Below, piece by piece: positions 1 to 64,000 of a stretch of 64,000 nucleotides of DNA. How positions within the stretch are numbered: position 1 is the first letter of the stretch; every line of letters starts with the position of its first letter. The stretch is from Streptomyces sp. 8K308. Lineage in GTDB: Bacteria; Actinomycetota; Actinomycetes; Streptomycetales; Streptomycetaceae. The position numbers were made by a program, and so were the translations under genes. The stretch spans positions 1 to 64,000 of the forward strand of contig NZ_SMKC01000005.1 of assembly GCF_004348315.1 (NCBI RefSeq), given 5' to 3'. The notes beneath the pieces are model-generated. The model did not search any database. It saw only the letters and a program-made list of their open reading frames with translations, and was not told where the DNA came from.

Positions 1-169
1 GGATCGCGTCCAGCATCTGACGGTGACAATAGCTTTCCGGCTGCCCGCCCCGCCCCTGGAGCCAGGCCGGCACCGGCAGCAACGGTCGGATGGTCGCCCA
101 CTCCGCGTCCGTCATGTCCGACGGATACCGGCGCACCCGATCGGGATGATCGACCGCGTTGCCGTACAC
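1..169 (-). CDS. IS5-like transposase, N-terminal part, cut by the window edge
   Basis: Read on the minus strand, this stretch gives a typical insertion-sequence transposase N-terminus. It has RRYPSDMTDAEW followed by TIRPLLPVPAWLQGRGG and SYCHRQMLDAI, the opening pattern of IS5-group transposases common in streptomycetes. The GTG at 167-169 starts VYGNAVDHPDRVRRYPSD; an internal ATG at 113-115 (MTDAEW) is an alternative start. The DDE catalytic residues would lie beyond position 1, so neither activity nor completeness can be judged. The element end should lie between 170 and about 370, but no clear terminal inverted repeat was recognised. Family assignment is from motif recall, and the start is uncertain. 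Confidence 0.6.
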   Translation of the reverse strand, partial: MYGNAVDHPDRVRRYPSDMTDAEWATIRPLLPVPAWLQGRGGQPESYCHRQMLDAI

Positions 170-369
170 GTGCGCGAGGCAATCACACGATGGTGCGGCC
201 GAGTTGAACTGGACAGGCTCGGACACGTACAACAACGACACCAGGGCCTCCCGGCACTGCTCGGTTAGATTCGCATCCCCGAGCTACCGAGAGGCCCTGC
301 CTTCATGCGCATACAACGGGAACATCACCCCGACGGGAACCTGTTCGACCCGCACGTTCCGTGATCGGT

Positions 370-890
370 TGAGATACGGCTTCTCAGCTCAACCAGTTGC
401 AGGCCAATCGACTTGACGACCGGCCTGACGTCCCTGCAGCGGACCTGAACTTGCTGGGCGCCGGCGTCGGCTGTTGCCTGCACGAGCCGCTCCGTCAGCA
501 CAACCGCCGCAGCGCAGCGCTGGAACGCTGGATTGCCGCTGTCGGCGCCGAGAGCCCGTCTCAGTTGGCCGGGGATGACGCGGACCTGGATTGCCACCCC
601 GGCAACATGCTGGCGACCGGCCGGCGATCACAGGAGTCATCGACTGGGACGGCGCCGCCCGCGGTGATCGTCGATTCGACCTGGTCACCCTGCGCTTCGG
701 CATCCATGCCAAGAAGACCGACACGGGAATGACGGAACGCCTCGACGCCGTCCTCGACTCGCTCCCCGAAGAGATCCTGCGCCCAGCATGGGCCCACATG
801 AGCCTTCGCATGGTCGACTGGGCCATCAGACACTTCAGTCCGATCGACGTGGAGCACTGGCTGGACCTTGCAGAACGACGCGCGAGCTGA
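370..890 (+). pseudogene. Aminoglycoside-phosphotransferase-family kinase, frameshifted
   Basis: Two plus-strand frames together spell a phosphotransferase (APH family) fold. The first frame has LNQLQANRLDDRP and then the catalytic-loop-like DADLDCHPGNMLATG near 570-610. The second frame takes over near 615-635 with ITGVIDWDGAARGDRRFDL, which carries the metal-binding DWD, and runs to a stop at 890. The change of frame between the HPGN loop and the DWD motif shows a frameshift. The Brenner motif HxDxxxxN is degenerate, because an extra Cys stands before HPGN. The N-terminal nucleotide-binding half is missing, replaced by the IS5-like sequence on the left. It is a dead remnant unless the lesion is a sequencing error. 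Confidence 0.6.
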
Positions 891-966
891 CGCCCCAGCG
901 AGAACGCAGCCCTCGGCTCTGCCAAGCCATCGGACGTCGTCTTGTCGATGAGACGGCCGAATTCAC

Positions 967-1905
967 GTGCCGCGATGGACGGCCTTCGTACACACTGCAC
1001 GGATGGGTGGTGATGGTTCTTGGTCGCTGCAGGAGAGGGCTCTGCGACATGTAGCAGCCCTGTCGGTTGGAGGGCCGCTCGACTCGGGACTGCGGTTGAC
1101 GATGAACTTCCATCCCGACCGCTTGGTGGGTGATCGTCTGGTCCTCCTCAAGATGGCGGAAGACGGCGTCTACTGCTCGCAGTTCGTGACCGGCACCAGC
1201 AACGGCGGCCTGACCGCTTATCCAGGTGGTGACCGGTGGCGATGGGAGAGCCGTGTCTTCGGTGGTGCCTACGATCGTGCCGAGGCTCACGCACGGCCGG
1301 TCTACGGCGCGCTGAACTACCGGCGCGCCTCCGTCGGCGGCGCGCCGCGGTTCGGCTCCTCGCACTTCAGGCTCGCCGCCCACGCCCTTGAACGCGCGAC
1401 CTTCTGCTACCCGGACAGTTCGACCGATCCTTCGGCATTCGGTGTCGCGAGCCGCTGTGCCCTGATCGACCTGGCCCAGACCGATGGGTTGGACGCCTTG
1501 GACGGTCACATCGAGGCACAGATCCACGGGCCGGTCAGGCTCGACCGTGACGTGGAGGCGCTGGCCCTGGATCCCAGCTATCGCGGGACAGCCGTGGAAA
1601 CCGCCGCCCGCCGACTGCCGTGCCCGGTCGAATGGCATCCCGGTTACCACATCACCGCGGACCATCTGCGGCGCCACCCGGACTACCGCGGACAGGAGTA
1701 TGTCGACCTGGGCGCCGAGATCGCGGCCAACGGCAGCCTAGACCCTCGCACCATCGGCGAGGCCGCCGCCACCAGCCGCTACGACCCACAGGCACTGAAG
1801 AAGGTCTGGCACTGCCTGGCACGCTTCGGCGCGCCGCTTCCCACCAGCGTGGAAGCCCTGCACGCCGTCGCCATCTGCTGCTTACCGGAAGCAGCGGGGC
1901 CCTGA
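967..1905 (+). CDS. DUF3626 family protein
   Basis: A 312-residue protein with the diagnostic core of the DUF3626 family: NFHPDR near residue 47, SQFVTGTSNGGLTA near residue 71, and GGDRWRWESRVFGGAYDRAE just after. No biochemical function is established for the family. GTG 967 gives the longest reading; ATG 1003 (MGGDGSWSLQERAL) is an equally possible start, and neither has a strong ribosome site. Codon 306 is TTA (1882-1884), a rare codon that would need the bldA tRNA in Streptomyces. The gene converges on the truncated acetyltransferase that ends at 1921. The full family core is present, so it appears intact. Confidence 0.75.
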   Translation: MPRWTAFVHTARMGGDGSWSLQERALRHVAALSVGGPLDSGLRLTMNFHPDRLVGDRLVLLKMAEDGVYCSQFVTGTSNGGLTAYPGGDRWRWESRVFGGAYDRAEAHARPVYGALNYRRASVGGAPRFGSSHFRLAAHALERATFCYPDSSTDPSAFGVASRCALIDLAQTDGLDALDGHIEAQIHGPVRLDRDVEALALDPSYRGTAVETAARRLPCPVEWHPGYHITADHLRRHPDYRGQEYVDLGAEIAANGSLDPRTIGEAAATSRYDPQALKKVWHCLARFGAPLPTSVEALHAVAICCLPEAAGP

Positions 1906-1920
1906 ACGACAGCGTCGTCC

Positions 1921-2289
1921 TCACCGAGAGGGTGACGCGGTCGGGCGGCGATCAGTTCGTAGGCGCGCGTGAAGGTGCATGTCATGCCAGCCATCGGCAT
2001 GCTGCAGCCCTTCACCGGCGAAGTCCCGGCGGCCGCAGAGAACTCCGACGATCTCCGCCCCGGAACGGACGACGCGGCACAACAGCTCTGGGTGACGTAT
2101 CGTCTCCTCGATGAACTGTTGCCACTGCCCAATACCCTCCGCGGTGACAGCAGACCCTCGTTGCTCAAGAATCCACGTCTCATCAACACCAGCGTCTTCG
2201 TTCGGGTAGGTCTGGAGCCATGCCCTGAGCAACATATGGCCCACGGATTCAGCACCGTTGGGGTCGGACACTTCGATCAGCTGGACCAT
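1921..2289 (-). pseudogene. GNAT-type N-acetyltransferase, C-terminally truncated
   Basis: The ATG at 2289 starts VQLIEVSDPNGAESVGHMLL, and the protein continues through WILEQRGS, QFIEET and CRVVRSGAEIVGVLCGRR. This resembles the N-terminal half of a GNAT acetyltransferase, with beta strands leading to the V-x-G-x strand. After about residue 95 the sequence becomes unrelated and stops at 1921. The Q/RxxGxG/A acetyl-CoA loop is never reached in this frame or convincingly in the others. It is therefore probably a truncated or frameshifted remnant of about 122 residues. The substrate cannot be inferred. Confidence 0.45.
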
Positions 2290-2449
2290 GGGGTCATTCT
2301 CAGGGTGCGACCGAGGTATCGCATGCCGATATGCCACTCGAGCTATGTAGACAGCGGGATCACCTCCTACCTTCCGGTTACTAGGCGTCATGCCAGCCCG
2401 TCCCGTTCGGCACCGTCCGATGCTGAGCCACCGTGGACTGCCCCCGGCC

Positions 2450-2640
2450 TCAGCGCCTTGCGAGAAGTCCGTGTGTGATCAGCAGGTTTCGCACTTCTGT
2501 CAAGGACGCGGCACGCGTGTGTGCCTGCCGGAGTGCTTCCTCTCGGTGGGTTGTCGTCAAGCCGATCACCGTGCAGCCGGCCGCCACCGCCGCACAAATA
2601 CCTGCGGGGGCGGCCTTTGGCTCCACGGAAGGGTCAGGCC
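2450..2640 (-). pseudogene. HAD-superfamily hydrolase, C-terminal remnant
   Basis: The minus strand reads EPKAAPAGICAAVAAG followed by CTVIGLTTTHREEALRQAH, then a helix and a TGA stop at 2450-2452. APAGI..A..AGCTVIGLTTTH is the motif-IV region and following strand of HAD phosphatases of the phosphoglycolate/sugar-phosphatase type (usually EDAPAG). Here the acidic pair is replaced by Pro-Lys. Nothing upstream restores the catalytic DxD motif. It is a short dead fragment with no start codon, lying between the acetyltransferase remnant and the tryptophan dioxygenase gene. Confidence 0.45.
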
Positions 2641-2719
2641 CGCGTTCACTACGGCGCGGTCGAGTTCGAGACCGTTGCAGAAGCGTGCAGGTGGGGCAGG
2701 TCGGAGAAGGGCAATACAG

Positions 2720-3556
2720 CTAGGCCGGGCAGGCCCCGAACAGGTCGTGCAGCAGCGGGTAAAAACGGCGGCGCGCGGCCCGGCGGAGGTAGTCCACGCC
2801 GCTGGTCCCGCCAGTGCCAGGCGTGTCGCCGATGAGGCGGGCGGCGAGGTCGGCGTGGCGGGTCCGCCAGGCGACGACCTCCTCGTCGTACGCGTACAGG
2901 TGGGCCACCAGCCGCCGCAGCTCGCCGGTACCGGGCTCCTGCCCGGCGGCGATCCGGGCCAGGGTCGCGGGCAGACTGTCCTCTCCCGCGGCTTCCCCCA
3001 CGTCCCGCCCGCCGGTGTCCAGTTCGCGCAGGAGGTGCCGGAGACCGTCCCACACGCTGGGCTCGGCCAGGCGTCGCAGCACCGCGTCCCGTTCCTCGGG
3101 TCCCAGGCCGGCGCAGGCCCGCTCGGGCGGGACGGGCGCCTCCCGCCCGGAGAGGAACTCCAGCTCCCGGAACTGGGCCGACTGGAGCCCGCTGGCCGGC
3201 GCCAGCGCGTCGCGGAACTCGGCGAAGTCGGCGGGGGTCATGAACTCCAGGACGGCCAGTTGCTCCAGCAGCACCCGGCCGACGACGTGGATCCGTTCGA
3301 AGACGCGGGACGCCGCGGCGGGCCGGCCGGCGAACATCTCGTCGCGCACCAGTTCCAGGTCGGCCAGCAGCAGCTTGAACCACAGCTCGTAGGTTTGGTG
3401 CGTGACGATGAACGCCAGCTCGTCCCGGGCGGGCGGCCGCACAACGGGCACCTGGGCGGTGAGCAGGTCGGCCAGGCGCAGGTAGCCGCAGTAGGTCAGG
3501 GGGCCGGACGGCGGTAGCCCTGACGGGGACGCCGGTACGGAGGAAGCGGTCGCCAT
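2720..3556 (-). CDS. kynA: Tryptophan 2,3-dioxygenase
   Basis: This 278-residue protein has the full set of heme-dependent tryptophan 2,3-dioxygenase landmarks. FIVTHQTYELWFK (49-61) carries the distal His53, and SGLQSAQFRELEF holds the Arg130 that binds the substrate carboxylate in the family. WRTRH (230-234) supplies the proximal heme ligand His234, and GTGGTSGVDYL (247-257) is the mobile loop. The reaction opens the indole ring of L-Trp with O2 to give N-formylkynurenine. It is the last gene of a four-gene minus-strand operon: ATG 3556 follows the upstream stop by 2 bp, and GTGAC-type spacing implies coupling. A formamidase-like hydrolase divergent at 6859 would give kynurenine. No kynureninase or kynurenine 3-monooxygenase lies in the window, which argues against plain catabolism. 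Confidence 0.92.
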   Translation of the reverse strand: MATASSVPASPSGLPPSGPLTYCGYLRLADLLTAQVPVVRPPARDELAFIVTHQTYELWFKLLLADLELVRDEMFAGRPAAASRVFERIHVVGRVLLEQLAVLEFMTPADFAEFRDALAPASGLQSAQFRELEFLSGREAPVPPERACAGLGPEERDAVLRRLAEPSVWDGLRHLLRELDTGGRDVGEAAGEDSLPATLARIAAGQEPGTGELRRLVAHLYAYDEEVVAWRTRHADLAARLIGDTPGTGGTSGVDYLRRAARRRFYPLLHDLFGACPA

Positions 3557-3558
3557 GG

Positions 3559-4530
3559 TCACTCGCCCCCGTCCCCCGCAACCAGCCCGTGGCGGGCGAA
3601 CTCCTCGTAGGCGCCGGGCACGTCGAAGACCCCGGCGGAGCGGCACATCCGCACGGTGGACCGGGTGATGGAGCGGATGCGCTCCCGGTCGGTCGCCATG
3701 TGGTCGTCGACGACCCCGGCGATGACGTCGGCGTCGACCCCGGCCAGGGCGAGGGACGCGCGGGCCGGCCCGAGGTCGGCGGCGAGGCAGTCGTGGATCA
3801 GGGCAGGCAGGGCGTGGGCGGCCAGGGCGCGGTGCCGGGCGTCGAGCGCGTGCCACAGCCGGTGGAAGTAGCCGGAGAAGAAGCGGTGGTGGCGGCCCTC
3901 GTCCCGGGCGTGGTCCCGCATGAGGTCGCGGACCGTCGTGATGACCGTGGTGTCGCCGGGCAGCTCGTTGAGGACGGCGGTGATCAGCGTCTCGAATACG
4001 ACGACCTGTAAGAGCCCGGCGAGGACGGGTTCGCCGGGCAGCAGCCGGTTGGCCGTCGCGACGAGCCGGTCGACGAACCGGCCGTAGTCCCAGTCGGGTA
4101 CCGGCACGCCGGTGGTGTCGGCGATCTGGTGGGCCAGGTCGAGGCTGTACAGGGCGTGGTAGCCCTCGTCGCAGTAGACCTTGAACGCGTCCAGCCGGTC
4201 GTCCGGTGTCAGTTCGACGCCGCTGCGGCCGTTGGCGATCCGCTCGGCCGCGGTGTTGACGACCCGCGTCTCCATGTGGGTGGTCGATATCAGGAACTGG
4301 TACAGGTGCCGCAGCGCGAGCGCGGAGCGCTGCTGCCGGTCCAGGCCGGCCAGGAGCGGGTGGTCGAGGAAGGGCACCAGGCGTTCGGGGAAGAAGACCT
4401 TGCCCTGGTCGCTCTCGTCGTGGAAGAGCCGGCGTACGCCCGAGCGCACCCCCGCGGCGGTGTACCACTCGGCGAAGGGTCCCGTCGCTCCGGCGTCTGC
4501 GCCGTCCGGGGCCGGTGTCGCGGTCGTCAT
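3559..4530 (-). CDS. AurF-type non-heme diiron N-oxygenase
   Basis: A 323-residue protein of the p-aminobenzoate N-oxygenase (AurF) family. The seven iron ligands of AurF can all be placed with matching spacing: Glu87 (HMETR), Glu122 and His125 (DEGYH), Glu180 (FETL), and His207, Glu211 and His214 (HARDEGRHH). AurF oxidises an aromatic amine to hydroxylamine, nitroso and nitro forms. Other relatives act on different amines, so only oxygenation, probably N-oxygenation, can be claimed. It sits 16 bp after the aminotransferase-like gene and 2 bp before the tryptophan dioxygenase. The obvious candidate substrate is therefore the free aryl amine of kynurenine or a derivative. No redox partner gene is adjacent. 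Confidence 0.88.
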   Translation of the reverse strand: MTTATPAPDGADAGATGPFAEWYTAAGVRSGVRRLFHDESDQGKVFFPERLVPFLDHPLLAGLDRQQRSALALRHLYQFLISTTHMETRVVNTAAERIANGRSGVELTPDDRLDAFKVYCDEGYHALYSLDLAHQIADTTGVPVPDWDYGRFVDRLVATANRLLPGEPVLAGLLQVVVFETLITAVLNELPGDTTVITTVRDLMRDHARDEGRHHRFFSGYFHRLWHALDARHRALAAHALPALIHDCLAADLGPARASLALAGVDADVIAGVVDDHMATDRERIRSITRSTVRMCRSAGVFDVPGAYEEFARHGLVAGDGGE

Positions 4531-4546
4531 CTCCTGCTGTACTCCG

Positions 4547-5839
4547 TCATCGTGTCCGTCGGGTCGGTGGTCTTCGCCGCGTGCGCGCGGCGAGCAGCCC
4601 GCCCAGGCGCTCGACGGCCACGCGGACGGTGGTGGGTTCGGTGGTGTGGCACATCCGGAACCAGCCGGGTTCGGGGGCGGCGAACATCCCGCCGGGCAGC
4701 ATGCTGACCCGGCGGTTCTCGAACAGCTCGCGCCACAGGGCCTCCTCGGCCGCGTGCGCGGTGTCGGGGCCAGACGCGCCGGTGGGCAGGGCCGCCCGCA
4801 GGTCGAGCCACACGGAGAAGCCCGCCTCGGCCGGCAGGTGGGGCACGCCGTGGTGCTCCAGCGCGCCGGTCGCGGCGGCGTACGAGGCGCCCAGCCGGCG
4901 TCGCCCGGCGGCCAGGTACCGCGCGACCCAGCCGGGGTCGTCGGTCAGGAGCCACGCCAGCAGTTCCTGGGTCTGGGTGGACAACGGCGCGAAGTAGGCC
5001 AGTTCGCGGGCCGCGGCCAGGACGTCCGGCGCGGTGGTGTGCAGGACGCCCGCCTTGAAGCCGGGGAGGGCGAAGTCCTTGGCGAAGCCCCACACCACGT
5101 GGACCCGTTCCGGGGGCAGCGGCGAGCCGGTGGCGGCGTCAGCGGCGCTGACGAACCGCCGGGGCCCGAAGACGCTGTGGGCGTACAGCTCGTCGCTGAT
5201 GACGTCGAGGTCCAGTTCGGCGGCCACGGCCAGCAGCCGGCGCAGGACCTCCGCCGGGTAGACCTGCCCCAGCGGGTTCGACGGCGACGACAGCGCCAGG
5301 GCCCGCACGGGGACGCCGTCGCGCCGGGCGCGCTCCACGGCGTGGCGTACGGCGTCCGGCGCGAGGGCGAACCCGTCGGCGGGCGACAGCGGGGCGGGCA
5401 GCAGCCGGGCACCGGACCGGCCCGCGAGGTCGACATCGAATGCCCCGTAGTAGGGGGCCGGGACGACGATCCCGTCGCCGGGGTCGCACAGCGCGGTGGC
5501 GACGACGTCCAGCGCGGTGGTGGCGCCAGCGACGACCACGAGGTGGCCGGGGTCCACCGGGGTGGCACGTGAGGTGGCCGACAGGAACGCGGCGATCGCC
5601 TCGCGCAGCCGCGCCGAGCCGTGGAGCGGCGCGTACCGGGTGGTGGCGGCGTCGGGCGGCGGGGCCTCGGCGAGGCGGGGCGCCAGCAGGTCCGCCACGA
5701 GCCGGTTCTCGGCGGTGCCGAGGTTGACGTAGCCGCCGGGGTTGCGTTCCGGGTGATACGGGTCGGCCTCGGCGCGGAAGTGCGCGGCGGCGATGGGCGG
5801 TGACGCCTTGACCAGCCGGCCCGCCTGTCGGGACACCAT
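4547..5839 (-). CDS. PLP-dependent ACC-synthase-like / class I aminotransferase
   Basis: A 430-residue fold-type I PLP enzyme. It has NLGTAEN (39-45), the SSPSNPLG motif (184-191), ISDELYAHS with the PLP-contacting Asp216, and WGFAKDFALPGFKAG with the Schiff-base Lys254. NLGTAEN and SKDFGLPGF-like signatures are those of the 1-aminocyclopropane-1-carboxylate synthase branch, which also contains ordinary aminotransferases, C-S lyases and capreomycidine-synthase-type cyclases. The exact reaction cannot be chosen from sequence. In this operon it could transaminate kynurenine, or eliminate or cyclise at its amino-acid side chain. ATG 5839 lies 2 bp past the stop of the SDR gene, so translation is coupled. 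A 16-bp gap leads to the diiron oxygenase gene. Confidence 0.87.
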   Translation of the reverse strand: MVSRQAGRLVKASPPIAAAHFRAEADPYHPERNPGGYVNLGTAENRLVADLLAPRLAEAPPPDAATTRYAPLHGSARLREAIAAFLSATSRATPVDPGHLVVVAGATTALDVVATALCDPGDGIVVPAPYYGAFDVDLAGRSGARLLPAPLSPADGFALAPDAVRHAVERARRDGVPVRALALSSPSNPLGQVYPAEVLRRLLAVAAELDLDVISDELYAHSVFGPRRFVSAADAATGSPLPPERVHVVWGFAKDFALPGFKAGVLHTTAPDVLAAARELAYFAPLSTQTQELLAWLLTDDPGWVARYLAAGRRRLGASYAAATGALEHHGVPHLPAEAGFSVWLDLRAALPTGASGPDTAHAAEEALWRELFENRRVSMLPGGMFAAPEPGWFRMCHTTEPTTVRVAVERLGGLLAARTRRRPPTRRTR

Positions 5840-5841
5840 CG

Positions 5842-6699
5842 TCACCACCCCCGCCCGGCCTGCCCGGTCCAGTCGTCGTGGCCCGGGGTGCGGTCCAGGG
5901 CGGCCGGGTCGCTGCCCAGCCCGAGCGAGGCGTCGACGACGGCCCCCCGCAGGATCCGGGCCGGCTCCTCGCACAGCCACCACAGGACGTCGGCGACCTC
6001 CGCGGGCTCGATGAGCCTTCCGCCGGGCAGCCCCGAGGTGAGGGCCCGCAGCCGGCCGGGGTCCAGACCGTCGAGGGTGCTGGCGCGGAACATCCCGGTG
6101 TCGACGGCCCCCGGGCACACCGCGAACACGTCGACCGGCAGGGCCGACCACTGGGCCGCCAGGTGCCGCGTCAGGTAGGCGACGGCGGCCTTGCTCATGC
6201 CGTCCGCTACGTCGAACTGGGGGAACACGGCGACGCCGCCGCCGACGCTGGAGACGTTGAGGACCTTGCCATAGCCGCGGGCGATCATCGCGGGGGCGAA
6301 CTGCCGCACCAGCCACAGCGGCCCGAGGCAGTTGACGCGCAGGAACGCGGCGTCCCGGTCGGGGCCGGGCTCCGGCGCGTGGCGGGCCACGGTGGCCGAG
6401 CCCACGGCCGCGTTGTTGACCAGGACGTCCACCCGGCTGCCGGCGAGCGCCCGGCCCAGTTCCTCGTGGCTGTCCCGCTCCCCCTGCCGGAAGGCGAGCG
6501 CCGTGACCTCGTGGCCCTCGGCCGCCAGCTCCGTCACCAGCTCCTCCGCCGGTCCGACACCGCTGTGGTAGGTGAAGAACACCCGGTCCCCGGCGCGGGC
6601 GAACCGGCGCACCGCGGCCGCGCCGATGCCGCGCGACCCCCCGGTGACCAGTACGCCGCGACGCGTCCGCGCGTCCGTGTCCGCACTCGTTTCCCGCAC
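5842..6699 (-). CDS. Atypical short-chain dehydrogenase lacking the catalytic Tyr
   Basis: A 285-residue classical-size SDR and first gene of the minus-strand operon. The NAD(P)-binding TGGSRGIG (19-26) and the structural VNNA (94-97) are intact, and NVSSVGG (148-154) has the active-site Ser. The Tyr of the YxxxK motif is replaced: the local sequence is DVADGMSK, with Lys170 but Asp166 where Tyr should be. Such proteins are usually poor oxidoreductases, so it may have another role or an unusual proton donor. The GTG start at 6699 has AGGAAGGA five bases upstream. The operon order SDR, PLP enzyme, diiron oxygenase, tryptophan dioxygenase is tightly packed. Confidence 0.85.
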   Translation of the reverse strand: MRETSADTDARTRRGVLVTGGSRGIGAAAVRRFARAGDRVFFTYHSGVGPAEELVTELAAEGHEVTALAFRQGERDSHEELGRALAGSRVDVLVNNAAVGSATVARHAPEPGPDRDAAFLRVNCLGPLWLVRQFAPAMIARGYGKVLNVSSVGGGVAVFPQFDVADGMSKAAVAYLTRHLAAQWSALPVDVFAVCPGAVDTGMFRASTLDGLDPGRLRALTSGLPGGRLIEPAEVADVLWWLCEEPARILRGAVVDASLGLGSDPAALDRTPGHDDWTGQAGRGW

Positions 6700-6757
6700 G
6701 GGTCCTTCCTACCGGCGGTCGGCGGGTGGAGTCCCCGAAGTCGTCGGCAGCCGCCAC

Positions 6758-6800
6758 GACTTGTCCAAGTCGCCGGTGAGCAGCGCGACTTGTCCATGTC
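6758..6800. promoter_or_regulatory. Paired dyad operator between the kynurenine-type operons
   Basis: The intergenic region between the SDR start (6699) and the hydrolase start (6859) holds a perfect dyad GACTTGTCCAAGTC at 6758-6771. A second copy with one mismatch, GACTTGTCCATGTC, lies at 6787-6800. The copies are 29 bp apart, about three helical turns. Two similar dyads in a divergent promoter suggest a dimeric repressor or activator controlling both directions. No regulator gene is adjacent, so the protein is unknown. A TTGGAC hexamer (minus) lies inside the first dyad, but no good -10 was found. Confidence 0.5.
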
Positions 6801-6858
6801 GGCGGGCCGCCGCGGGCCGTCCCGCTGCTAGGGTCGCGGCGCCGAGAGGAGGTTCCGC

Positions 6859-7668
6859 GTGACCGAGGCGACCGAGGACCGCTCCGTCCTGACCCGGCCC
6901 GCTCCCGCGCCCGACGAGGTGCTGCGCTACGGCCCGGACACCGCCCACCACGTGGCCGACGTCTGGCGGCCGGCGCCGGGCGCCGCGACGGGCCGCCCGC
7001 CCGTGGTGTTCCTGCACGGCGGGTTCTGGCGGCCCGACTACGACCGCGGCCACACGCGCCCGCTGGCGGCGGCGCTGCGCGACGCCGGCTGGCCGGTCGT
7101 CTCCGCCGAGTACCGCCGGGTGCCGGGCCGGCCCGACCTGACGACCGCGGACGTCCGGGCCGTGCTCACGGCCCTCGCCGCGCTGCCCGGCGACGCCCCC
7201 GGCGGCACTCGCAGCGGATACGTCCTGGCCGGCCACTCCGCCGGCGGTCACCTGGCGCTGTGGGCGGCGGCCGCGCCCGGCGTGCCGCCGCCACTGGGCA
7301 CGCTGGCCCTGGCCCCGGTCGCCGATCTGCGGCTGGCCCACGACCTGGCGCTGGACGAGGACGCCGTCCACGCGTTTCTCGGCGCCGGTCCGGGCGGGCG
7401 CCCGGACCTGGACCCCGTCCGTGCTCCGGGGCCCGGCTCGCCGGTGACGATCCTGCACGGGGCGGCGGACCGGATCGTGCCCCCGGCCGTCGCCGCGTCG
7501 TACGCGGCGGCCCATCCCGGCACCCGGCTGGTCCGCCTGCCCGGCGCCGGCCACTTCGCGGTGATCGACCCGCTCAGCGCCGCCTGGCCGGCGGTGCCGG
7601 CGGCACTGGCCGAGCTGGGTGGCCCGTCCGGCCCGGACGGCCGTCCCGGGGCGACGGCACCGGACTGA
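6859..7668 (+). CDS. Alpha/beta hydrolase, kynurenine-formamidase-like
   Basis: A 269-residue alpha/beta hydrolase. HGGFW (53-57) is the oxyanion-hole motif characteristic of the esterase-type kynurenine formamidases. The nucleophile elbow is GHSAGGH with Ser127. An acid in HGAADRIVPP and the His in GAGHFAVIDP complete the triad. Hydrolysis of N-formylkynurenine to kynurenine and formate fits the tryptophan dioxygenase in the divergent operon; without that neighbour one would only say carboxylesterase. The GTG start is preceded by GAGAGGAGG (6844-6852), six bases away. It shares the operator region 6758-6800 with the minus-strand operon, so both halves of the route are probably co-regulated. 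Confidence 0.8.
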   Translation: MTEATEDRSVLTRPAPAPDEVLRYGPDTAHHVADVWRPAPGAATGRPPVVFLHGGFWRPDYDRGHTRPLAAALRDAGWPVVSAEYRRVPGRPDLTTADVRAVLTALAALPGDAPGGTRSGYVLAGHSAGGHLALWAAAAPGVPPPLGTLALAPVADLRLAHDLALDEDAVHAFLGAGPGGRPDLDPVRAPGPGSPVTILHGAADRIVPPAVAASYAAAHPGTRLVRLPGAGHFAVIDPLSAAWPAVPAALAELGGPSGPDGRPGATAPD

Positions 7669-7710
7669 CCGCCCGGCTCCGCGCGCCGCGGCCGAGCCCA
7701 GGGCGGCGGG

Positions 7711-7953
7711 ATCGATGCGGCCGAGGAAGTCTCACTCGGGCCACTGCACCGACGAGGGAACCGTCCGCGGTCCACCCTGATGCCCGCTGTCCTGCGGGAG
7801 CTGGACGACCACAAGCGAGCAGGCCGCAAACCCGAGATCCAGGAGGCCGCGAAGAAGGCCGACCGCCGGCTGAAAGGACTGCGCACCAACGGCAACGTGC
7901 TGCGCGGCGTCCGAGTCGCAGGGGACGTCCACGCCCTCTTCGAGTCGCCGTAG
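7711..7953 (+). pseudogene. PIN-domain-like protein, C-terminal remnant
   Basis: The plus frame reads GPLHRRGNRPRSTLMPAVL, then RELDDHKRAG, AAKKADRRLKGLRTNGN and VAGDVHALFESP, and stops at TAG 7951-7953. LRELDDHK...A..RL resembles the helix of PIN-type nuclease domains, in which the strand before it carries the first catalytic Asp; that part is missing here. An internal ATG at 7780 would give only 57 residues. It is a remnant with no start signal, and it ends exactly where the antisense carbohydrate-related fragment begins. Confidence 0.35.
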
Positions 7954-8204
7954 AAGTCCCAGCGGTGGGTGTAGAGGGCGATGGAGTCGTAGGTGACCTC
8001 GACTTCGACGGTGCCGGAGAAGTCGAAGGCGGCCATCGAGGAGTTCTGCGCCTGGTTGCCGCCGGTGACGGGGTTGATGAGGGCGAGCCTGACCAGGTGG
8101 ACGCCGAGCGTCTGCCAGGTGCCGCCGACGGGGCGCACCTTGACGGTGAAGGCGTTGTTCGTGGGCACGCTCGGAAGAGGCGGGTGGACGACCACTCTGT
8201 TCAC
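7953..8204 (-). pseudogene. N-terminal fragment of a carbohydrate-active (beta-helix type) protein
   Basis: GTG 8204 is preceded by GAGGAGGAG at good spacing. It opens an 80-95-residue reading with NAFTVKVRPVGGTWQTLGV, VRLALINPVTGG and SSMAAFDFSGTVEVEVTY. This resembles the N-terminal beta-sandwich found before the parallel beta-helix of some actinobacterial and firmicute glycoside hydrolases. The similarity ends near 7953, at the junction with an unrelated plus-strand PIN remnant, and the frame then runs on into antisense. The real start signals and the position 138 bp after the ABC permease suggest that a sugar-processing gene of this operon was cut off by a deletion. Family assignment is tentative. 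Confidence 0.4.
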
Positions 8205-8342
8205 TGGTTGCTCCTCCTCGCCGGGTGCGGCGGCGTGCGCGCGGTGCCGCCCAGGAGGCCGGTGGCGCGGGCGGCCTGGAGGGTGGCGCGTCGGGGCTGG
8301 GGACGGACTCACTCTGCTCCTTGGAGATGTGCGGGGAGGCGG

Positions 8343-9167
8343 TCACTTCATGCCGGTCGTGGAGATACCGGCGATGAAGCCGCGCTGGGCCACCAGGAAG
8401 AGGAGGAGGGGAGGCAGGACGTACATCACGGCGCCCGCGGCCATCAGGTTGAGGAGCGGGTTGCCGGCCGCGTCGGTGTAGGCGCTGGTCAGGGCGACGG
8501 CCAGGGTGGTCTTGTCGGCGCTGAGCAGCAGCGACGGGGCAATGAAGTCGCCCCAGGTCCAGCCGAAGGAGATGACGAGGCTGGCGGCGATGGCCGGCCA
8601 GGACTGCGGCAGGAAGATCCGGAAGAAGATGCCGGTGTAGGAACAGCCGTCGACGATCGCCGCCTCCTCCATCTCACGCGGCAGGCCGACGAAGAACTGC
8701 CGGAACAGGAAGATCAGGAACGGCGCGCCGGCCAGCCCCCACAGCACCCACGGCCAGTAGGTGTTGATCATGTTCAGCCGGGCGAAGACCAGGTAGGTGG
8801 GGATGAGGGTGATGATCTGCGGCAGCATCATGGTGCTCAGCAGCGCCGCGAACATCGGACGCTTGCCGGGGGCGGACAGCCGGGCGAAGCCGAAGCCCAC
8901 CCAGGCCGAGCTGAGGGTGACCAGGACCGAGTAGATGCCCGCGATGATCAGCGAGTTGCGGGTGTACCCGAGGTAGTTGACGCCGTTCCAGGCGTCGGCG
9001 AAGTTGTGCCACTGGAAGTTCTCGGGTAGCCAGCGGATGGGGAGGGCGGCCAGTTCGTCGGGGGCCTTGAGGGCGGTGATCAGCAGCCAGCCGAAGGGGC
9101 CGAGGAGGAGTCCGGTGACGAGGACCAGGACGGTGTAGAGAGCAAGGCGGGGCGCGTTGAGCTTCAC
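8343..9167 (-). CDS. Carbohydrate ABC transporter permease (MalG type)
   Basis: A 274-residue integral membrane protein with about six hydrophobic segments. The permease coupling loop EEAAIVDGCSYTGIFFRI has the EAA..DG signature that docks on the ATPase. Length and the C-terminal GFIAGISTTGMK tail fit the second permease of CUT1 sugar importers. Its GTG start overlaps the previous gene's TGA (GTGA at 9164-9167). No ATPase gene is present. Streptomycete CUT1 systems commonly share the MsiK ATPase encoded elsewhere, which is inferred here. The neighbouring galactonate dehydratase suggests a galactose- or galactonate-containing substrate. Confidence 0.9.
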   Translation of the reverse strand: MKLNAPRLALYTVLVLVTGLLLGPFGWLLITALKAPDELAALPIRWLPENFQWHNFADAWNGVNYLGYTRNSLIIAGIYSVLVTLSSAWVGFGFARLSAPGKRPMFAALLSTMMLPQIITLIPTYLVFARLNMINTYWPWVLWGLAGAPFLIFLFRQFFVGLPREMEEAAIVDGCSYTGIFFRIFLPQSWPAIAASLVISFGWTWGDFIAPSLLLSADKTTLAVALTSAYTDAAGNPLLNLMAAGAVMYVLPPLLLFLVAQRGFIAGISTTGMK

Positions 9168-10159
9168 TTCTTCGCCTCCGGTTCGACGTTGTAGAACACC
9201 GCGCCGCTGGTGGCCTTGAAGATCAGGGCGGTGACGACGACGATCACCGCGAACAGGATCCACAGCAGGGCGGAGGCGTATCCGAAGCGCCCGTACGCGA
9301 AGTACTGCGCGAACACGTTAATCATGTACATGTAGTTGTCTTGCGGCACGGTGGTGGTCCCGGCCATGCTGCTGTCCGCGGCGAGCAGCAGCGGCATGAA
9401 CGTCTGGAGCGCGCCTATGACTCCGGTCACGCCCTGGAACAGGAGCACCGGGGAGAGCAGTGGCAGGGTGATGCTGCGGAACGACCGCCAAGCACTGGCG
9501 CCGTCGACGCGGGCCGCCTCCTGGAGCTCGCGGGGGATGTCCTGCAGGCCCGCCAGGGAGATGATCATGGTGTTGCCCAGCGCCCACAGAACGCTCATCA
9601 GGATGACGTAGCGGGCGTACGGGTCGGCCAGCCAGGCCACGGCGTCCATGCCGAAGAAGTCCAGGACGCCGTTGGTCGCGCCGGCGTTGGTGTCGAAGAT
9701 CAGCTTGAAGGTGATCGCCGTGCCCACCGGCGGGATGACCGCGGGCAGGTACATCAGGGTGCGGAACAGGCCCCGTGCCTTCAGCGGGCGGTTGACCAGG
9801 ACCGCGAGCACGAGGCCGCCGATCATCGTCATGGGCACGCTGATCAGGGTGAACCACGCGGTCCGGCCCAGCGACTGGCGCATCACCGGGTCGCTGAGCG
9901 CCTCGCGGTAGTTCTCCAGGCCGACGAAGCGCCAGTTCGGCGAGATGGCGTCGAAGTTGGTGAAGCTCAGCCACAGCGCGTAGCCCATCGGGAACGCCGT
10001 CAGCAGCACGAAGCCCACGAGCCAGGGGGCGGTGAACATGTAGAACGCCCGGCGCCGCCGGACGGCCATCGAGCTGGAGCGGCCGGTCGCCGCCGCGCCG
10101 GGCGCGCGCTCCGCCCGCGTGGCGGGGCCGGGCACCGCCCGTATCTCTTCGACGGTCAT
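9164..10159 (-). CDS. Carbohydrate ABC transporter permease (MalF type)
   Basis: A 331-residue permease with a Pro/Ala/Arg-rich cytoplasmic N-terminus of about 35 residues, then six or more membrane spans starting at YMFTAPWLVGFVLL. The coupling loop is LQEAARVDGASAWRSF. This is the MalF-like subunit of a CUT1 importer. ATG 10159 overlaps the stop of the binding-protein gene (ATGA), and its own stop overlaps the next gene (GTGA). The three genes are therefore translationally coupled as binding protein, MalF-type, MalG-type. Confidence 0.9.
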   Translation of the reverse strand: MTVEEIRAVPGPATRAERAPGAAATGRSSSMAVRRRRAFYMFTAPWLVGFVLLTAFPMGYALWLSFTNFDAISPNWRFVGLENYREALSDPVMRQSLGRTAWFTLISVPMTMIGGLVLAVLVNRPLKARGLFRTLMYLPAVIPPVGTAITFKLIFDTNAGATNGVLDFFGMDAVAWLADPYARYVILMSVLWALGNTMIISLAGLQDIPRELQEAARVDGASAWRSFRSITLPLLSPVLLFQGVTGVIGALQTFMPLLLAADSSMAGTTTVPQDNYMYMINVFAQYFAYGRFGYASALLWILFAVIVVVTALIFKATSGAVFYNVEPEAKK

Positions 10160-11496
10160 GACACGAGCTCCTTGCCGAGGTCCATTTGGTGGTTCATGCC
10201 TTCGTTCAGCTCGCGGACCAGGACGTCCAGGGGCTTGTCGCCGCGCATCGCCGCGGGCAGCGCCTGGTTCAGCACGGAGTCGAGGGCGGTGGAGCGCGCG
10301 TACGGGGTGAACGAGAGGGTCGAGAAGTACTCCAGCTCCGCGTTCTGGACCCGCAGCGCCTGCTGCTGGTAGAGCTGCTCGCTGGGCATCAGCGAACGGA
10401 GCGACAGCAGGGTGGGGATGCCCCAGCCGCCCGACGCCCGGCCCTGGGCCGGGCCCTCGCCGAAGAACCACTCGAACAGCCGCCACGCGGTGTCCTTGTT
10501 CCGCGCCTTCCTCGGCATCCAGAACCCGGTTCCCGACTGGCAGGTGCTGATCCTGGGCCGGCCGGCGAACTGGGGAGCCGGCGCGAGCCGCGAGGCGGCG
10601 GCGATCTCCGGGGACGAGGTGCCGACAAGGCCACCGAACCAGTAGCCCGAGTTGGACATCGCCAGCCGGCCGGCCTGGTAGGTCGGGCCGTCCCAGACGT
10701 TGGGATCGGGGTTGATCAGGCTGGGGCCGACCCGGGACTGGGCGTACTCGAGGTACCAGGTGAGGGCCTGCCGGGCCTCCGGGCTGGAGAAGTCCACCCG
10801 GCTCAGATCGTCGCTGAACAGTTGCCCGCCCGCGGCCGCGGTGATGGTCATCAGGTTCACGAGGGGGCCCAGGCCGTTGGCGCTCATGCCGAAGACGGTG
10901 GTACGACCGCCGTCCCGCTGGGCCAGCCGCTGCCCCAGGTCCAGCCATTCTTCGTACGTCAGCGGCTGGTCGTCCGGCGGGTAGTCGGAGACCCCGACCT
11001 GCTCGAACAGCGCGGTGTTGTACCAGAACATCGAGTCCTGGGAGTAGTCCTTGGCCATGCCGTAGCGGGGGCCCACGCCCTGACGCCGGCCGTCGAACCG
11101 CCACAGATCGTTGACCGGGTCCAGGTCGTCGACCCTCAGGATCGAACTGCGGGCGAAGTACGGGTCCAGGTCCTCGGCGGCCTCCCGCGCGACGAGGTAG
11201 GGGGTGTCGACCGCCCCCAGGCCCCGCACCAGGTCCGGCGGCTGGCCGCTGGCCAGCATCGCGGTCAGCCGGGTGGGGTCGTACGTGACGATATCGATTC
11301 GGATGTCCAGCTGCTCGGCGGCCAGCTGGACCAGCTCCGGCGATATGTCGTCGGCCGTCGCCATGACCGTGACCGGGTGCCGGCCGGCGCCCTGAGCGAC
11401 CGAGAGGGCACAGCCGGACAGGGCGGCCGTGCCAACGGCGGCCGACAGACCGAGGAAGCGGCGACGACTCAGCGAGACGTCGAGGCGTGCGTGCAT
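10156..11496 (-). CDS. Sugar-binding lipoprotein, Tat-exported (ABC transporter)
   Basis: A 446-residue extracellular solute-binding protein. The N-terminus has the twin-arginine motif SRRRFLGL and a lipobox LSGC near residue 30, so it should be exported folded and lipid-anchored. The body has the SBP-family pattern DPTRLTAMLASGQPPDLV, FWYNTALFEQVGV and YEEWLDLGQRLA. ATG 11496 is chosen; GTG 11502 two codons upstream is also possible, with GGGAAAGGGTGG ahead. It is first in the three-gene importer operon. The promoter shares a palindrome with the divergent ROK gene, which predicts induction by the imported sugar. Confidence 0.9.
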   Translation of the reverse strand: MHARLDVSLSRRRFLGLSAAVGTAALSGCALSVAQGAGRHPVTVMATADDISPELVQLAAEQLDIRIDIVTYDPTRLTAMLASGQPPDLVRGLGAVDTPYLVAREAAEDLDPYFARSSILRVDDLDPVNDLWRFDGRRQGVGPRYGMAKDYSQDSMFWYNTALFEQVGVSDYPPDDQPLTYEEWLDLGQRLAQRDGGRTTVFGMSANGLGPLVNLMTITAAAGGQLFSDDLSRVDFSSPEARQALTWYLEYAQSRVGPSLINPDPNVWDGPTYQAGRLAMSNSGYWFGGLVGTSSPEIAAASRLAPAPQFAGRPRISTCQSGTGFWMPRKARNKDTAWRLFEWFFGEGPAQGRASGGWGIPTLLSLRSLMPSEQLYQQQALRVQNAELEYFSTLSFTPYARSTALDSVLNQALPAAMRGDKPLDVLVRELNEGMNHQMDLGKELVS

Positions 11497-11540
11497 GAGC
11501 ACACCACCCTTTCCCGAAGGTGTGCGTATAAGTGGGGCAG

Positions 11541-11569
11541 AGCCTGTGCCTGGGTGGAATCCGTGTCAA
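11541..11569 (-). promoter_or_regulatory. Sigma-70-type promoter of the ABC operon
   Basis: The minus strand has a perfect -35 TTGACA (11564-11569), a 17-bp spacer and a weak -10 CAGGCT (11541-11546). The -35 lies within the shared palindrome 11565-11579. The expected start is near 11534, leaving a 38-nt leader before ATG 11496. Confidence 0.5.
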
Positions 11570-11579
11570 GAGTCTTGAC
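11565..11579. promoter_or_regulatory. Palindromic operator shared by the ROK gene and the ABC operon
   Basis: GTCAAGAGTCTTGAC is a perfect 7-1-7 inverted repeat. It overlaps the -35 hexamers of both divergent promoters: TTGACA on the minus strand and TTGACG on the plus strand. A dimer bound here would block both promoters at once. The ROK-family regulator encoded at 11613 is the natural candidate, so autoregulation plus control of the importer is inferred. Confidence 0.6.
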
Positions 11580-11603
11580 GCACTTTCGAAACAGCCCTGT
11601 AAT
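11575..11603 (+). promoter_or_regulatory. Promoter of the ROK gene, giving a leaderless mRNA
   Basis: TTGACG at 11575-11580 and TGTAAT at 11598-11603 are separated by 17 bp. Transcription would start about 7 bp downstream, near 11610, and the ATG is at 11613. The message would thus be leaderless or nearly so. This agrees with the lack of any Shine-Dalgarno sequence ahead of that ATG. Confidence 0.55.
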
Positions 11604-11612
11604 CTATCCCCC

Positions 11613-12830
11613 ATGCGCCAGAAGTCCGGAGGATCACTGCAGGGGCTGCGACGGACCAACCAAGAACGGGTGTTGGCCCTCCTGCTCGCGGACGGGCCCC
11701 TGCACCGGGCCGCGCTCGCGCGCCGGGCCGGAGTCTCCAGAACTACGGTGTCCACGATCGTCAGCGACCTGATGGCCCGCGGCCTGGTCGTCCAGTCCGA
11801 CGAAGAGCCGGGCGACGACCACGACGGGCGGGCCCGGGACTTGCTGTCCATCAACCCGGACGCGGCCGCCGTCGTGGGCATGAACCACGCCTTCGACGGT
11901 GTCTGGGTGCACCTCGGCGACCTCTCAGGACAGCGGATCGCCGGCCGGGGCACCCCCCTGGACCCCGATTGCGGCCCCGCCGAGCGGATCGCCGCCGGCC
12001 TGGGCGTCCTGCGGGAGCTGCTGGACGAGCACGATCTGCGGACCGAGCAGATACTGGGCGCCGGCATCGGCGTGCCCGGGCCGATCGACCACACCACCGG
12101 CGTCGTCGGAGTGTCCCTGCCCGGCGAGCCCTGGTCACACGTCCACGTCCTGGAGGAGTTCGAGCGCGCCCTGGGGCTGCCCGTCGCCGTCGAGAACAAC
12201 ACCCGGCTGGAGGCAGTCGCCGAGGCCCGCTGGGGCGCCGGCCGCGGGGTGCGGAACCTGCTGTACGTCGGCCTGTCCAACGGCATCGCCGCGGGCCTCA
12301 TCCTCGACGGGCGGCTCTACCGCGGCGCGATCGGGGCCGCCGGCGAGCTGGGACACCTGTCGGTGAGCATCGACGGCCCGCCGTGCCGCTGTGGCAACCG
12401 CGGCTGCCTGGTCCTGCACGCCGGCATCCCCGCCGTGCTCGCCGCGCTCCGCCCCGTCTTCGGGGAGGGCACCGGCCTGGACGAGGTCCTGTCCCGCACC
12501 GCGGCCGGGGACCGGGCCGGCGAGGGGGTGTTCTCTGATGTCGGCACGGTCGTCGGCCAGGTGCTGGCCAACCTGTGCAACCTCCTGAACCCCGAACGTG
12601 TGATCGTCGGCGGCGAGATCGCCCAGGCCGGAGAGGCGTTGCTGGGCCCGCTGCGGACCGCCGTTCGCCGGTACGCGCTGTCCCCGGTCCGGGACGTGGA
12701 CGTGGTGCCGGCCGAGCTGGGCCTCGGCGGCCGGGTCGGTGCGCTCGGCGGCGCGGCGCTCGTCCTCGGCGAGACCGCGGACCTGGCCGCGTCGCTCAAC
12801 CGCTTCACCGTCCGGCGGGCCACGACATGA
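11613..12830 (+). CDS. ROK-family transcriptional regulator
   Basis: A 405-residue protein with an N-terminal winged helix (about residues 15-75, including AALARRAGVSRTTVSTIV) and a C-terminal ROK sugar-kinase-like domain. It shows GIGVPGPID, an NN.R..AEARWGAGRG pattern, GELGH, and the zinc cluster CRCGNRGCL. Such proteins usually repress sugar operons and release DNA on binding a sugar or sugar phosphate. ATG 11613 is preferred because the promoter predicts transcription from about 11610; an upstream in-frame ATG at 11532 lies in the promoter and is rejected. The gene leads a plus-strand set with the SDR and galactonate dehydratase, and it faces the importer genes. Confidence 0.9.
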   Translation: MRQKSGGSLQGLRRTNQERVLALLLADGPLHRAALARRAGVSRTTVSTIVSDLMARGLVVQSDEEPGDDHDGRARDLLSINPDAAAVVGMNHAFDGVWVHLGDLSGQRIAGRGTPLDPDCGPAERIAAGLGVLRELLDEHDLRTEQILGAGIGVPGPIDHTTGVVGVSLPGEPWSHVHVLEEFERALGLPVAVENNTRLEAVAEARWGAGRGVRNLLYVGLSNGIAAGLILDGRLYRGAIGAAGELGHLSVSIDGPPCRCGNRGCLVLHAGIPAVLAALRPVFGEGTGLDEVLSRTAAGDRAGEGVFSDVGTVVGQVLANLCNLLNPERVIVGGEIAQAGEALLGPLRTAVRRYALSPVRDVDVVPAELGLGGRVGALGGAALVLGETADLAASLNRFTVRRATT

Positions 12831-12873
12831 CGCGGCTCACGCGCACCCCCGCCTCCGCCATCGAGGAGTCCGC

Positions 12874-13623
12874 ATGACCAGTACCCGGTTCGAGGGAAAG
12901 GTCGCGGTCGTCACCGGCGGCGGCGACGGCATCGGCGCCGCGTGCGCGCGCCGCCTCGCCGCCGAGGGAGCCGCCGTCGTCATCGCGGACATCGACGAGG
13001 CGGCGGGCGAGCGGGTGGCCGCCGCGCTGCGCGCCGACGGCCATCGGGCCGACGCCGTCTTCTGCGACGTGGCCGTCGCGGCCGACTGGCAGCGCCTGTC
13101 CGAGACCGTGCTCAACCGCCACGGCCGCGTCGACGTCCTCGTCTCCAACGCCTACGCGATCGCCATCCGGCCCGCGCACGAGCTGCCTGAGGGGGACTGG
13201 GACCGTGTGGTGGACGTCTGCCTCAAGGCCACCTACCTCGGGGTCCGCGCTCTCCACGCCCCGCTGCTCGCCGCGCACGGCAGAATCGTCGCCGTCTCCT
13301 CCGTCCACGCCCGCCAGGGCCGGGCGGGGTTCGCCGCCTACGCCGCCGCCAAGGGTGGCCTGGAGGCCCTGGTCCGGCAGCTGTCCGTCGAGTACGGCCC
13401 CGCTGTCCGGGTCAACGCGGTGACCTGCGGTCCCATCGCCACCGCCCAGTGGCGGTACACCACGGCGGCCGACCAGCGGGCCGAGGCCGAGAACACCGTC
13501 CTTCGCCGGTTCGGCACCTCCGAGGAGGTCGCTGCCGCGGTGGCGTTCCTCGCCTCGGACGACGCCGCCTACACCACCGGCGCGGCACTGCCCATCGACG
13601 GCGGATGGAGCGTCCGGCTGTGA
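12874..13623 (+). CDS. SDR oxidoreductase, probable sugar dehydrogenase
   Basis: A 249-residue classical SDR. It has TGGGDGIGAACA for dinucleotide binding, VSNAYAI in place of the usual NNAG, AVSSVHARQG with the active-site Ser, and YAAAKGG as the YxxxK site. The end GAALPIDGGWSV is the standard C-terminal SDR motif. GAGGAG at 12863-12868 precedes ATG 12874. Its place between the ROK regulator and galactonate dehydratase suggests oxidation of galactose (or a galactose-like sugar) to the lactone. That role is inferred from context only. Confidence 0.85.
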   Translation: MTSTRFEGKVAVVTGGGDGIGAACARRLAAEGAAVVIADIDEAAGERVAAALRADGHRADAVFCDVAVAADWQRLSETVLNRHGRVDVLVSNAYAIAIRPAHELPEGDWDRVVDVCLKATYLGVRALHAPLLAAHGRIVAVSSVHARQGRAGFAAYAAAKGGLEALVRQLSVEYGPAVRVNAVTCGPIATAQWRYTTAADQRAEAENTVLRRFGTSEEVAAAVAFLASDDAAYTTGAALPIDGGWSVRL

Positions 13624-13657
13624 CGGCCGCCGCCCATCCCCACCTACCGGAGCTGTG

Positions 13658-14803
13658 ATGAAGATCGTCAGTATCGAGACCTTCCTGGTGCCGCCGCGCT
13701 GGCTCTTCGTGCGTGTCGAGACTGATCAGGGCATCGCCGGCTGGGGCGAGCCCATCGTGGAGGGACGCGCCGAGACGGTCGCCACCGCCGTAGAGGAGCT
13801 GTCCCACCTGCTCCTCGGCGCCGACCCCCGCCGGATCGAGGACCACTGGCAGGTGCTGGCCAAGGGCGGTTTCTACCGCGGCGGCCCGGTGCTCTCCAGC
13901 GCCCTGGCGGGAATCGACCAGGCCCTGTGGGATATCAAGGGCCGGGCGCTGGACGTCCCCGTGTACGAGTTGCTGGGCGGCCCGGTGCGGGAGAAGGCTC
14001 GGGTCTACCGCTGGATAGGCGGCCGGGACGCCGCCGAACTCGCCGAGGCGGGGCGGCGCGCCATCGCCCAGGGCTACACCGCCGTCAAGTGCAACGTCAG
14101 CGCCCAGCTGCGGCACCTCGACAGCGCGGCGGCGGTGCGCGGCGTGATGGAGCAGCTGACCGCGCTACGCGAGGCGGTCGGCTGGGATGTGGACATCGCC
14201 TTGGACTTCCACGGCCGGTTCTCCACCGCCATGGCCCGCCGGACCCTCCCCCTCCTGGAGCCGCTGCTGCCGATGTTCGTCGAGGAGCCGGTGCTGCCCG
14301 AGTTCTCCCGGGACCTGGCCGCCGTCGCCGCAGGCACCTCCGTCCCGCTGGCCGTCGGCGAACGCCTGTACTCCCGCTGGGACTTCCGGGACGTCCTGCC
14401 CACCGGCATCGCCGTCGCCCAGCCGGACCTGTGCCACGCCGGCGGCATCTCGGAGGCCCGTCGCATCGCCGCCATGGCCGAGGCGTACGACGTGGCGTTC
14501 GCCCCGCACTGCCCGCTGGGCCCGATCGCCCTGGCGGCCAGTCTCCAGGTCGACTTCGCGACACCGAACTTCCTCATCCAGGAACAGAGCCTCGACATCC
14601 ACGCCCCCGACGACAACGAGCTGCTCGCCGTCCTCGCCGACCCCGGCTGCTTCCGCTTCGCCGACGGTCACGTCGAGCGGCCCCTCGGCCCCGGGCTCGG
14701 CATCGAGATCGACGAGGACACGGTGCGCCACATGGCTGCCAAGGGGCACCGCTGGCGCAACCAGATCTGGCGGCACGCCGACGGCTCGTTCGCCGAGTGG
14801 TGA
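13658..14803 (+). CDS. dgoD: D-galactonate dehydratase (enolase superfamily)
   Basis: A 381-residue mandelate-racemase/enolase-superfamily protein. MKIVSIETFLVPPRWLFVRV, GWGEPIVEGRAETVA, KGGFYRGGPVLSSALAGIDQ and ALDFHGR are characteristic of galactonate dehydratases. The Mg ligands are the Asp of the DFHGR strand and the Glu residues of VEEP and GERLYSR. Catalytic His residues are those of DFHGR and APHCPLGP. The reaction removes water from D-galactonate to give 2-keto-3-deoxygalactonate (De Ley-Doudoroff route). ATG 13658 has GGAG six bases upstream; a GTG one codon earlier is possible. The later steps (KDGal kinase and aldolase) are not in the window. Confidence 0.88.
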   Translation: MKIVSIETFLVPPRWLFVRVETDQGIAGWGEPIVEGRAETVATAVEELSHLLLGADPRRIEDHWQVLAKGGFYRGGPVLSSALAGIDQALWDIKGRALDVPVYELLGGPVREKARVYRWIGGRDAAELAEAGRRAIAQGYTAVKCNVSAQLRHLDSAAAVRGVMEQLTALREAVGWDVDIALDFHGRFSTAMARRTLPLLEPLLPMFVEEPVLPEFSRDLAAVAAGTSVPLAVGERLYSRWDFRDVLPTGIAVAQPDLCHAGGISEARRIAAMAEAYDVAFAPHCPLGPIALAASLQVDFATPNFLIQEQSLDIHAPDDNELLAVLADPGCFRFADGHVERPLGPGLGIEIDEDTVRHMAAKGHRWRNQIWRHADGSFAEW

Positions 14804-15289
14804 GACGTCGGACGGTCCGGCGACCGGTTCCTCCTCTGCGCGGTCCTCACGTCGGCGGGCGGTGTCCGCGCGGGTCTGTCGAGGAACGTGCGCCAAGCCA
14901 TGGTGACCAGCAGCCCTTGGCGTCCCGTGGCGGGTCGGTCGCCCAGACTGGAGCGCCTCGACCCGAGCGTCCTGCAGCCCAAGGTCGCCCATGATCGGCT
15001 CGGCCGCCGCCGTGGCGTCGAACCCGACTCAGTCGTCACAGGCCGGGCCGGTGACGTCCACCTAGCTTGCGGTTGTGCACCTGCCAGCAGCCGAAGATGA
15101 AGTCCGAATCAGAGCGCCCGTCGGCAGGCACGGCAGAACTCATGGTCGGACTCCTTGGGTCACGCGCGCTCGATCCTCGCTCGCCGGCCGTACCTCATGC
15201 TCCGGGGCGGGTGCGGAGCAGTCGCCGCGGCGCACCACCAGTTGGTCCTCGCCGGCGTCCTCGAGGAGTCATCGCGGGCGGCGGGGCCG
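14804..15289. other. Stretch without a supported gene
   Basis: Six-frame reading gives only Arg/Pro/Ser-rich shadow frames with no recognised motif, no good start signals and no clear hairpin. It lies between the galactonate dehydratase stop and the first recognisable part of the broken SpoIIE-type phosphatase. It may be degraded 5' sequence of that gene. Confidence 0.5.
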
Positions 15290-15825
15290 GTCGATCGCAG
15301 CACGAACCGGACCTGCTCACACTGAGCGCCCGCGTGGAACAGGCCCTGCTCCGCGAGAACGAGACCCCCCGACCCCTCGACCCCTACGAGGGTTTCATCA
15401 CAGCCATCCTCACGGAGATCCGCTCGGGGCAGCAGCACCGGATGACGACCGTCTGCCACGGCCACCCCCGCCCCTGCTGGTCCTGACACCCGCGAGCGCT
15501 CCCCGGTACCTGCCGGCCCCGGGGAGCGCCCCACCCCTCGGGTTGGGCACGGGGGCACGACAACCGGACACGTACCTGTGCGCGACCGACCTCCCGCCCG
15601 GAGCCTTCCTGCTGCTCTACACCGATGGAGTCACCGAGGCCCGCGCCCCCCACGGCAGCTTCTACGACCCCTCGATCAGCCTGCGCGACCGGGTCTTCGA
15701 CGACCCCGACACACTCGTCGACGCTGTCATCGACGACGTCTTGGCACACACCGGAGGCAACCTCCACGACGACACCGCGTCCTGGCCAGCCACCATCCAA
15801 CGAGCCCTTCGCGGCCAGGAGACCC
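15290..15825 (+). pseudogene. SpoIIE/RsbU-type PP2C phosphatase, truncated and frameshifted
   Basis: The first frame reads LSARVEQALLRENETPRPLD then YEGFITAILTEIRSG and CHGHPRP. A second frame takes over near 15465 with APGSAPPLGLGTG, PPGAFLLLYTDGVTEARAP and GGNLHDDTA. LLYTDGVTEAR and the late DD pair are metal-site motifs of PP2C phosphatases acting on anti-sigma-factor antagonists. A single frameshift separates the halves, and the N-terminal metal site (GDxYD) is missing. Streptomycetes carry many such phosphatases with sensor domains; none is attached here. The gene is non-functional as read. Confidence 0.6.
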
Positions 15826-16139
15826 GTCCGGGAAGCCTGCCGAGTAGACGCGGAGCAGGCTCACCCGATGAGAAAATGCTGACGGGACGCCCCCAGCGTG
15901 ACGATGACACAGGAAGCACGGTCAAGGGGCTTGGTTTCGACCGGCTGATCAACACCAGCCACCAGGTCATCATGAACGGTCCCAGCTACCGACCCGACAA
16001 GCACCCCACACTGGAGACGGCCGGAGGGCGAGGCTCACCGACGCCAACGTGGTCGCCGTGGAAGGGACCACCGGTTGCTGGACGTGGCCACTCGACATAC
16101 CCGCGCCGCGGCATAAGGAGTGAGTGCTTGGCACTGAGG

Positions 16140-16625
16140 ACTGTGGCGTGGCCCTGGCCCGCCGTGACCGCCTCGAACGCCTGACGGCCGGTTGCGCCGT
16201 GATCTCGGCTGGGGCCGTCGGGTTCGGACGAACCCGGCGGCGGGCCGGCCTTGGGCGTCGTGCCCCGCGTCGCTGTTCACACCGGATGGCGTGTGGCGGA
16301 TGCCCGACATCCCCGCCGAGATGTCCGGCCAGCAGCAGATCCGCGCCTGGGGCCGACGGGTGCCGGAGTTCGTGAACTTCCTGGTACAGAACACCCATCC
16401 GGGCGTCATCCGGCTCGACGGCGACACCGCGTCCGGCCGTGCGTACATGTCCGAGGTCGGGCGCGGCTGCGACGGCCGGTCCGGAGTGAATTCTCCATCT
16501 ACCACGACCGCTACCAGCGCACCCCGGGCGCCTGGAAGTTCACCGAACGCGTCTACGAGATCCGGTACCTCGACGAGAGCCCCCTGACGGGGTCCGTACC
16601 CCGGCGCGGCGCGGACGCCCGCTGA
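16140..16625 (+). pseudogene. SnoaL-like / NTF2-fold protein, frameshifted
   Basis: One frame gives LFTPDGVWRMPDIPAE then IRAWGRRVPEFVNFLVQ and TASGRAYMSEVGR. Another continues from about 16490 with FSIYHDRYQRTPGAWKF and RVYEIRYLDESPLTG, to a stop at 16623-16625. The combination of LF..DGVW, an internal long helix and Y.D.Y.RT..GWKF..R is typical of SnoaL-type ester cyclase/hydratase-fold proteins. The N-terminus before LFTPDG is also out of frame. With two lesions in under 500 bp, this is a pseudogene as sequenced. Confidence 0.55.
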
Positions 16626-16665
16626 CGGACTCGTCGCACCACACTGCAGAACAGGAGAATCGGAC

Positions 16666-17241
16666 ATGACCAGGATCGGCATCATCCTCGGCAGCACCCG
16701 CCCCAACCGCAACGGCGAACAGGTCGCCACGTGGGTCCACGACACCGCGTCGCGCCGCACCGACGCCGAGTTCGAACTGATCGACCTGCGTGACCACCCG
16801 CTCCCCCACCTGGACGAGCCGCTGGGGGCCAAACACGGCCACTACCAGCACGAGCACACCCGGGTCTGGGCGGCCAGGATCGCTTCGTTCGCAGGGTTCG
16901 TCATGGTCACCCCCGAGTACAACCACTCCGCCTCCGGGGTGCTCAAGAACGCCCTCGACTACCTGTACGCGGAATGGAACAACAAGGCGGTCGGCTACGT
17001 CTCCTACGGCGTCGTCGGCGGCGCCCGGGCGGCAGAACAACTACGGCTGATCTGCGGCGCGCTGCAGATGGCCAGCGTGGGCCAGCAGGTCACGCTGTCA
17101 CTGATGACCGAGTTCGAGCACTACGCCACCCTCAGGCCAACCGACCACAGCGCCACCGCGCTGGACGCCCTTCTGGACCAGGTCGTCGCCTGGAGCGCCG
17201 CACTCGCGCCGCTGCGCGCCGCTTCCCAAACCGCTGCCTGA
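16666..17241 (+). CDS. NAD(P)H-dependent FMN reductase (flavodoxin fold)
   Basis: A 191-residue flavodoxin-like protein. GIILGSTRPNRNGEQVA (4-20) forms the FMN phosphate loop, and TPEYNHSASGVLKNALD contacts the flavin ring. SYGVVGGARAAEQLR follows. These are hallmarks of the NADPH-dependent FMN reductase family (ArsH/YieF/azoreductase group). Such enzymes reduce free FMN, quinones or azo compounds; the natural substrate cannot be told. AGGAGA at 16653-16658 precedes ATG 16666. It stands alone and intact among pseudogenes. Confidence 0.9.
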   Translation: MTRIGIILGSTRPNRNGEQVATWVHDTASRRTDAEFELIDLRDHPLPHLDEPLGAKHGHYQHEHTRVWAARIASFAGFVMVTPEYNHSASGVLKNALDYLYAEWNNKAVGYVSYGVVGGARAAEQLRLICGALQMASVGQQVTLSLMTEFEHYATLRPTDHSATALDALLDQVVAWSAALAPLRAASQTAA

Positions 17242-17496
17242 ACAACGATCAGGATCCGCGGTATGACCGTGGCGGTCCGCGCCCGGCGCCAACTCGAGCG
17301 GGTTCAACTCGCTCTGTCCGCATGACATGACGCCACAGCGATATTGATCGTGGACGGGACCTTGCTCGCACAGGGAAAACCCCTGAGGAGGATTAATTCA
17401 TCGTGGTCACCAGCATTCTGGGTTCCGCGGCCGCGCGTCGGAAGGAGCGGGGGAATCAGCACGGAATCGGCAACCCCACGAGCCGGAGCGACGTTC

Positions 17497-17959
17497 ATGA
17501 GGTTCGTTGCCGTATCGCTGGTCGCCGCCATGGTCGGCGTCTGCTCGGTGGGCACCGCTGACGCCGACAGCCAGGAAAGGGGCGGGGTCGAAGTCCTCGA
17601 ACTCGGAGTTCAGAACGATCAGTACGTGGTTTCCGATCTCGGCCAGCCAGGGCCGAGCGTGGGTGACATGCACGTCTACTCCGGCACGGCCATCAGGGAT
17701 GGTCGCGGTGTCGGACGTGGGGGGGCGATCGTGTCAGGTCATTCACGTCGAGAGCGAGGAACTCACGACGCAATGCCTGATCACGATAGAACTCGAGCGC
17801 GGCTCCCTCACGATGCAGTCGCTCTGGTCGGGGCGAACGAGTTCGCTCGACATGGCCGTCACCGGCGGTACGGGCGTCTACGGCAACGCGCGGGGCACTG
17901 CTCGCTACTGGGACATCGCCACGCCGGACGAGAGGCTGCGCGCTGAAATCCTGCGCTGA
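17497..17959 (+). pseudogene. Secreted allene-oxide-cyclase-like barrel protein, frameshifted at a G7 tract
   Basis: The first frame starts at ATG 17497 with a signal peptide (RFVAVSLVAAMVGVCSVGTADA), here cited in two pieces: RFVAVSLVAAMVG and CSVGTADA. The mature N-terminus VEVLELGVQNDQYVV and DMHVYSG follow. The second frame continues with CQVIHVESEELTTQCLI, MAVTGGTGVYGNARGTA and a stop at 17959. TGGTGVYGNARG is the signature of allene-oxide-cyclase/dirigent-like barrels, which are frequent as secreted actinobacterial proteins of unknown role. The frame changes at a run of seven G (17719-17725). Either a slippage mutation, phase variation or a sequencing error at the homopolymer explains it. 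Confidence 0.6.
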
Positions 17960-18082
17960 CTTCGCGCTGACACGCCAACGGAATCCGGACCGGGTGTCAC
18001 GTCGCTCGACGGCAGCGGCGTGGCTCGGCCGGGAGATTCGGCTGGGTGCGGCGGCCAGGTGCGCCCTGACGAAGTCGTGCCG

Positions 18083-18514
18083 TTAGGGCGGCGGTTTGGC
18101 GGGAATGATGTGGACCCACACACGCTCAAAGACCTTCCTGACCTTCGCCGGCCGCTCGCGGCGCTCAGCGCGGGACCTGGTATCGGCCTCGCTTTCGGCA
18201 TCGCCCGGCGCACGATCACCTCCTGGTGCCTGCTCCTCCCCCAACTCCTCGATCAGGGCGATCACGTCGCCGACGAGGTGCAGCAGCGTGTACGACGCGA
18301 CGTCCGGCGGCTGCTCGCTCCGGGCCTAGCCACGCTGGTCAGGGGCGACAGCCCGGTACCCGGCCGCCGCCAGCGCCCCGAACTGGTGACGCCAGGAGTA
18401 CCAGCCTCCCGGCCAGCCGTGCAGCAGCAGAACCAGCGGCCCCTGCCCCTGCCCGGCGATGTGCAGCCTGACCCCGTTCACGTCTACGAAGGAGTGGGTG
18501 AGCGAACCGTCCAC
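18083..18514 (-). pseudogene. Epoxide-hydrolase-like alpha/beta hydrolase with amber codon, truncated
   Basis: GTG 18514, preceded by AAGGAGG, starts [20 protein letters not shown], then [32 protein letters not shown] and a TAG at 18326-18328. The same frame goes on with ARSEQPPDVASYTLLHLVG and DVIALIEELGEEQA, exactly the next part of an epoxide-hydrolase-type protein (usually DQRGYG.S). A nonsense codon has thus replaced a sense codon, most simply TAC for Tyr. After EEQA the similarity stops and the frame ends at 18083, so the nucleophile elbow is missing. It was a real gene, now dead. Confidence 0.6.
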
Positions 18515-18569
18515 ACCAGCCTCCTTGAATCGGAGAGCTCGCACCACCTCAGAAGATGCGCATTTCTTG

Positions 18570-19272
18570 CTATTTTCCCATTTGCACGTACAGGGTATCC
18601 GGGTCAGCGGACAGCTGCGACTTGATCCAACGGGTGGTGTCATCGGCCAGCACCTCGTGCGCCCCCGCCTCGATGCCGTCCAGGGCGGCCACGGCCACGT
18701 CACGGGGGTCGGCCTTGGGTGCGTCGATTCCCGACGTCATGTCGGTGTTCACGTAGGCCACGTGGAGCCCGGTCACCGCGAGGCCGCGCCGCCGCAACGC
18801 CAGGCGCAACGAGTTACTCCGCGACCACAGGGCGGCCTTGGACGCGCTGTAGGGCGTGCCGTCGGCCAGCCAGGACAGGGCCGAGTGGACGTTGAGGATG
18901 TGGCCCCCGCCGTTGCGCTCGATGATCGGCGCGAAGGCCCGGGTGACCAGCAGTGGCCCGTAGAAGTTGGTCTCCAGATCCCGGCGCACGTCCTCCGTCG
19001 GCGACTCGAGGTACGAGGCGCCGACGGAGGCACCGGCGTTGTTGATCAGGATGGTGACGTCCTGGGCCTGCTCGGCGGCGGCCGCCACGCAAGCGGGGTC
19101 CGTTACCTCGAGCGCCAGCGGAACAGGCGTGGGTGTGCGTCACCCTGCGCGGGTCGCGGGCCGTGGCGTAGATCCTGCCGGCACCGCGCGCGTGGAGCTC
19201 CTCGACCAGCATTCTGCCGATGCCCCGGCTGCCTCCGGTGACGAGCACGGTGGCGCCCTTTATCGCTGTCAC
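18570..19272 (-). pseudogene. SDR oxidoreductase with one frameshift
   Basis: GTG 19272, with TTGGAGG six bases upstream, begins TAIKGATVLVTGGSRGIGRM and reaches YATARDPRRVTHTH. The continuation is in the next frame: PVPLALEVTDPACVAAAA, ILINNAGAS, NVHSALSWLADG, PYSASKAAL and the stop at 18570. All SDR motifs (TGGSRGIG, NNAG, Ser, YxxxK) are present, but a frameshift near 19118-19128 separates the coenzyme site from the rest. It sits next to an intact SDR (19418-20236) of the same strand. One base of correction would restore a full-length gene of about 234 residues. Confidence 0.7.
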
Positions 19273-19417
19273 GACTACCTCCAAGAGTTGGGAAACGATC
19301 TGGCGCAGGCGCGCGGCACGGCGCCACGGACATCTCCGTCGGAACATCGATCTCGTTCCGCTCCGCGCACACGCCACTCCACTCGCCTCTCACGGGGTGC
19401 TTGGGCCCGGCCGGGCG

Positions 19418-20236
19418 TCAGCCGGCCAGCCGGTTGAGCTTGCGGATCTGCTTGTCGAAGGCCCGAGTGGGAACGACGCGGCGCAGTGTGCTCACGCGTC
19501 CGGCCATGGAGCCGGCGGTGTAGCGCAGCTTCGGCTTGGCGTCGGTCGCCGCAGTGACGATCACCTTGGCGACGAGGGCGGGGGCGTCGCCGCTCTCGAT
19601 CGCCTCCGCCATCAGGCGGTCGAAGGTGTGCCGCTGCTTCGCGTAAATCTGCAGGGGCGTGTCGGGTTTCCCGCTGTTGGCCTCGAATCCGGTCCTGGTG
19701 TAGGCGGGTTCGACGAGAAGCGCCCGGACGCCGTGCTCACGGATCTCGTGGTCCAGGGACTCGGTGTACCCCTCGATCGCATGCTTGGAGGCGGCGTAGA
19801 CGGCCATGTAGGGCGAGGGGATGAACCCGACCACGGACGAGATGTTGATGACGCGCCCTCGACGCTGAGCGCGCATGTGCGGGAGGACCGCCTTCACCAT
19901 GCGCATGACTCCGAAGACGTTGGTGTCGAAGACGCCCTGGGCCTGCGCGACGGAGGTCTCCTCGGCCGCGCCCGTCGACCCGACGCCGGCGTTGTTGACC
20001 AGGACGTCAATCCGCCCGAACCGCTCGACCACCTGTTGGACCGCGGTGGTGACCGAGGCGTCACTGGTCACGTCAAGGTCGAGGAACGTCACACCGTCGA
20101 GCGGAGTGACGCGTGAGGTGTCGCGGCCTGTGCCGACCACGTCGAAACCCGCTGCGACCAGCGCGAGCGCGGTTTCCTTCCCTATGCCGGACGACGCACC
20201 CGTCACGAGTGCCACCGGCCGATCTGCGGTCATCAT
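19418..20236 (-). CDS. SDR-family oxidoreductase under TetR-type control
   Basis: A 272-residue SDR with TGASSGIGKETALAL, VLVNNAGVG, NISSVVGFIPSP and YAASKHAIEGYTESL. The pattern is that of the oxidoreductase/YbbO-like SDRs acting on ketones or aldehydes. The substrate is unknown. The start is ATG 20236 (a second ATG follows directly). Its promoter contains two copies of the dyad AAACCGATCGGTTT. A third copy precedes the divergent-side TetR gene (20751-21320), so it is almost surely the target of that repressor. Confidence 0.88.
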   Translation of the reverse strand: MMTADRPVALVTGASSGIGKETALALVAAGFDVVGTGRDTSRVTPLDGVTFLDLDVTSDASVTTAVQQVVERFGRIDVLVNNAGVGSTGAAEETSVAQAQGVFDTNVFGVMRMVKAVLPHMRAQRRGRVINISSVVGFIPSPYMAVYAASKHAIEGYTESLDHEIREHGVRALLVEPAYTRTGFEANSGKPDTPLQIYAKQRHTFDRLMAEAIESGDAPALVAKVIVTAATDAKPKLRYTAGSMAGRVSTLRRVVPTRAFDKQIRKLNRLAG

Positions 20237-20254
20237 GGACCCCCGAACTCTTGA

Positions 20255-20303
20255 GAAACCGATCGGTTTCCCTCAGCGTAAACCGATCGGTTTCCATGCG
20301 CAA
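20255..20303 (-). promoter_or_regulatory. Promoter with two TetR-type operators for the SDR gene
   Basis: On the minus strand TTGCGC (20298-20303) and TACGCT (20275-20280) are separated by exactly 17 bp. The spacer contains the perfect dyad AAACCGATCGGTTT (20280-20293, touching the -10). A second copy, GAAACCGATCGGTTTC (20255-20270), covers the expected start site. The centres are 24 bp apart. Occupation of either site would block RNA polymerase. The identical site at 21351-21368 in front of the TetR gene identifies the regulator by inference. Confidence 0.65.
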
Positions 20304-20750
20304 GTTCCAGCGTCGATCCGGCCGGGGCCGCCGTGCTCTTCTTCGCCGCCGGCCGCGTGCAGGTCGGCCCGTCATCAGAAGTCGGCGTTCGGCCGCCGTC
20401 GAGGGCCGGGAGCGCCCGGCGCGGACTGCGGGGTCGCCACATCACGGCGGTCGCTCATGCGCGGCTGATCTCGGAGCACTCCGAAGCGCTCCAGACGCAG
20501 ATGCGGGGATACGCCATCGCGGCAGCCGCCGAGGCGCAGGGCGAGGGTGAGCAGATCGGCGAACTGCTCCGGGCCGGCGAGACGGCTCCGGGAAACCATG
20601 CACCTGCCGCCGGCCGCCGACAGCATGGTCCTCCTCGCGCACGGGACGCCCGGTCGGCAACAGCCCTACGGCCGTCGGACCTCCCCCAGCGGAGGTGCTG
20701 TCCGGAATCTTGATACCAGGTCCGCTGCGGGCCTGCCCTGACGGCGACCG
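20304..20750. other. Stretch without a supported gene
   Basis: Between the operator region and the TetR stop codon, several Ala/Arg-rich frames stay open on both strands. None has recognisable motifs, a ribosome site or plausible composition. A plus-strand frame (around HARLISEHSEALQTQMRGYA) has helix-like character but no identity that I can name. I see no hairpin strong enough to call a terminator. Confidence 0.5.
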
Positions 20751-21320
20751 TCAGCCCATGCCTGCCGCATCGAGCAGGGTGGCCACAGTGGGCGCGATGA
20801 GGCCGGTGAGGGTGTCGGCTCCGATCCCCGCGCGGGCGCTGGCGCCGTCGAAGACCAGGCTGAGCTGTCGGGCCAGCAGGTCGGGATCGCTCGCGCCACC
20901 CTGTTCGGCCTCGGAACGGAAGAACGCCGTCAGGTTCGACTTGACCCGGTGAGCCACCTGACTGGCGGGATGGCTCTGATCCTTGAGCTCGACCTGCACC
21001 GCCAGGTACCGACAGCCTCGGAACTCGGGCGCGACCGACTCCGACTCCACCTGCTCGAAGACGTGCAGGATCCGCTCGCGGGGTGAACGGCCATCGTCCG
21101 CGGGGGGCAGGAGCGTCGCCACATAGGCCGAGGCGCGATCCTCCAGGCTCGCCGCCAGCAGTTCGTCCTTGCTCTCGAAGAGCTGGTACAGGGAGCGCTT
21201 GGACACCCCCGCCGCCTTGCACAGCGCGTCAATGCCGATGCCGACACCCTCCCGGTAGGTGAGCGTGGCCGCCGCCTCCAGCAGCCGCTCCCGGGGCCTG
21301 GCCTTCACTTCGGTGCTCAT
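20751..21320 (-). CDS. TetR-family repressor
   Basis: A 189-residue TetR/AcrR protein. The N-terminal helix-turn-helix lies near residues 12-58 (AAATLTYREGVGIGIDALCK, then AGVSKRSLYQLFESKDELL). The helical C-terminal ligand domain ends at AAGMG. ATG 21320 is supported by a promoter with -10 TACCCT six bases upstream, so the mRNA would be leaderless. A dyad GGAAACCGATCGGTTTCC overlaps its -35, consistent with autorepression. The same dyad occurs twice in the promoter of the SDR gene 19418-20236. A degraded alpha/beta hydrolase lies divergently, probably the third member of the regulon before it decayed. Confidence 0.9.
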   Translation of the reverse strand: MSTEVKARPRERLLEAAATLTYREGVGIGIDALCKAAGVSKRSLYQLFESKDELLAASLEDRASAYVATLLPPADDGRSPRERILHVFEQVESESVAPEFRGCRYLAVQVELKDQSHPASQVAHRVKSNLTAFFRSEAEQGGASDPDLLARQLSLVFDGASARAGIGADTLTGLIAPTVATLLDAAGMG

Positions 21321-21326
21321 ACGGTG

Positions 21327-21368
21327 AGGGTAGCTCGATTCCGGCAAAACGGAAACCGATCGGTTTCC
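21327..21368 (-). promoter_or_regulatory. Leaderless promoter and operator of the TetR gene
   Basis: The minus strand carries -35 TTTCCG (21350-21355), a 17-bp spacer and -10 TACCCT (21327-21332). The six bases CACCGT then lead to ATG 21320. The perfect 18-bp palindrome GGAAACCGATCGGTTTCC (21351-21368) overlaps the -35. This arrangement fits negative autoregulation. Confidence 0.6.
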
Positions 21369-21414
21369 GCGGCGCTCGGGGTGGCTACCCCTGGCCGCAC
21401 GACAGAGGGGATGC

Positions 21415-22057
21415 CTGGGAGCGACCGTGCCCGGGGCCTCGTACGACGAGCCGGCCATGCGCGCGGGAGTCAACCGGCTCCTGACCGCACTCGACCTCCA
21501 CGACGTGACGCTGGTCGGGGAGTCCATGGGGGCGGTACTCGCCCTGACCACCGCGGCCGATCTGCCGGAGCGGGTACGGCGCGTCGTCGCGGTGAACGCG
21601 TACGACTTCCGCGGCGGTATCGCCCGGTCTGGTCTCCTCGCCCGTGTGGTGGTCAGCGGTGTTCTCACTCCGCGAGTGGGCCCGGTGATCGCCGGGGTGG
21701 AGCCCAAGCCCGCCCTCCGCAGGATCCTGCAGGGCGGCCTCGGCGACAAGAGTGCGCTGCGGGCGGACTACGTGGACGAGCTCCTCCAGGCGGGCGGCCG
21801 CCCCGGCTACCCGACCGTCGCCCCCGGGGCGTGTATCAGAACCTGCCCAGCCTCATCGCGGCCCGCTCGCGCTACCCCGAGGTCAAGGTGCCCATCCACC
21901 TCGTCTACGGCGAGAAGGACTGGTCCCGGCCCTCAGACTGGGAAGCCAACAAGCAGCTGCTGCCGGCCGCCGACTTCACGCAGGTTCCGGGAGTAGCCAC
22001 TTCATCGCGCTGGAGAGGCCGGAGCTGGTGGCCGACCTGTTGGACGCGGTCGCGTAA
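21415..22057 (+). pseudogene. Alpha/beta hydrolase, N-truncated with two frameshifts
   Basis: Frame one gives YDEPAMRAGVNRLLTALDL, LVGESMGAVLALTTAADLPE and a lid region to YVDELLQAGGRPGYPT. Frame two then gives YQNLPSLIAARSRYPEVKV, IHLVYGEKDWSRPSDW and FTQVPG. Frame three gives SHFIALERPELVADLLDAVA and the stop at 22057. GESMG is the nucleophile elbow, EKDWSRP holds the acid and SHF the His. The first third, with the HGxP oxyanion region, is missing. Two frameshifts and a 5' deletion make it a pseudogene. It begins about 50 bp beyond the TetR operator at 21351-21368. Confidence 0.65.
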
Positions 22058-22560
22058 CCACACCGACAGTGCCGCGGACACGAGGGCGCGGCCACCACGG
22101 GCGACGCGGCGGCCCGCAAGGCATACCGGGTCTACGGCGGACGCCAGCAACGTCACTTCCGGTGTCCCTTCATCTTCGTGCGTGTCTCGGCGTGCTCTCC
22201 GGGCCCGGTGCCGATCCGGGCGGTGGCCTCGGCCTCGGTGGGTTCCCGCAGGGTCCTCTGGGCCCAGGACCCTGATCAACTCGATTCTGTCCGCCGTACG
22301 CAGACACCCCATCAGACGGTGTGCTCTCATGCCGGGACAAGACCATCGCGTCGTCTCGCTTCAACGAGCTTCGCCACTCGGAAAGTTACGCGATGGCAGC
22401 GCTGTCACCAGGGGATGTGCGGAGATCGCTGTTACATAACTCGGCAACTCGGCCCGCCTTGACACGGCCGTCGCCGCGCCCCGCTCCGGCGTGACTCGTC
22501 TTGTGGAGTTGCTTCCCTCTGTTGACGGGCCGGTGTCAGACGGCCCTGAGCTCGGGCTCG
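22058..22560. other. Stretch without a supported gene
   Basis: About 500 bp lie between the hydrolase pseudogene and the MMPL remnant. Frames are short or Arg/Pro-rich on both strands. A phrase resembling KAYRVYGGRQQRHFRCPFI near 22105-22170 may be a scrap of an enzyme, but it is too short to name. No RNA gene or strong terminator was seen. Confidence 0.45.
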
Positions 22561-22880
22561 GACTGATCCCAGCGTTCCTCGTCAGTGCTGGTGCCGTCAC
22601 CCCACCGTCCAGTGCCTGATGGAGCCGCTCGCCCTCAATGTGCACGTTCGGCAGGGCACGGTCCAGCCAGCGCGGCAGCCACCACGCCGCGCGGTCGAGG
22701 AGGGCCAGGACGGCGGAGACGATGGCCACGCGGACGACGAAAGCGTCGAAGAGGACGGCGATGGCCGGGCCGAAGACGATGCCGACCAGGAGGATCGGCA
22801 TCCTGCTCATGACCGGGCCGGTCTCCTCAACCCCGATGAGCCCGGCGGCCCAGCCCCACGCGAAGACCGCGACCACCGCG
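22560..22880 (-). pseudogene. MMPL/RND-type transporter, C-terminal remnant with internal deletion
   Basis: The minus frame reads VAVFAWGWAAGLIGVEETGP, then MSRMPILLVGIVFG joined directly to PAIAVLFDAFVVRVAIVS, and RAAWWLPRWLDRALPNV with HIEGERL. In MMPL proteins (MmpL/ActII-ORF3 type) these blocks are normally separated by roughly 70 residues including the GLAMDYEVFL motif. Here that segment is deleted. The N-terminal part is also missing. It is clearly dead debris of an exporter of about 700 residues. Confidence 0.6.
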
Positions 22881-23177
22881 CCGAGTCAGGCCACCACGGA
22901 GAGCAGGAACCCGAAGACAGCCCCAACCGTACTGAGGCCGGAGCTCCCAAGCCATACAGGCATATATTCCCCCGCCGCAGCTACTCCGTCTCGGCTAGGC
23001 GGAACCTGCACCGTGGCGAAGCTGGAACACCACGCGCTCCGCGTCTCCTCCAAGCGTCCACAGGGACCCCACGTGCCCCCTGCGAAACGCCTCTGAGCCG
23101 TTCTCTAGGATCCCGTACCACGCCGATTTTCAGATCACCCTCTCGCGCTTGACGCGCTCCCCACCGAAAGGAATCGC
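22881..23177. other. Upstream region of the amino-acid symporter gene
   Basis: No gene is supported here. A TAGGAT hexamer at 23108-23113 may be a -10 element, but no matching -35 is seen. I looked for a glycine-type riboswitch, because AGCS symporters can be so controlled, and found no tandem glycine aptamer pattern. AAAGGAA lies close to the GTG start at 23178. Confidence 0.4.
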
Positions 23178-24578
23178 GTGGACTGGCTCGACGACCCCCT
23201 GGCGGACGCCTCCGAGTTCATCTGGGGCCCCTTTCTCCTGATCCCGCTCCTCCTGCTGACCGGCCTCTACCTCACGGTCATGTTGCGCGGCATCCAGTTC
23301 CGGCAACTGTTCCCCGCCCTCTACCTCGCCCTCGTCCAGCGCAAGGAGCCCGAGGGAAGCTCTCAGGGAGACGTCTCCCACTACCAGGCGCTGACCACCG
23401 CGCTGGCCGCCACCATCGGCGTCGGCAACATCGCCGGCGTGGCCACCGCTTTCTACCTCGGCGGCCCGGGATCGCTGTTCTGGATGTGGATAACCGGCCT
23501 GGTCGGCATGGCCACCAAGTACTCCGAGGCGTTCCTCGGCGTCCGCTTCCGCCGCAAGGACGCCAACGGCCAGATGGGCGGCGGCCCCATGCACTACCTG
23601 CGTCAGGGCATCCCGGGGCGCACCGGACTCTTCCTGTCGGTGTTCTTCGCCGTCGCGGGCGCCGTCGCCGCGTTCGGCATCGGCAACGGCACGCAGGCCA
23701 ACACCGTGGCCACCTCGGCCGACTCCCAGTGGGGCGTGCCGACCTGGCTGACCGGCGTGATCCTCACCGTGGGCGCCGCCGCCGTGATCATCGGCGGCAT
23801 CAAGGCCATCGGCCGGGTCACCGCAGCTTTCGTGCCGATCATGGCGATCTTCTACGTCGCCAGCGCCGCCGCGCTGATCGCCCTCAACATCGGCGAACTG
23901 CCCGGCGCCGTCGAGTTGGTCGTCACTGACGCCTTCACCGGCACCTCGGCGGCCGGCGGATTCGCCGGCGCGGCTGTGATGGAGGCCGTGCGCTACGGCG
24001 TGGCCCGGGGCATCTTCTCCAACGAGTCGGGCCTTGGCACCGGCGGCATCGCCGCCGCGGCGGCGCAGAGCTCCCACCCCACCCGCCAGGGCCTGGTGTC
24101 CATGACGCAGACCTTCCTCGACACCATCGTCGTCGTCAGCTTCACCGGCCTTGCCATCGTCGTCACCGGCGTGTGGGACGACCCGGACGTGGCGGAGGGC
24201 GCGCCGATGACCATCGCCGCCTTCGAGGAGGGCCTCGGCGGCTGGGCCAGTCACCTGGTGGTCATCAGCATCGTGCTTTTCGCGGCCTCCACCATCGTCG
24301 GCTGGGGCTACTACGGCGACCGGTGCGTCGAGAGCCTGTGGGGCGTCAGGGCCATCACCCCCTACCGCGTGCTGTTCGTGCTCATGGTCTACGTGGGCTC
24401 GGTGACCGACCTCCAGACCGTCTGGCTCTTCTCCGACGTCGCCAACGGCCTGATGGCACTGCCCAACCTGATCGGCCTCGTCATCCTGGCCCCACTCGTC
24501 GTCCGGGAGACCCGCGCCTACCTCAGGGACCCGGAACGCGAGATCGCCCGCGCCCAGCAGGCGATGGGCACGCGGTAG
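23178..24578 (+). CDS. Sodium:amino acid symporter, AGCS family
   Basis: A 466-residue membrane protein with about ten or eleven spans. ALTTALAATIGVGNIAGVATA and GGPGSLFWMWITGLVGMATKY are the family signature near residues 73-115, with GGGPMHYLRQG next. FSNESGLGTGGIAAAAAQSSHP is a second conserved block; it is given here only as FSNESGLGTGG. The family imports alanine or glycine with sodium. GTG 23178 has AAAGGAA five bases upstream. It is monocistronic and followed by a hairpin at 24593-24608. It is one of the few intact genes of the decayed stretch. Confidence 0.93.
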   Translation: MDWLDDPLADASEFIWGPFLLIPLLLLTGLYLTVMLRGIQFRQLFPALYLALVQRKEPEGSSQGDVSHYQALTTALAATIGVGNIAGVATAFYLGGPGSLFWMWITGLVGMATKYSEAFLGVRFRRKDANGQMGGGPMHYLRQGIPGRTGLFLSVFFAVAGAVAAFGIGNGTQANTVATSADSQWGVPTWLTGVILTVGAAAVIIGGIKAIGRVTAAFVPIMAIFYVASAAALIALNIGELPGAVELVVTDAFTGTSAAGGFAGAAVMEAVRYGVARGIFSNESGLGTGGIAAAAAQSSHPTRQGLVSMTQTFLDTIVVVSFTGLAIVVTGVWDDPDVAEGAPMTIAAFEEGLGGWASHLVVISIVLFAASTIVGWGYYGDRCVESLWGVRAITPYRVLFVLMVYVGSVTDLQTVWLFSDVANGLMALPNLIGLVILAPLVVRETRAYLRDPEREIARAQQAMGTR

Positions 24579-24592
24579 ACCGCGGGTCCCGA

Positions 24593-24608
24593 GCCCGCGA
24601 GTGCGGGC
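24593..24608 (+). terminator. Possible terminator of the symporter gene
   Basis: GCCCGC-GAGT-GCGGGC forms a 6-bp perfect stem with a 4-nt loop, 15 bp past the stop codon. An overlapping alternative stem CGCGGG/CCCGCG uses the bases just upstream. There is no U tract, as is usual in high-GC actinobacteria. Confidence 0.4.
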
Positions 24609-24910
24609 GGTCACCTCCCGGTTTCCGCGGCATCGGTCTCCGAGTCCTGGTTATGACACCGGAGACCGCCGCGGAAGCGCTGGTCGACGGCTGGCCGTCA
24701 CGCCAAGCGAAGGCTCCCGCCACGGGATCAAGGATGCTTGGATCGACCTCTTGCATGTCATGCGGTCCAGCACTCCCCAGGGCAGGCGCATCAGCCCGCT
24801 GACCTGCACGATCCATCCTCCGACGCCACCGCCGTCCGCGGCGATCCGCGCCCGATGTCACTCAGCTGGTCACTCACTCCGTTCGCTCCCGGACGTAGGT
24901 GGGCTCCGCC
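24609..24910. other. Stretch without a supported gene
   Basis: No frame on either strand has recognisable motifs or good start signals. It separates the symporter terminator from the alpha/beta hydrolase remnant on the minus strand. Confidence 0.45.
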
Positions 24911-25700
24911 TCAGAGAGCGCAGACTGTGACCAGTGCGGCAATTGTCTCTGAGTGTTCTTCGGGCAGGAGGTGTCCCGCCCCGGGCACGGTGTTCACCGT
25001 TGTGGCGAGGTGGCGGGACGTGGGCGCGGTCAGTCGCGAGGGGGGCAGAAAGACATCGTGTTCGCCGGTGGCGACAATGTTCGTCATCCGGCGAGCGCGG
25101 GCGAGCGTCGCGTCGGGGAGAGGTGCGGGCGCCAGGCTGGTGCGGCAGGATCGGGCCAGCGGGGTCATCCAGGTGACGAGTTCGGCTGGCGGTTGTCGGC
25201 CCGGCCCGTGCATCTGCCGGAGCAGCGCGGTGCTGCGGGCCTCGGTGGGACGTGCGAGCAGGGCACCCTGGCCGCCAAGACGCCGCCGGTGACCTTGAGT
25301 CGGGCGAGAGTTGGTCCTGGAGTGAGTTGGTTCAGCACCTCCTAGCCACTGGCCGTACTGGGTGAGCCGTGGTCGCCGGGGACGGTCGGCAACGCTCAGG
25401 CCTGGCTACCGGGCACGTCCACGGCGTAGGTGGGCCAGCGTGCCGCGAGTGCGGTGAGCAGGGGCAGGACGGCGGCCGCGTTGAAGTTGGTGCCCGGAAC
25501 CACCAGCACGCGGGGCACCGCAAGGGGTGAGTCGGCAGTCCTCCGGCGGCGACAACATGCGTTCGACCCGGATGTGGTCAGTTCCAAGGTCCGATGGGGT
25601 ACAGGCCACCTGTTGAGCCGCTCAGCGCACCATCTCTCGACGTTCCGGCGTGCGGTGGGGTCTTGTAGGTGGAGGCCATTCGACCAATGCTCCAGTTGAC
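24911..25700 (-). pseudogene. Alpha/beta hydrolase, broken into pieces
   Basis: The 5' part, near 25700-25396, reads LQDPTARRNVERWCAERLN, RVLVVPGTNFNAAAVLPLL and YAVDVPGSQA before a stop. The 3' part, 25213-24911, reads WMTPLARSCRTSLAPAPLP, NIVATGEHDVFLPPSRL and VPGAGHLLPEEHSE. VLVVPGTNFNA is the oxyanion strand, GEHDVFLPP carries the acid and GAGHLLPEE the His. The nucleophile elbow between them (25395-25214) is not readable in one frame. Several lesions are therefore present. Confidence 0.5.
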
Positions 25701-25735
25701 GAACTCGGATACCGGCCGGCGAGGGGTTTCTCGGG

Positions 25736-26125
25736 TCAGGGGTCCGTGTATGGCGGCGGGAGGTGGGCACGGAATTGTCGTTCGGCGTCTTGGAGTTGCC
25801 TTACGGCCTGACGCAGGCGTTGGTAGCTGGTCTCTTCGTCTCTCTGGGTTGTTCGGTCGGCGGCCAGGATGGAGCCGCGTCGGGTGCGGGCGTTGTCGCA
25901 CGCGGTCAGGCTGGTCGCGACGTCCTCGATCGCTGTGAACAGCCGCGCCAAGACGGCGGTGTGGGGAGTGCCGGTTGTACCGGCGTCGGTGTCCCAGCCG
26001 AAGCCGGGTCCGGGCACTCCCTGGCTTGTCGGGGAGGTGTGCGGTCCGTGCGACGGTGGGCCGTGGTCGGATGCGCCGGCCGGGCCCGAAGGTGGCTCAT
26101 GGGGCTCTTCAGCTGCTTTGGCCAT
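25736..26125 (-). CDS. Hypothetical protein, Pro/Gly-rich N-terminus and helical C-terminus
   Basis: A 129-residue reading from ATG 26125. The first 50 residues are rich in Pro, Gly, His and Ser. Residues about 55-120 look helical with heptad-like spacing (VLARLFTAIEDVATSLTAC, then ETSYQRLRQAVRQLQDAERQ). No catalytic motif or membrane segment is visible, and I do not recognise the family. GGAGAG lies nine bases upstream of the start. It is the next gene after nhaA on the same strand, 179 bp away. It may be a genuine small actinobacterial protein or a fortuitous frame. Confidence 0.45.
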   Translation of the reverse strand: MAKAAEEPHEPPSGPAGASDHGPPSHGPHTSPTSQGVPGPGFGWDTDAGTTGTPHTAVLARLFTAIEDVATSLTACDNARTRRGSILAADRTTQRDEETSYQRLRQAVRQLQDAERQFRAHLPPPYTDP

Positions 26126-26304
26126 GTGGTGCGCTCTCCGATGTGGTGGCGACAAAGTTCGGACAATGTGTCGACCGGTAAGGCCTGGTCGTGTGCGGCC
26201 CGCGAGTGATCGCAGCCGAGACCGGTGGCGGCGCCTGGCCACCAGCGGTTGCTCAGCGGCCACCGGTGACCGAGCCGGGACCGAGGCTGGTCCGCTGTCA
26301 GGTT

Positions 26305-27603
26305 TCACTCGCCTGTGGGGCGATCCCGCTGGTAGATGTCGGGGATGCCGTCGCGGTTCTCGTCGCGCTCCTCCTCCTCGGTAAGACGGCGGTAGACACG
26401 GTTGCGCCAGACGATGAGGACGGCGGCCCCAGCCGCGGCGATCAGCGAGCCGGAGAGTACGGCCGCCTTGACGTCTTCGGCCGCGGCGGGGTCGGTGAAG
26501 GCGAGTTCGCCGATCAGCAGGGCGACGGTGAACCCGATGCCGGCCAGGACCGCGATGGTGAGGACGTCGGCCCAGGACAGGTCGGGATTGAGGCGTGCGC
26601 GGGTGAAACGGGCCGCCAGGTACGTCCCCGCGAAAATCCCGACCGTCTTGCCGACCACCAGCCCGAGGACCACGCCCAGCGGCTCCGGCCGTGTGAACAC
26701 CTCGCCCAGCGCTTGCGGTGACACGCTCACTCCGGCGGCGAACAGCGCGAACAGCGGCACGGCCACGCCCGCGGAAAAGGGACGCACCAGGTGCTCGGTG
26801 CGCTCGCCGACCGACTCCTCGGCGCCCGTCCTGGGCAGGACGGGTAGGAGGAGCCCCATCGCCACACCAGCCACGGTGGCGTGCACACCGCTGTTGTACG
26901 TCAGCGCCCAGACGACCAGCCCCAGCGGCACATACCACCACCAGCCGCGCACCCCACGGCGCTGCAGGACGTAGAACACGACAAGACCGACCAGCGCACC
27001 GCCCAGGGCCCACAGATTCAGGCCGCTGCTGAAGAACACCGCGATGACGATGATCGCGCCCAGGTCGTCGACCACCGCGAGAGTGAGGAGAAACGCCCGC
27101 AACGCCGAGGGCAGGTGGGTGTTGAGCACCGCCAGCACAGCCAGGGCGAAGGCGATGTCGGTGGCCATCGGCACCGCCCAGCCAGACAGCGAGCCGTCCC
27201 CGACCCACACTGTCAGGGCGTACAGGGCCGCGGGCACCAGCATCCCGCACACGGCGGCCGCCACCGGAAGTGCCGCGGCTGCCGGGGTGCGCAGCTCGCC
27301 GACCACCAGCTCACGTTTCAGCTCGATGCCGGCCACCAGGAAGAACAACGCCAGCAGACCGTCGGCCGTCCAATGCGCCACCGACAGGTCCAAGCCCAGT
27401 GCGGACAGTCCAAAGTGCGCGTGTCGCACGGACTCGTAGCTCTCGCTCCACGGGGAGTTCGCCCACGCCAGTGCCACCACGGCGGCGATCAGCAGCAGGA
27501 TGCCGCCGACGGTCTCGGTGCGCAACGTACGCGTGATCGCCGCCCGCTCACGCAACGGCAACAGGCCGAGAAACACTCTTCGAGCAGGCGGGGCAGCACT
27601 CAC
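26305..27603 (-). CDS. nhaA: Na+/H+ antiporter NhaA
   Basis: A 432-residue NhaA antiporter. The core is recognisable by LFFLVAGIELKRELVVGEL, MATDIAFALAVLAVL and LAVVDDLGAIIVIAVFF, which contains the paired Asp residues that bind and exchange Na+ and H+. NSGVHATVAGVAMGLLLP and GIGFTVALLI follow. The protein ends with an acidic tail EEEERDENRDGIPDIYQRDR. GTG 27603 is chosen because GGAGG lies nine bases upstream; the frame stays open to 27672 without a better start. It would exchange external protons for cytoplasmic sodium at the membrane. Confidence 0.93.
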   Translation of the reverse strand: MSAAPPARRVFLGLLPLRERAAITRTLRTETVGGILLLIAAVVALAWANSPWSESYESVRHAHFGLSALGLDLSVAHWTADGLLALFFLVAGIELKRELVVGELRTPAAAALPVAAAVCGMLVPAALYALTVWVGDGSLSGWAVPMATDIAFALAVLAVLNTHLPSALRAFLLTLAVVDDLGAIIVIAVFFSSGLNLWALGGALVGLVVFYVLQRRGVRGWWWYVPLGLVVWALTYNSGVHATVAGVAMGLLLPVLPRTGAEESVGERTEHLVRPFSAGVAVPLFALFAAGVSVSPQALGEVFTRPEPLGVVLGLVVGKTVGIFAGTYLAARFTRARLNPDLSWADVLTIAVLAGIGFTVALLIGELAFTDPAAAEDVKAAVLSGSLIAAAGAAVLIVWRNRVYRRLTEEEERDENRDGIPDIYQRDRPTGE

Positions 27604-28044
27604 GGCGGCGATCCTCCGGGAAAGGTGGGGTCGGGTGATTCCTGACGCCGACCAGACTTCCCGGCACACCATTCGCTCGTACGCGTTCGGCCCACCCTAC
27701 GGCAGCCCCCACCTACCAACCAATACCAGGCAACGTCGTGCCCTGCGTCACATACCGGAATCGTCCGACCAGATGACGGTCGGTGCGGCCGGTGTCGCGG
27801 CGACGCCCCGCCCTGTTTCCGAGTCGGCACCGCAAGGGCCGCACCGGTTGCCGTTGTCGCCGGTACGTAGCCGCGCCGCGCGAGATCGGCGATATGGTGT
27901 TGCTCCGTTTCGCCCGCGGGCGGAATGCCGTGCGAGCGAGACCGGAATTGCGCCGACGCCCGGCCCATCTCCCCGTTACGTTCTTCGCGGTCCTGCGAGA
28001 GGGCCGCTGGCCTCCGGGCCCGGCATGACTGTTCCCCCCCACGA
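27604..28044. other. Stretch without a supported gene
   Basis: The upstream region of nhaA continues into about 400 bp of Arg-rich shadow frames. I see no motif, RNA fold or repeat that I can support. Its right edge meets an IS110-type remnant. Confidence 0.45.
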
Positions 28045-28170
28045 CACAGTCTTCCGGCACCTACTGCCACCGATGCCGGGCCCGCGGAGAAACCACCCCC
28101 CACCGCATCAACGTCCTGTTCGCCATGCTCCGCGACGGCGCCCTCTTCGAACCCACAACCTCTGGCAGAG
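28045..28170 (+). pseudogene. IS110-type transposase, C-terminal remnant
   Basis: The plus frame reads TYCHRCRARGETTPHRINVL then FAMLRDGALFEPTT. This matches the end of IS110-family transposases (KR.EGK.H..A...LARRR..VL.AMLRDG..Y). Only about 40 residues remain, and the helix with the Arg-rich stretch is shortened. It is about 1.5 kb from an intact IS110 transposase, whose own end (ALARRRASVLWALLRDIR) is clearly different. It therefore belongs to another element. Confidence 0.45.
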
Positions 28171-28244
28171 CCGGATCGGCCCGAACGACGGCTATGTCGA
28201 TGGGCCGTTGGGACCGGCGGTCGTGCTGTCCGCCGGGATGGGCT

Positions 28245-28416
28245 GCTGATCACGCCGATCACCGCCCTGGTCACTCTCGCCACGGCCGGCCACGGCACCT
28301 CCTCCCAGACGGTGTTCGTCACGATGGCAGGTGTGTGCGCGATCATCGCCGTGATGGCCATGGCACTTCCGGCCCCACAACAGCCTGCAGCGATTGACCA
28401 ACCCGGGCGGCGGTAG
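28245..28416 (+). pseudogene. Membrane protein C-terminal remnant
   Basis: The plus frame reads GLLITPITALVTLATAGHGT, VFVTMAGVCAIIAVMAMALP and ends at TAG 28414-28416. It has two hydrophobic segments like the last spans of an MFS permease, with no start signal. The family is not certain. It faces another transporter-like tail on the minus strand (28452-28650). Confidence 0.3.
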
Positions 28417-28451
28417 TCATGGGCGGGATGGCGTTGGGGTTGAGACGACTG

Positions 28452-28650
28452 TCATTCCCCTGGTGATTGGGCGGTGGGGTTGGCGGCTTGGTGTGGATCG
28501 TCGCTGGCGGTTGTCGTGCTGTAGGTGAGGCGGGCGGCTTCTTTCAGCCGTAGCAGGGCGATCAGGATGCCGGTGGTGCCGACGGCTGCGACGAGGGCGC
28601 CGGTGGCTATCGAAGTGTCCTCGATGAGCGGCCCGAAGAGCAGGGGTGAG
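28452..28650 (-). pseudogene. MFS-like transporter, C-terminal remnant
   Basis: The minus frame reads SPLLFGPLIEDTSIATGALV, AAVGTTGILIALLRLKEAAR and a polar tail to the TGA at 28452-28454. A final pair of membrane helices followed by a basic/polar tail is typical of MFS proteins. No start codon is available, and only about 65 residues survive. Confidence 0.35.
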
Positions 28651-28882
28651 GTGGGCCGTCGTCAACTGGCAGGAGTGGCCAAGCGTACGCCGCGGCCAAG
28701 GAGCGCGGCGACAGCCTGCTGCTCGCCCCTTAGACCACGCCTGTCATCCCCACGTCCTGCCCGTGATCGTCTTCTCACCCTTCATGGCGGGCGGCACAAC
28801 GAAGGTCCTCCGGCCGGCACATCCGACCGGAGAACCTTCTGTCGAAGAGGCGAGCATCTCGGCAGTCGCCTCCGTCGTGGGG

Positions 28883-29485
28883 TCAGATCGGCTCGTCGGC
28901 CAGGTACGGCGGTGCCGGCTCGTACTGGATGACGCGGCGCACGGCGCGGGCGTGATCGCGGCCGTGGAGCCGCCCCACCAGCCAGAGCGCGCTGTCGATG
29001 CCGGCCGAGACGCCCTGGCTGGTGACCAGGTCGCCGTCCACCACGTAGCGGGCGTCCCGCACGACGGTGAGGTCGCCGGTCGCCTCCAGCGCGTCCTCGT
29101 AGTTCCAGTGGGTGGCCACCCGGCGCCCGCTCAGCACGCCGGCAGCGTGCAGCACGGCGGCGCCGGTGCACACACCGAGGGTCCAGTCGGCGCGTGCCGC
29201 TGTGGCGGCGACCCACTCCAGGACCTTCGGGTTGCGCCGCTGCTCCTCGCGGGCTCCCCGACCGCCCGGGACCAGCAGCACGTCGAGCGGCGGATGGTCG
29301 TCCAGGGTGTGGTCGGGAAGCACCCGCATGCCCTTGCCGCACCGGACGGCGTCGGGCCGTTCGGCGATCAGCACGGCGGTGTCGGCGCCCTGGCGGAGCG
29401 CCGAGGAGACGGTGAACACCTCCCAGGGGCCGATGAAGTCCAGCTCCTCCGCGCCGTGGAAGATGAGCAGTCCGTACGTGGTCAT
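28883..29485 (-). CDS. DJ-1/PfpI family protein
   Basis: A 200-residue DJ-1/PfpI-fold protein. It has IFHGAEELDFIGPWEVF near the N-terminus (the acidic residue that contacts the reactive Cys), LLVPGGRGAREEQ, and the nucleophile elbow LGVCTGAAVLHAAG with the conserved Cys. THWNYEDAL follows. The pattern is closest to the isonitrile-hydratase-like and GlxA sensor domains. The function is not known. Its start is 29485. The related GlxA regulator lies upstream on the same strand, now separated from it by the IS110 element. Confidence 0.87.
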   Translation of the reverse strand: MTTYGLLIFHGAEELDFIGPWEVFTVSSALRQGADTAVLIAERPDAVRCGKGMRVLPDHTLDDHPPLDVLLVPGGRGAREEQRRNPKVLEWVAATAARADWTLGVCTGAAVLHAAGVLSGRRVATHWNYEDALEATGDLTVVRDARYVVDGDLVTSQGVSAGIDSALWLVGRLHGRDHARAVRRVIQYEPAPPYLADEPI

Positions 29486-29644
29486 GAGTGCTCCGTGAGG
29501 TGTCAGGCGACCCGGGAGGGCCGGCTGTGGCTTGTGAGTGCTTGCCTTAGTGGCTGACCAGGAGTGGCCGTCCGGCTCTCCGGGGCGCCCTGGCCGCTGA
29601 TTGAGATGCGCGTTCCGGTCGCTGTTTACGGAGATGACGGCGGG

Positions 29645-30892
29645 GTGTTCCTCGGGCCAACGGCACGCTCCGCGGAACGAGGAGGAGCGAGTGAGCAAGG
29701 GGCAGGCCAGGTCTGGGCCGGCATCGATGCGGGCAAGGGGCATCACTGGGCGGCGGTGGTCGACGAGACCGGCGCGACGCTGTGGTCGAAGCAGATCGAC
29801 AACGACGAGTCGGCGATCCTGACCGCACTCGGCGAGATCCTGGAACTGGCCGACGAGGTGCACTGGGCGGTGGACATCGCCGGCACGTCCTCCGCGCTGC
29901 TGCTGGCCCTGCTCGCGGCCCACGGCCAGCAGGCCGTCCACGTGCCCGGCCGCACGGTCAACCGCATGGCCGGCGCTTACCGGGGCGAGGCCAAGACCAA
30001 TGCCCGCGACGCCTACGTCATCGCCGAGACCGCCCGCCACCGCAACGACTTCTCCGCGATCGACGTGCCCGCCCAGCTCGCCGCAGACCTCGCGCTGCTG
30101 ACAGCCCACCACACGGATCTGGTGGCCGACCGAGTTCGCATGCTCAACCGGCTCCGCGACGTGCTGACCGGTGTCTTCCCTGCCCCGGAGCGGGCCTTCG
30201 ACTACTCGGCCCACAAGGGCGCCCTGGTGCTGCTGACGGGCTACCAGACCCCCGCCGCGATCCGCCGCCGCGGCCGGGCCAGACTGACGGCCTGGCTGGC
30301 AGGCCGCGGCGTGCGAGGTGCTGACCCGGTCGCGTCCACCGCGCTCGAAGCAGCGAGCGCCCTGCACACCGCCCTGCCCGGCGAAGACGTCGCCGCCCAG
30401 ATCGTTGCCGACCTCGCCGAACAGATCCTGGCCCTGGACGACCGGCTCAAGCACGTCGACCGGCAGATCCTCGAGACCTTCCGCACCCATCCGCAGGCCG
30501 AGATCATCGAGTCCCTGCCCGTCATGGGCCCGATACTCGGCGCGGAGTTCGTCGTCGCCGCCGGCGACCTGTCCGCCTACCTGGACGCCGGACACCTGGC
30601 CTCGGCGGCCGGGCTGGTGCCCGTCCCACGTGACTCTGGCCGCAGGACCGGCGACCTCCACCGGCCCAAGCGCTACAGCCGCCGCCTGCGCCGGGTGTTC
30701 TACAGGTCCGCCCAGACCAGCATCGTCCGCGAGGGATCGAACCGAGACTTCTCCCTCAAAAAGCGCGGCGAGGGCCGCGAACACGTCCAAGCCGTCATCG
30801 CCCTGGCCCGCCGACGCGCCAGCGTCCTGTGGGCACTCCTGCGCGACATCCGGGTCTTCACCTCCACCCCACCGGTCGCGCACGCGATTTGA
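29645..30892 (+). mobile_element. IS110-family element: DEDD/Ser recombinase gene
   Basis: A transposase of about 415 residues with the IS110 layout. The RuvC-like domain starts at VWAGIDAGKGHHWAAVV and includes WAVDIAG and KTNARDAYVIAETAR, which supply acidic residues. The C-terminal domain has GHLASAAGLVPVPRDSG, with the conserved Ser of LAS. The end is EHVQAVIALARRRASVLWAL. GTG 29645 gives an in-frame start. The best ribosome site, GGAGGAG, serves GTG 29691 in the neighbouring frame; that frame joins the transposase frame if the ribosome slips -1 on GGGG at 29699-29702, or if one G was lost. IS110 elements encode a guide (bridge) RNA in a non-coding flank, so 29486-29690 is the candidate region here. 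Confidence 0.85.
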
Positions 30893-30897
30893 CTTCG

Positions 30898-31884
30898 TCA
30901 TTGAGACTCCCGGTGAGTTGGAGTGCCGGTGGATCGGAAACGGTCGCGGTAGTCCGAGGGCGCGACGCCCAGGTGGCGGTGGAAGACGCGGCGCAGCGTC
31001 TCGGCGGTGCCGAGGCCGCAGCGGCGCGCGATGGCGTCGACCGTCTCGTCGCCCTCGGCGAGGGCGCGTTGGGCCGTCTCGACGCGCACCCGCTCGACGT
31101 AGGCCGCCGGCGGGACGCCGAGTTCGGCGGTGAAGCGGCGCTGTAGGTGGCGCGGGCTCAGTCCGGCGCGGTCGGCGAGCTCGGCGATGCCGTGCCGGGC
31201 GGCGGGGTCGGCGTGGACGGCCGCCACCGCGGCGCGGATCGGGTCGGTGGACGGCGCCGGCGTCGACATCGCGACGCTGAACTGGGCCTGGCTGCCCGGG
31301 CGGCGCAGGAAGAGCACCAGACGCTGGGCGACGGCGTGCGCCACCTCCCGGCCCAGGTCGTCCTCCACCAGGGCCAGCGCCAGGTCCATGCCGGCGGTCA
31401 CCCCGGCCGACGTCCACACCCGGCCGTCGCGCACGAAGATCGGGTCGCGGTCGACCCTCACCTCCGGGTGCTCCCTGGCGAGCTGGTCGGCGCGCGCCCA
31501 GTGGGTGGTGACCCGGCGACCGTCGATGAGCCCGGCCGCCGCCAACAGGAACGCCCCGCTGCACACCGAGGCCACCCGCCGCGCACCGGCGCCGGCCGCG
31601 GCGATCCAGCCCGTCAGTTCCCGATCGTGGCGGGCCTCGTCGACGCCTCGGCCGCCGGCCACCACGAGAGTGTCGACGTCGGTCGGGTCGAGCTCTGCCA
31701 CCCCGTACTCGGCGTGCACCGGCAGCCCGGCGTACGTGCGCACCGGCCCCGGCCTGGGCGCCAGGACGCGGCAGTCGTACCCGCCGGCGAGGTGGTCCGC
31801 GTGCAGGAACACCTCGTGGGGGCCGACCAGATCCAGCGGCTGGAATCCCTCGAAGACCACGAACACGACGCGACGCCGATCCAT
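30898..31884 (-). CDS. GlxA-type AraC-family transcriptional regulator
   Basis: A 328-residue protein with an N-terminal DJ-1/PfpI-like sensor (about 1-195). It has VFEGFQPLDLVGPHEVF, VVAGGRGVDEARHD, ASVCSGAFLLAAAG and THWARADQLA. A C-terminal AraC DNA-binding domain follows: ELADRAGLSPRHLQRRFTAE and ETLRRVFHRHLGVAPSDYR. Start 31884 has GAGGGTGG upstream; GTG 31893 is an alternative. Its stop lies only 5 bp from the IS110 transposase stop, convergently, so the last few codons may come from the element's end. It probably controlled the DJ-1 gene beyond the insertion. Confidence 0.88.
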   Translation of the reverse strand: MDRRRVVFVVFEGFQPLDLVGPHEVFLHADHLAGGYDCRVLAPRPGPVRTYAGLPVHAEYGVAELDPTDVDTLVVAGGRGVDEARHDRELTGWIAAAGAGARRVASVCSGAFLLAAAGLIDGRRVTTHWARADQLAREHPEVRVDRDPIFVRDGRVWTSAGVTAGMDLALALVEDDLGREVAHAVAQRLVLFLRRPGSQAQFSVAMSTPAPSTDPIRAAVAAVHADPAARHGIAELADRAGLSPRHLQRRFTAELGVPPAAYVERVRVETAQRALAEGDETVDAIARRCGLGTAETLRRVFHRHLGVAPSDYRDRFRSTGTPTHRESQ

Positions 31885-32086
31885 GGCCACCACCCTCGGT
31901 CGCCCCGACCCATGACGTCAACGACGGACACCCCACGGATCGCGCCATCCAGAGCGCCCGCACCGAAGGTGGAACCCGCGGGCGATCCGGGCCGACTACC
32001 GATCCGAATGGCGGCACGCGGAACTTCTCGTGCCGTACGTGTGTTCCGGTCCACACACGCCGCGTCTACTCTCAGGAGAAACGCAC

Positions 32087-32152
32087 GTGAGGGACCGTCA
32101 CCGGGGGCTGGAACACCGCGAAGTCGCTTCAGAGAATGGTGGACTCCGATGA
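32087..32152 (+). CDS. Possible 21-residue leader peptide coupled to the ferric-reductase-like gene
   Basis: GTG 32087 is preceded by AGGAG eight bases upstream. It opens a 21-codon charged frame (VRDRHRGLEHREVASENGG, then Leu-Arg). Its TGA at 32150-32152 overlaps the ATG of the next gene as ATGA. A TACTCT hexamer at 32067-32072 could be its -10. The tight coupling suggests translational control, but the peptide has no known relatives that I recall. The call rests on signals only. Confidence 0.3.
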   Translation: MRDRHRGLEHREVASENGGLR

Positions 32153-33264
32153 CAGACGTCACGAGATCAGCCCTGCCCACCCCGGGAAAGCGAAGAAACG
32201 CACGCCGCTTCGACTGGCGCGGGTTGAGGGCGGACGCCCGCGCCACGGTACCCGACGCCAGCCTGGCACTGCTGATCACCGGCCTCATCTTCTGGTGGCT
32301 GTGGGCCCGAATCGACAACGGCACCTCGCCCAGCCTCCAGATCATGCCGCCCTTCGAGGACGCGTCCGAGTACTGGTGGTACTGGCTGTGCCAGGCCTTC
32401 GGCTGGTCGGGACTGCTGTGGGCCTACATCACCGTCGTCTTCGGCCTGCTCAGATCCGGAACGCGCCCGCCCTGGCGCTGGATGTCGGCGGCCAGGGTCG
32501 AGAAGTGGCACCGCACCACCAGCCTGACCACGATCGGGCTGATCTTCATGCACATGGCCACATTCTTCGCCGCCGAACTCCAGACCAACTTCGACAACCA
32601 ACCGACGGGCGAGCTAGTACGCCAGACCCTGGTCAAAGTATTCGTCCCCGGCGGCTACGACACCGGCACCGGCCGCATCGCCATCCTCCTCGGCCTACTC
32701 GCCTTCTACCTGGCGATCATCCTCGGCCTCGCCTTCTACGTGCGCCAGACCACCGGCTCCCGACTATGGCGCGCCCTGCACCGCTTCATCATCATCGTCT
32801 ACGTGCTCAGCGCCTGGCACACCCTGCTGTACGGCACCAACGTCTGGTTCGAGGGCTCGTTCCGCACCCTGGTATGGGCGCTACAAATGCCCCTCGCCGG
32901 GCTACTACTACTCCGACTGCTGGCACCCGCCCGCCCCAGTGAACGACTGCGACTGCGCGGACCCCGCCGAGAGCCACGCCCGCTGCCACTCACCACCCGC
33001 CTGACCGGCCGCCTCGCCGTCCTAGCCACGATCGCCGGCCTAGCCGCCATCATCATCACCGGAACCGACGGCGGCCGACCCGACCACGGCCACTCCACGG
33101 ACCCCTGGCCCGAACAATGGGTCATCTGGACCGGACTCCTGACCCTCACCCTCGCTCTGGTGACCACCATCCACCGCCTACGCCCCACACGACACACACC
33201 CGCCCACGGCCAAACCCCCGAGAACAACGACCAGACCCCCAACCAACCCCAGCCCACCAGCTGA
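32149..33264 (+). CDS. Ferric-reductase-like transmembrane heme protein
   Basis: A 371-residue membrane protein with about eight spans. Two His pairs on facing helices, KWHRTTSLTTIGLIFMHMA and LHRFIIIVYVLSAWHTLLYG, have the 13-15-residue spacing of the b-type heme ligands in the ferric reductase/NADPH oxidase/MsrQ superfamily. The C-terminal FAD/NADPH module of full ferric reductases is absent; instead a Pro/Thr/His-rich tail follows a last membrane span. It may pass electrons through the membrane with a separate reductase. ATG 32149 has GGTGGA upstream and overlaps the stop of a short leader frame. Confidence 0.75.
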   Translation: MTDVTRSALPTPGKRRNARRFDWRGLRADARATVPDASLALLITGLIFWWLWARIDNGTSPSLQIMPPFEDASEYWWYWLCQAFGWSGLLWAYITVVFGLLRSGTRPPWRWMSAARVEKWHRTTSLTTIGLIFMHMATFFAAELQTNFDNQPTGELVRQTLVKVFVPGGYDTGTGRIAILLGLLAFYLAIILGLAFYVRQTTGSRLWRALHRFIIIVYVLSAWHTLLYGTNVWFEGSFRTLVWALQMPLAGLLLLRLLAPARPSERLRLRGPRREPRPLPLTTRLTGRLAVLATIAGLAAIIITGTDGGRPDHGHSTDPWPEQWVIWTGLLTLTLALVTTIHRLRPTRHTPAHGQTPENNDQTPNQPQPTS

Positions 33265-33286
33265 CAACAACCACCACCCTGGCCCC

Positions 33287-33321
33287 GTGCGAGGCGACGC
33301 GGGCGACGTGTCGCCTCGCAC
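33287..33321. terminator. Bidirectional terminator hairpin
   Basis: GTGCGAGGCGAC and GTCGCCTCGCAC form a perfect 12-bp stem (33287-33298 with 33310-33321) around an 11-nt loop. It lies between two converging genes whose stops are at 33264 and 33403, so it can serve both strands. Confidence 0.75.
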
Positions 33322-33402
33322 CGGACCGCCGAACGGGTCCCGACCGGGAACGGGACCCACCGTCGGCCACCGGCCTGGCGCCGCGTGCGGGTTAGAGGAC
33401 GG

Positions 33403-34302
33403 TCAGCGCTCGGTGAGAGCCGAGACGAGCAGGTCGGCGAGCAGGGCGGCGCAGGAGCCGTCCGGGTCGAGATCGGGGTCGTAGATGGTGACGTTGAGCC
33501 CCACGCACCGGCGCGAGCCGAGCAACGCGCGGAGCAGCGGCGCGAGTTCGCCGGGCAGCAGGCCGTCGGGGTCGGGGCTGTCCACGGCGGGCATCACCGA
33601 CGGGTCCAGGACGTCGGCGTCCAGGTGGACCCAGAAGCCGTCGAGAGCCGGGGACTCCAGCGTTCGCAGCGCCGCGCCGGCCGCCTGCCGGGCGCCACGC
33701 GCCCTGATCTCCCCCACCGTCGTGCTGCTGATGCCCGACTCCGTGAGTTCGGCGCGCTCCGGGTCGTAGTCGCGGATGCCGAGTACCTCGATGTCGCTGT
33801 CCCGTACGTACGGTCGCAGACCTTCGATGTCGGTGAGGTCCGTCTGCCCGCGGCCGGTCGCGAGGGCCAACTCCTCGCCCCCAGCGGCGCCGACGCGGTC
33901 GGAGTTGCCGGGGTGCCGGAAGTCGGCGGACCCGTCGACGGCGGCGATCCCGTACCGCCCGACGCGGCGCAGCGCGAGCGAGGCACCGAGTTGGATGGAG
34001 CAGTCCCCGCCCAGCACCACGGGGAACTCCCCGGCCCGCACGTGCTTTTCGACGCGGTCGGCGAGCTTGCGGGTGTATGCGGCGATGGGCCCGGCGTGGA
34101 ACACCCCGCCTCCCTCCTTCCAATCCCCGCGGTCATAGCGGGGCGGCACGACGACTCCGCCCTCGTCGGCACCGAGCCGGGCCAGCAGCCGCTGCTCGCG
34201 CAGGGCGCCGGCCAGCTTGTGGCACCCGGGCACGGTGCCTTCCGCGGGCGGCCTGAGACCGAGATTCGACGGGGCGTCAAGAAGGACGGGATTGCGGCGC
34301 AT
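33403..34302 (-). CDS. Arginase/agmatinase-fold protein with altered metal site
   Basis: A 299-residue ureohydrolase-fold protein. The fold markers are FPVVLGGDCSIQLGASLAL, AAVDGSADFRHPGN, HLDADVLDPSVMPAVDSPDP and LNVTIYDPDLDPDG. In true arginases the motifs are GGDHS and DAHxD. Here the first His is Cys (GGDCS) and the second is Ser (DGSAD), while the Asp-x-Asp of HLDADVLDP is kept. Metal binding should therefore be incomplete or different, and a ureohydrolase activity cannot be assumed. ATG 34302 is chosen (GTG 34305 is possible). The gene converges on the terminator 33287-33321. Confidence 0.8.
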   Translation of the reverse strand: MRRNPVLLDAPSNLGLRPPAEGTVPGCHKLAGALREQRLLARLGADEGGVVVPPRYDRGDWKEGGGVFHAGPIAAYTRKLADRVEKHVRAGEFPVVLGGDCSIQLGASLALRRVGRYGIAAVDGSADFRHPGNSDRVGAAGGEELALATGRGQTDLTDIEGLRPYVRDSDIEVLGIRDYDPERAELTESGISSTTVGEIRARGARQAAGAALRTLESPALDGFWVHLDADVLDPSVMPAVDSPDPDGLLPGELAPLLRALLGSRRCVGLNVTIYDPDLDPDGSCAALLADLLVSALTER

Positions 34303-34385
34303 CACTCCATTGTGGCGCGGTGGCGCATCGTCGCCGTGGGCGGCCGGTCGCGACCTCGGGCGGGCCGCGATCAGCGCCGCTCGCG

Positions 34386-35464
34386 CTACGGCGCGGTGGC
34401 GCGGCCCCGCTTCGGCGGCGGATCACAGTCCGGCGGGCTGTTCACGGTGCGAATGCCGTTGAGAACGGCGCGCCCCTGCGCGTCCGCGAGCCGGGGGAAG
34501 AGTTGCTGGGCGTACCCGAAGATGATGGCCCAGCCGATGATCTGGGCCGACGTGTCAAGACTGGTCAGGCCGGGGACGAAGTTCGCGCGCATCAGCAGCA
34601 TGCCGAGCACGGCCGTGAGCGCACCGGTCGGCAGCTTCAGCAGCGCTAGCTCCTCAGCGGCACCTTGACCGGTGCGGCCGTGCCGTTGCTGCCGCCCAGC
34701 GTCATCGCGGAGGCGACGGCGGCAGCCACGACACCGGCGACCTCCACGGCGAGGTAGTCCCAGCGCGACGCCCCGTGGGCGATCTCGTCGGCACGATCGC
34801 CCCGCGCGGACTCCGTGCGCGTGGGGCAGACGACGTGGTTCTCCGGGGTGAAGCACAGCGGCACGAACCTCGGCCACAGCGCGCCTGCCACCGCGACGGC
34901 GATCGCCAGCGCCGCGAGCCCCCAGACCACGACTGTCAACGTCCTGTCGAAGCTGCGTGCGCGCATCCGCTGCTGTGCAGAGACCGCTGCGCCGCGGTGA
35001 GCGCGCTGGTGAGCACCCACCGCTCCTGTTCCCCGAAGGTCCCGCCCTGTTTCGCGAACTTCTCCAGCCGCTTCCTGCGCTCGTCGGCCAGCGGCAGCTG
35101 CTGGCGTACGAAGGCCAGCACCCCGGGCAGGGCCGCTTGGACGGAGCATCAGGTTGTGGGCCATGTCGTTGTGGGTGTTCGCGGCGAGCACGTGCTCGTC
35201 CATGCGGCGGCGGTGCCGATGCTCGTGCCGAAGTATCTCCCGAGCCGCCTTCAGTTCGCTGTTCGCGTCCTCGGTCAGCTTCTCGACGGCGTGCCGCGCC
35301 GCTCGGTCCGTCGCCACCTCGAGCGCCCTGCCCTTCGACACGTCGACGCGTGTCTGGACGCCCTGGATGCGCGCGAGGGCCTGCTCCCGCAGCACCCAGG
35401 CGACATCCTCGTGCGGGCGCGGCTCTCGCGGCGCCTCCGGACCGCGCCCTCTCGGTGTCGTCAT
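34386..35464 (-). pseudogene. Membrane-anchored protein with three frameshifts
   Basis: Pieces in successive frames join into one protein. From ATG 35464 they are: TTPRGRGPEAPREPRPHED, a charged helical region (TEDANSELKAAREILRHEH, MDEHVLAANTHNDMAHN), FVRQQLPLADERRKRLEKF and GEQERWVLTSALTAAQRS. Then comes a membrane helix TLTVVVWGLAALAIAVAVAG with FTPENHVVCPTRTES. A last part, TGALTAVLGMLLMRANFVPG and WAIIFGYAQQLFPRLAD, ends at 34386. Frame changes near 35150, 34960 and 34640 break it. I do not know its function. The C-terminal GYAQQLFPRLAD resembles a membrane-protein tail common in streptomycetes. Confidence 0.5.
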
Positions 35465-35618
35465 GCTGGCGGCTGTGGCCAGCCGCAACCGTCATGGGTC
35501 GGCGGCTCGCCGCTCGCTACTCCACTCGGGGCCAAGGCCCCGAGCCCGCCTTTCGGAACCCGTGGCGAAGGGCCGCGACCCGGCCCCGGTGATCTCGACG
35601 GGCGTGATGGCGAGGGGT

Positions 35619-36545
35619 TCACTCCGCGTTCAGGGCGGCGCGCAGTCGTTCGTACGTCGGGGCCAGGCGCCGCAGGCCAGCCGCGAGCGCCGTGTCGTCT
35701 CCGGACACGAGCGGCCCCTGTAGCCCACCGACGATCCGGGCCTGCTCGGCGGCGACGGCCGCGCCCGCGTCCCGGTCGAGGGAGAGCAGGGCCGCTGCCA
35801 GGTCGTTGTGACGGCGGGCGCCCACGCGCACCGCGAATGCCTGCCACAGCAGCCTGATCTCGGGATCAAGCCCCTGCTCCACCAGCCGGGCGGTGCGCTC
35901 GGCGGCCTCGGCCTGGCCCAGGGTGCCGGGGGCGACCTCCACGTCGTTCCGGCCGGCCAGCCAGGCCAGCCCGGCGGGGAGGGCGCGCCGCAAGGCCTCC
36001 TTCGGGGGGACGTGCGCGCGCCGGGTGAACCCGTGCCGCATCCGGAAGGGCCGCGCCAGATAGGGGATCAACTCCCCGCGCCACGCTTCGGCGAAGGCGT
36101 CGACCGGAATCGTGGCGTACGGGTAGCCCTGCGGGTCGTGGACGAGGACGGTGTCGTCGCCCACCTCAAGGACCACCAGGTAGTGGTCGGCGCCGACCGC
36201 CTTGCCCGACCCGGGCTGGTACGAGAGCAGACCGAGTTCGAGCGGCCCGGCCAGCACGGGGCCGTCCTGGCAGGCCCTACGGAGCCGGTCGAGGGCGTCC
36301 GCGACCGTCTCCCCGTCCACGCGATCGCACTCCCAGCCGAGGAGGCCGATCGCGTCGTCGAGCCCGATCTCGGGGTCCCAGCCGAAGGAGTCGAACAGGG
36401 GCAGCCGCCCACCGATCAGCTGCATGCCGTACGGGGAGCCCGTGAGGACCTCGATCACGGCCGGAGGCGGCGCCTGGTCGCCGAGGATCATCGCCAGGGA
36501 GTTGGCGTAGCAGTAGGGACCGGAGCCGACATAGGTGAGGGACAT
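35619..36545 (-). CDS. BtrH-like / DUF4872-type protein
   Basis: A 308-residue protein whose N-terminus SLTYVGSGPYCYANSLAMIL resembles the Cys-containing start of the butirosin BtrH N-terminal domain family (papain/C39-like fold). BtrH moves the aminobutyryl side chain from its acyl carrier protein onto the aminoglycoside. LVVLEVGDDTVLVHDPQGYPYATIP contains the His-Asp part of the Cys-His-Asp triad, cited here as VLVHDPQGYP. The C-terminal half is helical and unassigned. Start 36545 lacks a strong ribosome site. It diverges from the furan-synthase operon (270 bp between starts), so an acyl- or peptidyl-transfer step linked to that operon is possible, but unproven. Confidence 0.65.
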   Translation of the reverse strand: MSLTYVGSGPYCYANSLAMILGDQAPPPAVIEVLTGSPYGMQLIGGRLPLFDSFGWDPEIGLDDAIGLLGWECDRVDGETVADALDRLRRACQDGPVLAGPLELGLLSYQPGSGKAVGADHYLVVLEVGDDTVLVHDPQGYPYATIPVDAFAEAWRGELIPYLARPFRMRHGFTRRAHVPPKEALRRALPAGLAWLAGRNDVEVAPGTLGQAEAAERTARLVEQGLDPEIRLLWQAFAVRVGARRHNDLAAALLSLDRDAGAAVAAEQARIVGGLQGPLVSGDDTALAAGLRRLAPTYERLRAALNAE

Positions 36546-36815
36546 GTCCCGCACGGTGCCGCCTGACACGGTGTGAGAGTCAAGGTCGCCCCACGGTGCG
36601 GGTCGCTGGGCGAGGGCCGGCGGCGCGTCACCACGGGGGGACGCCTCACCGGCGTGAACGGCGCACGGGGTGGCGCGGGGAGTGACTCGTTGGGTCACCG
36701 CACGCCCTACCGATGGCCCTGGTTGACCACGACACTGAGCAGATCGCGAGCGCTCCAGGCGATTCCGCGCACCGGCCCGCTGGCCGGGTGGACATGCCAT
36801 GGGAAGGGGTCCACC

Positions 36816-37571
36816 TTGTTACTTCTCATCTCTCCGGACAGCGTCGAGGAGGCCATCGTCTGCGCGAAAGCGGCGCAGCATCTCGACATCGTCGACGTCA
36901 AGAAGCCTGACGAGGGCTCGCTCGGCGCGAACTTCCCGTGGGTCATCAGGGAGATCCGCGACGTGGTGCCGGCGGACAAGCCGGTGTCCGCCACCGTCGG
37001 GGACGTGCCGTACAAGCCCGGCACGGTGGCCCAGGCGGCGCTCGGCGCGGTCGTCTCCGGAGCCACGTACATCAAGGTGGGCCTCCACGGATGCACGACG
37101 CCCGAGCAGGCCGTCGAGGTCATGCGAGGGGTCGTCCGGGCGGTGAAGGACCACCGGCCCGACGCCCTCGTCGTCGCCTCCGGCTACGCCGACGCCCACC
37201 GGATCGGCTGCGTCAACCCGCTCGCCCTGCCTGACATCGCCCGGCACTCGGGATGCGACGCGGCCATGTTGGACACCGCGATCAAGGACGGAACACGGTT
37301 GTTCGACCACGTTCCGCCGGACCGCTGCGCCGAGTTCGTCCGGCTGAGCCACGAGGCGGGGCTGCTCGCCGCGCTCGCGGGCAGCGTCAAGGAGGGCGAC
37401 CTCGCCGCGCTGACCCGCATCGGCACGGACATCGTGGGCGTGCGCGGGGCGGTCTGCGAGCGGGGCGACCGCGAAAGGGGACGGATCAAGACCCAGTTGG
37501 TGGCCGCCTTCCGGGCGGAGATGGATCGGCAGGCCCGCGAACACGCGGCCGCCGTCACCGCCGCGAGCTGA
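36816..37571 (+). CDS. MfnB-like (5-formyl-3-furyl)methyl phosphate synthase
   Basis: A 251-residue TIM-barrel protein of the MfnB/UPF0264 family. [39 protein letters not shown] and [15 protein letters not shown] are the conserved blocks. The Asp-Val-Lys of VDVKKP and the Lys of AIKDG correspond to the active-site Asp and Lys residues of the archaeal enzyme. That enzyme condenses two molecules of glyceraldehyde 3-phosphate to the furan phosphate. In methanogens this starts methanofuran synthesis; in a bacterium without methanofuran it implies a furan natural product. The TTG start (AAGGGG six bases upstream) is followed at once by a TTA codon (36819-36821), predicting low and bldA-dependent translation. 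The dehydrogenase genes follow at 8 bp and then a 4-bp overlap. Confidence 0.85.
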
Positions 37572-37579
37572 CCGCCCGG

Positions 37580-38983
37580 ATGCCGACGAGTCGGCCCGGG
37601 CACGGGCCCGGGGGCCCGGGTGAGCGTTTCGCCGTCGTCGATCCGGCGACGGGTGAGGCGTTCGACGAGGCTCCCGACCAGCGGCCGGACGAGTTGGACG
37701 AGATCGTCGACCGGGCCCATGCGGCCTGGCTCAGCTGGCGGGCGGACCCCGTCGCGCGCGCCGCCGCGCTGCGCGCGGCGGCCGACCTCGTGGAGGCGGC
37801 CGGGCGGGACCTCGCTCCGCTGCTCACCCGCGAGCAGGGCAAGCCGCTGGCCGAGTCGTACGCGGAGATCGCCCGTACGGCAGCCCGCCTGCGGTACTTC
37901 GCCGACCTCGATGCCCGCCCCCAGCCGATCACGGACGGGCGGCCGGTCAGCAGCGAGGTCCGCTGGCGGCCTCTCGGACCTGTCGCCGCGCTCGTCCCGT
38001 GGAACTTCCCCCTCCAACTGGCGTCGGCGAAACTCGCGCCCGCCCTCGCGGCGGGCAACACGATGGTGCTCAAGCCCTCCCCGTTCACGCCCCTCGCCAC
38101 CCGGCTGCTCGGGTCCGTCATCGCCACCGCCCTCCCTGACGGCGTACTGACGATCGTCACCGGCCGCGAGCCCCTCGGCGCCCGCCTCGCGTCCCATCCG
38201 GGGATCCGCCATGTGACCTTCACCGGATCCGGTCCCACCGGCCGGGCCGTCGCGGCGGGCGCGGCGGCCTCGCTCGCCCGGGTCACCCTGGAGCTGGGCG
38301 GCAATGACGCCGCCATCCTGCTCGACGACGTGGACGTCGAGCGCGTCGCGGACCGGTTGTTCTGGGCGGCGTTCCGCAACTGCGGGCAGGTCTGCATGGC
38401 GGTCAAGCGTGTCTACGCGCCGGCCCGGAGCTACGCGCAGGTGGTCGAGGCCCTCGCGCAGCGTGCGAGGACCGTCGTCGTTGGAGCCGGGCTCGACCCG
38501 GCCTCGCAACTGGGACCGGTCAACAACGCCCCCCAACTGGGCCGGATCGAGCGCTACACGGCCCGGGCCCTGGCGGACGGCGCCCGAGCCGTGGCCGGCG
38601 GCCACCGTCTTGACCGGCCTGGCTACTTCTTCGCCCCGACGATCCTGGCCGACGTCCCCCCGGACAGCCCGGTGGTGACGGAGGAGCAGTTCGGTCCTGT
38701 GCTGCCGGTGCTGCCGTACGTCCGTCTCGACCAGGCCGTCGAGGCAGCCAACGACACCGGCTTCGGCCTTGGCGGCTCGGTGTGGGGGACCGATCTGGAC
38801 CGGGCCGAGGTGGTGGCCCACCGGTTGGAGTGCGGGACGGCGTGGATCAACCACCATGGCGAACTGTCACTGGCCCAGCCCTTCGCGGGCACGAAGGAGA
38901 GCGGCGTCGGCGTCGCGGGCGGGCCGTGGGGGCTCTACGGGAATCTCAGGCCGTTCGTCGTACACCGTCCGGAGGAGCCGTGA
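37580..38983 (+). CDS. Aldehyde dehydrogenase
   Basis: A 467-residue NAD(P)-dependent aldehyde dehydrogenase. It has VPWNFPLQLASAKLAPALAA with the catalytic Asn, TFTGSGPTGRAVAAGAA, LELGGNDAAILL with the general-base Glu, and RNCGQVCMAVKRVY with the nucleophile Cys at about residue 272. TEEQFGPVLPVLPY is also typical. It lies 8 bp after the MfnB-like gene and overlaps the alcohol dehydrogenase by GTGA. Oxidation of the furan aldehyde to a furan carboxylic acid is the step suggested by this order. Sequence alone resembles general succinate-semialdehyde/aldehyde dehydrogenases. Confidence 0.92.
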   Translation: MPTSRPGHGPGGPGERFAVVDPATGEAFDEAPDQRPDELDEIVDRAHAAWLSWRADPVARAAALRAAADLVEAAGRDLAPLLTREQGKPLAESYAEIARTAARLRYFADLDARPQPITDGRPVSSEVRWRPLGPVAALVPWNFPLQLASAKLAPALAAGNTMVLKPSPFTPLATRLLGSVIATALPDGVLTIVTGREPLGARLASHPGIRHVTFTGSGPTGRAVAAGAAASLARVTLELGGNDAAILLDDVDVERVADRLFWAAFRNCGQVCMAVKRVYAPARSYAQVVEALAQRARTVVVGAGLDPASQLGPVNNAPQLGRIERYTARALADGARAVAGGHRLDRPGYFFAPTILADVPPDSPVVTEEQFGPVLPVLPYVRLDQAVEAANDTGFGLGGSVWGTDLDRAEVVAHRLECGTAWINHHGELSLAQPFAGTKESGVGVAGGPWGLYGNLRPFVVHRPEEP

Positions 38984-40089
38984 CGCTGAGGTTCGCCGCG
39001 GCGGTGCTGCGCTCGTACGAGAGCCGATTCGCGGTCGAGGAGGTGATCCTCAAGGCGGGGCCGGTCGAGGGCGAGGTCCTGGTCAGGATCGCGGGCTGCG
39101 GGATGTGCCGCACCGATCTCGCGGTCCGGAGTTCCGCGGGCCGCTCACCGCTGCCCGCGGTGCTCGGCCACGAGGGAGCCGGGGTGGTGGTGGAGACGGG
39201 CGGCCCGCACACCGGCCTGAGCACCGGCGATCACGTCGTGCTGAGCTTCGACTCCTGCGGTCGCTGCGGGAACTGCCTGGGCGGGGCCCCCGCCTACTGC
39301 GACTCCTTCGCCGCACTGAACCTCTTCGGAGGGCGCGAGGAGAAGGCGGCACGGTTCACCGACGCGGCCGGAGGCGCGTTGGCTCCCCGGTGGTTCGGTC
39401 AGTCCTCGTTCGCCGAGTACGCCCTGGTCCCGGCCCGCAACGCCGTACGAGTCGATCCCGCGCTGCCCGTCGAACTGCTCGGACCGCTCGGCTGTGGCTT
39501 CCTCACCGGCGCCGGAACGGTCCTGAACTCCTTCGGAATCGGGCCCGGCGACACCTTCGCGGTCTTCGGCGCGGGAGCGGTGGGCCTGGCCGCGGTGATG
39601 GCGGCCACCGCCGCCGGGGCGATGACCGTGGCCGTCGAACGGCACCCCGAACGGCTGGCACTCGCCGAGCGGTTCGGCGCGATCCCGCTGCACGCGACGT
39701 CGGCCGACCTGCCCGACCGCGTTCGGCGACTCACCGACGGCGGCGCGCGGTACGCGCTCGACACCACGGGCTCCGCCCCGCTGATCAACGACGCGCTACG
39801 GGCCCTGCGCCCGACCGGTCACCTCGGTCTCGTCGCCCGGCTCCACGCCACGCTGGCGATCGAACCGGGCGCGCTGGACCGGGGCCGGAGGATCTCCCAT
39901 GTCTGCGAGGGGGACGCGGTGCCGGGCCTGCTGATTCCGCGCCTGACCGGCCTGTGGCGGGCCGGCCGGTTCCCCTTCGACGAGCTGATCCGTACGTACC
40001 CGCTCGTCGACATCGACGAGGCCGAGCGTGACTTCGACGCGGGTCGCGTGGTCAAACCCGTCCTGGTTCCGGAGGGGAGCGGCCGGTGA
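38980..40089 (+). CDS. Zinc-dependent alcohol dehydrogenase
   Basis: A 369-residue medium-chain zinc alcohol dehydrogenase. GCGMCRTDL supplies the catalytic-zinc Cys, GHEGAGVVVETG the His-Glu pair, and SCGRCGNCLGGAPAYC the structural zinc Cys set. FGAGAVGLAAVMAA is the NAD-binding loop. It is most like aryl-alcohol/benzyl-alcohol dehydrogenases. GTG 38980 overlaps the aldehyde dehydrogenase stop (GTGA), with GGAGGAG close upstream. In the operon it may interconvert the hydroxymethyl and formyl groups of the furan product. The end of the operon is 78 bp from a convergent methyltransferase. Confidence 0.92.
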   Translation: MTLRFAAAVLRSYESRFAVEEVILKAGPVEGEVLVRIAGCGMCRTDLAVRSSAGRSPLPAVLGHEGAGVVVETGGPHTGLSTGDHVVLSFDSCGRCGNCLGGAPAYCDSFAALNLFGGREEKAARFTDAAGGALAPRWFGQSSFAEYALVPARNAVRVDPALPVELLGPLGCGFLTGAGTVLNSFGIGPGDTFAVFGAGAVGLAAVMAATAAGAMTVAVERHPERLALAERFGAIPLHATSADLPDRVRRLTDGGARYALDTTGSAPLINDALRALRPTGHLGLVARLHATLAIEPGALDRGRRISHVCEGDAVPGLLIPRLTGLWRAGRFPFDELIRTYPLVDIDEAERDFDAGRVVKPVLVPEGSGR

Positions 40090-40120
40090 CCGGGCGGGCG
40101 ACGCCGGCGCCTGCCCGACC

Positions 40121-40146
40121 GGTGCGTGACGCCGGTGAGACGCACC
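40121..40146. terminator. Weak hairpin between convergent genes
   Basis: GGTGCGT (40121-40127) pairs with ACGCACC (40140-40146) across a 12-nt loop. It lies between the alcohol dehydrogenase stop and the methyltransferase stop. The stem is short, so terminator function is only possible. Confidence 0.3.
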
Positions 40147-40166
40147 CGGGCCCGCTCACGACCTGT

Positions 40167-41072
40167 TCACGGCCGGGTCTTGTCCGCGAACACCCACCGG
40201 TTGCCCTCAAGCGCGTCGTTCGGCTCGGGCAGCGGGCCGCGTCCGTGCCCGCGGGTGAAGTCGAACGGGGTGTGGACCGATGTGGCCCAGCCCCTGTCCG
40301 CCAGAGCGCCCACGGAGTCGGGGCGCGGTTCCCTGTTGAAGAGGTCGAGCAGGTCGATCCCGATCTGTTGCCGCGTCGAGGTGTAGATCGGGCTGTCGCG
40401 GTATCGCATCAGGTCCTTCTCGAGCTTGACCTCGTAGGCCAGAGCGCTGCGCCCCGCGCTCAGCCGGTCCACCGTGTCGATGAGGTATGTCTCAGTGGCG
40501 TTGGGGAGGTAGAACAGCAAACCTTCGGCGAGCCAGACGCTCGGCGCGGCGGGATCGAAGCCGCCACCGGTCAGCGCTCCGACCCAGTCGTCACGCAGAT
40601 CGACCGGGATCGGGACGCGCGTCGCCTTCGGAGTGGCGGACAGGTCGTCGAGCACCCGGTGTTTGAAGGCCAGCACGGGTTCCCTGTCGACCTCGAAGAC
40701 CACGCAGCCTGGTGGCCAGTCGAGCCGGAAGGCCCGCGCGTCCAACCCGGCCCCGAGCAGGACCACTTGGCGGGCACCGACATCCACCGACCGCAGGAGG
40801 AAGTCGTCGAAGACCCTCGTGCGCAGACCGAAGTACCGAGCGAACCGCCCCCACAACGGGTTCGCGTCCCCGCCAGGCGCCTGTCGGAGGCGGACCGGCC
40901 AGCCCGCGGACGCCGGAGCTGCGAGCACGAAGTGCTCCGCGTAGACGTCCCGTGCCAGGCTGTCGCCGCGGTGGGTTTCGATCGCCCGTGCGGCGGCGAC
41001 CAGGAGGGCGGTCAGGCCGACACCGCCTTCCACACCTTCCGTACCGGTGACGCGGTGGGATATGTCAGCCAT
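40167..41072 (-). CDS. SAM-dependent O-methyltransferase, PPM1/TcmP-like family
   Basis: A 301-residue methyltransferase. LLGAGLDARAFRLDWPPG is the SAM-binding motif of the leucine-carboxyl-methyltransferase-like family (TcmP/TIGR00027-type). VFEVDREPVLAFKHRVL, WLAEGLLFYLP and VWLAEG continue the signature. RYFGLRTRVFDDFL before motif I is also standard. Many relatives act in secondary metabolism, but the substrate is open. ATG 41072 is the start. It converges on the furan-type operon, and whether it works on that product is unknown. Confidence 0.88.
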   Translation of the reverse strand: MADISHRVTGTEGVEGGVGLTALLVAAARAIETHRGDSLARDVYAEHFVLAAPASAGWPVRLRQAPGGDANPLWGRFARYFGLRTRVFDDFLLRSVDVGARQVVLLGAGLDARAFRLDWPPGCVVFEVDREPVLAFKHRVLDDLSATPKATRVPIPVDLRDDWVGALTGGGFDPAAPSVWLAEGLLFYLPNATETYLIDTVDRLSAGRSALAYEVKLEKDLMRYRDSPIYTSTRQQIGIDLLDLFNREPRPDSVGALADRGWATSVHTPFDFTRGHGRGPLPEPNDALEGNRWVFADKTRP

Positions 41073-41328
41073 GGACGCTCCGTCGATTCCTCTTGATCAC
41101 CCTGATGAACGTGCGCCGCATTCGAGAACTGCCGACCGCCGCATCTCCAACCCCCATGTGGGTGCGCGATTTCCGCGCACTCCCAGTGTCAGAGCCCGCG
41201 AATCCCCTCGGTCGGGGGACTGGTGAAAGTCGCTCGAACGAATGAATCGCCCATGTGGCTCCGGGGCGCTCCGCCGTGCGCTAGCACGACGGGACCACCA
41301 GCCTATAGGTGCGATCCTACTAGCGGTC

Positions 41329-41368
41329 TGGTCTAGACCTTGACGGAGATGTCGGGGCGCGCTTCAGT
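41329..41368 (+). promoter_or_regulatory. DasR-type operator and promoter of the chitinase gene
   Basis: TGGTCTAGACCT (41329-41340), with the perfect core GGTCTAGACC, matches the dre consensus ACTGGTCTAGACCACT of the GntR-family repressor DasR over 11 central bases. It abuts the promoter TTGACG (41340-41345), 17-bp spacer, TTCAGT (41363-41368). Binding here would block the -35. In streptomycetes DasR leaves DNA on glucosamine 6-phosphate, which links chitin breakdown products to induction. No dasR gene is in the window. Confidence 0.75.
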
Positions 41369-41446
41369 GGTGCGCATCACCCCCACGACGCGGCGGCCGC
41401 CCGCTGTCCCGAGCGGTGAGCCGCCGCACTCCCGAGGAGAGAACAC

Positions 41447-42346
41447 GTGCTGCGACAACGCATCGTGGCCTTACTGACGACCACTCTGCTCGCCATCGGG
41501 CTGGCCGGCGTGATGGTGCCGCCAGCGAGCGCGGCCCCCGCCCCCCTCGCCGCCTCCTGCGCCACCGCGACGGACTGGCGGGCCGGCGCCTGGTATCCGG
41601 CCGGCAGCATCGTCCGCTACAACGGCTCCCACTACATCGCGGAGCACGACAACCCCGGGTACGACCCGCTGATCAGCACCTGGTACTGGGAGCCGTACAG
41701 CTGCGACGGCGGGGGCGGCAACCCGAGCGGCTTCGTCGTGAGCGAGGTGCAGTTCAACCAGATGTTCTCGAACCGGAACTCCTTCTACACGTACGGCGGT
41801 CTGGTCGCCGCGCTCAGCTCCTACCCCGGATTCGCCACCACCGGCAGCCTGGAGGCGCAGCGGCGCGAGGCCGCCGCGTTCCTGGCCAACGTCAGCCACG
41901 AGACCGGCGGTCTGGTCCACATCGTGGAGCAGAACACCGCCAACTACCCGCACTACTGCGACTGGAGCCAGCCCTACGGGTGCCCCGCCGGGCAGGCCGC
42001 CTACTACGGCAGGGGCCCCATCCAACTGAGCTGGAACTTCAACTACAAGGCCGCAGGGGACGCGCTCGGCATCGATCTCCTCGGCAACCCGTGGCTGGTG
42101 CAGAACGACTCCGCCATCGCCTGGCGCACCGCCCTGTGGTTCTGGAACACCCAGTCCGGCGCCGGCACCATGAGCGGCCACCAGGCCATCGTCAGCGGCG
42201 CCGGCTTCGGTGAGTCGATCCGCAGCATCAACGGCAGCATCGAATGCGACGGCGGCAACCCAGCCCAGGTACAGAGCCGGGTGACCACCTTCCAGAACTT
42301 CAGCCAGGTCCTCGGCACCACCCCGGGCGGCAACCTGTACTGCTGA
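41447..42346 (+). CDS. Secreted GH19 chitinase with chitin-binding module
   Basis: A 299-residue exoenzyme. Residues 1-30 are a Sec signal peptide ending in SAA. Residues 40-85 form a CBM5/12 chitin-binding module (DWRAGAWYPAGSIVRYNGSHY and a Trp-rich end, W.PYSC), quoted here only by its WRAGAWYPAGSIVRYNG part. From residue 100 follows the GH19 catalytic domain. Glu152 in VSHETGG is the general acid and Glu161 in HIVEQN the general base, nine apart as in Streptomyces ChiC. YYGRGPIQLSWNFNY lines the cleft. It hydrolyses chitin by inversion. The GTG start has GAGGAGAG upstream. Codon 9 is TTA (41471-41473), so bldA tRNA is needed. Expression is under a dre box. Confidence 0.95.
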   Translation: MLRQRIVALLTTTLLAIGLAGVMVPPASAAPAPLAASCATATDWRAGAWYPAGSIVRYNGSHYIAEHDNPGYDPLISTWYWEPYSCDGGGGNPSGFVVSEVQFNQMFSNRNSFYTYGGLVAALSSYPGFATTGSLEAQRREAAAFLANVSHETGGLVHIVEQNTANYPHYCDWSQPYGCPAGQAAYYGRGPIQLSWNFNYKAAGDALGIDLLGNPWLVQNDSAIAWRTALWFWNTQSGAGTMSGHQAIVSGAGFGESIRSINGSIECDGGNPAQVQSRVTTFQNFSQVLGTTPGGNLYC

Positions 42347-42371
42347 CGCACCATTCTTGACGCACCATTCT
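42344..42371 (+). repeat. Tandem 14-bp direct repeat over the chitinase stop codon
   Basis: TGACGCACCATTCT occurs twice back to back (42344-42357 and 42358-42371), followed by CGACGC. The first copy begins with the stop codon TGA. It looks like a recent slippage duplication. It does not change the coding sequence. Confidence 0.8.
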
Positions 42372-42382
42372 CGACGCCCGCG

Positions 42383-42415
42383 CCGTCCCGGCCCGCCCCG
42401 AGCCGGCCGGGACGG
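42383..42415 (+). terminator. Terminator of the chitinase gene
   Basis: CCGTCCCGGCC (42383-42393) and GGCCGGGACGG (42405-42415) form a perfect 11-bp GC-rich stem with an 11-nt loop, 37 bp after the stop codon. There is no U tract. Confidence 0.7.
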
Positions 42416-42790
42416 CACCCCCGCTCCAGGCCACCCCGGACGCTTGCCGGTGCTCGGGGCATCGGGTGCGGCGTCGCCGAGAACGAGAACGCTGTTCTTG
42501 ACAACGACCGGCGCGGCCATCACGGCCCCGACACGATTCAGCGACCACGAGGACTACCTACGCGCCCACACCGCCGGCCTGGCGACCACCATCGGCCTGT
42601 GACCGCGAGGCGTCTCCGCGGGCACCCGACGCGACGCCATGTGCCATGGCGCCCAGGAGGGGATCTGTGCCGCTCGGCGACCAGGTGGTGCCTACCGCCC
42701 CGGAAGACGGTAGCTGGCCGGATGGTCCCGGGACCCTGGTTCCAGCGAAGGTGAGGGCCGCCACCCGATCCCGAGGAAACGGCGACCTCC
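42416..42790. other. Stretch without a supported gene
   Basis: A plus frame ends with TRFSDHEDYLRAHTAGLATT at a stop near 42602, but it has no start signal and no recognised family. The rest is Pro/Arg-rich shadow. It lies between the chitinase terminator and the erythromycin-esterase remnant. Confidence 0.4.
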
Positions 42791-43495
42791 ATGCCGAGCC
42801 TGTCGCGGCGTGCCCTGCTTGGCGCTCCGGCGGTGACGCCCCTGTCGGTCATGGTGCGGGCGCAGGGCCGGGGCCCGGAACCGGAGTGGCGCGGGCCCTG
42901 GCCGACTCGGCCCTCCCGTTGGCCGGCACCGATCCCTGCGGCCCGCTCGCCGATCTCCGGCCGCTGGGCGCGGCGATCGGCGACGTACCCGTCGTCGGTC
43001 TCGGCGAGATGCTGCACGGCTCGCACGAGCTCTACACGCTCAAACTCCGGGTCTTCCGCTATCTGGTGGCCGAGAAGGGGTTCCCCATCTTCGCCCTGGA
43101 GGCGAGGTGGAGCGCCAGGCTGCTGCTCGACGCGTACGTCCGCACCGGCGCCGGCGACCCGCGCCGCGTCATGGCCGACGAGTTCGGCCGCGGAGCGGCC
43201 CCCTGGCACGTACAGGAGTACCTGGCCCTCGTCCGCTGGAGGCGCGAGCACAACGCGCGCCGTCCGCGCCGGCAGGTGCGGTTCCTCGGCACCGGCCTGT
43301 ACCACCCACGGCCAGGCAACGCACAGTTCCAGGCCGTCACCGACCATGTCGGCAGGCACCACCCGCACCTGCTCGACGTGTCGAGGGGCACTACCGCGCA
43401 CGTCGCGCCCACGCGGCGGCGGCCGACTTCGCGGCGCTTCCACCAGCCGACCGCGACCGCCTGGCGAGCCGCGCCCGCCAGGCCGTCGACTCACG
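42791..43495 (+). pseudogene. Erythromycin-esterase-family protein, frameshifted and truncated
   Basis: ATG 42791 begins a Tat-like leader (SLSRRALLGAPAVTPLS). The next frame gives PLADLRPLGAAIGDVPVVGL, GEMLHGSHELYTLKLRVFRY, LVAEKGFPIFALEARWS, PWHVQEYLALVRW and FLGTGLYHPRPGN. A third frame gives HYRARRAHAAAADFAALPP and RLASRARQAVD. GE..HGSHE and FALEA are the conserved catalytic-region motifs of erythromycin esterases and their many relatives. Frame changes near 42870 and 43385 and the loss of the C-terminal half make it non-functional. It is only weak evidence for past macrolide resistance. Confidence 0.6.
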
Positions 43496-43696
43496 TTCCA
43501 TTCGGCGTGCGGAGCCTCGACGCGCTCCACCGGTTCCTCGGCCTCGGCTCCGTCGACGCCACGGTCCAGCATCAGCTTCGGCGGTGCTGCCAGGAAGGCA
43601 TCGATCACCGGGCGAGGCCCCGCACAAGGGTCCGGGCCAGCCGTTCCGCGCCGAGGAGACCGGCACCCGCGGCAGGCACGCCGTGCGCACCCGGGT

Positions 43697-44056
43697 TCAC
43701 GGCTCTGACCACCCGTGATGCGGTGCGGCACCACGACGACGTCCGCCGCCGCGGCCGGCGCGCCCGGGACGCGGCTGTCCGGCGGCTTCGTCCGCGGCAA
43801 GCACGGGAACGAGCGCCGCGCGCCATGCCTCGACGGTCTGCTGCTTCTCGCGAGGCGCGGTCGCCAGCTCAGGGAGCGGCTCGGTCCGCAGGGCGACCAC
43901 CTCAAGCAGCTCCCGGAACCGCGGTTCGGCGCCGATCCGCCGCACGTAGTCCGCGACGAAACGCTCGACCCGCGCCAGCGGGGGCTCGTCACCGTCCGCA
44001 ACCTGACGCCCCGGCCCGCTCCACCACGCGACAGCGAACATGTTTGATCCTGGCAT
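43697..44056 (-). pseudogene. TetR-family regulator, C-terminal fragment
   Basis: The minus frame gives ARVERFVADYVRRIGAEPRF, RELLEVVALRTEPLPELAT and REKQQTVEAWRAALVPVLA, a typical helical ligand-domain stretch of TetR proteins. The N-terminal helix-turn-helix is absent: the frame begins in unrelated sequence at 44056. The end is out of frame from about 43760. It is a remnant next to the esterase pseudogene; the pair may once have formed a regulated resistance unit. Confidence 0.45.
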
Positions 44057-44121
44057 TCACGGCAAGTCGGAATGGGTCTCCGTCGAGGCGAGACGGGAGC
44101 CGCGGGTGAGAGGAGCGCGAG

Positions 44122-44775
44122 GTGCCGACATCCGGAAGCGGCCGCGGTGACGTGGGGCGGCGCATCGCCGACCGCCGCGCGAAGCTGGGGCTCAGCCAGG
44201 AGGAGGTGGCCGACCACGCCGGCCTGGCGGCCAGCTACGTCCGCTACGCGGAGCGACGCCCCGACGCGCCCGACACGGCCGCACTGCTCCGGATCGCGGC
44301 GGCACTCGACACGCCGGCCGCGACCCTGCTGGGAGCCGGCAACGACCTGCCGCCCGGCCTCGGCGAAGCGGGACGCCATCCGCGTCTCGTGGCCATGGAC
44401 GGCCCGGAGTGCCGGGAGCGACTGTCCACCCACGGTGTAGGTCGGGTCGCCGTCAGCACCCCCCACGGACCGGCCATCCTGCCGGTGAACTACACGGTGG
44501 TGGACGGCGGCGTCGCCTTCCGCACCGGGCAGGACAGCCCGGCCGCCCGGGCCGCGGGGGCCGAGGCGGCCTTCGAGGTCGACCAGATCGACGACGCGCT
44601 CAGCCGGGGCTGGAGCGTCCTGGTCACGGGCCCCGCCCGGCAGGTGACCGACCCGGCCGAGGTGCGGCGTCTTGACGAGACGGCCCACAGCGAACCCTGG
44701 GCGGGCGGCGCACGGGACCGGTGGGTGCGCATCGCCCCGGCCCGGATCACCGGGCGGCGGATCGAGACGGGCTGA
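44122..44775 (+). CDS. XRE helix-turn-helix fused to a PPOX flavin-binding domain
   Basis: A 217-residue two-domain protein. Residues 10-68 form an XRE/Cro-type helix-turn-helix (RIADRRAKLGLSQEEVADHA, SYVRYAERRP). Residues 85-215 form a pyridoxamine-phosphate-oxidase-like split barrel (MDGPECRERLSTHGVGRVAV, HGPAILPVNYTVVDG, VAFRTGQDSPAARAAG, VLVTGPARQV). Such fusions are probably flavin- or cofactor-sensing regulators or heme/F420-type oxidoreductases with a DNA-binding head; the ligand is unknown. The GTG start has GAGAGGAG six bases upstream. The next gene, nicotinate phosphoribosyltransferase, begins 22 bp later with GGGAGGAGG. The two are thus probably one operon, linking a redox-cofactor sensor with NAD salvage. 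Confidence 0.85.
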   Translation: MPTSGSGRGDVGRRIADRRAKLGLSQEEVADHAGLAASYVRYAERRPDAPDTAALLRIAAALDTPAATLLGAGNDLPPGLGEAGRHPRLVAMDGPECRERLSTHGVGRVAVSTPHGPAILPVNYTVVDGGVAFRTGQDSPAARAAGAEAAFEVDQIDDALSRGWSVLVTGPARQVTDPAEVRRLDETAHSEPWAGGARDRWVRIAPARITGRRIETG

Positions 44776-44797
44776 GCGACCGGGAGGAGGCGAGGCG

Positions 44798-46153
44798 GTG
44801 TCGGAGGCGGCGACCACCGATCTGTACGAGGTCACCATGGCCATGTCGTATATGGAGCACGGTCTGACCGGGCCGGCCACCTTCGGCCTGTTCCCCCGCC
44901 GGCTTCCACCCGACCGCGGATTCCTGGTGGCCGCCGGGCTCGAACCGGCCCTCGACTACCTCGAACGCTTCCGGGTGGGGCCCGAGGACGTCGCGGCGTT
45001 CGCCGAGGCGCTGCACCGGCCGCTCGCCAACCTCGCCCCGCTCCTCGGAACGCGGTTCACCGGCGAGGTACGGGCGGTGCCCGAGGGCCGGGTCGTGCTG
45101 GCCGGCGAGCCGCTACTCGAGGTGACGGCCCCGCTCCCCCAGGCGCAGTTGGTGGAGAGCGTGCTGCTCAACCAGCTCAACCACCACACCATGGTGGCCT
45201 CCAAGGCGGCGCGCTGCGTGCTGGCCGCCGACGGCCGGCGGGTGGTGGACTTCTCGCTGCGCCGCACCCAGGGTCTGGAGGCCGCGATGGCCGCCGCCCG
45301 GCTCGGCGCGCTCGCCGGCTTCGCCGCGACCAGCAACGTAGCCGCGGCCACCGCGTACGGCCTGCCGGCGACGGGGACGATGGCGCACTCCTACATCGAG
45401 GCGTTCGGCAACGAGGAGGCCGCGTTCCGGTCGTTCGCCCTCACCCACCCGGGCCCCGTGACCTTCCTGGTCGACACCTACGACACGGAGGCCGGCACCG
45501 AGGTGGCCGCCAAGGTGTTCCGGGAGATGGGGCTCGGGGAGGGCTGCGCGATCCGGCTCGACAGTGGGGACCTGGGCGAGTTGGCCCACCGCTCCCGGCG
45601 GATCCTGGACCGGGCGGGGCTGCCAGAGGTGCGGATCGTGGCCAGCGGCGGCCTTGACGAGTACGCCGTCGACGACCTGGTGCGGGCCGGGGCGCCGATC
45701 GACGTCTTCGCGGTCGGCACCAAGGTGGGCGTCGCCGCGGACGCCCCCTACCTCGACACCGCCTACAAGCTGGTGTCCTACGCGGGCCGGCCGGTGATGA
45801 AGCTGTCCACCGCCAAGGTGACGGCGCCAGGACCCAAGGCGGTCTGGCGGCGCCCCGGCGGACCCGATCTGATCGCCACCCGCGACGAGCCGCCGCCGGC
45901 CGGAGCCGAGCCGCTGCTGCGCACGGTGATGACCGACGGCCGCCGCACCGGACCGCGCGACACGCTGCGGGCGGCCCACGAGCGGCTGACCGCCGACCTG
46001 GCGGCGCTGCCCCGGGACGCGCTGCGCGTCCGGGGTCCGAAGATGCCCGTCCCCGTGGTCTCCGACCGGCTCGTGGGCCTCACCGACGAGGTGCGGAAGC
46101 GGATCGAGCGGGACCGGCCGAGCGCGCCGGCGGCACGGCCCCACGTCCCGTGA
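44798..46153 (+). CDS. pncB: Nicotinate phosphoribosyltransferase
   Basis: A 451-residue NAPRTase. TDLYEVTMAMSYMEHGL is the N-terminal signature. FSLRRTQGLEAAMAAARLGA, TGTMAHSYIEAFGNEEAAF (with the His phosphorylated during ATP coupling in characterised enzymes), VDTYDTEAGTEVAAK, IRLDSGDLGELAHRSR and KLSTAKVTAPGPKAVWR cover the whole protein. It joins nicotinate and PRPP to nicotinate mononucleotide in NAD salvage. Length matches the actinobacterial form. GTG 44798 follows GGGAGGAGG. It is the second gene after the XRE-PPOX protein. Confidence 0.95.
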   Translation: MSEAATTDLYEVTMAMSYMEHGLTGPATFGLFPRRLPPDRGFLVAAGLEPALDYLERFRVGPEDVAAFAEALHRPLANLAPLLGTRFTGEVRAVPEGRVVLAGEPLLEVTAPLPQAQLVESVLLNQLNHHTMVASKAARCVLAADGRRVVDFSLRRTQGLEAAMAAARLGALAGFAATSNVAAATAYGLPATGTMAHSYIEAFGNEEAAFRSFALTHPGPVTFLVDTYDTEAGTEVAAKVFREMGLGEGCAIRLDSGDLGELAHRSRRILDRAGLPEVRIVASGGLDEYAVDDLVRAGAPIDVFAVGTKVGVAADAPYLDTAYKLVSYAGRPVMKLSTAKVTAPGPKAVWRRPGGPDLIATRDEPPPAGAEPLLRTVMTDGRRTGPRDTLRAAHERLTADLAALPRDALRVRGPKMPVPVVSDRLVGLTDEVRKRIERDRPSAPAARPHVP

Positions 46154-46269
46154 GGGGCCCGCGGCCCGCAGGCGCGGTCGGCGACGGCCTCGCCGTCGTC
46201 ATGACGTGAGTGCGGCGAAGAGGTCGGGCACCAACCCCGCGTTGGGGTAGCTCAAGGGCACGGTCAACA

Positions 46270-46843
46270 CCGGCTTCTCGATGCCCGCGGCATCCCCACC
46301 CTCTACTACGGCTCGGAGATCGAGTTCCGGGCCGGCCGGCGCATCGACTGCGGCCCCGGTTGCCCGCTGGCCACGACGGGCCGCGCCTACTACGGGGACC
46401 ACGTCGAGGGCGAGGTGACGACGGCCGACTTCGGCGAGGTCGCCTCGGCGAGCGGCCCGGTCGCCGAGACGTTGGAGCAGCCGCTCGTCCGGCACGTGCA
46501 GCGCCGCCTCAACCAGATCCACCGTGCCGTGCCCGCCCTCCAGACGGGCCAGTACTCCACCGAGGGCATCTCGGGGAACATGGCCTTCAAACGGCGCTAC
46601 ACCGACCAGGAGACCGGGGTGGACAGCTTCGCCCTGGTCACGGTAAGTGGCGCGACGACCTTCACCGGCATCCCCAACGGCACCTACGTCGACGTCGTGA
46701 CCGGCGACACCCGGCGGGTGACCGACGGCACCCTGAGCGTGGCGGCGCCGGGCAAGGGGAATCTGCGGGTCTACGTCCTCGACCTGGGCGGCGCCAACGC
46801 CGCACCCGGCCAGGTCGGTGGCGTCGGGCCGTATCTGCGCTGA
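46270..46843 (+). pseudogene. Alpha-amylase (GH13), C-terminal remnant
   Basis: The plus frame reads DARGIPTLYYGSEIEFRAG, GDHVEGEVTTADFGEV, YSTEGISGNMAFKRRYTDQ, TGIPNGTYVDVVTGD and ends at TGA 46841-46843. RGIPTLYYGSEIEF is the conserved strand after the transition-state Asp in GH13, and the rest is the domain C beta-sandwich. The catalytic barrel (region I-IV residues) is absent, and no start exists. It is a dead 3' end. Confidence 0.6.
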
Positions 46844-46850
46844 CCCCGGG

Positions 46851-47052
46851 CCGGCCGGGAGCGGGAAGACGAGCCTGGCGACCAGGGAGGCGATCGCGAT
46901 CATCACCATGCGGAAGACGCCGTCCCGCCGGCTTTCCTCAACGTTGGCGACCACCAGGGCGCCTCCGGTGGAGAACGGGCTGGAGTCCACGGCCGATGCG
47001 GCCAAGCGCAGGACGAACGGCACAATCAGCGGCACCAGCACGCCGAACGATG
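46851..47052 (-). pseudogene. SLC13-type permease, C-terminal remnant
   Basis: The minus frame reads FGVLVPLIVPFVLRLAASAV, DSSPFSTGGALVVANVEES and FRMVMIAIASLVARLVFPLP. DSSPFST.GAL.VAN is a motif near the end of SLC13/dicarboxylate-type permeases. Only about 65 residues remain, with no start codon. It lies antisense between an amylase remnant and an amidohydrolase remnant. Confidence 0.4.
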
Positions 47053-47298
47053 CCCGCGGCCGCGTCCTCGGCGTGGCGCTCGACGCGGTGCGCGCCCGGC
47101 CCGACCGGTTACGCGCGACCGTCGTCATCGGCCAGCGGGAGCCACGCGCGGCCCTCGATGCCCTGGGCGGCCCGCACACCGCGGGAGCGCGGGGCATCCG
47201 GCTCAACCTGGTGGGCGCGCCGCCCGTGCCGCTCGGCCGGGCGGCTGCGTGACGAGGTCGGCGTCGACCGCCTGCTGTGGGGGAGCGACCGGCCCTGA
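47053..47298 (+). pseudogene. Amidohydrolase (TIM-barrel) remnant, frameshifted
   Basis: The plus frame reads RGRVLGVALDAVRARPDRLR, VVIGQREPRAALDALGGPH and AGARGIRLNLVGAPP. A second frame gives RDEVGVDRLLWGSDRP. GVDRLLWGSDRP is the metal-binding end strand typical of amidohydrolase_2 proteins. Both ends of the gene are lost. Confidence 0.45.
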
Positions 47299-47487
47299 GT
47301 TCACCGAGGCACCGGACCAGCGGGCCGGACGCGCCGCGCGGACTCGTCCCCGACCCGCGGTCCAACGGCGGCGGCTCCGACCGACTCGGCCTACCGCTCG
47401 CGCAGGACGTCCCCGCCCGGCCGTGGCCGAGCGGGGACGAGGCCGGCTGCGTGCGGACCGGCGCGAGCCGTCGGAACGGGCCGGCGG

Positions 47488-48405
47488 TCAGGGCACGGTG
47501 ACGCCGTAGGCGTTGGCCGCCTCGACGACCGGCTGGAAGAAGGTGACGCCGCCGGAGGTGCAGTTGCCGCTGCCCCCGGAGGTCAGGCCGAGGCCGGTGG
47601 AGCCGGACCACAGGGGACCACCGCTGTCGCCGGGCTCGGCGCAGATGTTGGTCCGGATCATGTCGTAGACGACCTCGCCGTTCCCGTAGTCGACCGTCCA
47701 GCCGAGGCCGGTGACCGAGCCGCAGCGCACGCCGGTGGTGCTGCCGCTGCGGCAGGCCGACTGGCCCACCACGGGGTTGGCGAAGCCGGTGATGGTGCCG
47801 CCGCCCGCCACCGTGCCGGGCACCGAGGAGGGCTGCGGGTCGTAGGCCACGAGGCCGAAGTCGTTGACGGGGAACGACGAGCCGGCGGTGTAGCCGATCC
47901 AGGCGGAGCCGTTGTGCCAGAGCGGGTACGGCGGCGTCGGACCGTACGGGTCGGCCGTACAGTGACCGGCGGTCAGGAAGTAGTAGCTGCCGCCGGAGCG
48001 GACGTTGAAGCCGAGCGAGCAGCGCCAGCCGACGTCGGCGTAGATCGCGTCGCCGCCCTGCAGGTACCTCTCGAACGTGCCCTCGGTGCGCTGGACGTCC
48101 AGCGCGCCGGCCAGGTCGCCGGCGCTGGCGGTGAGTTCGGCGAGGTCGGCCTCGGAGACCGTCTCGTCGACCAGGACCGTCACCGTGTCGGTCGCCTGGT
48201 CGACGGCCCAGGCGACGCCGCCGATGCCGGCGGCCTCGATGGCCTCACTGGCGGCGGACAACTCGGTGGCGCTGAAACCGCCTTCGTCGGCATGGGCGGT
48301 GGCCGGCAGGAACAGCGCCGACGCGGCGACCAGGCCGGTGGCGACCGCCAGGGCCCGTAAGCCGCGGGCGAGACGCCGGCGCGAGGTGGTGCGCTTCGAT
48401 CTCAC
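47488..48405 (-). CDS. Secreted streptogrisin-like serine protease (S1 family)
   Basis: A 305-residue preproprotease. An Arg-rich Sec signal peptide ([20 protein letters not shown], cleaved near HADEGG) is followed by a propeptide of about 80 residues and the mature domain starting near [20 protein letters not shown]. That start is very like streptogrisin B (SprB). The catalytic triad is His in YFLTAGHC, Asp in NDFGLVAYD and Ser in [10 protein letters not shown]. Cys pairs (CSLGF...GHC, SACRSG...VRCG, NICAE...GNC) fit three disulfides. GTG 48405 is preferred because GGAGGA lies six bases ahead; the ATG two codons upstream would sit directly on that site. Activation is by self-cleavage. Confidence 0.93.
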
Positions 48406-48587
48406 GTGCATTCCTCCAGTGGGATTCGTCGATCCAGTGGATGAGACGGCTGTGAGGTGCGTGAAGCATGGCGATTCGGCACCCACCGAGCGGAGAACAC
48501 GCAAATCCGCGACAAGTGCCACACGAGATACTCCCATTCCGTCACGCTTTGACAAGGCGCACTTTCGGCCAGTAGCCGTCTGGGCCG

Positions 48588-49781
48588 TCACCGGGGGCGC
48601 CGAGCGGCGCGTGCGAGGAGCAGCGAGAGGGCGAGGAGGACGAGTCCGGCCGCGGGGGCCTGGGCGAGGGCGGCGGACGCACCCCACGCGTCGGCGGTGC
48701 GCCCGGCGAGCGACGCCGCCACCGCCGAACCGGCCGCGCCCGCGGAGTTGTTCCAGGTGAAGGCCTGGGTGAGAACGGTGGGGTGGACGGTGCGCTCCGT
48801 GAGGACGTTCAGCAGGACGAGCGTGGGCGGGACCGCCGCCTCCGTGACCACCACGGCCACGCCAAGCGAAACGGCTGACGGCGCGAGGGGAAGCAGCAGC
48901 GCCGTGCCCGTCAACCATGCGGTGGACACGACGAGTTGGTGGTGCGCCGGAGCGGAGGGCCGCAGCAGCCCGTAGAGCCAGCCGGAGAGCAGCCCGCTGA
49001 GGCCGGAGGCGGCGATGATCGGCGCGGCGGCGCCGGGGATCCCGTTGCTGATGGCGAAGGCGCTCACGGCGACCCCCATGGTGCCGAAGTACAGCCCGAT
49101 GGCCAGGTTCAGCAGGGCCAGGAGCAGAACGGCGGACCGCGGCCACCTCCGTCCGGCGCGGGCGTGTTCGGCATACGCACGGGCGGGCGGGGGAGCGGTG
49201 CGGACCTGGGCGGCCAGGGCCGCTCCCCCGCCGAGGATCAGGGCCGCGGCGATGGTGCTGGCCAGGGCGGCGTCGCCGACCGCGCCGAGCGAGGTGGCCA
49301 GCACGGGCCCGAGGAGGAAGGCGGTGGCGTTGGCGAGGGACTCCAGGGAGAAGGCGGTGGGCAGTTCGTCGGCCCGTTCGTCGCGCAGCAGGTGGGCCCA
49401 GCGGGCCGCGGACAGGGCGCCGAGTTGGGGGACAACCGCGCCGGCGCAGGTGGCGGCGGTGATCGCGGCCGCTGGGGTGGTGGAGGCGAGGACGCAGCCG
49501 ATGGCGGCGGCGTGGCCGATGAGCAAGCACGGCAGGACGCGGGTCTGTCCGAACCGGTCGATCAGACGGGCCAGTTGCGGGCCGGCCAGGGCCTCGGCGA
49601 GGGCGAATCCGGCGGTGGCGAGACCGGCGGTGCCGTAGGAGCCGGTGCGGGCGTGCAGCAACCAGACCAGGCCGAAACCGGTCATGGCGATGCCGACGCG
49701 TCCGAGGGCGGCGGTCAGGAAGAAGGCGGCGGCGCCGGGGGTGCGCAGCAGGGGCCGGTAGCCGGTGGCGGCGCTGGGCAT
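48588..49781 (-). CDS. MFS transporter
   Basis: A 397-residue major facilitator protein with about twelve spans, opening with [23 protein letters not shown] loop-2/3-type motif [14 protein letters not shown] is present. The second half repeats the layout ([19 protein letters not shown]). Relatives are drug or metabolite exporters with unknown substrates. ATG 49781 lies just after GGGTGTCC-type sequence and has no strong ribosome site. A long 5' region with a stable hairpin (49950-49971) precedes it. Confidence 0.87.
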
Positions 49782-49949
49782 GGGTGTCCTTCGTCGCCGC
49801 CCGGCGGGGAGGGCCGTCCGGGGTCGCCGGCGCCTGAGTGAGCTGAGAGGTGCGACCCCTGGCCCGCCGGGGGACGTCCAGGACTGCGGTGGGACGGGAC
49901 ACGCGCCCTCACCGCCGCCCCCGACACCGGGCGGAGGAGAAACGTCAGG

Positions 49950-49971
49950 CCCGGACCAAGGCGGGTCCGGG
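49950..49971 (-). promoter_or_regulatory. Stable hairpin in the presumed leader of the MFS gene
   Basis: CCCGGACC (49950-49957) and GGTCCGGG (49964-49971) pair perfectly over 8 bp with a 6-nt loop. It is about 170 bp upstream of the MFS start and about 180 bp upstream of the divergent PHP gene. It could be a leader attenuator of the exporter or just a local structure. The rest of 49782-50150 shows no gene. Confidence 0.3.
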
Positions 49972-50150
49972 CGACCGGGGCAACAGTAGCAGGGCTGGCG
50001 ATGGGGGCGCGGGGGAGGTCACCAGGCCGGCGTCGTCCCGCGGCGGCTCACGAGCCGTGGGCCACCTCACCACGGCCCGTGCGGTGATGTTCGGCGGGAT
50101 GTTCGGCGGATTCGTGCGGTGTTCGCGCCGCGGTGCTGTACTGGGTCGAT

Positions 50151-51347
50151 ATGAGCGGACACGAGACAGTGACGGGGCCGAGCCGGCGAGCCGCGCTCGC
50201 GGCGGCCGGCGGATTACTGATCACCGCGGTCTCCGGGGCGACCCGGACGGCTGCCGCGGCCGCGCCCCGAACCCCGCCCGGGGCGGCCAGGACCTCCCGG
50301 CTCTCCACCGACACCCTGCTGGTCCACGCGGACATGCATAACCACACGATCATGTCCGACGGCGACGGCGACCCGGAGGCGGCGTTCGCGTCGATGCGGG
50401 CCGCCGGCCTCGACGTCGCGGCCCTGACCGACCACAGCACCCTGTTCTCCGTCGAGGGCCTCGACGGAGCGGAGTGGCGGCGGACGGGCGAACTGGCCGA
50501 CGCGGCGAACGACCCCGGGCGCTACACGGCGATCCGGGGGTTCGAGTGGTCGCACCCGCTGCTCGGACACGCCAACGTGTGGTTCACCGACGACTGGGTG
50601 GACCTGCTCGGCGCCGGTTCGATGGGCGGCTTCTTCCAGTGGCTCGGTGCCCGGCAGGCCGTGGCGAGCTTCAACCACCCGGGCCGCGAGCCGCTGCGGT
50701 TCGGCGGCTTCGACTACACGCCGGCCGTGCGCGAGCAGTTAGTGGGGCTCGAAATGTTCAACCGCACCGACGACTACCTCTTCCAGGGCTGGTCGAGCGG
50801 TTCTGACTCGCCCCTGGTGGCGTGCCTCAACGCCGGCTGGCGCACCGGGCTGAGCGGGGTGACCGACGAGCACGGCACCGACTGGGGCTTCCCCGAGGGG
50901 AAGGGCCGCAGCGGCCTCTGGGTCACCGAGAACACCCGGCAGGGCGTGTTCGAGGCGATGCGCGCCCGCCGGTTCTTCGCCACCCGGGTCTCGGGGCTAC
51001 GGCTCGACGCCACGGCGAACGGGGTCCGGATGGGCGGGGAGTTGGCGCTCGCCGCCGGTGACGTCAGGTTCGCCGTCGACCTCGACCGTGGTCCCGACTG
51101 GCAGGACAGGCCGCTCGTCGTGCAGGTGCTGCGCCCTGGCACGGACGTTCCGGCGGTCGCGGACGTCGTCGAGACGGTGGCCGGCCGCCTGGTGGAGTTC
51201 ACGGTGCCGCTCGACGTCGAGGACGGGGACTGGGTCGTGCTCCGCGTCTCCGACCCCACACGGGCCAACGAGACGCCGGGACCGGCGGGCCACCCGTGCA
51301 ACGACTGGGGCGTCGCCTACACCAGCCCCTGGTGGCTGGTGCCCTGA
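50151..51347 (+). CDS. Tat-exported PHP-domain metallohydrolase (CehA/McbA-like)
   Basis: A 398-residue protein with a Tat-type leader (PSRRAALAAAGGLLITAVSG). The PHP metal motifs follow: HADMHNHTIMSDGDGDPEAA, LTDHS, FEWSH and SFNHPGREP. The later beta-rich part ends in NDWGVAYTSPWWLVP. The family hydrolyses phospho- or carboxyl-esters with a di- or trinuclear metal site; some relatives are secreted phosphatases. The start ATG 50151 lacks a ribosome site, so a leaderless mRNA is possible. Codon 197 is TTA (50739-50741), implying bldA dependence. Its 3' end overlaps the convergent AraC gene by 31 bp. Confidence 0.8.
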   Translation: MSGHETVTGPSRRAALAAAGGLLITAVSGATRTAAAAAPRTPPGAARTSRLSTDTLLVHADMHNHTIMSDGDGDPEAAFASMRAAGLDVAALTDHSTLFSVEGLDGAEWRRTGELADAANDPGRYTAIRGFEWSHPLLGHANVWFTDDWVDLLGAGSMGGFFQWLGARQAVASFNHPGREPLRFGGFDYTPAVREQLVGLEMFNRTDDYLFQGWSSGSDSPLVACLNAGWRTGLSGVTDEHGTDWGFPEGKGRSGLWVTENTRQGVFEAMRARRFFATRVSGLRLDATANGVRMGGELALAAGDVRFAVDLDRGPDWQDRPLVVQVLRPGTDVPAVADVVETVAGRLVEFTVPLDVEDGDWVVLRVSDPTRANETPGPAGHPCNDWGVAYTSPWWLVP

Positions 51348-52303
51348 CCGTCGAGACGTGCCAACGGGACCTCGTCAGCGGGCGGTTCGTGGCGCGTCCG
51401 GTGTCGGTAGCGCAGCGGGGACTCGCCCACCTCGCGTTTGAACGCGGTACTGAAGGCGCTCTCGGAGCCGTAGCCGAGTTGGACCGCGAGCGACCCGACG
51501 CGGACGTCGCCGTCCCGGAGGGCGCGCCGCGCCAGCAGCATGCGCCAGCGGCTGAGATAGGTCAGCGGCGGCACACCGGCGACGGTCCTGAAGCGTTCGG
51601 CGAACGAGGTGCGCGACATCGCCGCGGCGCGCGCCAGTTGCTCGAGCCCCCACGGTTTGGCCGGGTCGCCGTGCATGAGGCTGAGCGCCGGACGCAGCCG
51701 TTCGTCGGTCAGCAACCGCAGCCATCCGGGGGGCAGTTCGGCCTGGTCGACGTAGGCGCGCAGCAGCTCGAGCACCAGGAGTTGCGCGTACTGCCGGATG
51801 GCGAACGCCGAGCCCATCCGGTGCCCGGTCGCCTCGTGGAAGAGTCGGTCGAGGCAACCGCGCAGATCGGCCGCCACGGCGGCCGATGACCGGACGTGCC
51901 CCAGCGGCGGGAGCGCCTGCGTCAGCAGTGCCCGACCGGCCGGGTTGAGGTCGACGCGGCCACCGACGAGGACGTCGTCGGTACCGTCGTGTGCGGCGAC
52001 GAGGCGGGGGGAGGGGAAGCCGGGCTCGGGCGCGATCTCGCGGCGGGGCCCGTCGCCGGTGCCGCCTTCGAGCTCCAGCCACGACCGGTTGTTCAGGATG
52101 GCGACGTCCCCCGGCCCGAGCTCGATCGGCTCGGCCGCACCGTCGGTGGTCAGCCGGGCCCGACCGCGCACCATCGCCATGAACTTCAGCGGGGTGTCGA
52201 TGACGGCTCTCGACCCCCAGGGGCCGCGCGCCGCGAACCCGCCCGTCATCTGACCGCGGACCTCGACGAGGTCGAACACCTCGGACAGTTGATCAGGGAC
52301 CAT
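51317..52303 (-). CDS. AraC-family regulator with cupin-like sensor
   Basis: A 328-residue regulator. The N-terminal half is a cupin-like beta barrel (MAMVRGRARLTTDGAAEPI, LGPGDVAILNN). The C-terminal AraC domain has LEQLARAAAMSRTSFAERF, PPLTYLSRWRMLLARRAL and LAVQLGYGSESAFSTAFKRE. The layout is that of the cupin_6 AraC regulators usually placed next to an SDR or dehydrogenase they control. It diverges from such an SDR (52377). A promoter at 52310-52338 predicts a leaderless message beginning at the ATG. The 3' end overlaps the PHP gene. Confidence 0.9.
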   Translation of the reverse strand: MVPDQLSEVFDLVEVRGQMTGGFAARGPWGSRAVIDTPLKFMAMVRGRARLTTDGAAEPIELGPGDVAILNNRSWLELEGGTGDGPRREIAPEPGFPSPRLVAAHDGTDDVLVGGRVDLNPAGRALLTQALPPLGHVRSSAAVAADLRGCLDRLFHEATGHRMGSAFAIRQYAQLLVLELLRAYVDQAELPPGWLRLLTDERLRPALSLMHGDPAKPWGLEQLARAAAMSRTSFAERFRTVAGVPPLTYLSRWRMLLARRALRDGDVRVGSLAVQLGYGSESAFSTAFKREVGESPLRYRHRTRHEPPADEVPLARLDGQGTSHQGLV

Positions 52304-52309
52304 GCCCGT

Positions 52310-52338
52310 ACTATCGCGAAGGAAATACGAACGGTCAA
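52310..52338 (-). promoter_or_regulatory. Leaderless promoter of the AraC gene
   Basis: The minus strand has TTGACC (52333-52338), a 17-bp spacer and GATAGT (52310-52315). Six bases (ACGGGC) then lead to ATG 52303. Transcription would start at or next to the A of the start codon. No Shine-Dalgarno sequence is present. Confidence 0.55.
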
Positions 52339-52376
52339 TGATTCAGAGTACGGCCGGTGGCGCGCAGAGTGGTGCC

Positions 52377-53426
52377 ATGACTCAGGACCAACACCCCATC
52401 GGCTCCGGCTTCACGGCGGCGTCCACGGCCGACGAGGTCCTCCGCGGCATCGATCTGACGGGCAGGAACGTCATCGTCACCGGTGGCCACGTCGGTCTCG
52501 GCCTGGAGACCACGCGCGCGCTCAGCGGGGCCGACGCCTCCGTGACCGTGGGCACGCGGGACCCGGACCGCGCCGCGCCCGGGCTGGCCGGCATCGAGCG
52601 CGTGGAGATCGATCGTCTCGACCTCCTCGATCCGGCGTCGATCGACGCCTTCGCCGCCCGCTACCTCGGCTCAGGGCGCCCGCTGCACATCCTGATCAAC
52701 AACGCCGGCATCATGGGCGGCCCCCTGGTCCGGGACGCCCGCGGCTACGAATCGCAGTTCGCGACCAACCATCTCGGCCACTTCCAACTGCCCCTGGCCC
52801 TGTCCCCCGCCCTGCGCGCGGCTCAGGGCGCCCGGGTGGTCAACCTGACGTCCGGCGGCCACCGGCTCTCCGACATCCGCTGGGACGACCCGCACTTCAC
52901 CACCGGCTACGACGGCATGCTCGCATACGGCCAGTCGAAGACCGCCAACGTGCTCTTCGCCGTCGAGCTCGACCGCCGGTGGGCCGACGACGGGATCCGC
53001 GGCCACGCCGTGCACCCGGGCATCGTCGTCACGACCAGCCTGGGGCCGGCGCGGGCCGAGGACGGTCCCGCGGTGAGCGAGGCGGCGCAGCGGGCCATGG
53101 GTCTCCTCGACGCCTCAGGCCGGCCGGTCATCGACCCCGATCGCGAGATGAAGACGCCGCGGCAGGGGGCCAGCACCATCGTGTTCGCCGCGACCAGTCC
53201 CCTGCTCGCCGGGATCGGCGGCGTCTACCTCAAGAACAACGACGTCTCGCCGCTCGACACTCCGAGGCCCGTCGCGTTCGGCGTCGGCGAGGACGTGCCG
53301 TCCGACGTCGTGCCACACGCGGTGGACCCGGAGTCGGCACCGCCGGCTCTGGGAGTTGAGCGAGCGGCTGCTCACGGCGTAGCAGGCGGGAAACCGAAGC
53401 CCGGCCTTCTTCACGCTTTCAGGTGA
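52377..53426 (+). CDS. SDR oxidoreductase (retinol-dehydrogenase-like), 3' frameshift
   Basis: An SDR of the retinol-dehydrogenase-like type. It has VTGGHVGLGLETTRAL, ILINNAGIMGG, FATNHLGHFQLPLAL, NLTSGGHRLSDIRW and YGQSKTANVLFAVEL (YxxxK). The catalytic core is intact. The last true part is VPHAVDPESA. After that the family ends in R-RLWELSERLLTA, which is found in the next frame and stops at 53382. One extra base near 53336-53341 instead sends this frame on to 53426 with an unrelated tail. Activity could survive, because the lesion only alters the last dozen residues. Its regulator is divergent at 52303. Confidence 0.85.
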   Translation: MTQDQHPIGSGFTAASTADEVLRGIDLTGRNVIVTGGHVGLGLETTRALSGADASVTVGTRDPDRAAPGLAGIERVEIDRLDLLDPASIDAFAARYLGSGRPLHILINNAGIMGGPLVRDARGYESQFATNHLGHFQLPLALSPALRAAQGARVVNLTSGGHRLSDIRWDDPHFTTGYDGMLAYGQSKTANVLFAVELDRRWADDGIRGHAVHPGIVVTTSLGPARAEDGPAVSEAAQRAMGLLDASGRPVIDPDREMKTPRQGASTIVFAATSPLLAGIGGVYLKNNDVSPLDTPRPVAFGVGEDVPSDVVPHAVDPESAPPALGVERAAAHGVAGGKPKPGLLHAFR

Positions 53427-53537
53427 ACCGCGACCATCGCCCCGGTCGACGCCGGGGCGATGACCGGATAGTGATTCCGGCGCTGGGCCGCTCGTCCTCG
53501 CCCGCGCGTCGACCGCCGGCAGAAAGGTGAACGCACC

Positions 53538-54071
53538 ATGCGTACCGAGGCGATCAACCGGGTCAAGCTCGTCTTCTCCCTCTTCGACGTCAACGGCAAC
53601 GGCAAGCTGGAGGCCGAGGACTTCGACCTCATGGCGGACCGGGTCGTCGAGGCGGCGTCCGCGTCCGACGAGGCGGCGAAGAGCACCATGCGGGCCGCGT
53701 TCCGGCGGTACTGGGAGACGCTGGAGGCCGAGCTCGACGCCGACGGCGACGGCCGGGTCAGCTACGAGGAGTATGTCCGCTGCGTCCTGTCGCCCGAGCG
53801 CTTCGACGCCACCATCGCCGCGTTCGCCGACGCCCTCGCCGCGCTCGGCGACCCGGATGGCGAGGGCTTGGTGGAGCGGTCGCGCTTCATGGCGCTGATG
53901 GTGGCCATCGGCTTCGAACGCCCCAACATCGACGCGCTGTTCGACGCCTTCGGCCCCACGGACACCGACCACATCACGGTGGCGACCTGGGTGGAGGGCA
54001 TCAAGGACTATTACGCCCCGGAGAAGGCGGACATCCCGGGCGACCGGCTCGTCGGCCACCCGGCGACCTGA
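53538..54071 (+). CDS. EF-hand calcium-binding protein (calerythrin-like)
   Basis: A 177-residue acidic, helical protein with four EF-hand positions. Loop 1 (DVNGNGKLEAED, 17-28) and loop 2 (DADGDGRVSYEE, 67-78) look functional. The sites near 104-116 (DPDGEGLVERSR) and 138-150 (PTDTDHITVATW) are degenerate at key ligands. This is the sarcoplasmic-calcium-binding/calerythrin pattern known from actinomycetes, where such proteins are thought to buffer or sense calcium. AAAGGTG precedes ATG 53538. It stands alone; no calcium-linked partner is adjacent. Confidence 0.92.
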   Translation: MRTEAINRVKLVFSLFDVNGNGKLEAEDFDLMADRVVEAASASDEAAKSTMRAAFRRYWETLEAELDADGDGRVSYEEYVRCVLSPERFDATIAAFADALAALGDPDGEGLVERSRFMALMVAIGFERPNIDALFDAFGPTDTDHITVATWVEGIKDYYAPEKADIPGDRLVGHPAT

Positions 54072-54173
54072 GCACACCGCCCGATGGTACGGCCGGCGCG
54101 ACTCCGGCCCCGTCGTGAAGAACCGCCCCGCCTCGTGTGCCATATTGCGGACATCCCAGGCGAAAGGGATCTC

Positions 54174-54902
54174 ATGAAGTTCGCGGTCATCGGCGGCACC
54201 GGGCTGATCGGGTCACAGGTCGTCAAGGCTCTGGATGCCGCCGGACACGAGGCGGTCCCGCACGGGAAGTCCACCGGCATCGACATCATCAGCGGCCAGG
54301 AGGTGGACCAGGCGGTGGCCGGGGTCGACGTCGTCGTCAACCTGACGAACTCCCCGACCTTCGACGAAGCGTCGACCGCCTTCTTCCAGACCTCGATGGA
54401 CAACCTGCTCGCCGCGGCCCGGCGGGGCGGCGTCCGGCACTTCGTCGTCCTCTCGATCGTCGGCGTGGACCAGGTGCCGGAGCTGGACTACTACCGCGCC
54501 AAGGCGCTCCAGGAGGAGATCCTCAGGACGGGACCGATCCCCTACTCGATCGTCCGCGCGACACAGTTCATGGAGTTCGTCGACGCGGTGCTGGCCATGA
54601 CCACTGAAGGCGACACCGTCCGGCTGCCCGCCACGCCGATCCAGCCGATCGCCGCCAGGGACGTGGCCGCCGCGGTCGCGGAAGTCGCCGCCGGCGCCCC
54701 GCTGATGGGCATCCGCGACATCGCCGGACCGGAGGTCTTCCCGCTGGACGAGCTCGGCCGGATCACCCTGTCCCGCGAGGCCGACGGCCGCACCGTCGTC
54801 ACCGACCCCACTGCCGGCATGTTCGCCGCCGTCAAGGGTGACGTCCTCACCGACACGAACGCCCACCTCGCCCCCACTCGGTACACCGACTGGCTCTCCT
54901 GA
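54174..54902 (+). CDS. NAD(P)-binding protein, NmrA/SDR-a type
   Basis: A 242-residue Rossmann protein. It starts KFAVIGGTGLIGSQVVKAL with the GxxGxxG loop at residues 7-13. VDVVVNLTNSPTFDEAS, RHFVVLSIVGVD and YYRAKALQEEILRTGPIPYS follow, where a YxxxK-like Tyr/Lys pair is seen. ATQFMEF is typical of NAD(P)H-quinone-reductase-like and NmrA-type proteins that sense or reduce small molecules. GAAAGG lies seven bases ahead of ATG 54174. Substrate and partner are unknown. Confidence 0.87.
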   Translation: MKFAVIGGTGLIGSQVVKALDAAGHEAVPHGKSTGIDIISGQEVDQAVAGVDVVVNLTNSPTFDEASTAFFQTSMDNLLAAARRGGVRHFVVLSIVGVDQVPELDYYRAKALQEEILRTGPIPYSIVRATQFMEFVDAVLAMTTEGDTVRLPATPIQPIAARDVAAAVAEVAAGAPLMGIRDIAGPEVFPLDELGRITLSREADGRTVVTDPTAGMFAAVKGDVLTDTNAHLAPTRYTDWLS

Positions 54903-54945
54903 AACCACTTCGCCTCAAGACCACGATCCGCGGGACACTGCGCGC

Positions 54946-55716
54946 ATGGCCGATGAAGAGGTGCTGCAGGACACGCCACACCGCCGGGTGGTGCGCCGCG
55001 GCGGCACCGTCCGGCGCCCCGTGCACCCGTGGACCCCGGCCGTGCACGCCCTGCTCCTGCACCTGGCGGACGTCGGCTTCCCGTACTCGCCGCGGGTGCT
55101 CGGAATCGACGAGGAGGGTCGTGAGGTCCTCGGCTATCTGGAAGGCGAGTCCGGGCCGCTGGGCTGGGCCCGAGTGGTCGACGACGCGGGACTCGCCACC
55201 TTCGCCCGCCTGCTGCGCCAGTACCACGACGCGGTCGCCGACTTTCGTCCGCCCGAGGGGCTCGGCTGGTGCACCGGGGACAGCGGGCTGCGCGACGGCG
55301 AGGTGGTCTGCCACGGTGACTTCGGCCCGTGGAACATCGTCTGGCGGGGCGAGGCGCCGGCGGGGATCCTGGACTGGGACTACGCCCGTCCGGCGCCCCG
55401 CCTGCATGACGTCGCCTACGCCCTGGAGTACGTCGCGCCGTTCCGGGACGACGCCGAGTGCCTGCGATGGCTGCGCTACCCGGAGCCGCCCGACCGACGC
55501 CACCGCCTGGAGCTGTTCGCCACCGCGTACGGCCTGACCTCCACCGCCGGCCTGGTCGACGCGGTCATCGACGTGCAGCGGAGCGGGATCGAGCAGGTCC
55601 GCGCACTGGCCGAGCGGGGCTGCCAGCCCCAGGTCAGCTGGGTGGCCGACGGTCACCTCGACGACCTGGACCGGCGACTCGCCTGGAGCCGGACCAACCG
55701 CCACCTGTTCGCCTGA
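54946..55716 (+). CDS. Aminoglycoside-phosphotransferase-family kinase
   Basis: A 256-residue APH-family protein. VCHGDFGPWNIVWRG is the catalytic loop with the base Asp, and AGILDWDYARPAPRLHDVAY carries the metal-binding Asp. The N-terminal lobe starts at HRRVVRRGGTVRRPVHPWT, and LLHLADVGFPYSPRVLG is the family block before the catalytic loop. Most such genes in streptomycetes have unknown substrates; a resistance role should not be assumed. GACACT six bases before ATG 54946 could be a -10 for a leaderless mRNA. Confidence 0.87.
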   Translation: MADEEVLQDTPHRRVVRRGGTVRRPVHPWTPAVHALLLHLADVGFPYSPRVLGIDEEGREVLGYLEGESGPLGWARVVDDAGLATFARLLRQYHDAVADFRPPEGLGWCTGDSGLRDGEVVCHGDFGPWNIVWRGEAPAGILDWDYARPAPRLHDVAYALEYVAPFRDDAECLRWLRYPEPPDRRHRLELFATAYGLTSTAGLVDAVIDVQRSGIEQVRALAERGCQPQVSWVADGHLDDLDRRLAWSRTNRHLFA

Positions 55717-55719
55717 GCC

Positions 55720-55740
55720 GGCGCCGAGCAGCCCGGCGCC
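55720..55740. terminator. Bidirectional terminator between convergent genes
   Basis: GGCGCCG (55720-55726) pairs with CGGCGCC (55734-55740) across a 7-nt loop, directly after the kinase stop and just before the LysR stop at 55758. Confidence 0.5.
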
Positions 55741-55757
55741 TTCCGGGACGGACACGC

Positions 55758-56699
55758 TCAGCCGGCGGCGGGCACGGCCATGGTGAGCGACGGATGGGTG
55801 GCGATCACCTCGTCGAGTGCGTCGAGACCGTGCCGGACGAGTGGGTGGGCGCGGCCGCCCTGCCGGACGCAGCTGAGGATCCGGCGGGAGACGGGCAGTT
55901 CGCGCCCGAGCGGGACCCGGACCGCGCGGTGGCTGGGCGGGATCTCGGTGAGCCTGGGGTAGAGGGAGATCCCGAGGCCGTGGCCGACCATGGCGGAGAC
56001 GGCCGTCCACTCCTTCGTCCAGTGGGCGACCGTGGGGGTGAAGCCGGCCACGGAACAGAACACGATGACGCGCTGGTAGTGGTCGCAACTGCCGGGCAGT
56101 GGCAGCACCCAGTCCTCGCGCGCGGTCTCGGCCAGTGGCACCTCGACGCGCGTGGCCAGCGGATGGCCGGCCGGCACGATCAGATCGAGCGGCTCCTCGA
56201 GCAGCGGCTCCTGGTCGAAGCGCGAGTCGTTGGGGTGGGGGAAGTCCTCCGAGGGGGCCAGCACAGCGATGTCGGCGTCGGTGGACAGCAGCAGGTCGAA
56301 TCCGGCGGCGGTCTCGCACTCGGTGACCATCACGGTGAGGTTGGGGTGGCGCTTGCGCAGCAGAGCGGTCGCGGGGGCGATCAGGCCGGCGACGGCGCTG
56401 GGGTAGCCGCAGATCCGCAGCAGGCCGGCCTCGCCCGAGCGGTAGGCCTCGAGGGCGGACTCGGCCTCCTCCCAGCGGGCCAGCAGTTCCTCGCCATGTC
56501 TGATGACCAGGTGGGCGGCGCCGGTCAACCGGATCCCGCGCCCCTGCGGCTCGACCAGCTGGACCTTCAACTCCTTCGCGAGCTCGCGGAGTTGATGGGA
56601 GACGGCGGAGGGGGTCAGATGCAGCGCGGTGGCCGCGGCGGTCACCGTGCCGTGCTGGTGCACCGCGCGGAGCACCTGGAGCCGACGCAGATCAATCAT
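55758..56699 (-). CDS. LysR-family transcriptional regulator
   Basis: A 313-residue LysR-type regulator. The winged helix-turn-helix is IDLRRLQVLRAVHQHGTVTA, AAATALHLTPSAVSHQLREL. The periplasmic-binding-like effector domain follows from about residue 90 (LLRICGYPSAVAGLIAPATA, VTECETAAGFDLLL). ATG 56699 is chosen as the normal family start. A perfect dyad AATCATGCAATGATT (56694-56708) covers the start codon, which suggests autoregulation. It is divergent from a 64-residue protein gene at 56773, a possible target. Confidence 0.93.
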   Translation of the reverse strand: MIDLRRLQVLRAVHQHGTVTAAATALHLTPSAVSHQLRELAKELKVQLVEPQGRGIRLTGAAHLVIRHGEELLARWEEAESALEAYRSGEAGLLRICGYPSAVAGLIAPATALLRKRHPNLTVMVTECETAAGFDLLLSTDADIAVLAPSEDFPHPNDSRFDQEPLLEEPLDLIVPAGHPLATRVEVPLAETAREDWVLPLPGSCDHYQRVIVFCSVAGFTPTVAHWTKEWTAVSAMVGHGLGISLYPRLTEIPPSHRAVRVPLGRELPVSRRILSCVRQGGRAHPLVRHGLDALDEVIATHPSLTMAVPAAG

Positions 56700-56708
56700 G
56701 CAATGATT
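56694..56708. promoter_or_regulatory. Dyad over the LysR start codon
   Basis: AATCAT-GCA-ATGATT is a perfect 6-3-6 inverted repeat. It includes the LysR start codon, and it lies about 65 bp from the start of the divergent small gene. LysR-type regulators usually bind AT-rich dyads of about 15 bp, so autoregulation is inferred. Confidence 0.5.
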
Positions 56709-56772
56709 CTGCACGGAGTACCCGAGAAATGTGAAATGGACCTGCACGGTCGAGTGGCGGCACACTGCCCGT

Positions 56773-56967
56773 ATGACCACGACAATCAGGATTCCCCAGG
56801 CAATCGCCGCCCCCGTCGAGCTCTCCAGCCACACCACGAGCGAGGGCACCGTCGTCTGGCTCCGCTGCGGCTGCGGCCGGCTGCGGATGGTCTTCACCCC
56901 CGACTCCCCCGCTGACCGCCCGACCACGGCCGGCGGCCGCACCCGGGGCTGCCCGTACTGCGGCTGA
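56773..56967 (+). CDS. Small Cys-motif protein (possible zinc ribbon)
   Basis: A 64-residue protein from ATG 56773: TTTIRIPQAIAAPVELSSH, TVVWLRCGCGRLRMVF, then TRGCPYCG at the C-terminus. The CxC and CPYC pairs could bind one zinc in a ribbon-like fold. I do not recognise a characterised family; similar small proteins occur in streptomycete genomes next to regulators. No ribosome site is seen, and CACACT six bases before the ATG may be the -10 of a leaderless mRNA. It is divergent from the LysR gene. Confidence 0.6.
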   Translation: MTTTIRIPQAIAAPVELSSHTTSEGTVVWLRCGCGRLRMVFTPDSPADRPTTAGGRTRGCPYCG

Positions 56968-57029
56968 CCGCCCGCGGAACCGCGGGCGGTCAGGCCGGCC
57001 TCCGCCGTCGACGGCGAACACGGTGCCGC

Positions 57030-57953
57030 TCAGCCTCGGCGCAGGTCGAGGTGGGTTGGGGCGTCCCGGTCGCAGTGGAGGCGGTCGCCGATCACGCGCA
57101 GGGTGGCGACGTGGATGTCGGTGTGTCGGCCGGGTGGCTCGGGGCGGTGGGTGAAGTAGAAGATCCAGCCGACCTCCTCACCGTGCACGTCCTGGCCGAC
57201 GACGACGTCGGCGTGGTGGCCGTGGCCGGTGTCGTGGGGGCGCTGGCCCGGGGTGTCGAGGATCAGGCCCTGGCGTTGCCACGTGGACAGGTCGGTGGAG
57301 CGGTGTACGCCGAGGCCGTGCCACTCGTCGGTGATCATCCAGTAGTGGCCGCCGAGGGTGAAGACGTTGGGTCCCTCGTGTGGCGGGTCCTGGATGACGG
57401 GCCGGGCGGTGCCCCAGGTCGTCAGGTCGGGGGAGTCCGCGGCCCAGGTGGCTGAGCCGTGGGCCTCGTCTTTGAACCACATGCGGTAGCCGCCACCGGG
57501 CAGCGGGTGGACGCAGGCGTCGATGACGCGGTCGGAGGACAGCGGCACCTCGCCGAGGTGCCGCCAGGTCTCCAGGTCGTCGGAGGTCAGGTGGTGGATG
57601 GTGCGGGCGTGTCCTTCCCAGGTCGAGGGCACTCCCCGGATGTGGGTGAGGAACATGTGGTAGCGGCCCTCGGCGTGGACGATCTCGGGGGCCCACAGCG
57701 TGTTGCGCCCGGGATGGGGGTCGAGTCCGGCGGCCACGCCGAGATAGCTCCAGGTGAGGCCGCCGTCGCTCGAGCCGGCCACGCCAATGTCGGTGCCGTG
57801 CACCCAGCGGACGCCGGGCCCGTCGTCGCCGGCGCGGCGCTGGGTGTAGAACATGCGCCACGACCCGTCCGGCGCCTCGATCAGCGTCGGGTCGGTGGGC
57901 GCGTGGTGCACCGGGTCGGTGTAGAGCGGCGTGCCGGTCGTGGCGTGGCTCAT
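57030..57953 (-). CDS. GH43-like five-bladed beta-propeller glycosidase (intracellular)
   Basis: A 307-residue beta-propeller glycoside-hydrolase-type protein with no signal peptide. It has TDPTLIEAPDGSWRMFYTQR, LWAPEIVHAEGRYHMFLTH, WFKDEAHGSATWAADS and EGPNVFTLGGHYWMITDEW. Asp of TDPT, Asp or Glu of the WAPE strand, and Glu of the EGPNVF strand match the catalytic positions of GH43/GH32/68-type propellers. It is the last gene of a four-gene operon with ATGA overlap to the permease, so it probably trims imported oligosaccharides in the cytoplasm. Arabinan- or xylan-derived sugars are plausible substrates. Confidence 0.8.
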   Translation of the reverse strand: MSHATTGTPLYTDPVHHAPTDPTLIEAPDGSWRMFYTQRRAGDDGPGVRWVHGTDIGVAGSSDGGLTWSYLGVAAGLDPHPGRNTLWAPEIVHAEGRYHMFLTHIRGVPSTWEGHARTIHHLTSDDLETWRHLGEVPLSSDRVIDACVHPLPGGGYRMWFKDEAHGSATWAADSPDLTTWGTARPVIQDPPHEGPNVFTLGGHYWMITDEWHGLGVHRSTDLSTWQRQGLILDTPGQRPHDTGHGHHADVVVGQDVHGEEVGWIFYFTHRPEPPGRHTDIHVATLRVIGDRLHCDRDAPTHLDLRRG

Positions 57954-58777
57954 CCCTTGACTCCCCCGGCGAGCAGCCCGCTGATGATGTGGCGCTGGGA
58001 GACGACGAAGAAGACCACCATCGGGACGAGGGCGACCACGGACAGCGTCATGAACGCGGGCCAGTCGGTGGAGAACTCCCCCACCGCGCTGTAGACCTCC
58101 AACACGATGGTGCGTTTCTCGGGCGAGGAGAGGAACACGTTGGGCAGGATGAAGTCGTTCCACACCCACATCGTCTGGAAGATGCCAACGGTGATCAGGA
58201 TCGGTCGGATCAACGGCAACACGATCCGCCAGAAGATCTGGAAGACGCCGGCGCCGTCGATCCGGGCGGCCTCGATGATCTCGAACGGCAGCGTGCGGAT
58301 ATAGCCCTGGATCAGGAAGAAGCAGAAGATCGAGCCGCCGGCGTACATGATGATGAGCCCGTTGAAGGTGTCCACGAGCTCGGCGTCCACCAGCGTCCGG
58401 TACAGCGGGATCAGCGTGGCCTGGCCCGGCACGATGAACGCCAGCAGCAACAGCACGCCGAAGATCCGGTTGAAGAGCGTGGCGCGCATGATCATGCCGT
58501 AGGCGGCGGTGGCGCCGACGAACAGCTGGACCACGACGGCGCCGGCGGTGATGTAGAGCGTGTTGCCGAAGCTCTGCGCCAGCGGGACGCGGTCGAAAAC
58601 CTCCAGGTAGTTGTCCAGGTAGAGCGAGGTCGGCGGGGCGAGCGGGGAGCTCACCATCTCGTCCTGCGTCTTGAAGGTGTTGACGACGATGTAGTACAGC
58701 GGCATCCCGACCAGGCAGGCAAGACCGATCACGACGACGCTCAGCAACGGACGACGGCGCGTCGAGGCACTCTTCAC
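57950..58777 (-). CDS. Carbohydrate ABC transporter permease (MalG type)
   Basis: A 275-residue permease with six spans. The coupling loop is IEAARIDGAGVFQIFWRI, and the end HIISGLLAGGVKG is typical of the MalG-type subunit. GTG 58777 overlaps the upstream permease stop (GTGA) with AGAGGAGGG upstream, and its own stop overlaps the GH43-like gene (ATGA). No ATPase gene is nearby. Confidence 0.92.
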   Translation of the reverse strand: MKSASTRRRPLLSVVVIGLACLVGMPLYYIVVNTFKTQDEMVSSPLAPPTSLYLDNYLEVFDRVPLAQSFGNTLYITAGAVVVQLFVGATAAYGMIMRATLFNRIFGVLLLLAFIVPGQATLIPLYRTLVDAELVDTFNGLIIMYAGGSIFCFFLIQGYIRTLPFEIIEAARIDGAGVFQIFWRIVLPLIRPILITVGIFQTMWVWNDFILPNVFLSSPEKRTIVLEVYSAVGEFSTDWPAFMTLSVVALVPMVVFFVVSQRHIISGLLAGGVKG

Positions 58778-59751
58778 AGCACCCTCCTCTCGATCCGCCG
58801 GGAGATCAGCAGTTGACTGAACGACAGCGCCGCGACGGCGAGCGTGAAGAGCACGGCCAGCGCGGAGGCCACGCCGTACCGACCCTGGCCGACGCCGTTG
58901 ACGATGATCGACTGCGTGATCGTCTGCGTCGCGAAGCCGGGCCCGCCGTTGGTCAGCGTGTAGGGCAGGTCGAACACCTTCAACCCACCGGTCATCAGGA
59001 GGAACTGGCTGATCACCATGGCCGGCGTCAGCAGCGGCAGGGTGATGTGGAAGAACCGCTGCCGGGCGCTGGCGCCGTCGATGGTGGCGACCTCGTAGTA
59101 CTCGGCCGGAATGGTCTGCAGATAGGCCAGGTAGAGCACCGCGTGCCAGCCGGCGCCGCCCCAGACGGCGACCAGCATCACCGACAGCTTGGCCAGGGTG
59201 GCGTCCGACAGCCAGGGCACCGGACCGACGCCGAGCGTCGCGTCGAGTACCGAGTTGAGCACGCCGGAACCGAGCGGGGAGAGGATGTACCCCCACACCA
59301 GACCCAGCACCGCCATGCTCGGGATCGCCGGGAAGAAGAACACCGACCGGGCGAAGTTCCGCCCGACGAAACGCTGGTTGAGGGCCACCGCCAGCGGGAT
59401 CGCGATCACGGTGGTCAGCAGCGTCGTGCCGACGGCGAACAGCAGGGTGAAGGAGAGCCCCGCGGTCATCGACGGGTCGGAGAGAATGATCCGGTAGTTC
59501 TCCAGGCCAACGAACGCGACGTCGTCGGAGTACCCCGTGAAGTCGGTCAGACTCCAGTAGAAGGTCTGCCCGAGCGGGATGACGAACAACACAATGAAGA
59601 CGGCGGCCACGGGCACCAGGAACAGCTGGTGCGCGGCGGCCTCCCGCCAACCGCCGGACTTGCCGGTCCGGCGGCGGCGGGCGGTCGCGGAACCGGCGTC
59701 GTCGCCGGTGCCGGGCCGCGGCGAGGCGGCGGTGGCGACGGTGGCGGTCAT
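58774..59751 (-). CDS. Carbohydrate ABC transporter permease (MalF type)
   Basis: A 325-residue permease with an N-terminal cytoplasmic Arg/Gly-rich segment of about 40 residues, and six or more spans from HQLFLVPVAAVFIVLFVIPL. The coupling loop is YYEVATIDGASARQRFF, where the usual EAA is reduced to EVA. It is coupled to the binding-protein gene through ATGA (59748-59751). Confidence 0.92.
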   Translation of the reverse strand: MTATVATAASPRPGTGDDAGSATARRRRTGKSGGWREAAAHQLFLVPVAAVFIVLFVIPLGQTFYWSLTDFTGYSDDVAFVGLENYRIILSDPSMTAGLSFTLLFAVGTTLLTTVIAIPLAVALNQRFVGRNFARSVFFFPAIPSMAVLGLVWGYILSPLGSGVLNSVLDATLGVGPVPWLSDATLAKLSVMLVAVWGGAGWHAVLYLAYLQTIPAEYYEVATIDGASARQRFFHITLPLLTPAMVISQFLLMTGGLKVFDLPYTLTNGGPGFATQTITQSIIVNGVGQGRYGVASALAVLFTLAVAALSFSQLLISRRIERRVL

Positions 59752-60986
59752 GAGGAGGCGAGCTTCTGGTCCAGCGCCCGGGCCACCTCGCGCGGCGAGA
59801 TCTCCCCCTGCACCATGCGCTGGATCTGCGCCACCGCCTCGACGTTGAGCACGTCCTCCGCGCGCTGCCAGGCGATCTGCGGCAGGTAGAGGTTGCCGGC
59901 CCGGACATCCTCGATGATCGGGTCGAGCGCCTCGTCCAACGGCGGGTCGAAGTCGCTGGTGACCGTGATCGAGCCCTCCGCCTCCTGCAACACCGCGATC
60001 CCCTCCGGAGACGCCAGGTACGACAGGAACGTCTTCGCGGCCTCGATGTTCTCGGACTCGGGATTGATCGCGTAGCCGGGGTTCGCCGCGCCCGCCAGAT
60101 ACGGCTCACCGCCCTCCACCCCCGGAATCGGCGCCATCCGGAAGTTCAGATCCGGCGCCGCCTCCCGCAACCCGGGCACGTTCCACGGCCCGGCGATCAT
60201 CATCGCCACCCGGCCGTTGGCGAACTCCGCTTGCACCTGATCACCGGTGAGACCGACGGTGTCCCGCGTCACCAGACCCTCGTCATACAGCCGGTAGTAC
60301 TGCTCGAGCAGCGGCGTCCAGTGCTCCTCGAACGTCGCGTCCCCGGCGAAGATCTCGTCGTCCATCGTGTGGCCGATGGAAGCGTCATAGGCGCCGAGGA
60401 ACGCCGCGAGCACCGTGGGCATCCCGTCCACGGCCTCCAGATACGGCGTGATGCCGGCGTCCTGGAGTTCGGCGCACAGGTCGAGGAACTCCTCCCACGT
60501 CTCCGGCGGCGCCTCCGCGCCGACCTCGGCGAGCAGATCCTCGTTGTACAGGATGCCCCCACCCCAGGAACCAAGCGACAGTCCGTAGACCGCGCCGTCC
60601 GCCCCATAGGTCTGCTGGTTGAACTCCGGCACGTTCGCCAGGAAGTCCTCACCCGCCAGGTCCAACACGTGACCACCCTCGATGAGGTTGGTCTTGTTCT
60701 CCGCGGCGATCAGGAACACATCAGGAGCCGTCCCCGACAACACCCGGGTCTGCAACGCCTGGATGTACTCCGCGACCGGCGGCGAGTACGACGCCTCCAC
60801 GTCAATGTCCGGGTGGGCCGCCTCAAACGCCTCCAGCACCGGCGTCATCGTCTCCTCCCCGTTCCAGGACAGCAGCGACAACGTGACACCGCCATCGGAG
60901 CCACTGCCACCGCCACCACAGCCGGAAACGGCCCATGCGGTGGCCATGGCGAGCGCGGCGGCCAGGTACTTCGAGCGTCTCGACAC
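59748..60986 (-). CDS. Sugar-binding lipoprotein (ABC transporter)
   Basis: A 412-residue extracellular solute-binding protein. The signal peptide SRRSKYLAAALAMATAWAVS ends in the lipobox VSGC, followed by a Gly/Ser linker. LSLLSWNGEETMTPVLEAFE, ISAENKT-like residues and GPWNVPGLREAAPDLNFRMA are the family pattern. GTG 60986 has AAGGAG upstream at eight bases. It is first of the four-gene operon. A leader of about 450 nt separates it from the promoter at 61446-61474, where a LacI-type dyad lies. Confidence 0.92.
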   Translation of the reverse strand: MSRRSKYLAAALAMATAWAVSGCGGGGSGSDGGVTLSLLSWNGEETMTPVLEAFEAAHPDIDVEASYSPPVAEYIQALQTRVLSGTAPDVFLIAAENKTNLIEGGHVLDLAGEDFLANVPEFNQQTYGADGAVYGLSLGSWGGGILYNEDLLAEVGAEAPPETWEEFLDLCAELQDAGITPYLEAVDGMPTVLAAFLGAYDASIGHTMDDEIFAGDATFEEHWTPLLEQYYRLYDEGLVTRDTVGLTGDQVQAEFANGRVAMMIAGPWNVPGLREAAPDLNFRMAPIPGVEGGEPYLAGAANPGYAINPESENIEAAKTFLSYLASPEGIAVLQEAEGSITVTSDFDPPLDEALDPIIEDVRAGNLYLPQIAWQRAEDVLNVEAVAQIQRMVQGEISPREVARALDQKLASS

Positions 60987-61415
60987 TGGGACCACTCCTT
61001 CGGTCAGGGAGGTGTTGGGGGGGTCGGCGGAACGAGGGGACGACCGGTCGACGGGGCGCGGTGGCCGGAGGATCGGCGACGACCGGCGGGCCGTGATCAA
61101 CGACTGGGCGGGAGCGCGCGGGGCCGGCCGGCGCCGCGAGGTTGCGGGTGCCACGAGACGCGCGGCGCCTCGGGGCCGGCGACCGCCCGGAGGCGGGGCT
61201 TCCGGTGCTCCGGCGGCGTCCGCCGCCGACCGGCGACGGCCGCGTGCCCCAACCGGTTCTCGGCCCACCGCACCGGTGGCCACCCGCGCGAACCGGCGGC
61301 GGGAGCGCGACCTCCTGGCCCCAGGGGCATGCCATGGCGCGAACCCGGTCTGAGCAGCGCCAACGCGCATGACGAGGGTCCGGCCAACCGCTCACGTCGC
61401 ATGTGACCCCCTCTC
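60987..61415. other. Long leader of the ABC operon without a supported gene
   Basis: This stretch is transcribed toward the binding-protein gene if the promoter at 61446-61474 is right. An ATG at 61402 with GAGGGGG close upstream opens a 101-codon Arg/Pro/Gly-rich minus-strand frame that ends at 61097. It looks like non-protein sequence. No riboswitch motif is recognised. The length invites a check for a regulatory RNA or a remnant gene. Confidence 0.4.
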
Positions 61416-61474
61416 GTTTATCGTTAAACACGACGGGCTGCGCAGAAGTTTGCACCGGCCTCCGACGAAGTCAA
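61416..61474 (-). promoter_or_regulatory. Promoter and LacI-type operator of the ABC/GH43-like operon
   Basis: The minus strand has TTGACT (61469-61474), a 17-bp spacer and AAACTT (61446-61451). The perfect dyad GTTTA-TCGT-TAAAC (61416-61429) then falls about 16-30 bases past the -10, at the expected start of the transcript. AT-rich dyads of this kind are typical LacI-family operators of sugar operons. No lacI gene lies in the window. Confidence 0.5.
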
Positions 61475-61710
61475 GGGGTTGCGTTCGAATCTGTTGATTC
61501 GTGACGTAGTGTGCCGGCACTCACCGCGCGGCCAGCGCCCCGCGACGGAAGCCGCGCGAATATTCGTGACCGCGAACGCACCGGGCCGGCGCCCCCACTC
61601 CGAGAGGCGACGCCTGCCCGGACGCCCTGGCGATCCGACCCAATTGGCATGCTCGCGGCCCTTTCCTACGTTCCGAGCGAGCAGTTACATCGATACAAAG
61701 GGGCCACCCC

Positions 61711-63159
61711 ATGCGCGTTGGACCCGGCACGGCCGGCCGTGCGGCGCTCTTCGCCGCCCTGCTGGCCCTCCTGCTCGGCTTCGTCGCCGCCCCGCCGCAC
61801 GCCACGGCGAGCGCGGCGTCCGCCGCCTCCAACACCGCCTCACGATCCGCTCAACCCCGGCCCTTACCCCCGTTTCTGACGTGTTGACGGGGGAGCTACC
61901 ACCTGACGACGACGCAGGGGAACAGCATCCGGATGTGGCGCTCGCCCTCGCTCGGCACGCTGCTCGCCGCCGAGCCGGTGACGGTGTGGACGGACACCGA
62001 CCCCTCGCGCAACCGGAACATCTGGGCGCCGGAGTTCCACCGCTTCGGCGACCGCTGGTACCTCCACTACACGGCCGACGACGGCGTCGACGAGCACCAC
62101 CGGCTGTACGTCCTGGAGTCGGAGGGCGACGACCCGCTCGGCCCGTACCACTTCAGGGCCCGGCTCGCCCCGCCCAACCACGCCTCCGACAACGGCGACC
62201 CCAGCGTCTTCGTCCACGGCGGCCGGCTCGACCTCGCCTACGCCGGCATCAACCAGTACCAGCACAACGGGCTCAACATCACGCCGATGTCCAATCCCCA
62301 CACGGTGTTCGGCGACGCGGTCGCCCTTGACGCCGACGGCGGTTGCCCGGAGGTCCGCGAGGGGCCCGAGTTCCTGAACCGCAACGGCAGGATCTGGATG
62401 ACGTACTCCACCTGCGACACCGGCAAGCCGGACTACCAGGTCTGGATGATGTCGCTGCCCAACGGCGCCGACCCGCTCAGGTCCCGGAACTGGACCCAGC
62501 ACGCCGGGCCGGTGTTCTCCCGCGCCGACGACCGCGGGGTCTTCGGGCCCGGCCACCACTCGTTCTTCCGCTCGCCGGACGGCACCGAGGACTGGATCGT
62601 CTACCACGCGAAGACGACCACCACCTTCACCTACACGAACCGCACCACCCGGGCCCAGCGGATCTCGTGGAACGCCGACGGCAGCCCCGACCTCGGCCGC
62701 CCGCTCGCCCTGGGCGCGACGCAGGACCTGCCCTCCGGGGACCCCGGCTCCGGCACCTACTGGATCAACGACGACGGTCGCGCGAGCGGGGACGGCGGCG
62801 TGGCCTACACGGGTGCCTGGAACTCGGGCACCGGCTGCGCCACCCAGTGCTTCTGGGGCGACGACCACTGGAGCGACCGGGCGGGGAACACCGCCTCGTT
62901 CACCTTCACGGGAACCCGCATCGCCCTGCTGTCCGTCCGCGACACCGGCAACGGCATCGCCGCCGTCAGCATCGACGGCGGTCCGGAACAGCGCGTCGAC
63001 TTCCACGGCGCGATCCGCGTCGGCGAGACCCTCCAGTACCTCAGCCCCCGGCTCCCGTAGGCCGCCACACGCTGCGCGTGCGCGTCACCGGGGAACGCAA
63101 CGCCCAGTCGCAGCCCCTCGTTCGTGAGCGTGGACCGGGCCGAGGGCTACACCCGGTGA
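61711..63159 (+). pseudogene. Secreted GH43-type glycosidase, frameshifted at both ends
   Basis: ATG 61711 starts a signal peptide (RVGPGTAGRAALFAALLALL, end ASAASAA). It then stops at 61887 after a frameshift. The catalytic domain resumes near 61900: YHLTTTQGNSIRMWRSPSLG, TDPSRNRNIWAPEFHRFGD, DNGDPSVFVHGGRLDLAYAG and VREGPEFLNRNGRIWMTYST. This frame stops at 63060, whereas a later frame continues with GRHTLRVRVTGERNAQS, and the likely original end is TGA 63157-63159. The propeller entrance with the first catalytic Asp (G-PDP-type) is degenerate. Two or more lesions make it inactive as read. It faces the intact transporter operon. Confidence 0.7.
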
Positions 63160-63220
63160 CCGTTCGCTGCGGCAACGGCTCGTTCGCCGACGACGGTGCC
63201 CCGGCCACCGCCTCACACCG

Positions 63221-63961
63221 TCAGCCGCGTTCGGCTGCCACGATCATGAAGTTGGGGAGGTGGACGTAGCTCTCGATGCCGGGGGTGGTGGCCCGCGCCT
63301 CCCGTGCGACGGCGGGGTCGAGCCCCGGCTCGGCGAGTTCGCGGAGTCGGCAGCCGAGGGCCGCGAGTTCGTTGAGGTAGGCGGAGATCGGGCGGTGGAA
63401 GTCGGAGGCGTGGGCCAGGGCGATCTCGTACTCCTCCAGATACCTGTCGAGGCGGTACGCGCCGTGCCTGCGCCAGGTGGACAGCAGTTGTTCGAAGGCC
63501 GGGTGGTTGACGGAGAGGACGAACAGCCCGCCCGGCCGCAGGGCGCGCACGCAGGCGCGCATCGCCGGCTTCCAGTCGGGGATGACCTGCAGCACCATGC
63601 TGCAGACGACGGCGTCGAACGGTGCGCCGAGGTCAGGCAGCCGGGTGAGGTCGGCCTTGACGTACTCGATGCCCTGGCCCAGGGCGCGCTCCTGCTCCAG
63701 GGCGTAGGTGAACATGCCGTCGGTGGGTTCGACGCCGACGACGCGGGCATGGCGGTCGGCCAGCATGCGGCTGAGGTAGCCATGCCCGCATCCGGCGTCC
63801 AGGACGCGGCGCCCGCGCACGTCGCCGAGCATCCGCAGCAGTACCGGGTTGACGAGGTGGCGCTTGGCGAAGTCGCCGTCGGGCTCCATCGCCTCCATCG
63901 CCTCGCGGGGAAGGGTGTTCCACCGTCGGATCGCGGCGTCGTTCGTCGATGGGGTGGTCAC
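63221..63961 (-). CDS. SAM-dependent methyltransferase (class I)
   Basis: A 246-residue methyltransferase with motif I RVLDAGCGHGYLSRMLADR, motif II VVGVEPTDGMF, YVKADLTRLP, and LRPGGLFVLSVNHPAFEQLL as motif III. HP after SVN and the later LAELA helix are typical of UbiE/biotin-type small-molecule methyltransferases. The acceptor is unknown. GTG 63961 starts close to the window end; no strong ribosome site is visible. Confidence 0.88.
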   Translation of the reverse strand: MTTPSTNDAAIRRWNTLPREAMEAMEPDGDFAKRHLVNPVLLRMLGDVRGRRVLDAGCGHGYLSRMLADRHARVVGVEPTDGMFTYALEQERALGQGIEYVKADLTRLPDLGAPFDAVVCSMVLQVIPDWKPAMRACVRALRPGGLFVLSVNHPAFEQLLSTWRRHGAYRLDRYLEEYEIALAHASDFHRPISAYLNELAALGCRLRELAEPGLDPAVAREARATTPGIESYVHLPNFMIVAAERG

Positions 63962-64000
63962 CGGGGCAGCGTAGTGCGGGCGGCGGTGGGTGCGGGGCGC

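Follow-up and report, generated by a model that had tools for sequence, protein, structure and literature searches.

The 64,000-nucleotide stretch of Streptomyces sp. 8K308 analysed here (the window) probably contains a self-contained minimal operon that leads from L-tryptophan to a small N-oxygenated metabolite derived from kynurenine. In the proposed route, a tryptophan 2,3-dioxygenase (TDO) homologue would open tryptophan, and the N-formylkynurenine formed would be converted to L-kynurenine by an HGG[FY]W hydrolase, the cassette's own or a borrowed one. As judged from the gene context, a PLP enzyme would then most likely transaminate kynurenine, and the 2-keto product would close to a 4-quinolone-2-carboxylate of the kynurenic acid type. 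We infer that an AurF-type diiron enzyme introduces oxygen at a nitrogen. The likeliest target would be the aniline nitrogen of kynurenine, ahead of ring closure, and this would lead to an N-hydroxy-4-quinolone-2-carboxylate or to a related nitroso or nitro compound. An SDR with Asp at the position of the catalytic Tyr would act on or after the PLP product; this position is suggested by loci that lack the diiron enzyme and a neighbouring TDO but still pair the SDR with the PLP enzyme.

Gene set and conservation

Four of the genes form a single operon on the reverse strand. It begins with the SDR gene (5842..6699; PF00106 adh_short, 116.4 bits), followed by an ACC-synthase-like fold-type I PLP enzyme, the proposed kynurenine aminotransferase (4547..5845; PF00155 Aminotran_1_2, 195.6 bits), the AurF-type ferritin-like diiron oxygenase (3559..4530; PF11583 AurF, 84.9 bits) and the TDO homologue (2720..3562; PF03301 Trp_dioxygenase, 139.4 bits). 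An HGGFW alpha/beta hydrolase diverges on the forward strand from the shared intergenic region (6859..7668; Abhydrolase_6, 40.2 bits); all five scores are best matches above the curated cut-offs. The GTG start of the TDO gene overlaps the stop of the AurF-type gene by 4 nt, and a possible GTG start of the PLP gene overlaps the preceding stop, in both cases with an ATG close behind. A first-pass annotation had listed these five genes with their positions and motifs, and the open reading frames, Pfam matches and catalytic residues were all confirmed. The intergenic region also holds, on the forward strand, an operator-like palindrome, CGACTTG-TC-CAAGTCG (6757..6772), and a second, imperfect copy 29 bp further on (6786..6801). 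The first copy is one of only two matches to the pattern with 0 mismatches in the genome searched, and a search of 144 loci recovered the palindrome from two pieces of the window's genome and from nowhere else.

Relatives of the PLP enzyme with at least 46% identity were found at 26 loci, 20 of which have all four core genes. Of the remaining six, three end at contig ends, two retain the SDR and PLP genes only, and one is a kynurenine-degradation operon; the 20 complete loci, the three at contig ends and the window make up the 24 cassettes counted below. The gene order is SDR-PLP-AurF-TDO in 19 of the 20 complete cassettes and AurF-TDO-SDR-PLP in Catellatospora. The cassette recurs in several actinobacterial families with differing flanks and mostly overlapping genes. 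Gene starts in these other genomes were set by a simple gene caller that missed some genes, and a gene was therefore scored as present by profile search of the open frames. Furthermore, the SDR occurs in 5 of 383 sampled genomes of the window's order (E<=1e-45) and diiron enzymes of the close form (at least 59% identity) in 5 of 391, and these are the identical five genomes. The gene set thus goes beyond chance, since it recurs in different flanks and several families and since the SDR and the close diiron form occur together. Separation of the five genes in relatives had been named beforehand as grounds for giving up the first-pass reading, and with the core set at 20 of the 26 loci the reading withstands this check. 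All five are present in the window, but the stable core consists of four genes, with the hydrolase in 13 of the 24 cassettes.

The residue counts given below cover orthologues at loci L049 to L074 and in the window, at profile thresholds of 350 bits (PLP enzyme and SDR), 400 bits (AurF) and 150 bits (TDO and KFA). The TDO of L069, a contig-end fragment, and the AurF-type protein of L050, on another contig, were left out, and L032 to L035, which are identical to the records L065, L054, L060 and L051, were counted once. Diiron relatives were seen on 8 plasmid records, all below 60% identity. Five of these were inspected; the cassette set was absent near the diiron match in all four annotated records, and the stretch in the fifth (Burkholderia) carries no annotated features. 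The PLP enzyme matched 197 plasmid records, all below 60%, with 29% as the best among the matches listed.

Proposed supply of kynurenine

The TDO has His53, Arg115 and His234 (55, 117 and 236 when counted from GTG instead of ATG) and a GTGGTSG motif; we take the three residues to be the heme His, the distal His and the Trp-binding Arg. The proximal His and Arg117 are present in 22/22 rows and the distal His in 21/22. The protein scores 146.5 bits, below the TIGR03036 equivalog cut-off of 390.7, and TDO is the least conserved part of the cassette (39-44% identity). In a quick tree, where long branches including that of the window's TDO were flagged and deep placements are unsure, it joins the TDOs of the other cassettes and that of Kribbella monticola (98% SH-aLRT). 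The cassette TDO is the only TDO locus in the window's draft genome, and the absence of kynureninase noted in the first pass holds for the whole draft, with 0 matches at E<=1e-10. A further TDO locus is present in 19 of the 22 other cassette genomes searched, and therefore the cassette TDO is extra there.

The hydrolase combines its HGGFW motif with conserved Ser127, Asp204 and His232, and HGGxW together with Ser, Asp and His is found in 6/6 hydrolase rows, as expected of a kynurenine formamidase, which is the function we propose. It is 58.6% identical to a hydrolase inside a kynurenine operon of K. monticola, the rest of which includes kynureninase (named by eye), FAD monooxygenase, 3-HAO, Amidohydro_2, aldehyde dehydrogenase and RidA-type genes; the sole TDO found in that genome is on another contig. 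The hydrolases of the 13 cassettes belong to two subfamilies, with one of these hydrolases encoded 7 kb away, and the other 11 cassettes have no member of these subfamilies in the stretch examined, some stretches being incomplete. At L049, L051 and L052 an HGGxW protein of about 510 residues is encoded about 5.7 kb from the cassette; it belongs to another family and is outside the 13. That TDO and the HGG[FY]W hydrolase, with their predicted activities, supply kynurenine had been suggested before and is well supported by homology and by context, namely the Kribbella relatives and the recurring hydrolases.

The PLP enzyme and the SDR

The link between the PLP enzyme and kynurenine, also part of the first-pass reading, is strengthened by its relatives within the Kribbella operons. 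The enzyme is 46-48% identical to the K. monticola protein that adjoins the hydrolase, and the PLP gene was found in 3 of 38 genomes of the Kribbella family group, all three with the kynurenine-operon arrangement (L073, L109 and L110); no PLP gene passed the cut-off in the other 35. Outside the cassettes, the closest relatives found for the TDO, the hydrolase and the PLP enzyme all come from Kribbella, and those of the latter two lie next to each other in the operon. This gene context points to kynurenine as the predicted substrate of the PLP enzyme and to transamination as its most likely reaction. No kynurenine genes were recognised near three ACS-like relatives of about 40-42% identity (L120-L122, in genomes of another family), for one of which the neighbouring proteins were read, and among 27 distant ACS-like loci (L076-L102) no neighbour family besides the PLP family itself was common to more than five.

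The Kribbella relationship of three of the genes, the genome in question also encoding an operon for kynurenine degradation, could also mean that the cassette detoxifies or degrades tryptophan or kynurenine and makes no dedicated metabolite. We find this improbable; the cassette has no downstream catabolic gene, and the lack of a kynureninase match in the host and the separate TDO loci elsewhere argue against it as well. The Kribbella operon, by contrast, has the kynureninase, FAD monooxygenase and 3-HAO of a catabolic route; there is no Asp-type SDR at the locus, and the K. monticola genome gave no diiron match.

The closest solved family of the PLP enzyme (catalytic Lys254 from ATG, 256 from GTG) is ACC synthase, with an E value of 8.4e-71 to the tomato enzyme. 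The two share a Glu, Glu46, which is kept in 26/27 rows, and the N-terminal region. In an alignment with the tomato enzyme from which matches of 300 residues or less were dropped, the position of Tyr85 (tomato numbering) is occupied by Leu in 25/27 and Pro in 2/27 rows, and Lys replaces Arg eight residues past the catalytic Lys. The best NCBIfam match is GntC, at 138.9 bits against a cut-off of 415. ACC synthase proper and GntC were considered as identities and enter below as an unlikely reading.

The SDR shows a ketoreductase fold, and its Rossmann TGGS.G.G and NNA motifs, those of classical SDRs, are invariant. At the expected position of the classical catalytic Tyr there is Asp166, which like Ser151 and Lys170 is found in 25/25 rows. 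The two genomes that keep only the SDR and PLP genes have no diiron match at E<=1e-10. This pairing, the kept Glu46 and the ACC synthase and GntC matches could be read as a sign of gamma-chemistry, in which kynurenine would be reduced by the SDR at its side-chain ketone and the PLP enzyme would eliminate the gamma-hydroxyl and close a cyclopropane or a 2,1-benzisoxazoline. Such a course is hardly to be expected of an SDR that lacks the catalytic Tyr in every row and of a PLP enzyme without Tyr85 in 27/27 rows and with so low a GntC score; in addition, the Kribbella PLP enzyme has no such SDR beside it.

The diiron enzyme and known systems

The preferred reading, transamination of kynurenine and oxygenation of its aniline nitrogen, depends further on the diiron enzyme. 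Its seven ligands E87, E122, H125, E180, H207, E211 and H214 are all present in 23/23 rows, and its PF11583 score exceeds the cut-off of 29.6 bits. A predicted model (pLDDT 82.9) has the AurF/CmlI fold, with Z scores of 25.5 to CmlI and 24.4 to AurF and 14.5 to the next family. The enzyme thus shares Pfam family, fold and metal ligands, including the extra His, with AurF, CmlI and AzoC. However, it is only about 20% identical to AurF and CmlI, scores 21.7 bits with the AurF equivalog model (cut-off 620), and falls outside their separate 6-row clade (support 100/100, branch 3.76) in a tree with flagged long branches and unsure deep placements. The residues Tyr93 and Arg96 of AurF, which have substrate roles, align with Phe79 (F in 23/23) and Ser82 (S in 20/23, A in 3/23).

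The nearest diiron clades are found in clusters with OTC-like (8/8), PALP (6/8) and OCD (5/8) genes, or beside an NRPS gene, suggesting that these relatives may act on aliphatic amino acids; alanosine was considered as the identity of the clusters and rejected. The aryl-amine N-oxygenation inferred in the first pass is a prediction that agrees with fold and ligands, but the clade, the equivalog score and these neighbours count against it. According to PMC13061610, the six metal ligands and a seventh His define the N-oxygenases of the family. Members are described there and in PMC6783550 and PMC11659414 as acting on aryl amines, valine, glutamine or hydrazones, the latter two citing HamC (valine) and TsnB7 (glutamine) as diiron N-oxygenases. 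With family substrates so diverse, that of the cassette enzyme cannot be read from the family. It is conceivable, if rather unlikely, that its target is an aliphatic nitrogen (the alpha-amine of kynurenine or that of an amino acid formed later) or else a carbon, rather than the aniline, with an oxime, a hydroxylamine or a hydroxylated compound as product. HamC and TsnB7, the neighbours of the nearest clades and the replaced Tyr93 and Arg96 are in line with this, but the PLP enzyme requires a free alpha-amine, and therefore alpha-N-oxygenation would have to follow or replace the PLP step.

The HamC/PvfB-type pathways (fragin, valdiazen) are likewise small clusters around an AurF-like N-oxygenase. 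They use NRPS-tethered valine, whereas free kynurenine would be expected in the cassette, where the seven flanking window proteins tested include no NRPS or PKS. The quinaldic acid and actinomycin-type branches lead through TDO, formamidase and aminotransferase to quinoline acids or anthranilates; the cassette encodes predicted counterparts of these three enzymes, but in those branches they are NRPS-linked, and we know of no AurF-type enzyme in them. Our search covered an open-access collection, with most subscription papers outside its scope, and no such pathway was found in it, nor any paper combining AurF and kynurenine among the matches listed. The cassette, common to many actinobacteria and without a description in the literature searched, looks like a small pathway.

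We suggest, tentatively, that it may represent a hitherto undescribed actinobacterial metabolite family independent of NRPS and PKS. Its product would be a kynurenine derivative oxygenated at the aniline nitrogen, for instance N-hydroxy-4-quinolone-2-carboxylate, which could serve as a metal ligand or signal. The diiron N-oxygenase would thereby have a new substrate, and the SDR would complete the product in a non-classical step with Asp in place of Tyr. If so, a very small cassette would give many actinobacteria a new route to N-oxygenated tryptophan metabolites, and AurF-type diiron enzymes would gain a substrate class. It would also imply a kynurenine role for an ACC-synthase-like enzyme and add a conserved natural Tyr-to-Asp SDR. 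Cluster finders keyed to NRPS or PKS cores would probably miss the cassette. Having five genes, it lends itself to direct reconstruction and testing.

A conserved minimal gene set

The five genes form a real, conserved minimal gene set, which most likely encodes a pathway that converts tryptophan (Trp) via kynurenine into an N-oxygenated product. The combination was not met in the literature searched, and it is new only as a combination, since every enzyme of the cassette belongs to a known family. The coordinates and family names in the first-pass annotation agreed with the ORFs and the Pfam matches, and all the residues it listed were found in the alignments. The minus strand carries, in this order, the SDR (5842-6699), the ACC-synthase-like PLP enzyme (4547-5845), the AurF-type diiron enzyme (3559-4530) and the tryptophan 2,3-dioxygenase, TDO (2720-3562), and neighbouring genes either overlap by 4 to 7 nt, according to the start chosen, or are separated by a 16-nt gap. 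The hydrolase (6859-7668) starts on the plus strand, 159 bp from the SDR side of the operon. The draft genome comprises 703 contigs totalling 7.76 Mb.

When 391 genomes of the order were searched with the diiron enzyme, 29 gave a match at E<=1e-8; four of them, the window not counted, have SDR, PLP enzyme, AurF-type enzyme and TDO together. The SDR (E<=1e-45, 383 genomes of the order) was confined to the five genomes that also have the close form of the diiron enzyme. With the PLP alignment as query, a scan of the genome collection gave 55 loci, 26 of them at least 46% identical to the PLP enzyme (L049-L074). The first-pass annotation had set beforehand that a lack of conservation in relatives would count against its kynurenine-derived pathway; all four core genes are present in 20 of the 26 loci, thus this test does not refute it. 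Three loci are truncated at a contig end (L050, L069, L074), and in the L050 genome the diiron gene sits at the start of a different contig. Two hold SDR and PLP enzyme alone (L055, L058), and one (L073, Kribbella) is a kynurenine-degradation operon. The cassette occurs in Streptomyces, Kitasatospora, Amycolatopsis, Kutzneria, Actinokineospora, Frankia, Protofrankia, Sphaerisporangium, Allonocardiopsis, Catellatospora and one Streptosporangiaceae isolate. Of the 20 complete loci, 19 share one gene order, the exception being Catellatospora (AurF-TDO-SDR-PLP), and the flanks vary from group to group.

The diiron enzyme

The proposal of an AurF-type N-oxygenase held for the fold and the metal site. 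The model (pLDDT 82.9) has the AurF/CmlI fold, with structure match Z of 25.5 to CmlI, 24.4 to AurF and 14.5 to the next family, and the seven metal ligands are complete in all 23 aligned sequences. It held less well for the relationship; a 55-protein tree unites the cassette enzymes in one clade (support 100/99) distant from AurF and CmlI. The neighbours of this clade are an NRPS-associated protein (L015, larger region L044) and the sets L007-L014, whose larger regions L036-L043 contain an OTC-like gene (8/8), PALP (6/8) and OCD (5/8), named by Pfam on L042 and L036. This company suggests amino-acid-derived aliphatic amines as substrates. Family substrates named in passages of PMC13061610, PMC6783550 and PMC11659414 are aryl amines, carrier-bound valine, glutamine or hydrazones. 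It is thus plausible that the predicted N-oxygenase would act on the aniline of kynurenine.

The AurF relatives in L036-L043 are about 48-51% identical; methyltransferase and PhyH genes also occur in these clusters, where PALP is SbnA-like and OCD SbnB-like (Pfam on L042 and L036 only). They represent a separate pathway, possibly based on diaminopropionate or urea. More distant AurF relatives (36-39% identity; L045-L048, L123) have asparagine synthase genes in their vicinity, joined in four of the five loci by PqqD-like genes (Pfam on L046 only; annotation for L123), neighbourhoods resembling lasso-peptide or other RiPP clusters.

Probable kynurenine supply and the PLP enzyme

In a quick tree built from 35 TDOs, those of the cassettes fall into a single group with the sole TDO detected in Kribbella monticola (98% SH-aLRT), and nine of twelve other TDOs compared lie outside it. 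The distal His is kept in 21 of 22 sequences of the cassette group. At the distal-His position of Xanthomonas TDO, nine of twelve non-cassette TDOs have Thr (8) or Ser (1) (L133-L136, L138, L139, L142-L144). In the draft genome of the window a single TDO locus was found and kynureninase gave no match; 19 of 22 other cassette genomes searched have a further TDO locus in addition to that of the cassette. The hydrolase is 58.6% identical to that of the K. monticola kynurenine operon. Among 24 cassettes (the window and 23 cassette loci), 13 have an HGG[FY]W hydrolase; five of these belong to the window type, with one lying 7 kb off, and eight to a second subfamily. This recruitment from two subfamilies argues that formamidase activity would belong to the pathway.

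The closest solved relatives of the PLP enzyme are plant ACC synthases (E 8.4e-71), from which it differs at the Tyr85 position, where 25 of 27 sequences have Leu and 2 have Pro, and eight residues past the catalytic Lys, where all 27 have Lys for Arg. Lys at the latter position also occurs in mammalian kynurenine aminotransferases. The PLP enzyme is probably an aminotransferase acting on kynurenine, mainly because its relatives sit in Kribbella kynurenine operons. In the Kribbella group a PLP relative (E<=1e-40) was found in 3 of 38 genomes, in all three adjoining the hydrolase within one operon. The K. monticola operon matches FAD-binding monooxygenase, aldehyde dehydrogenase, RidA-type, 3-hydroxyanthranilate dioxygenase and Amidohydro_2 families; its kynureninase was named by eye, and matches of the latter in several other genomes adjoin a TDO. 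Against a kynurenine-acting enzyme count PLP relatives of about 40-42% identity in three genomes of another family, where no kynurenine context was recognised. About 25 ACS-like PLP enzymes of actinobacteria (L076-L102) make up a family with a shared WGFAKDF motif; no family of neighbouring genes recurs in more than five of the loci.

In the SDR the catalytic Tyr position is Asp in all 25 sequences, which retain Ser151, Lys170 and the cofactor motifs. Its model (pLDDT 83.1) shows a normal ketoreductase fold, with angucycline and actinorhodin ketoreductases as best Foldseek matches. The SDR would act on or after the PLP product, since L055 and L058, from draft genomes with no diiron-enzyme match at E<=1e-10, keep it together with the PLP enzyme.

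Intergenic sites and flanks

Two operator-like sites were seen between SDR and hydrolase, CGACTTGTCCAAGTCG at 6757 and CGACTTGTCCATGTCG at 6786, and these are the only zero-mismatch matches of the pattern in the genome. They may tie both transcripts to one putative regulator. Allowing up to two mismatches gave 19 matches, fewer than the 34 of the reversed control; the weaker matches therefore carry no meaning, and none of the other loci showed the site.

In five Streptomyces genomes (L063, L064, L065, L068, L074; Pfam on L065 only) a gene of the pirin family comes after the cassette. In Amycolatopsis (L061, L070, L072, at about 12.9-16 kb) an O-methyltransferase and a second, divergent TDO-like protein (~400 aa) adjoin the cassette, perhaps as a tailoring extension; in L061 the latter has a C-terminal PF03301 match of 32.4 bits, below the cut-off. 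In the window, the left flank encodes a DUF3626 protein (967-1905), and the right flank (8343-14803), with ABC-transporter parts, a ROK regulator, another SDR and an enolase-family gene, is apparently an unrelated sugar-acid locus.
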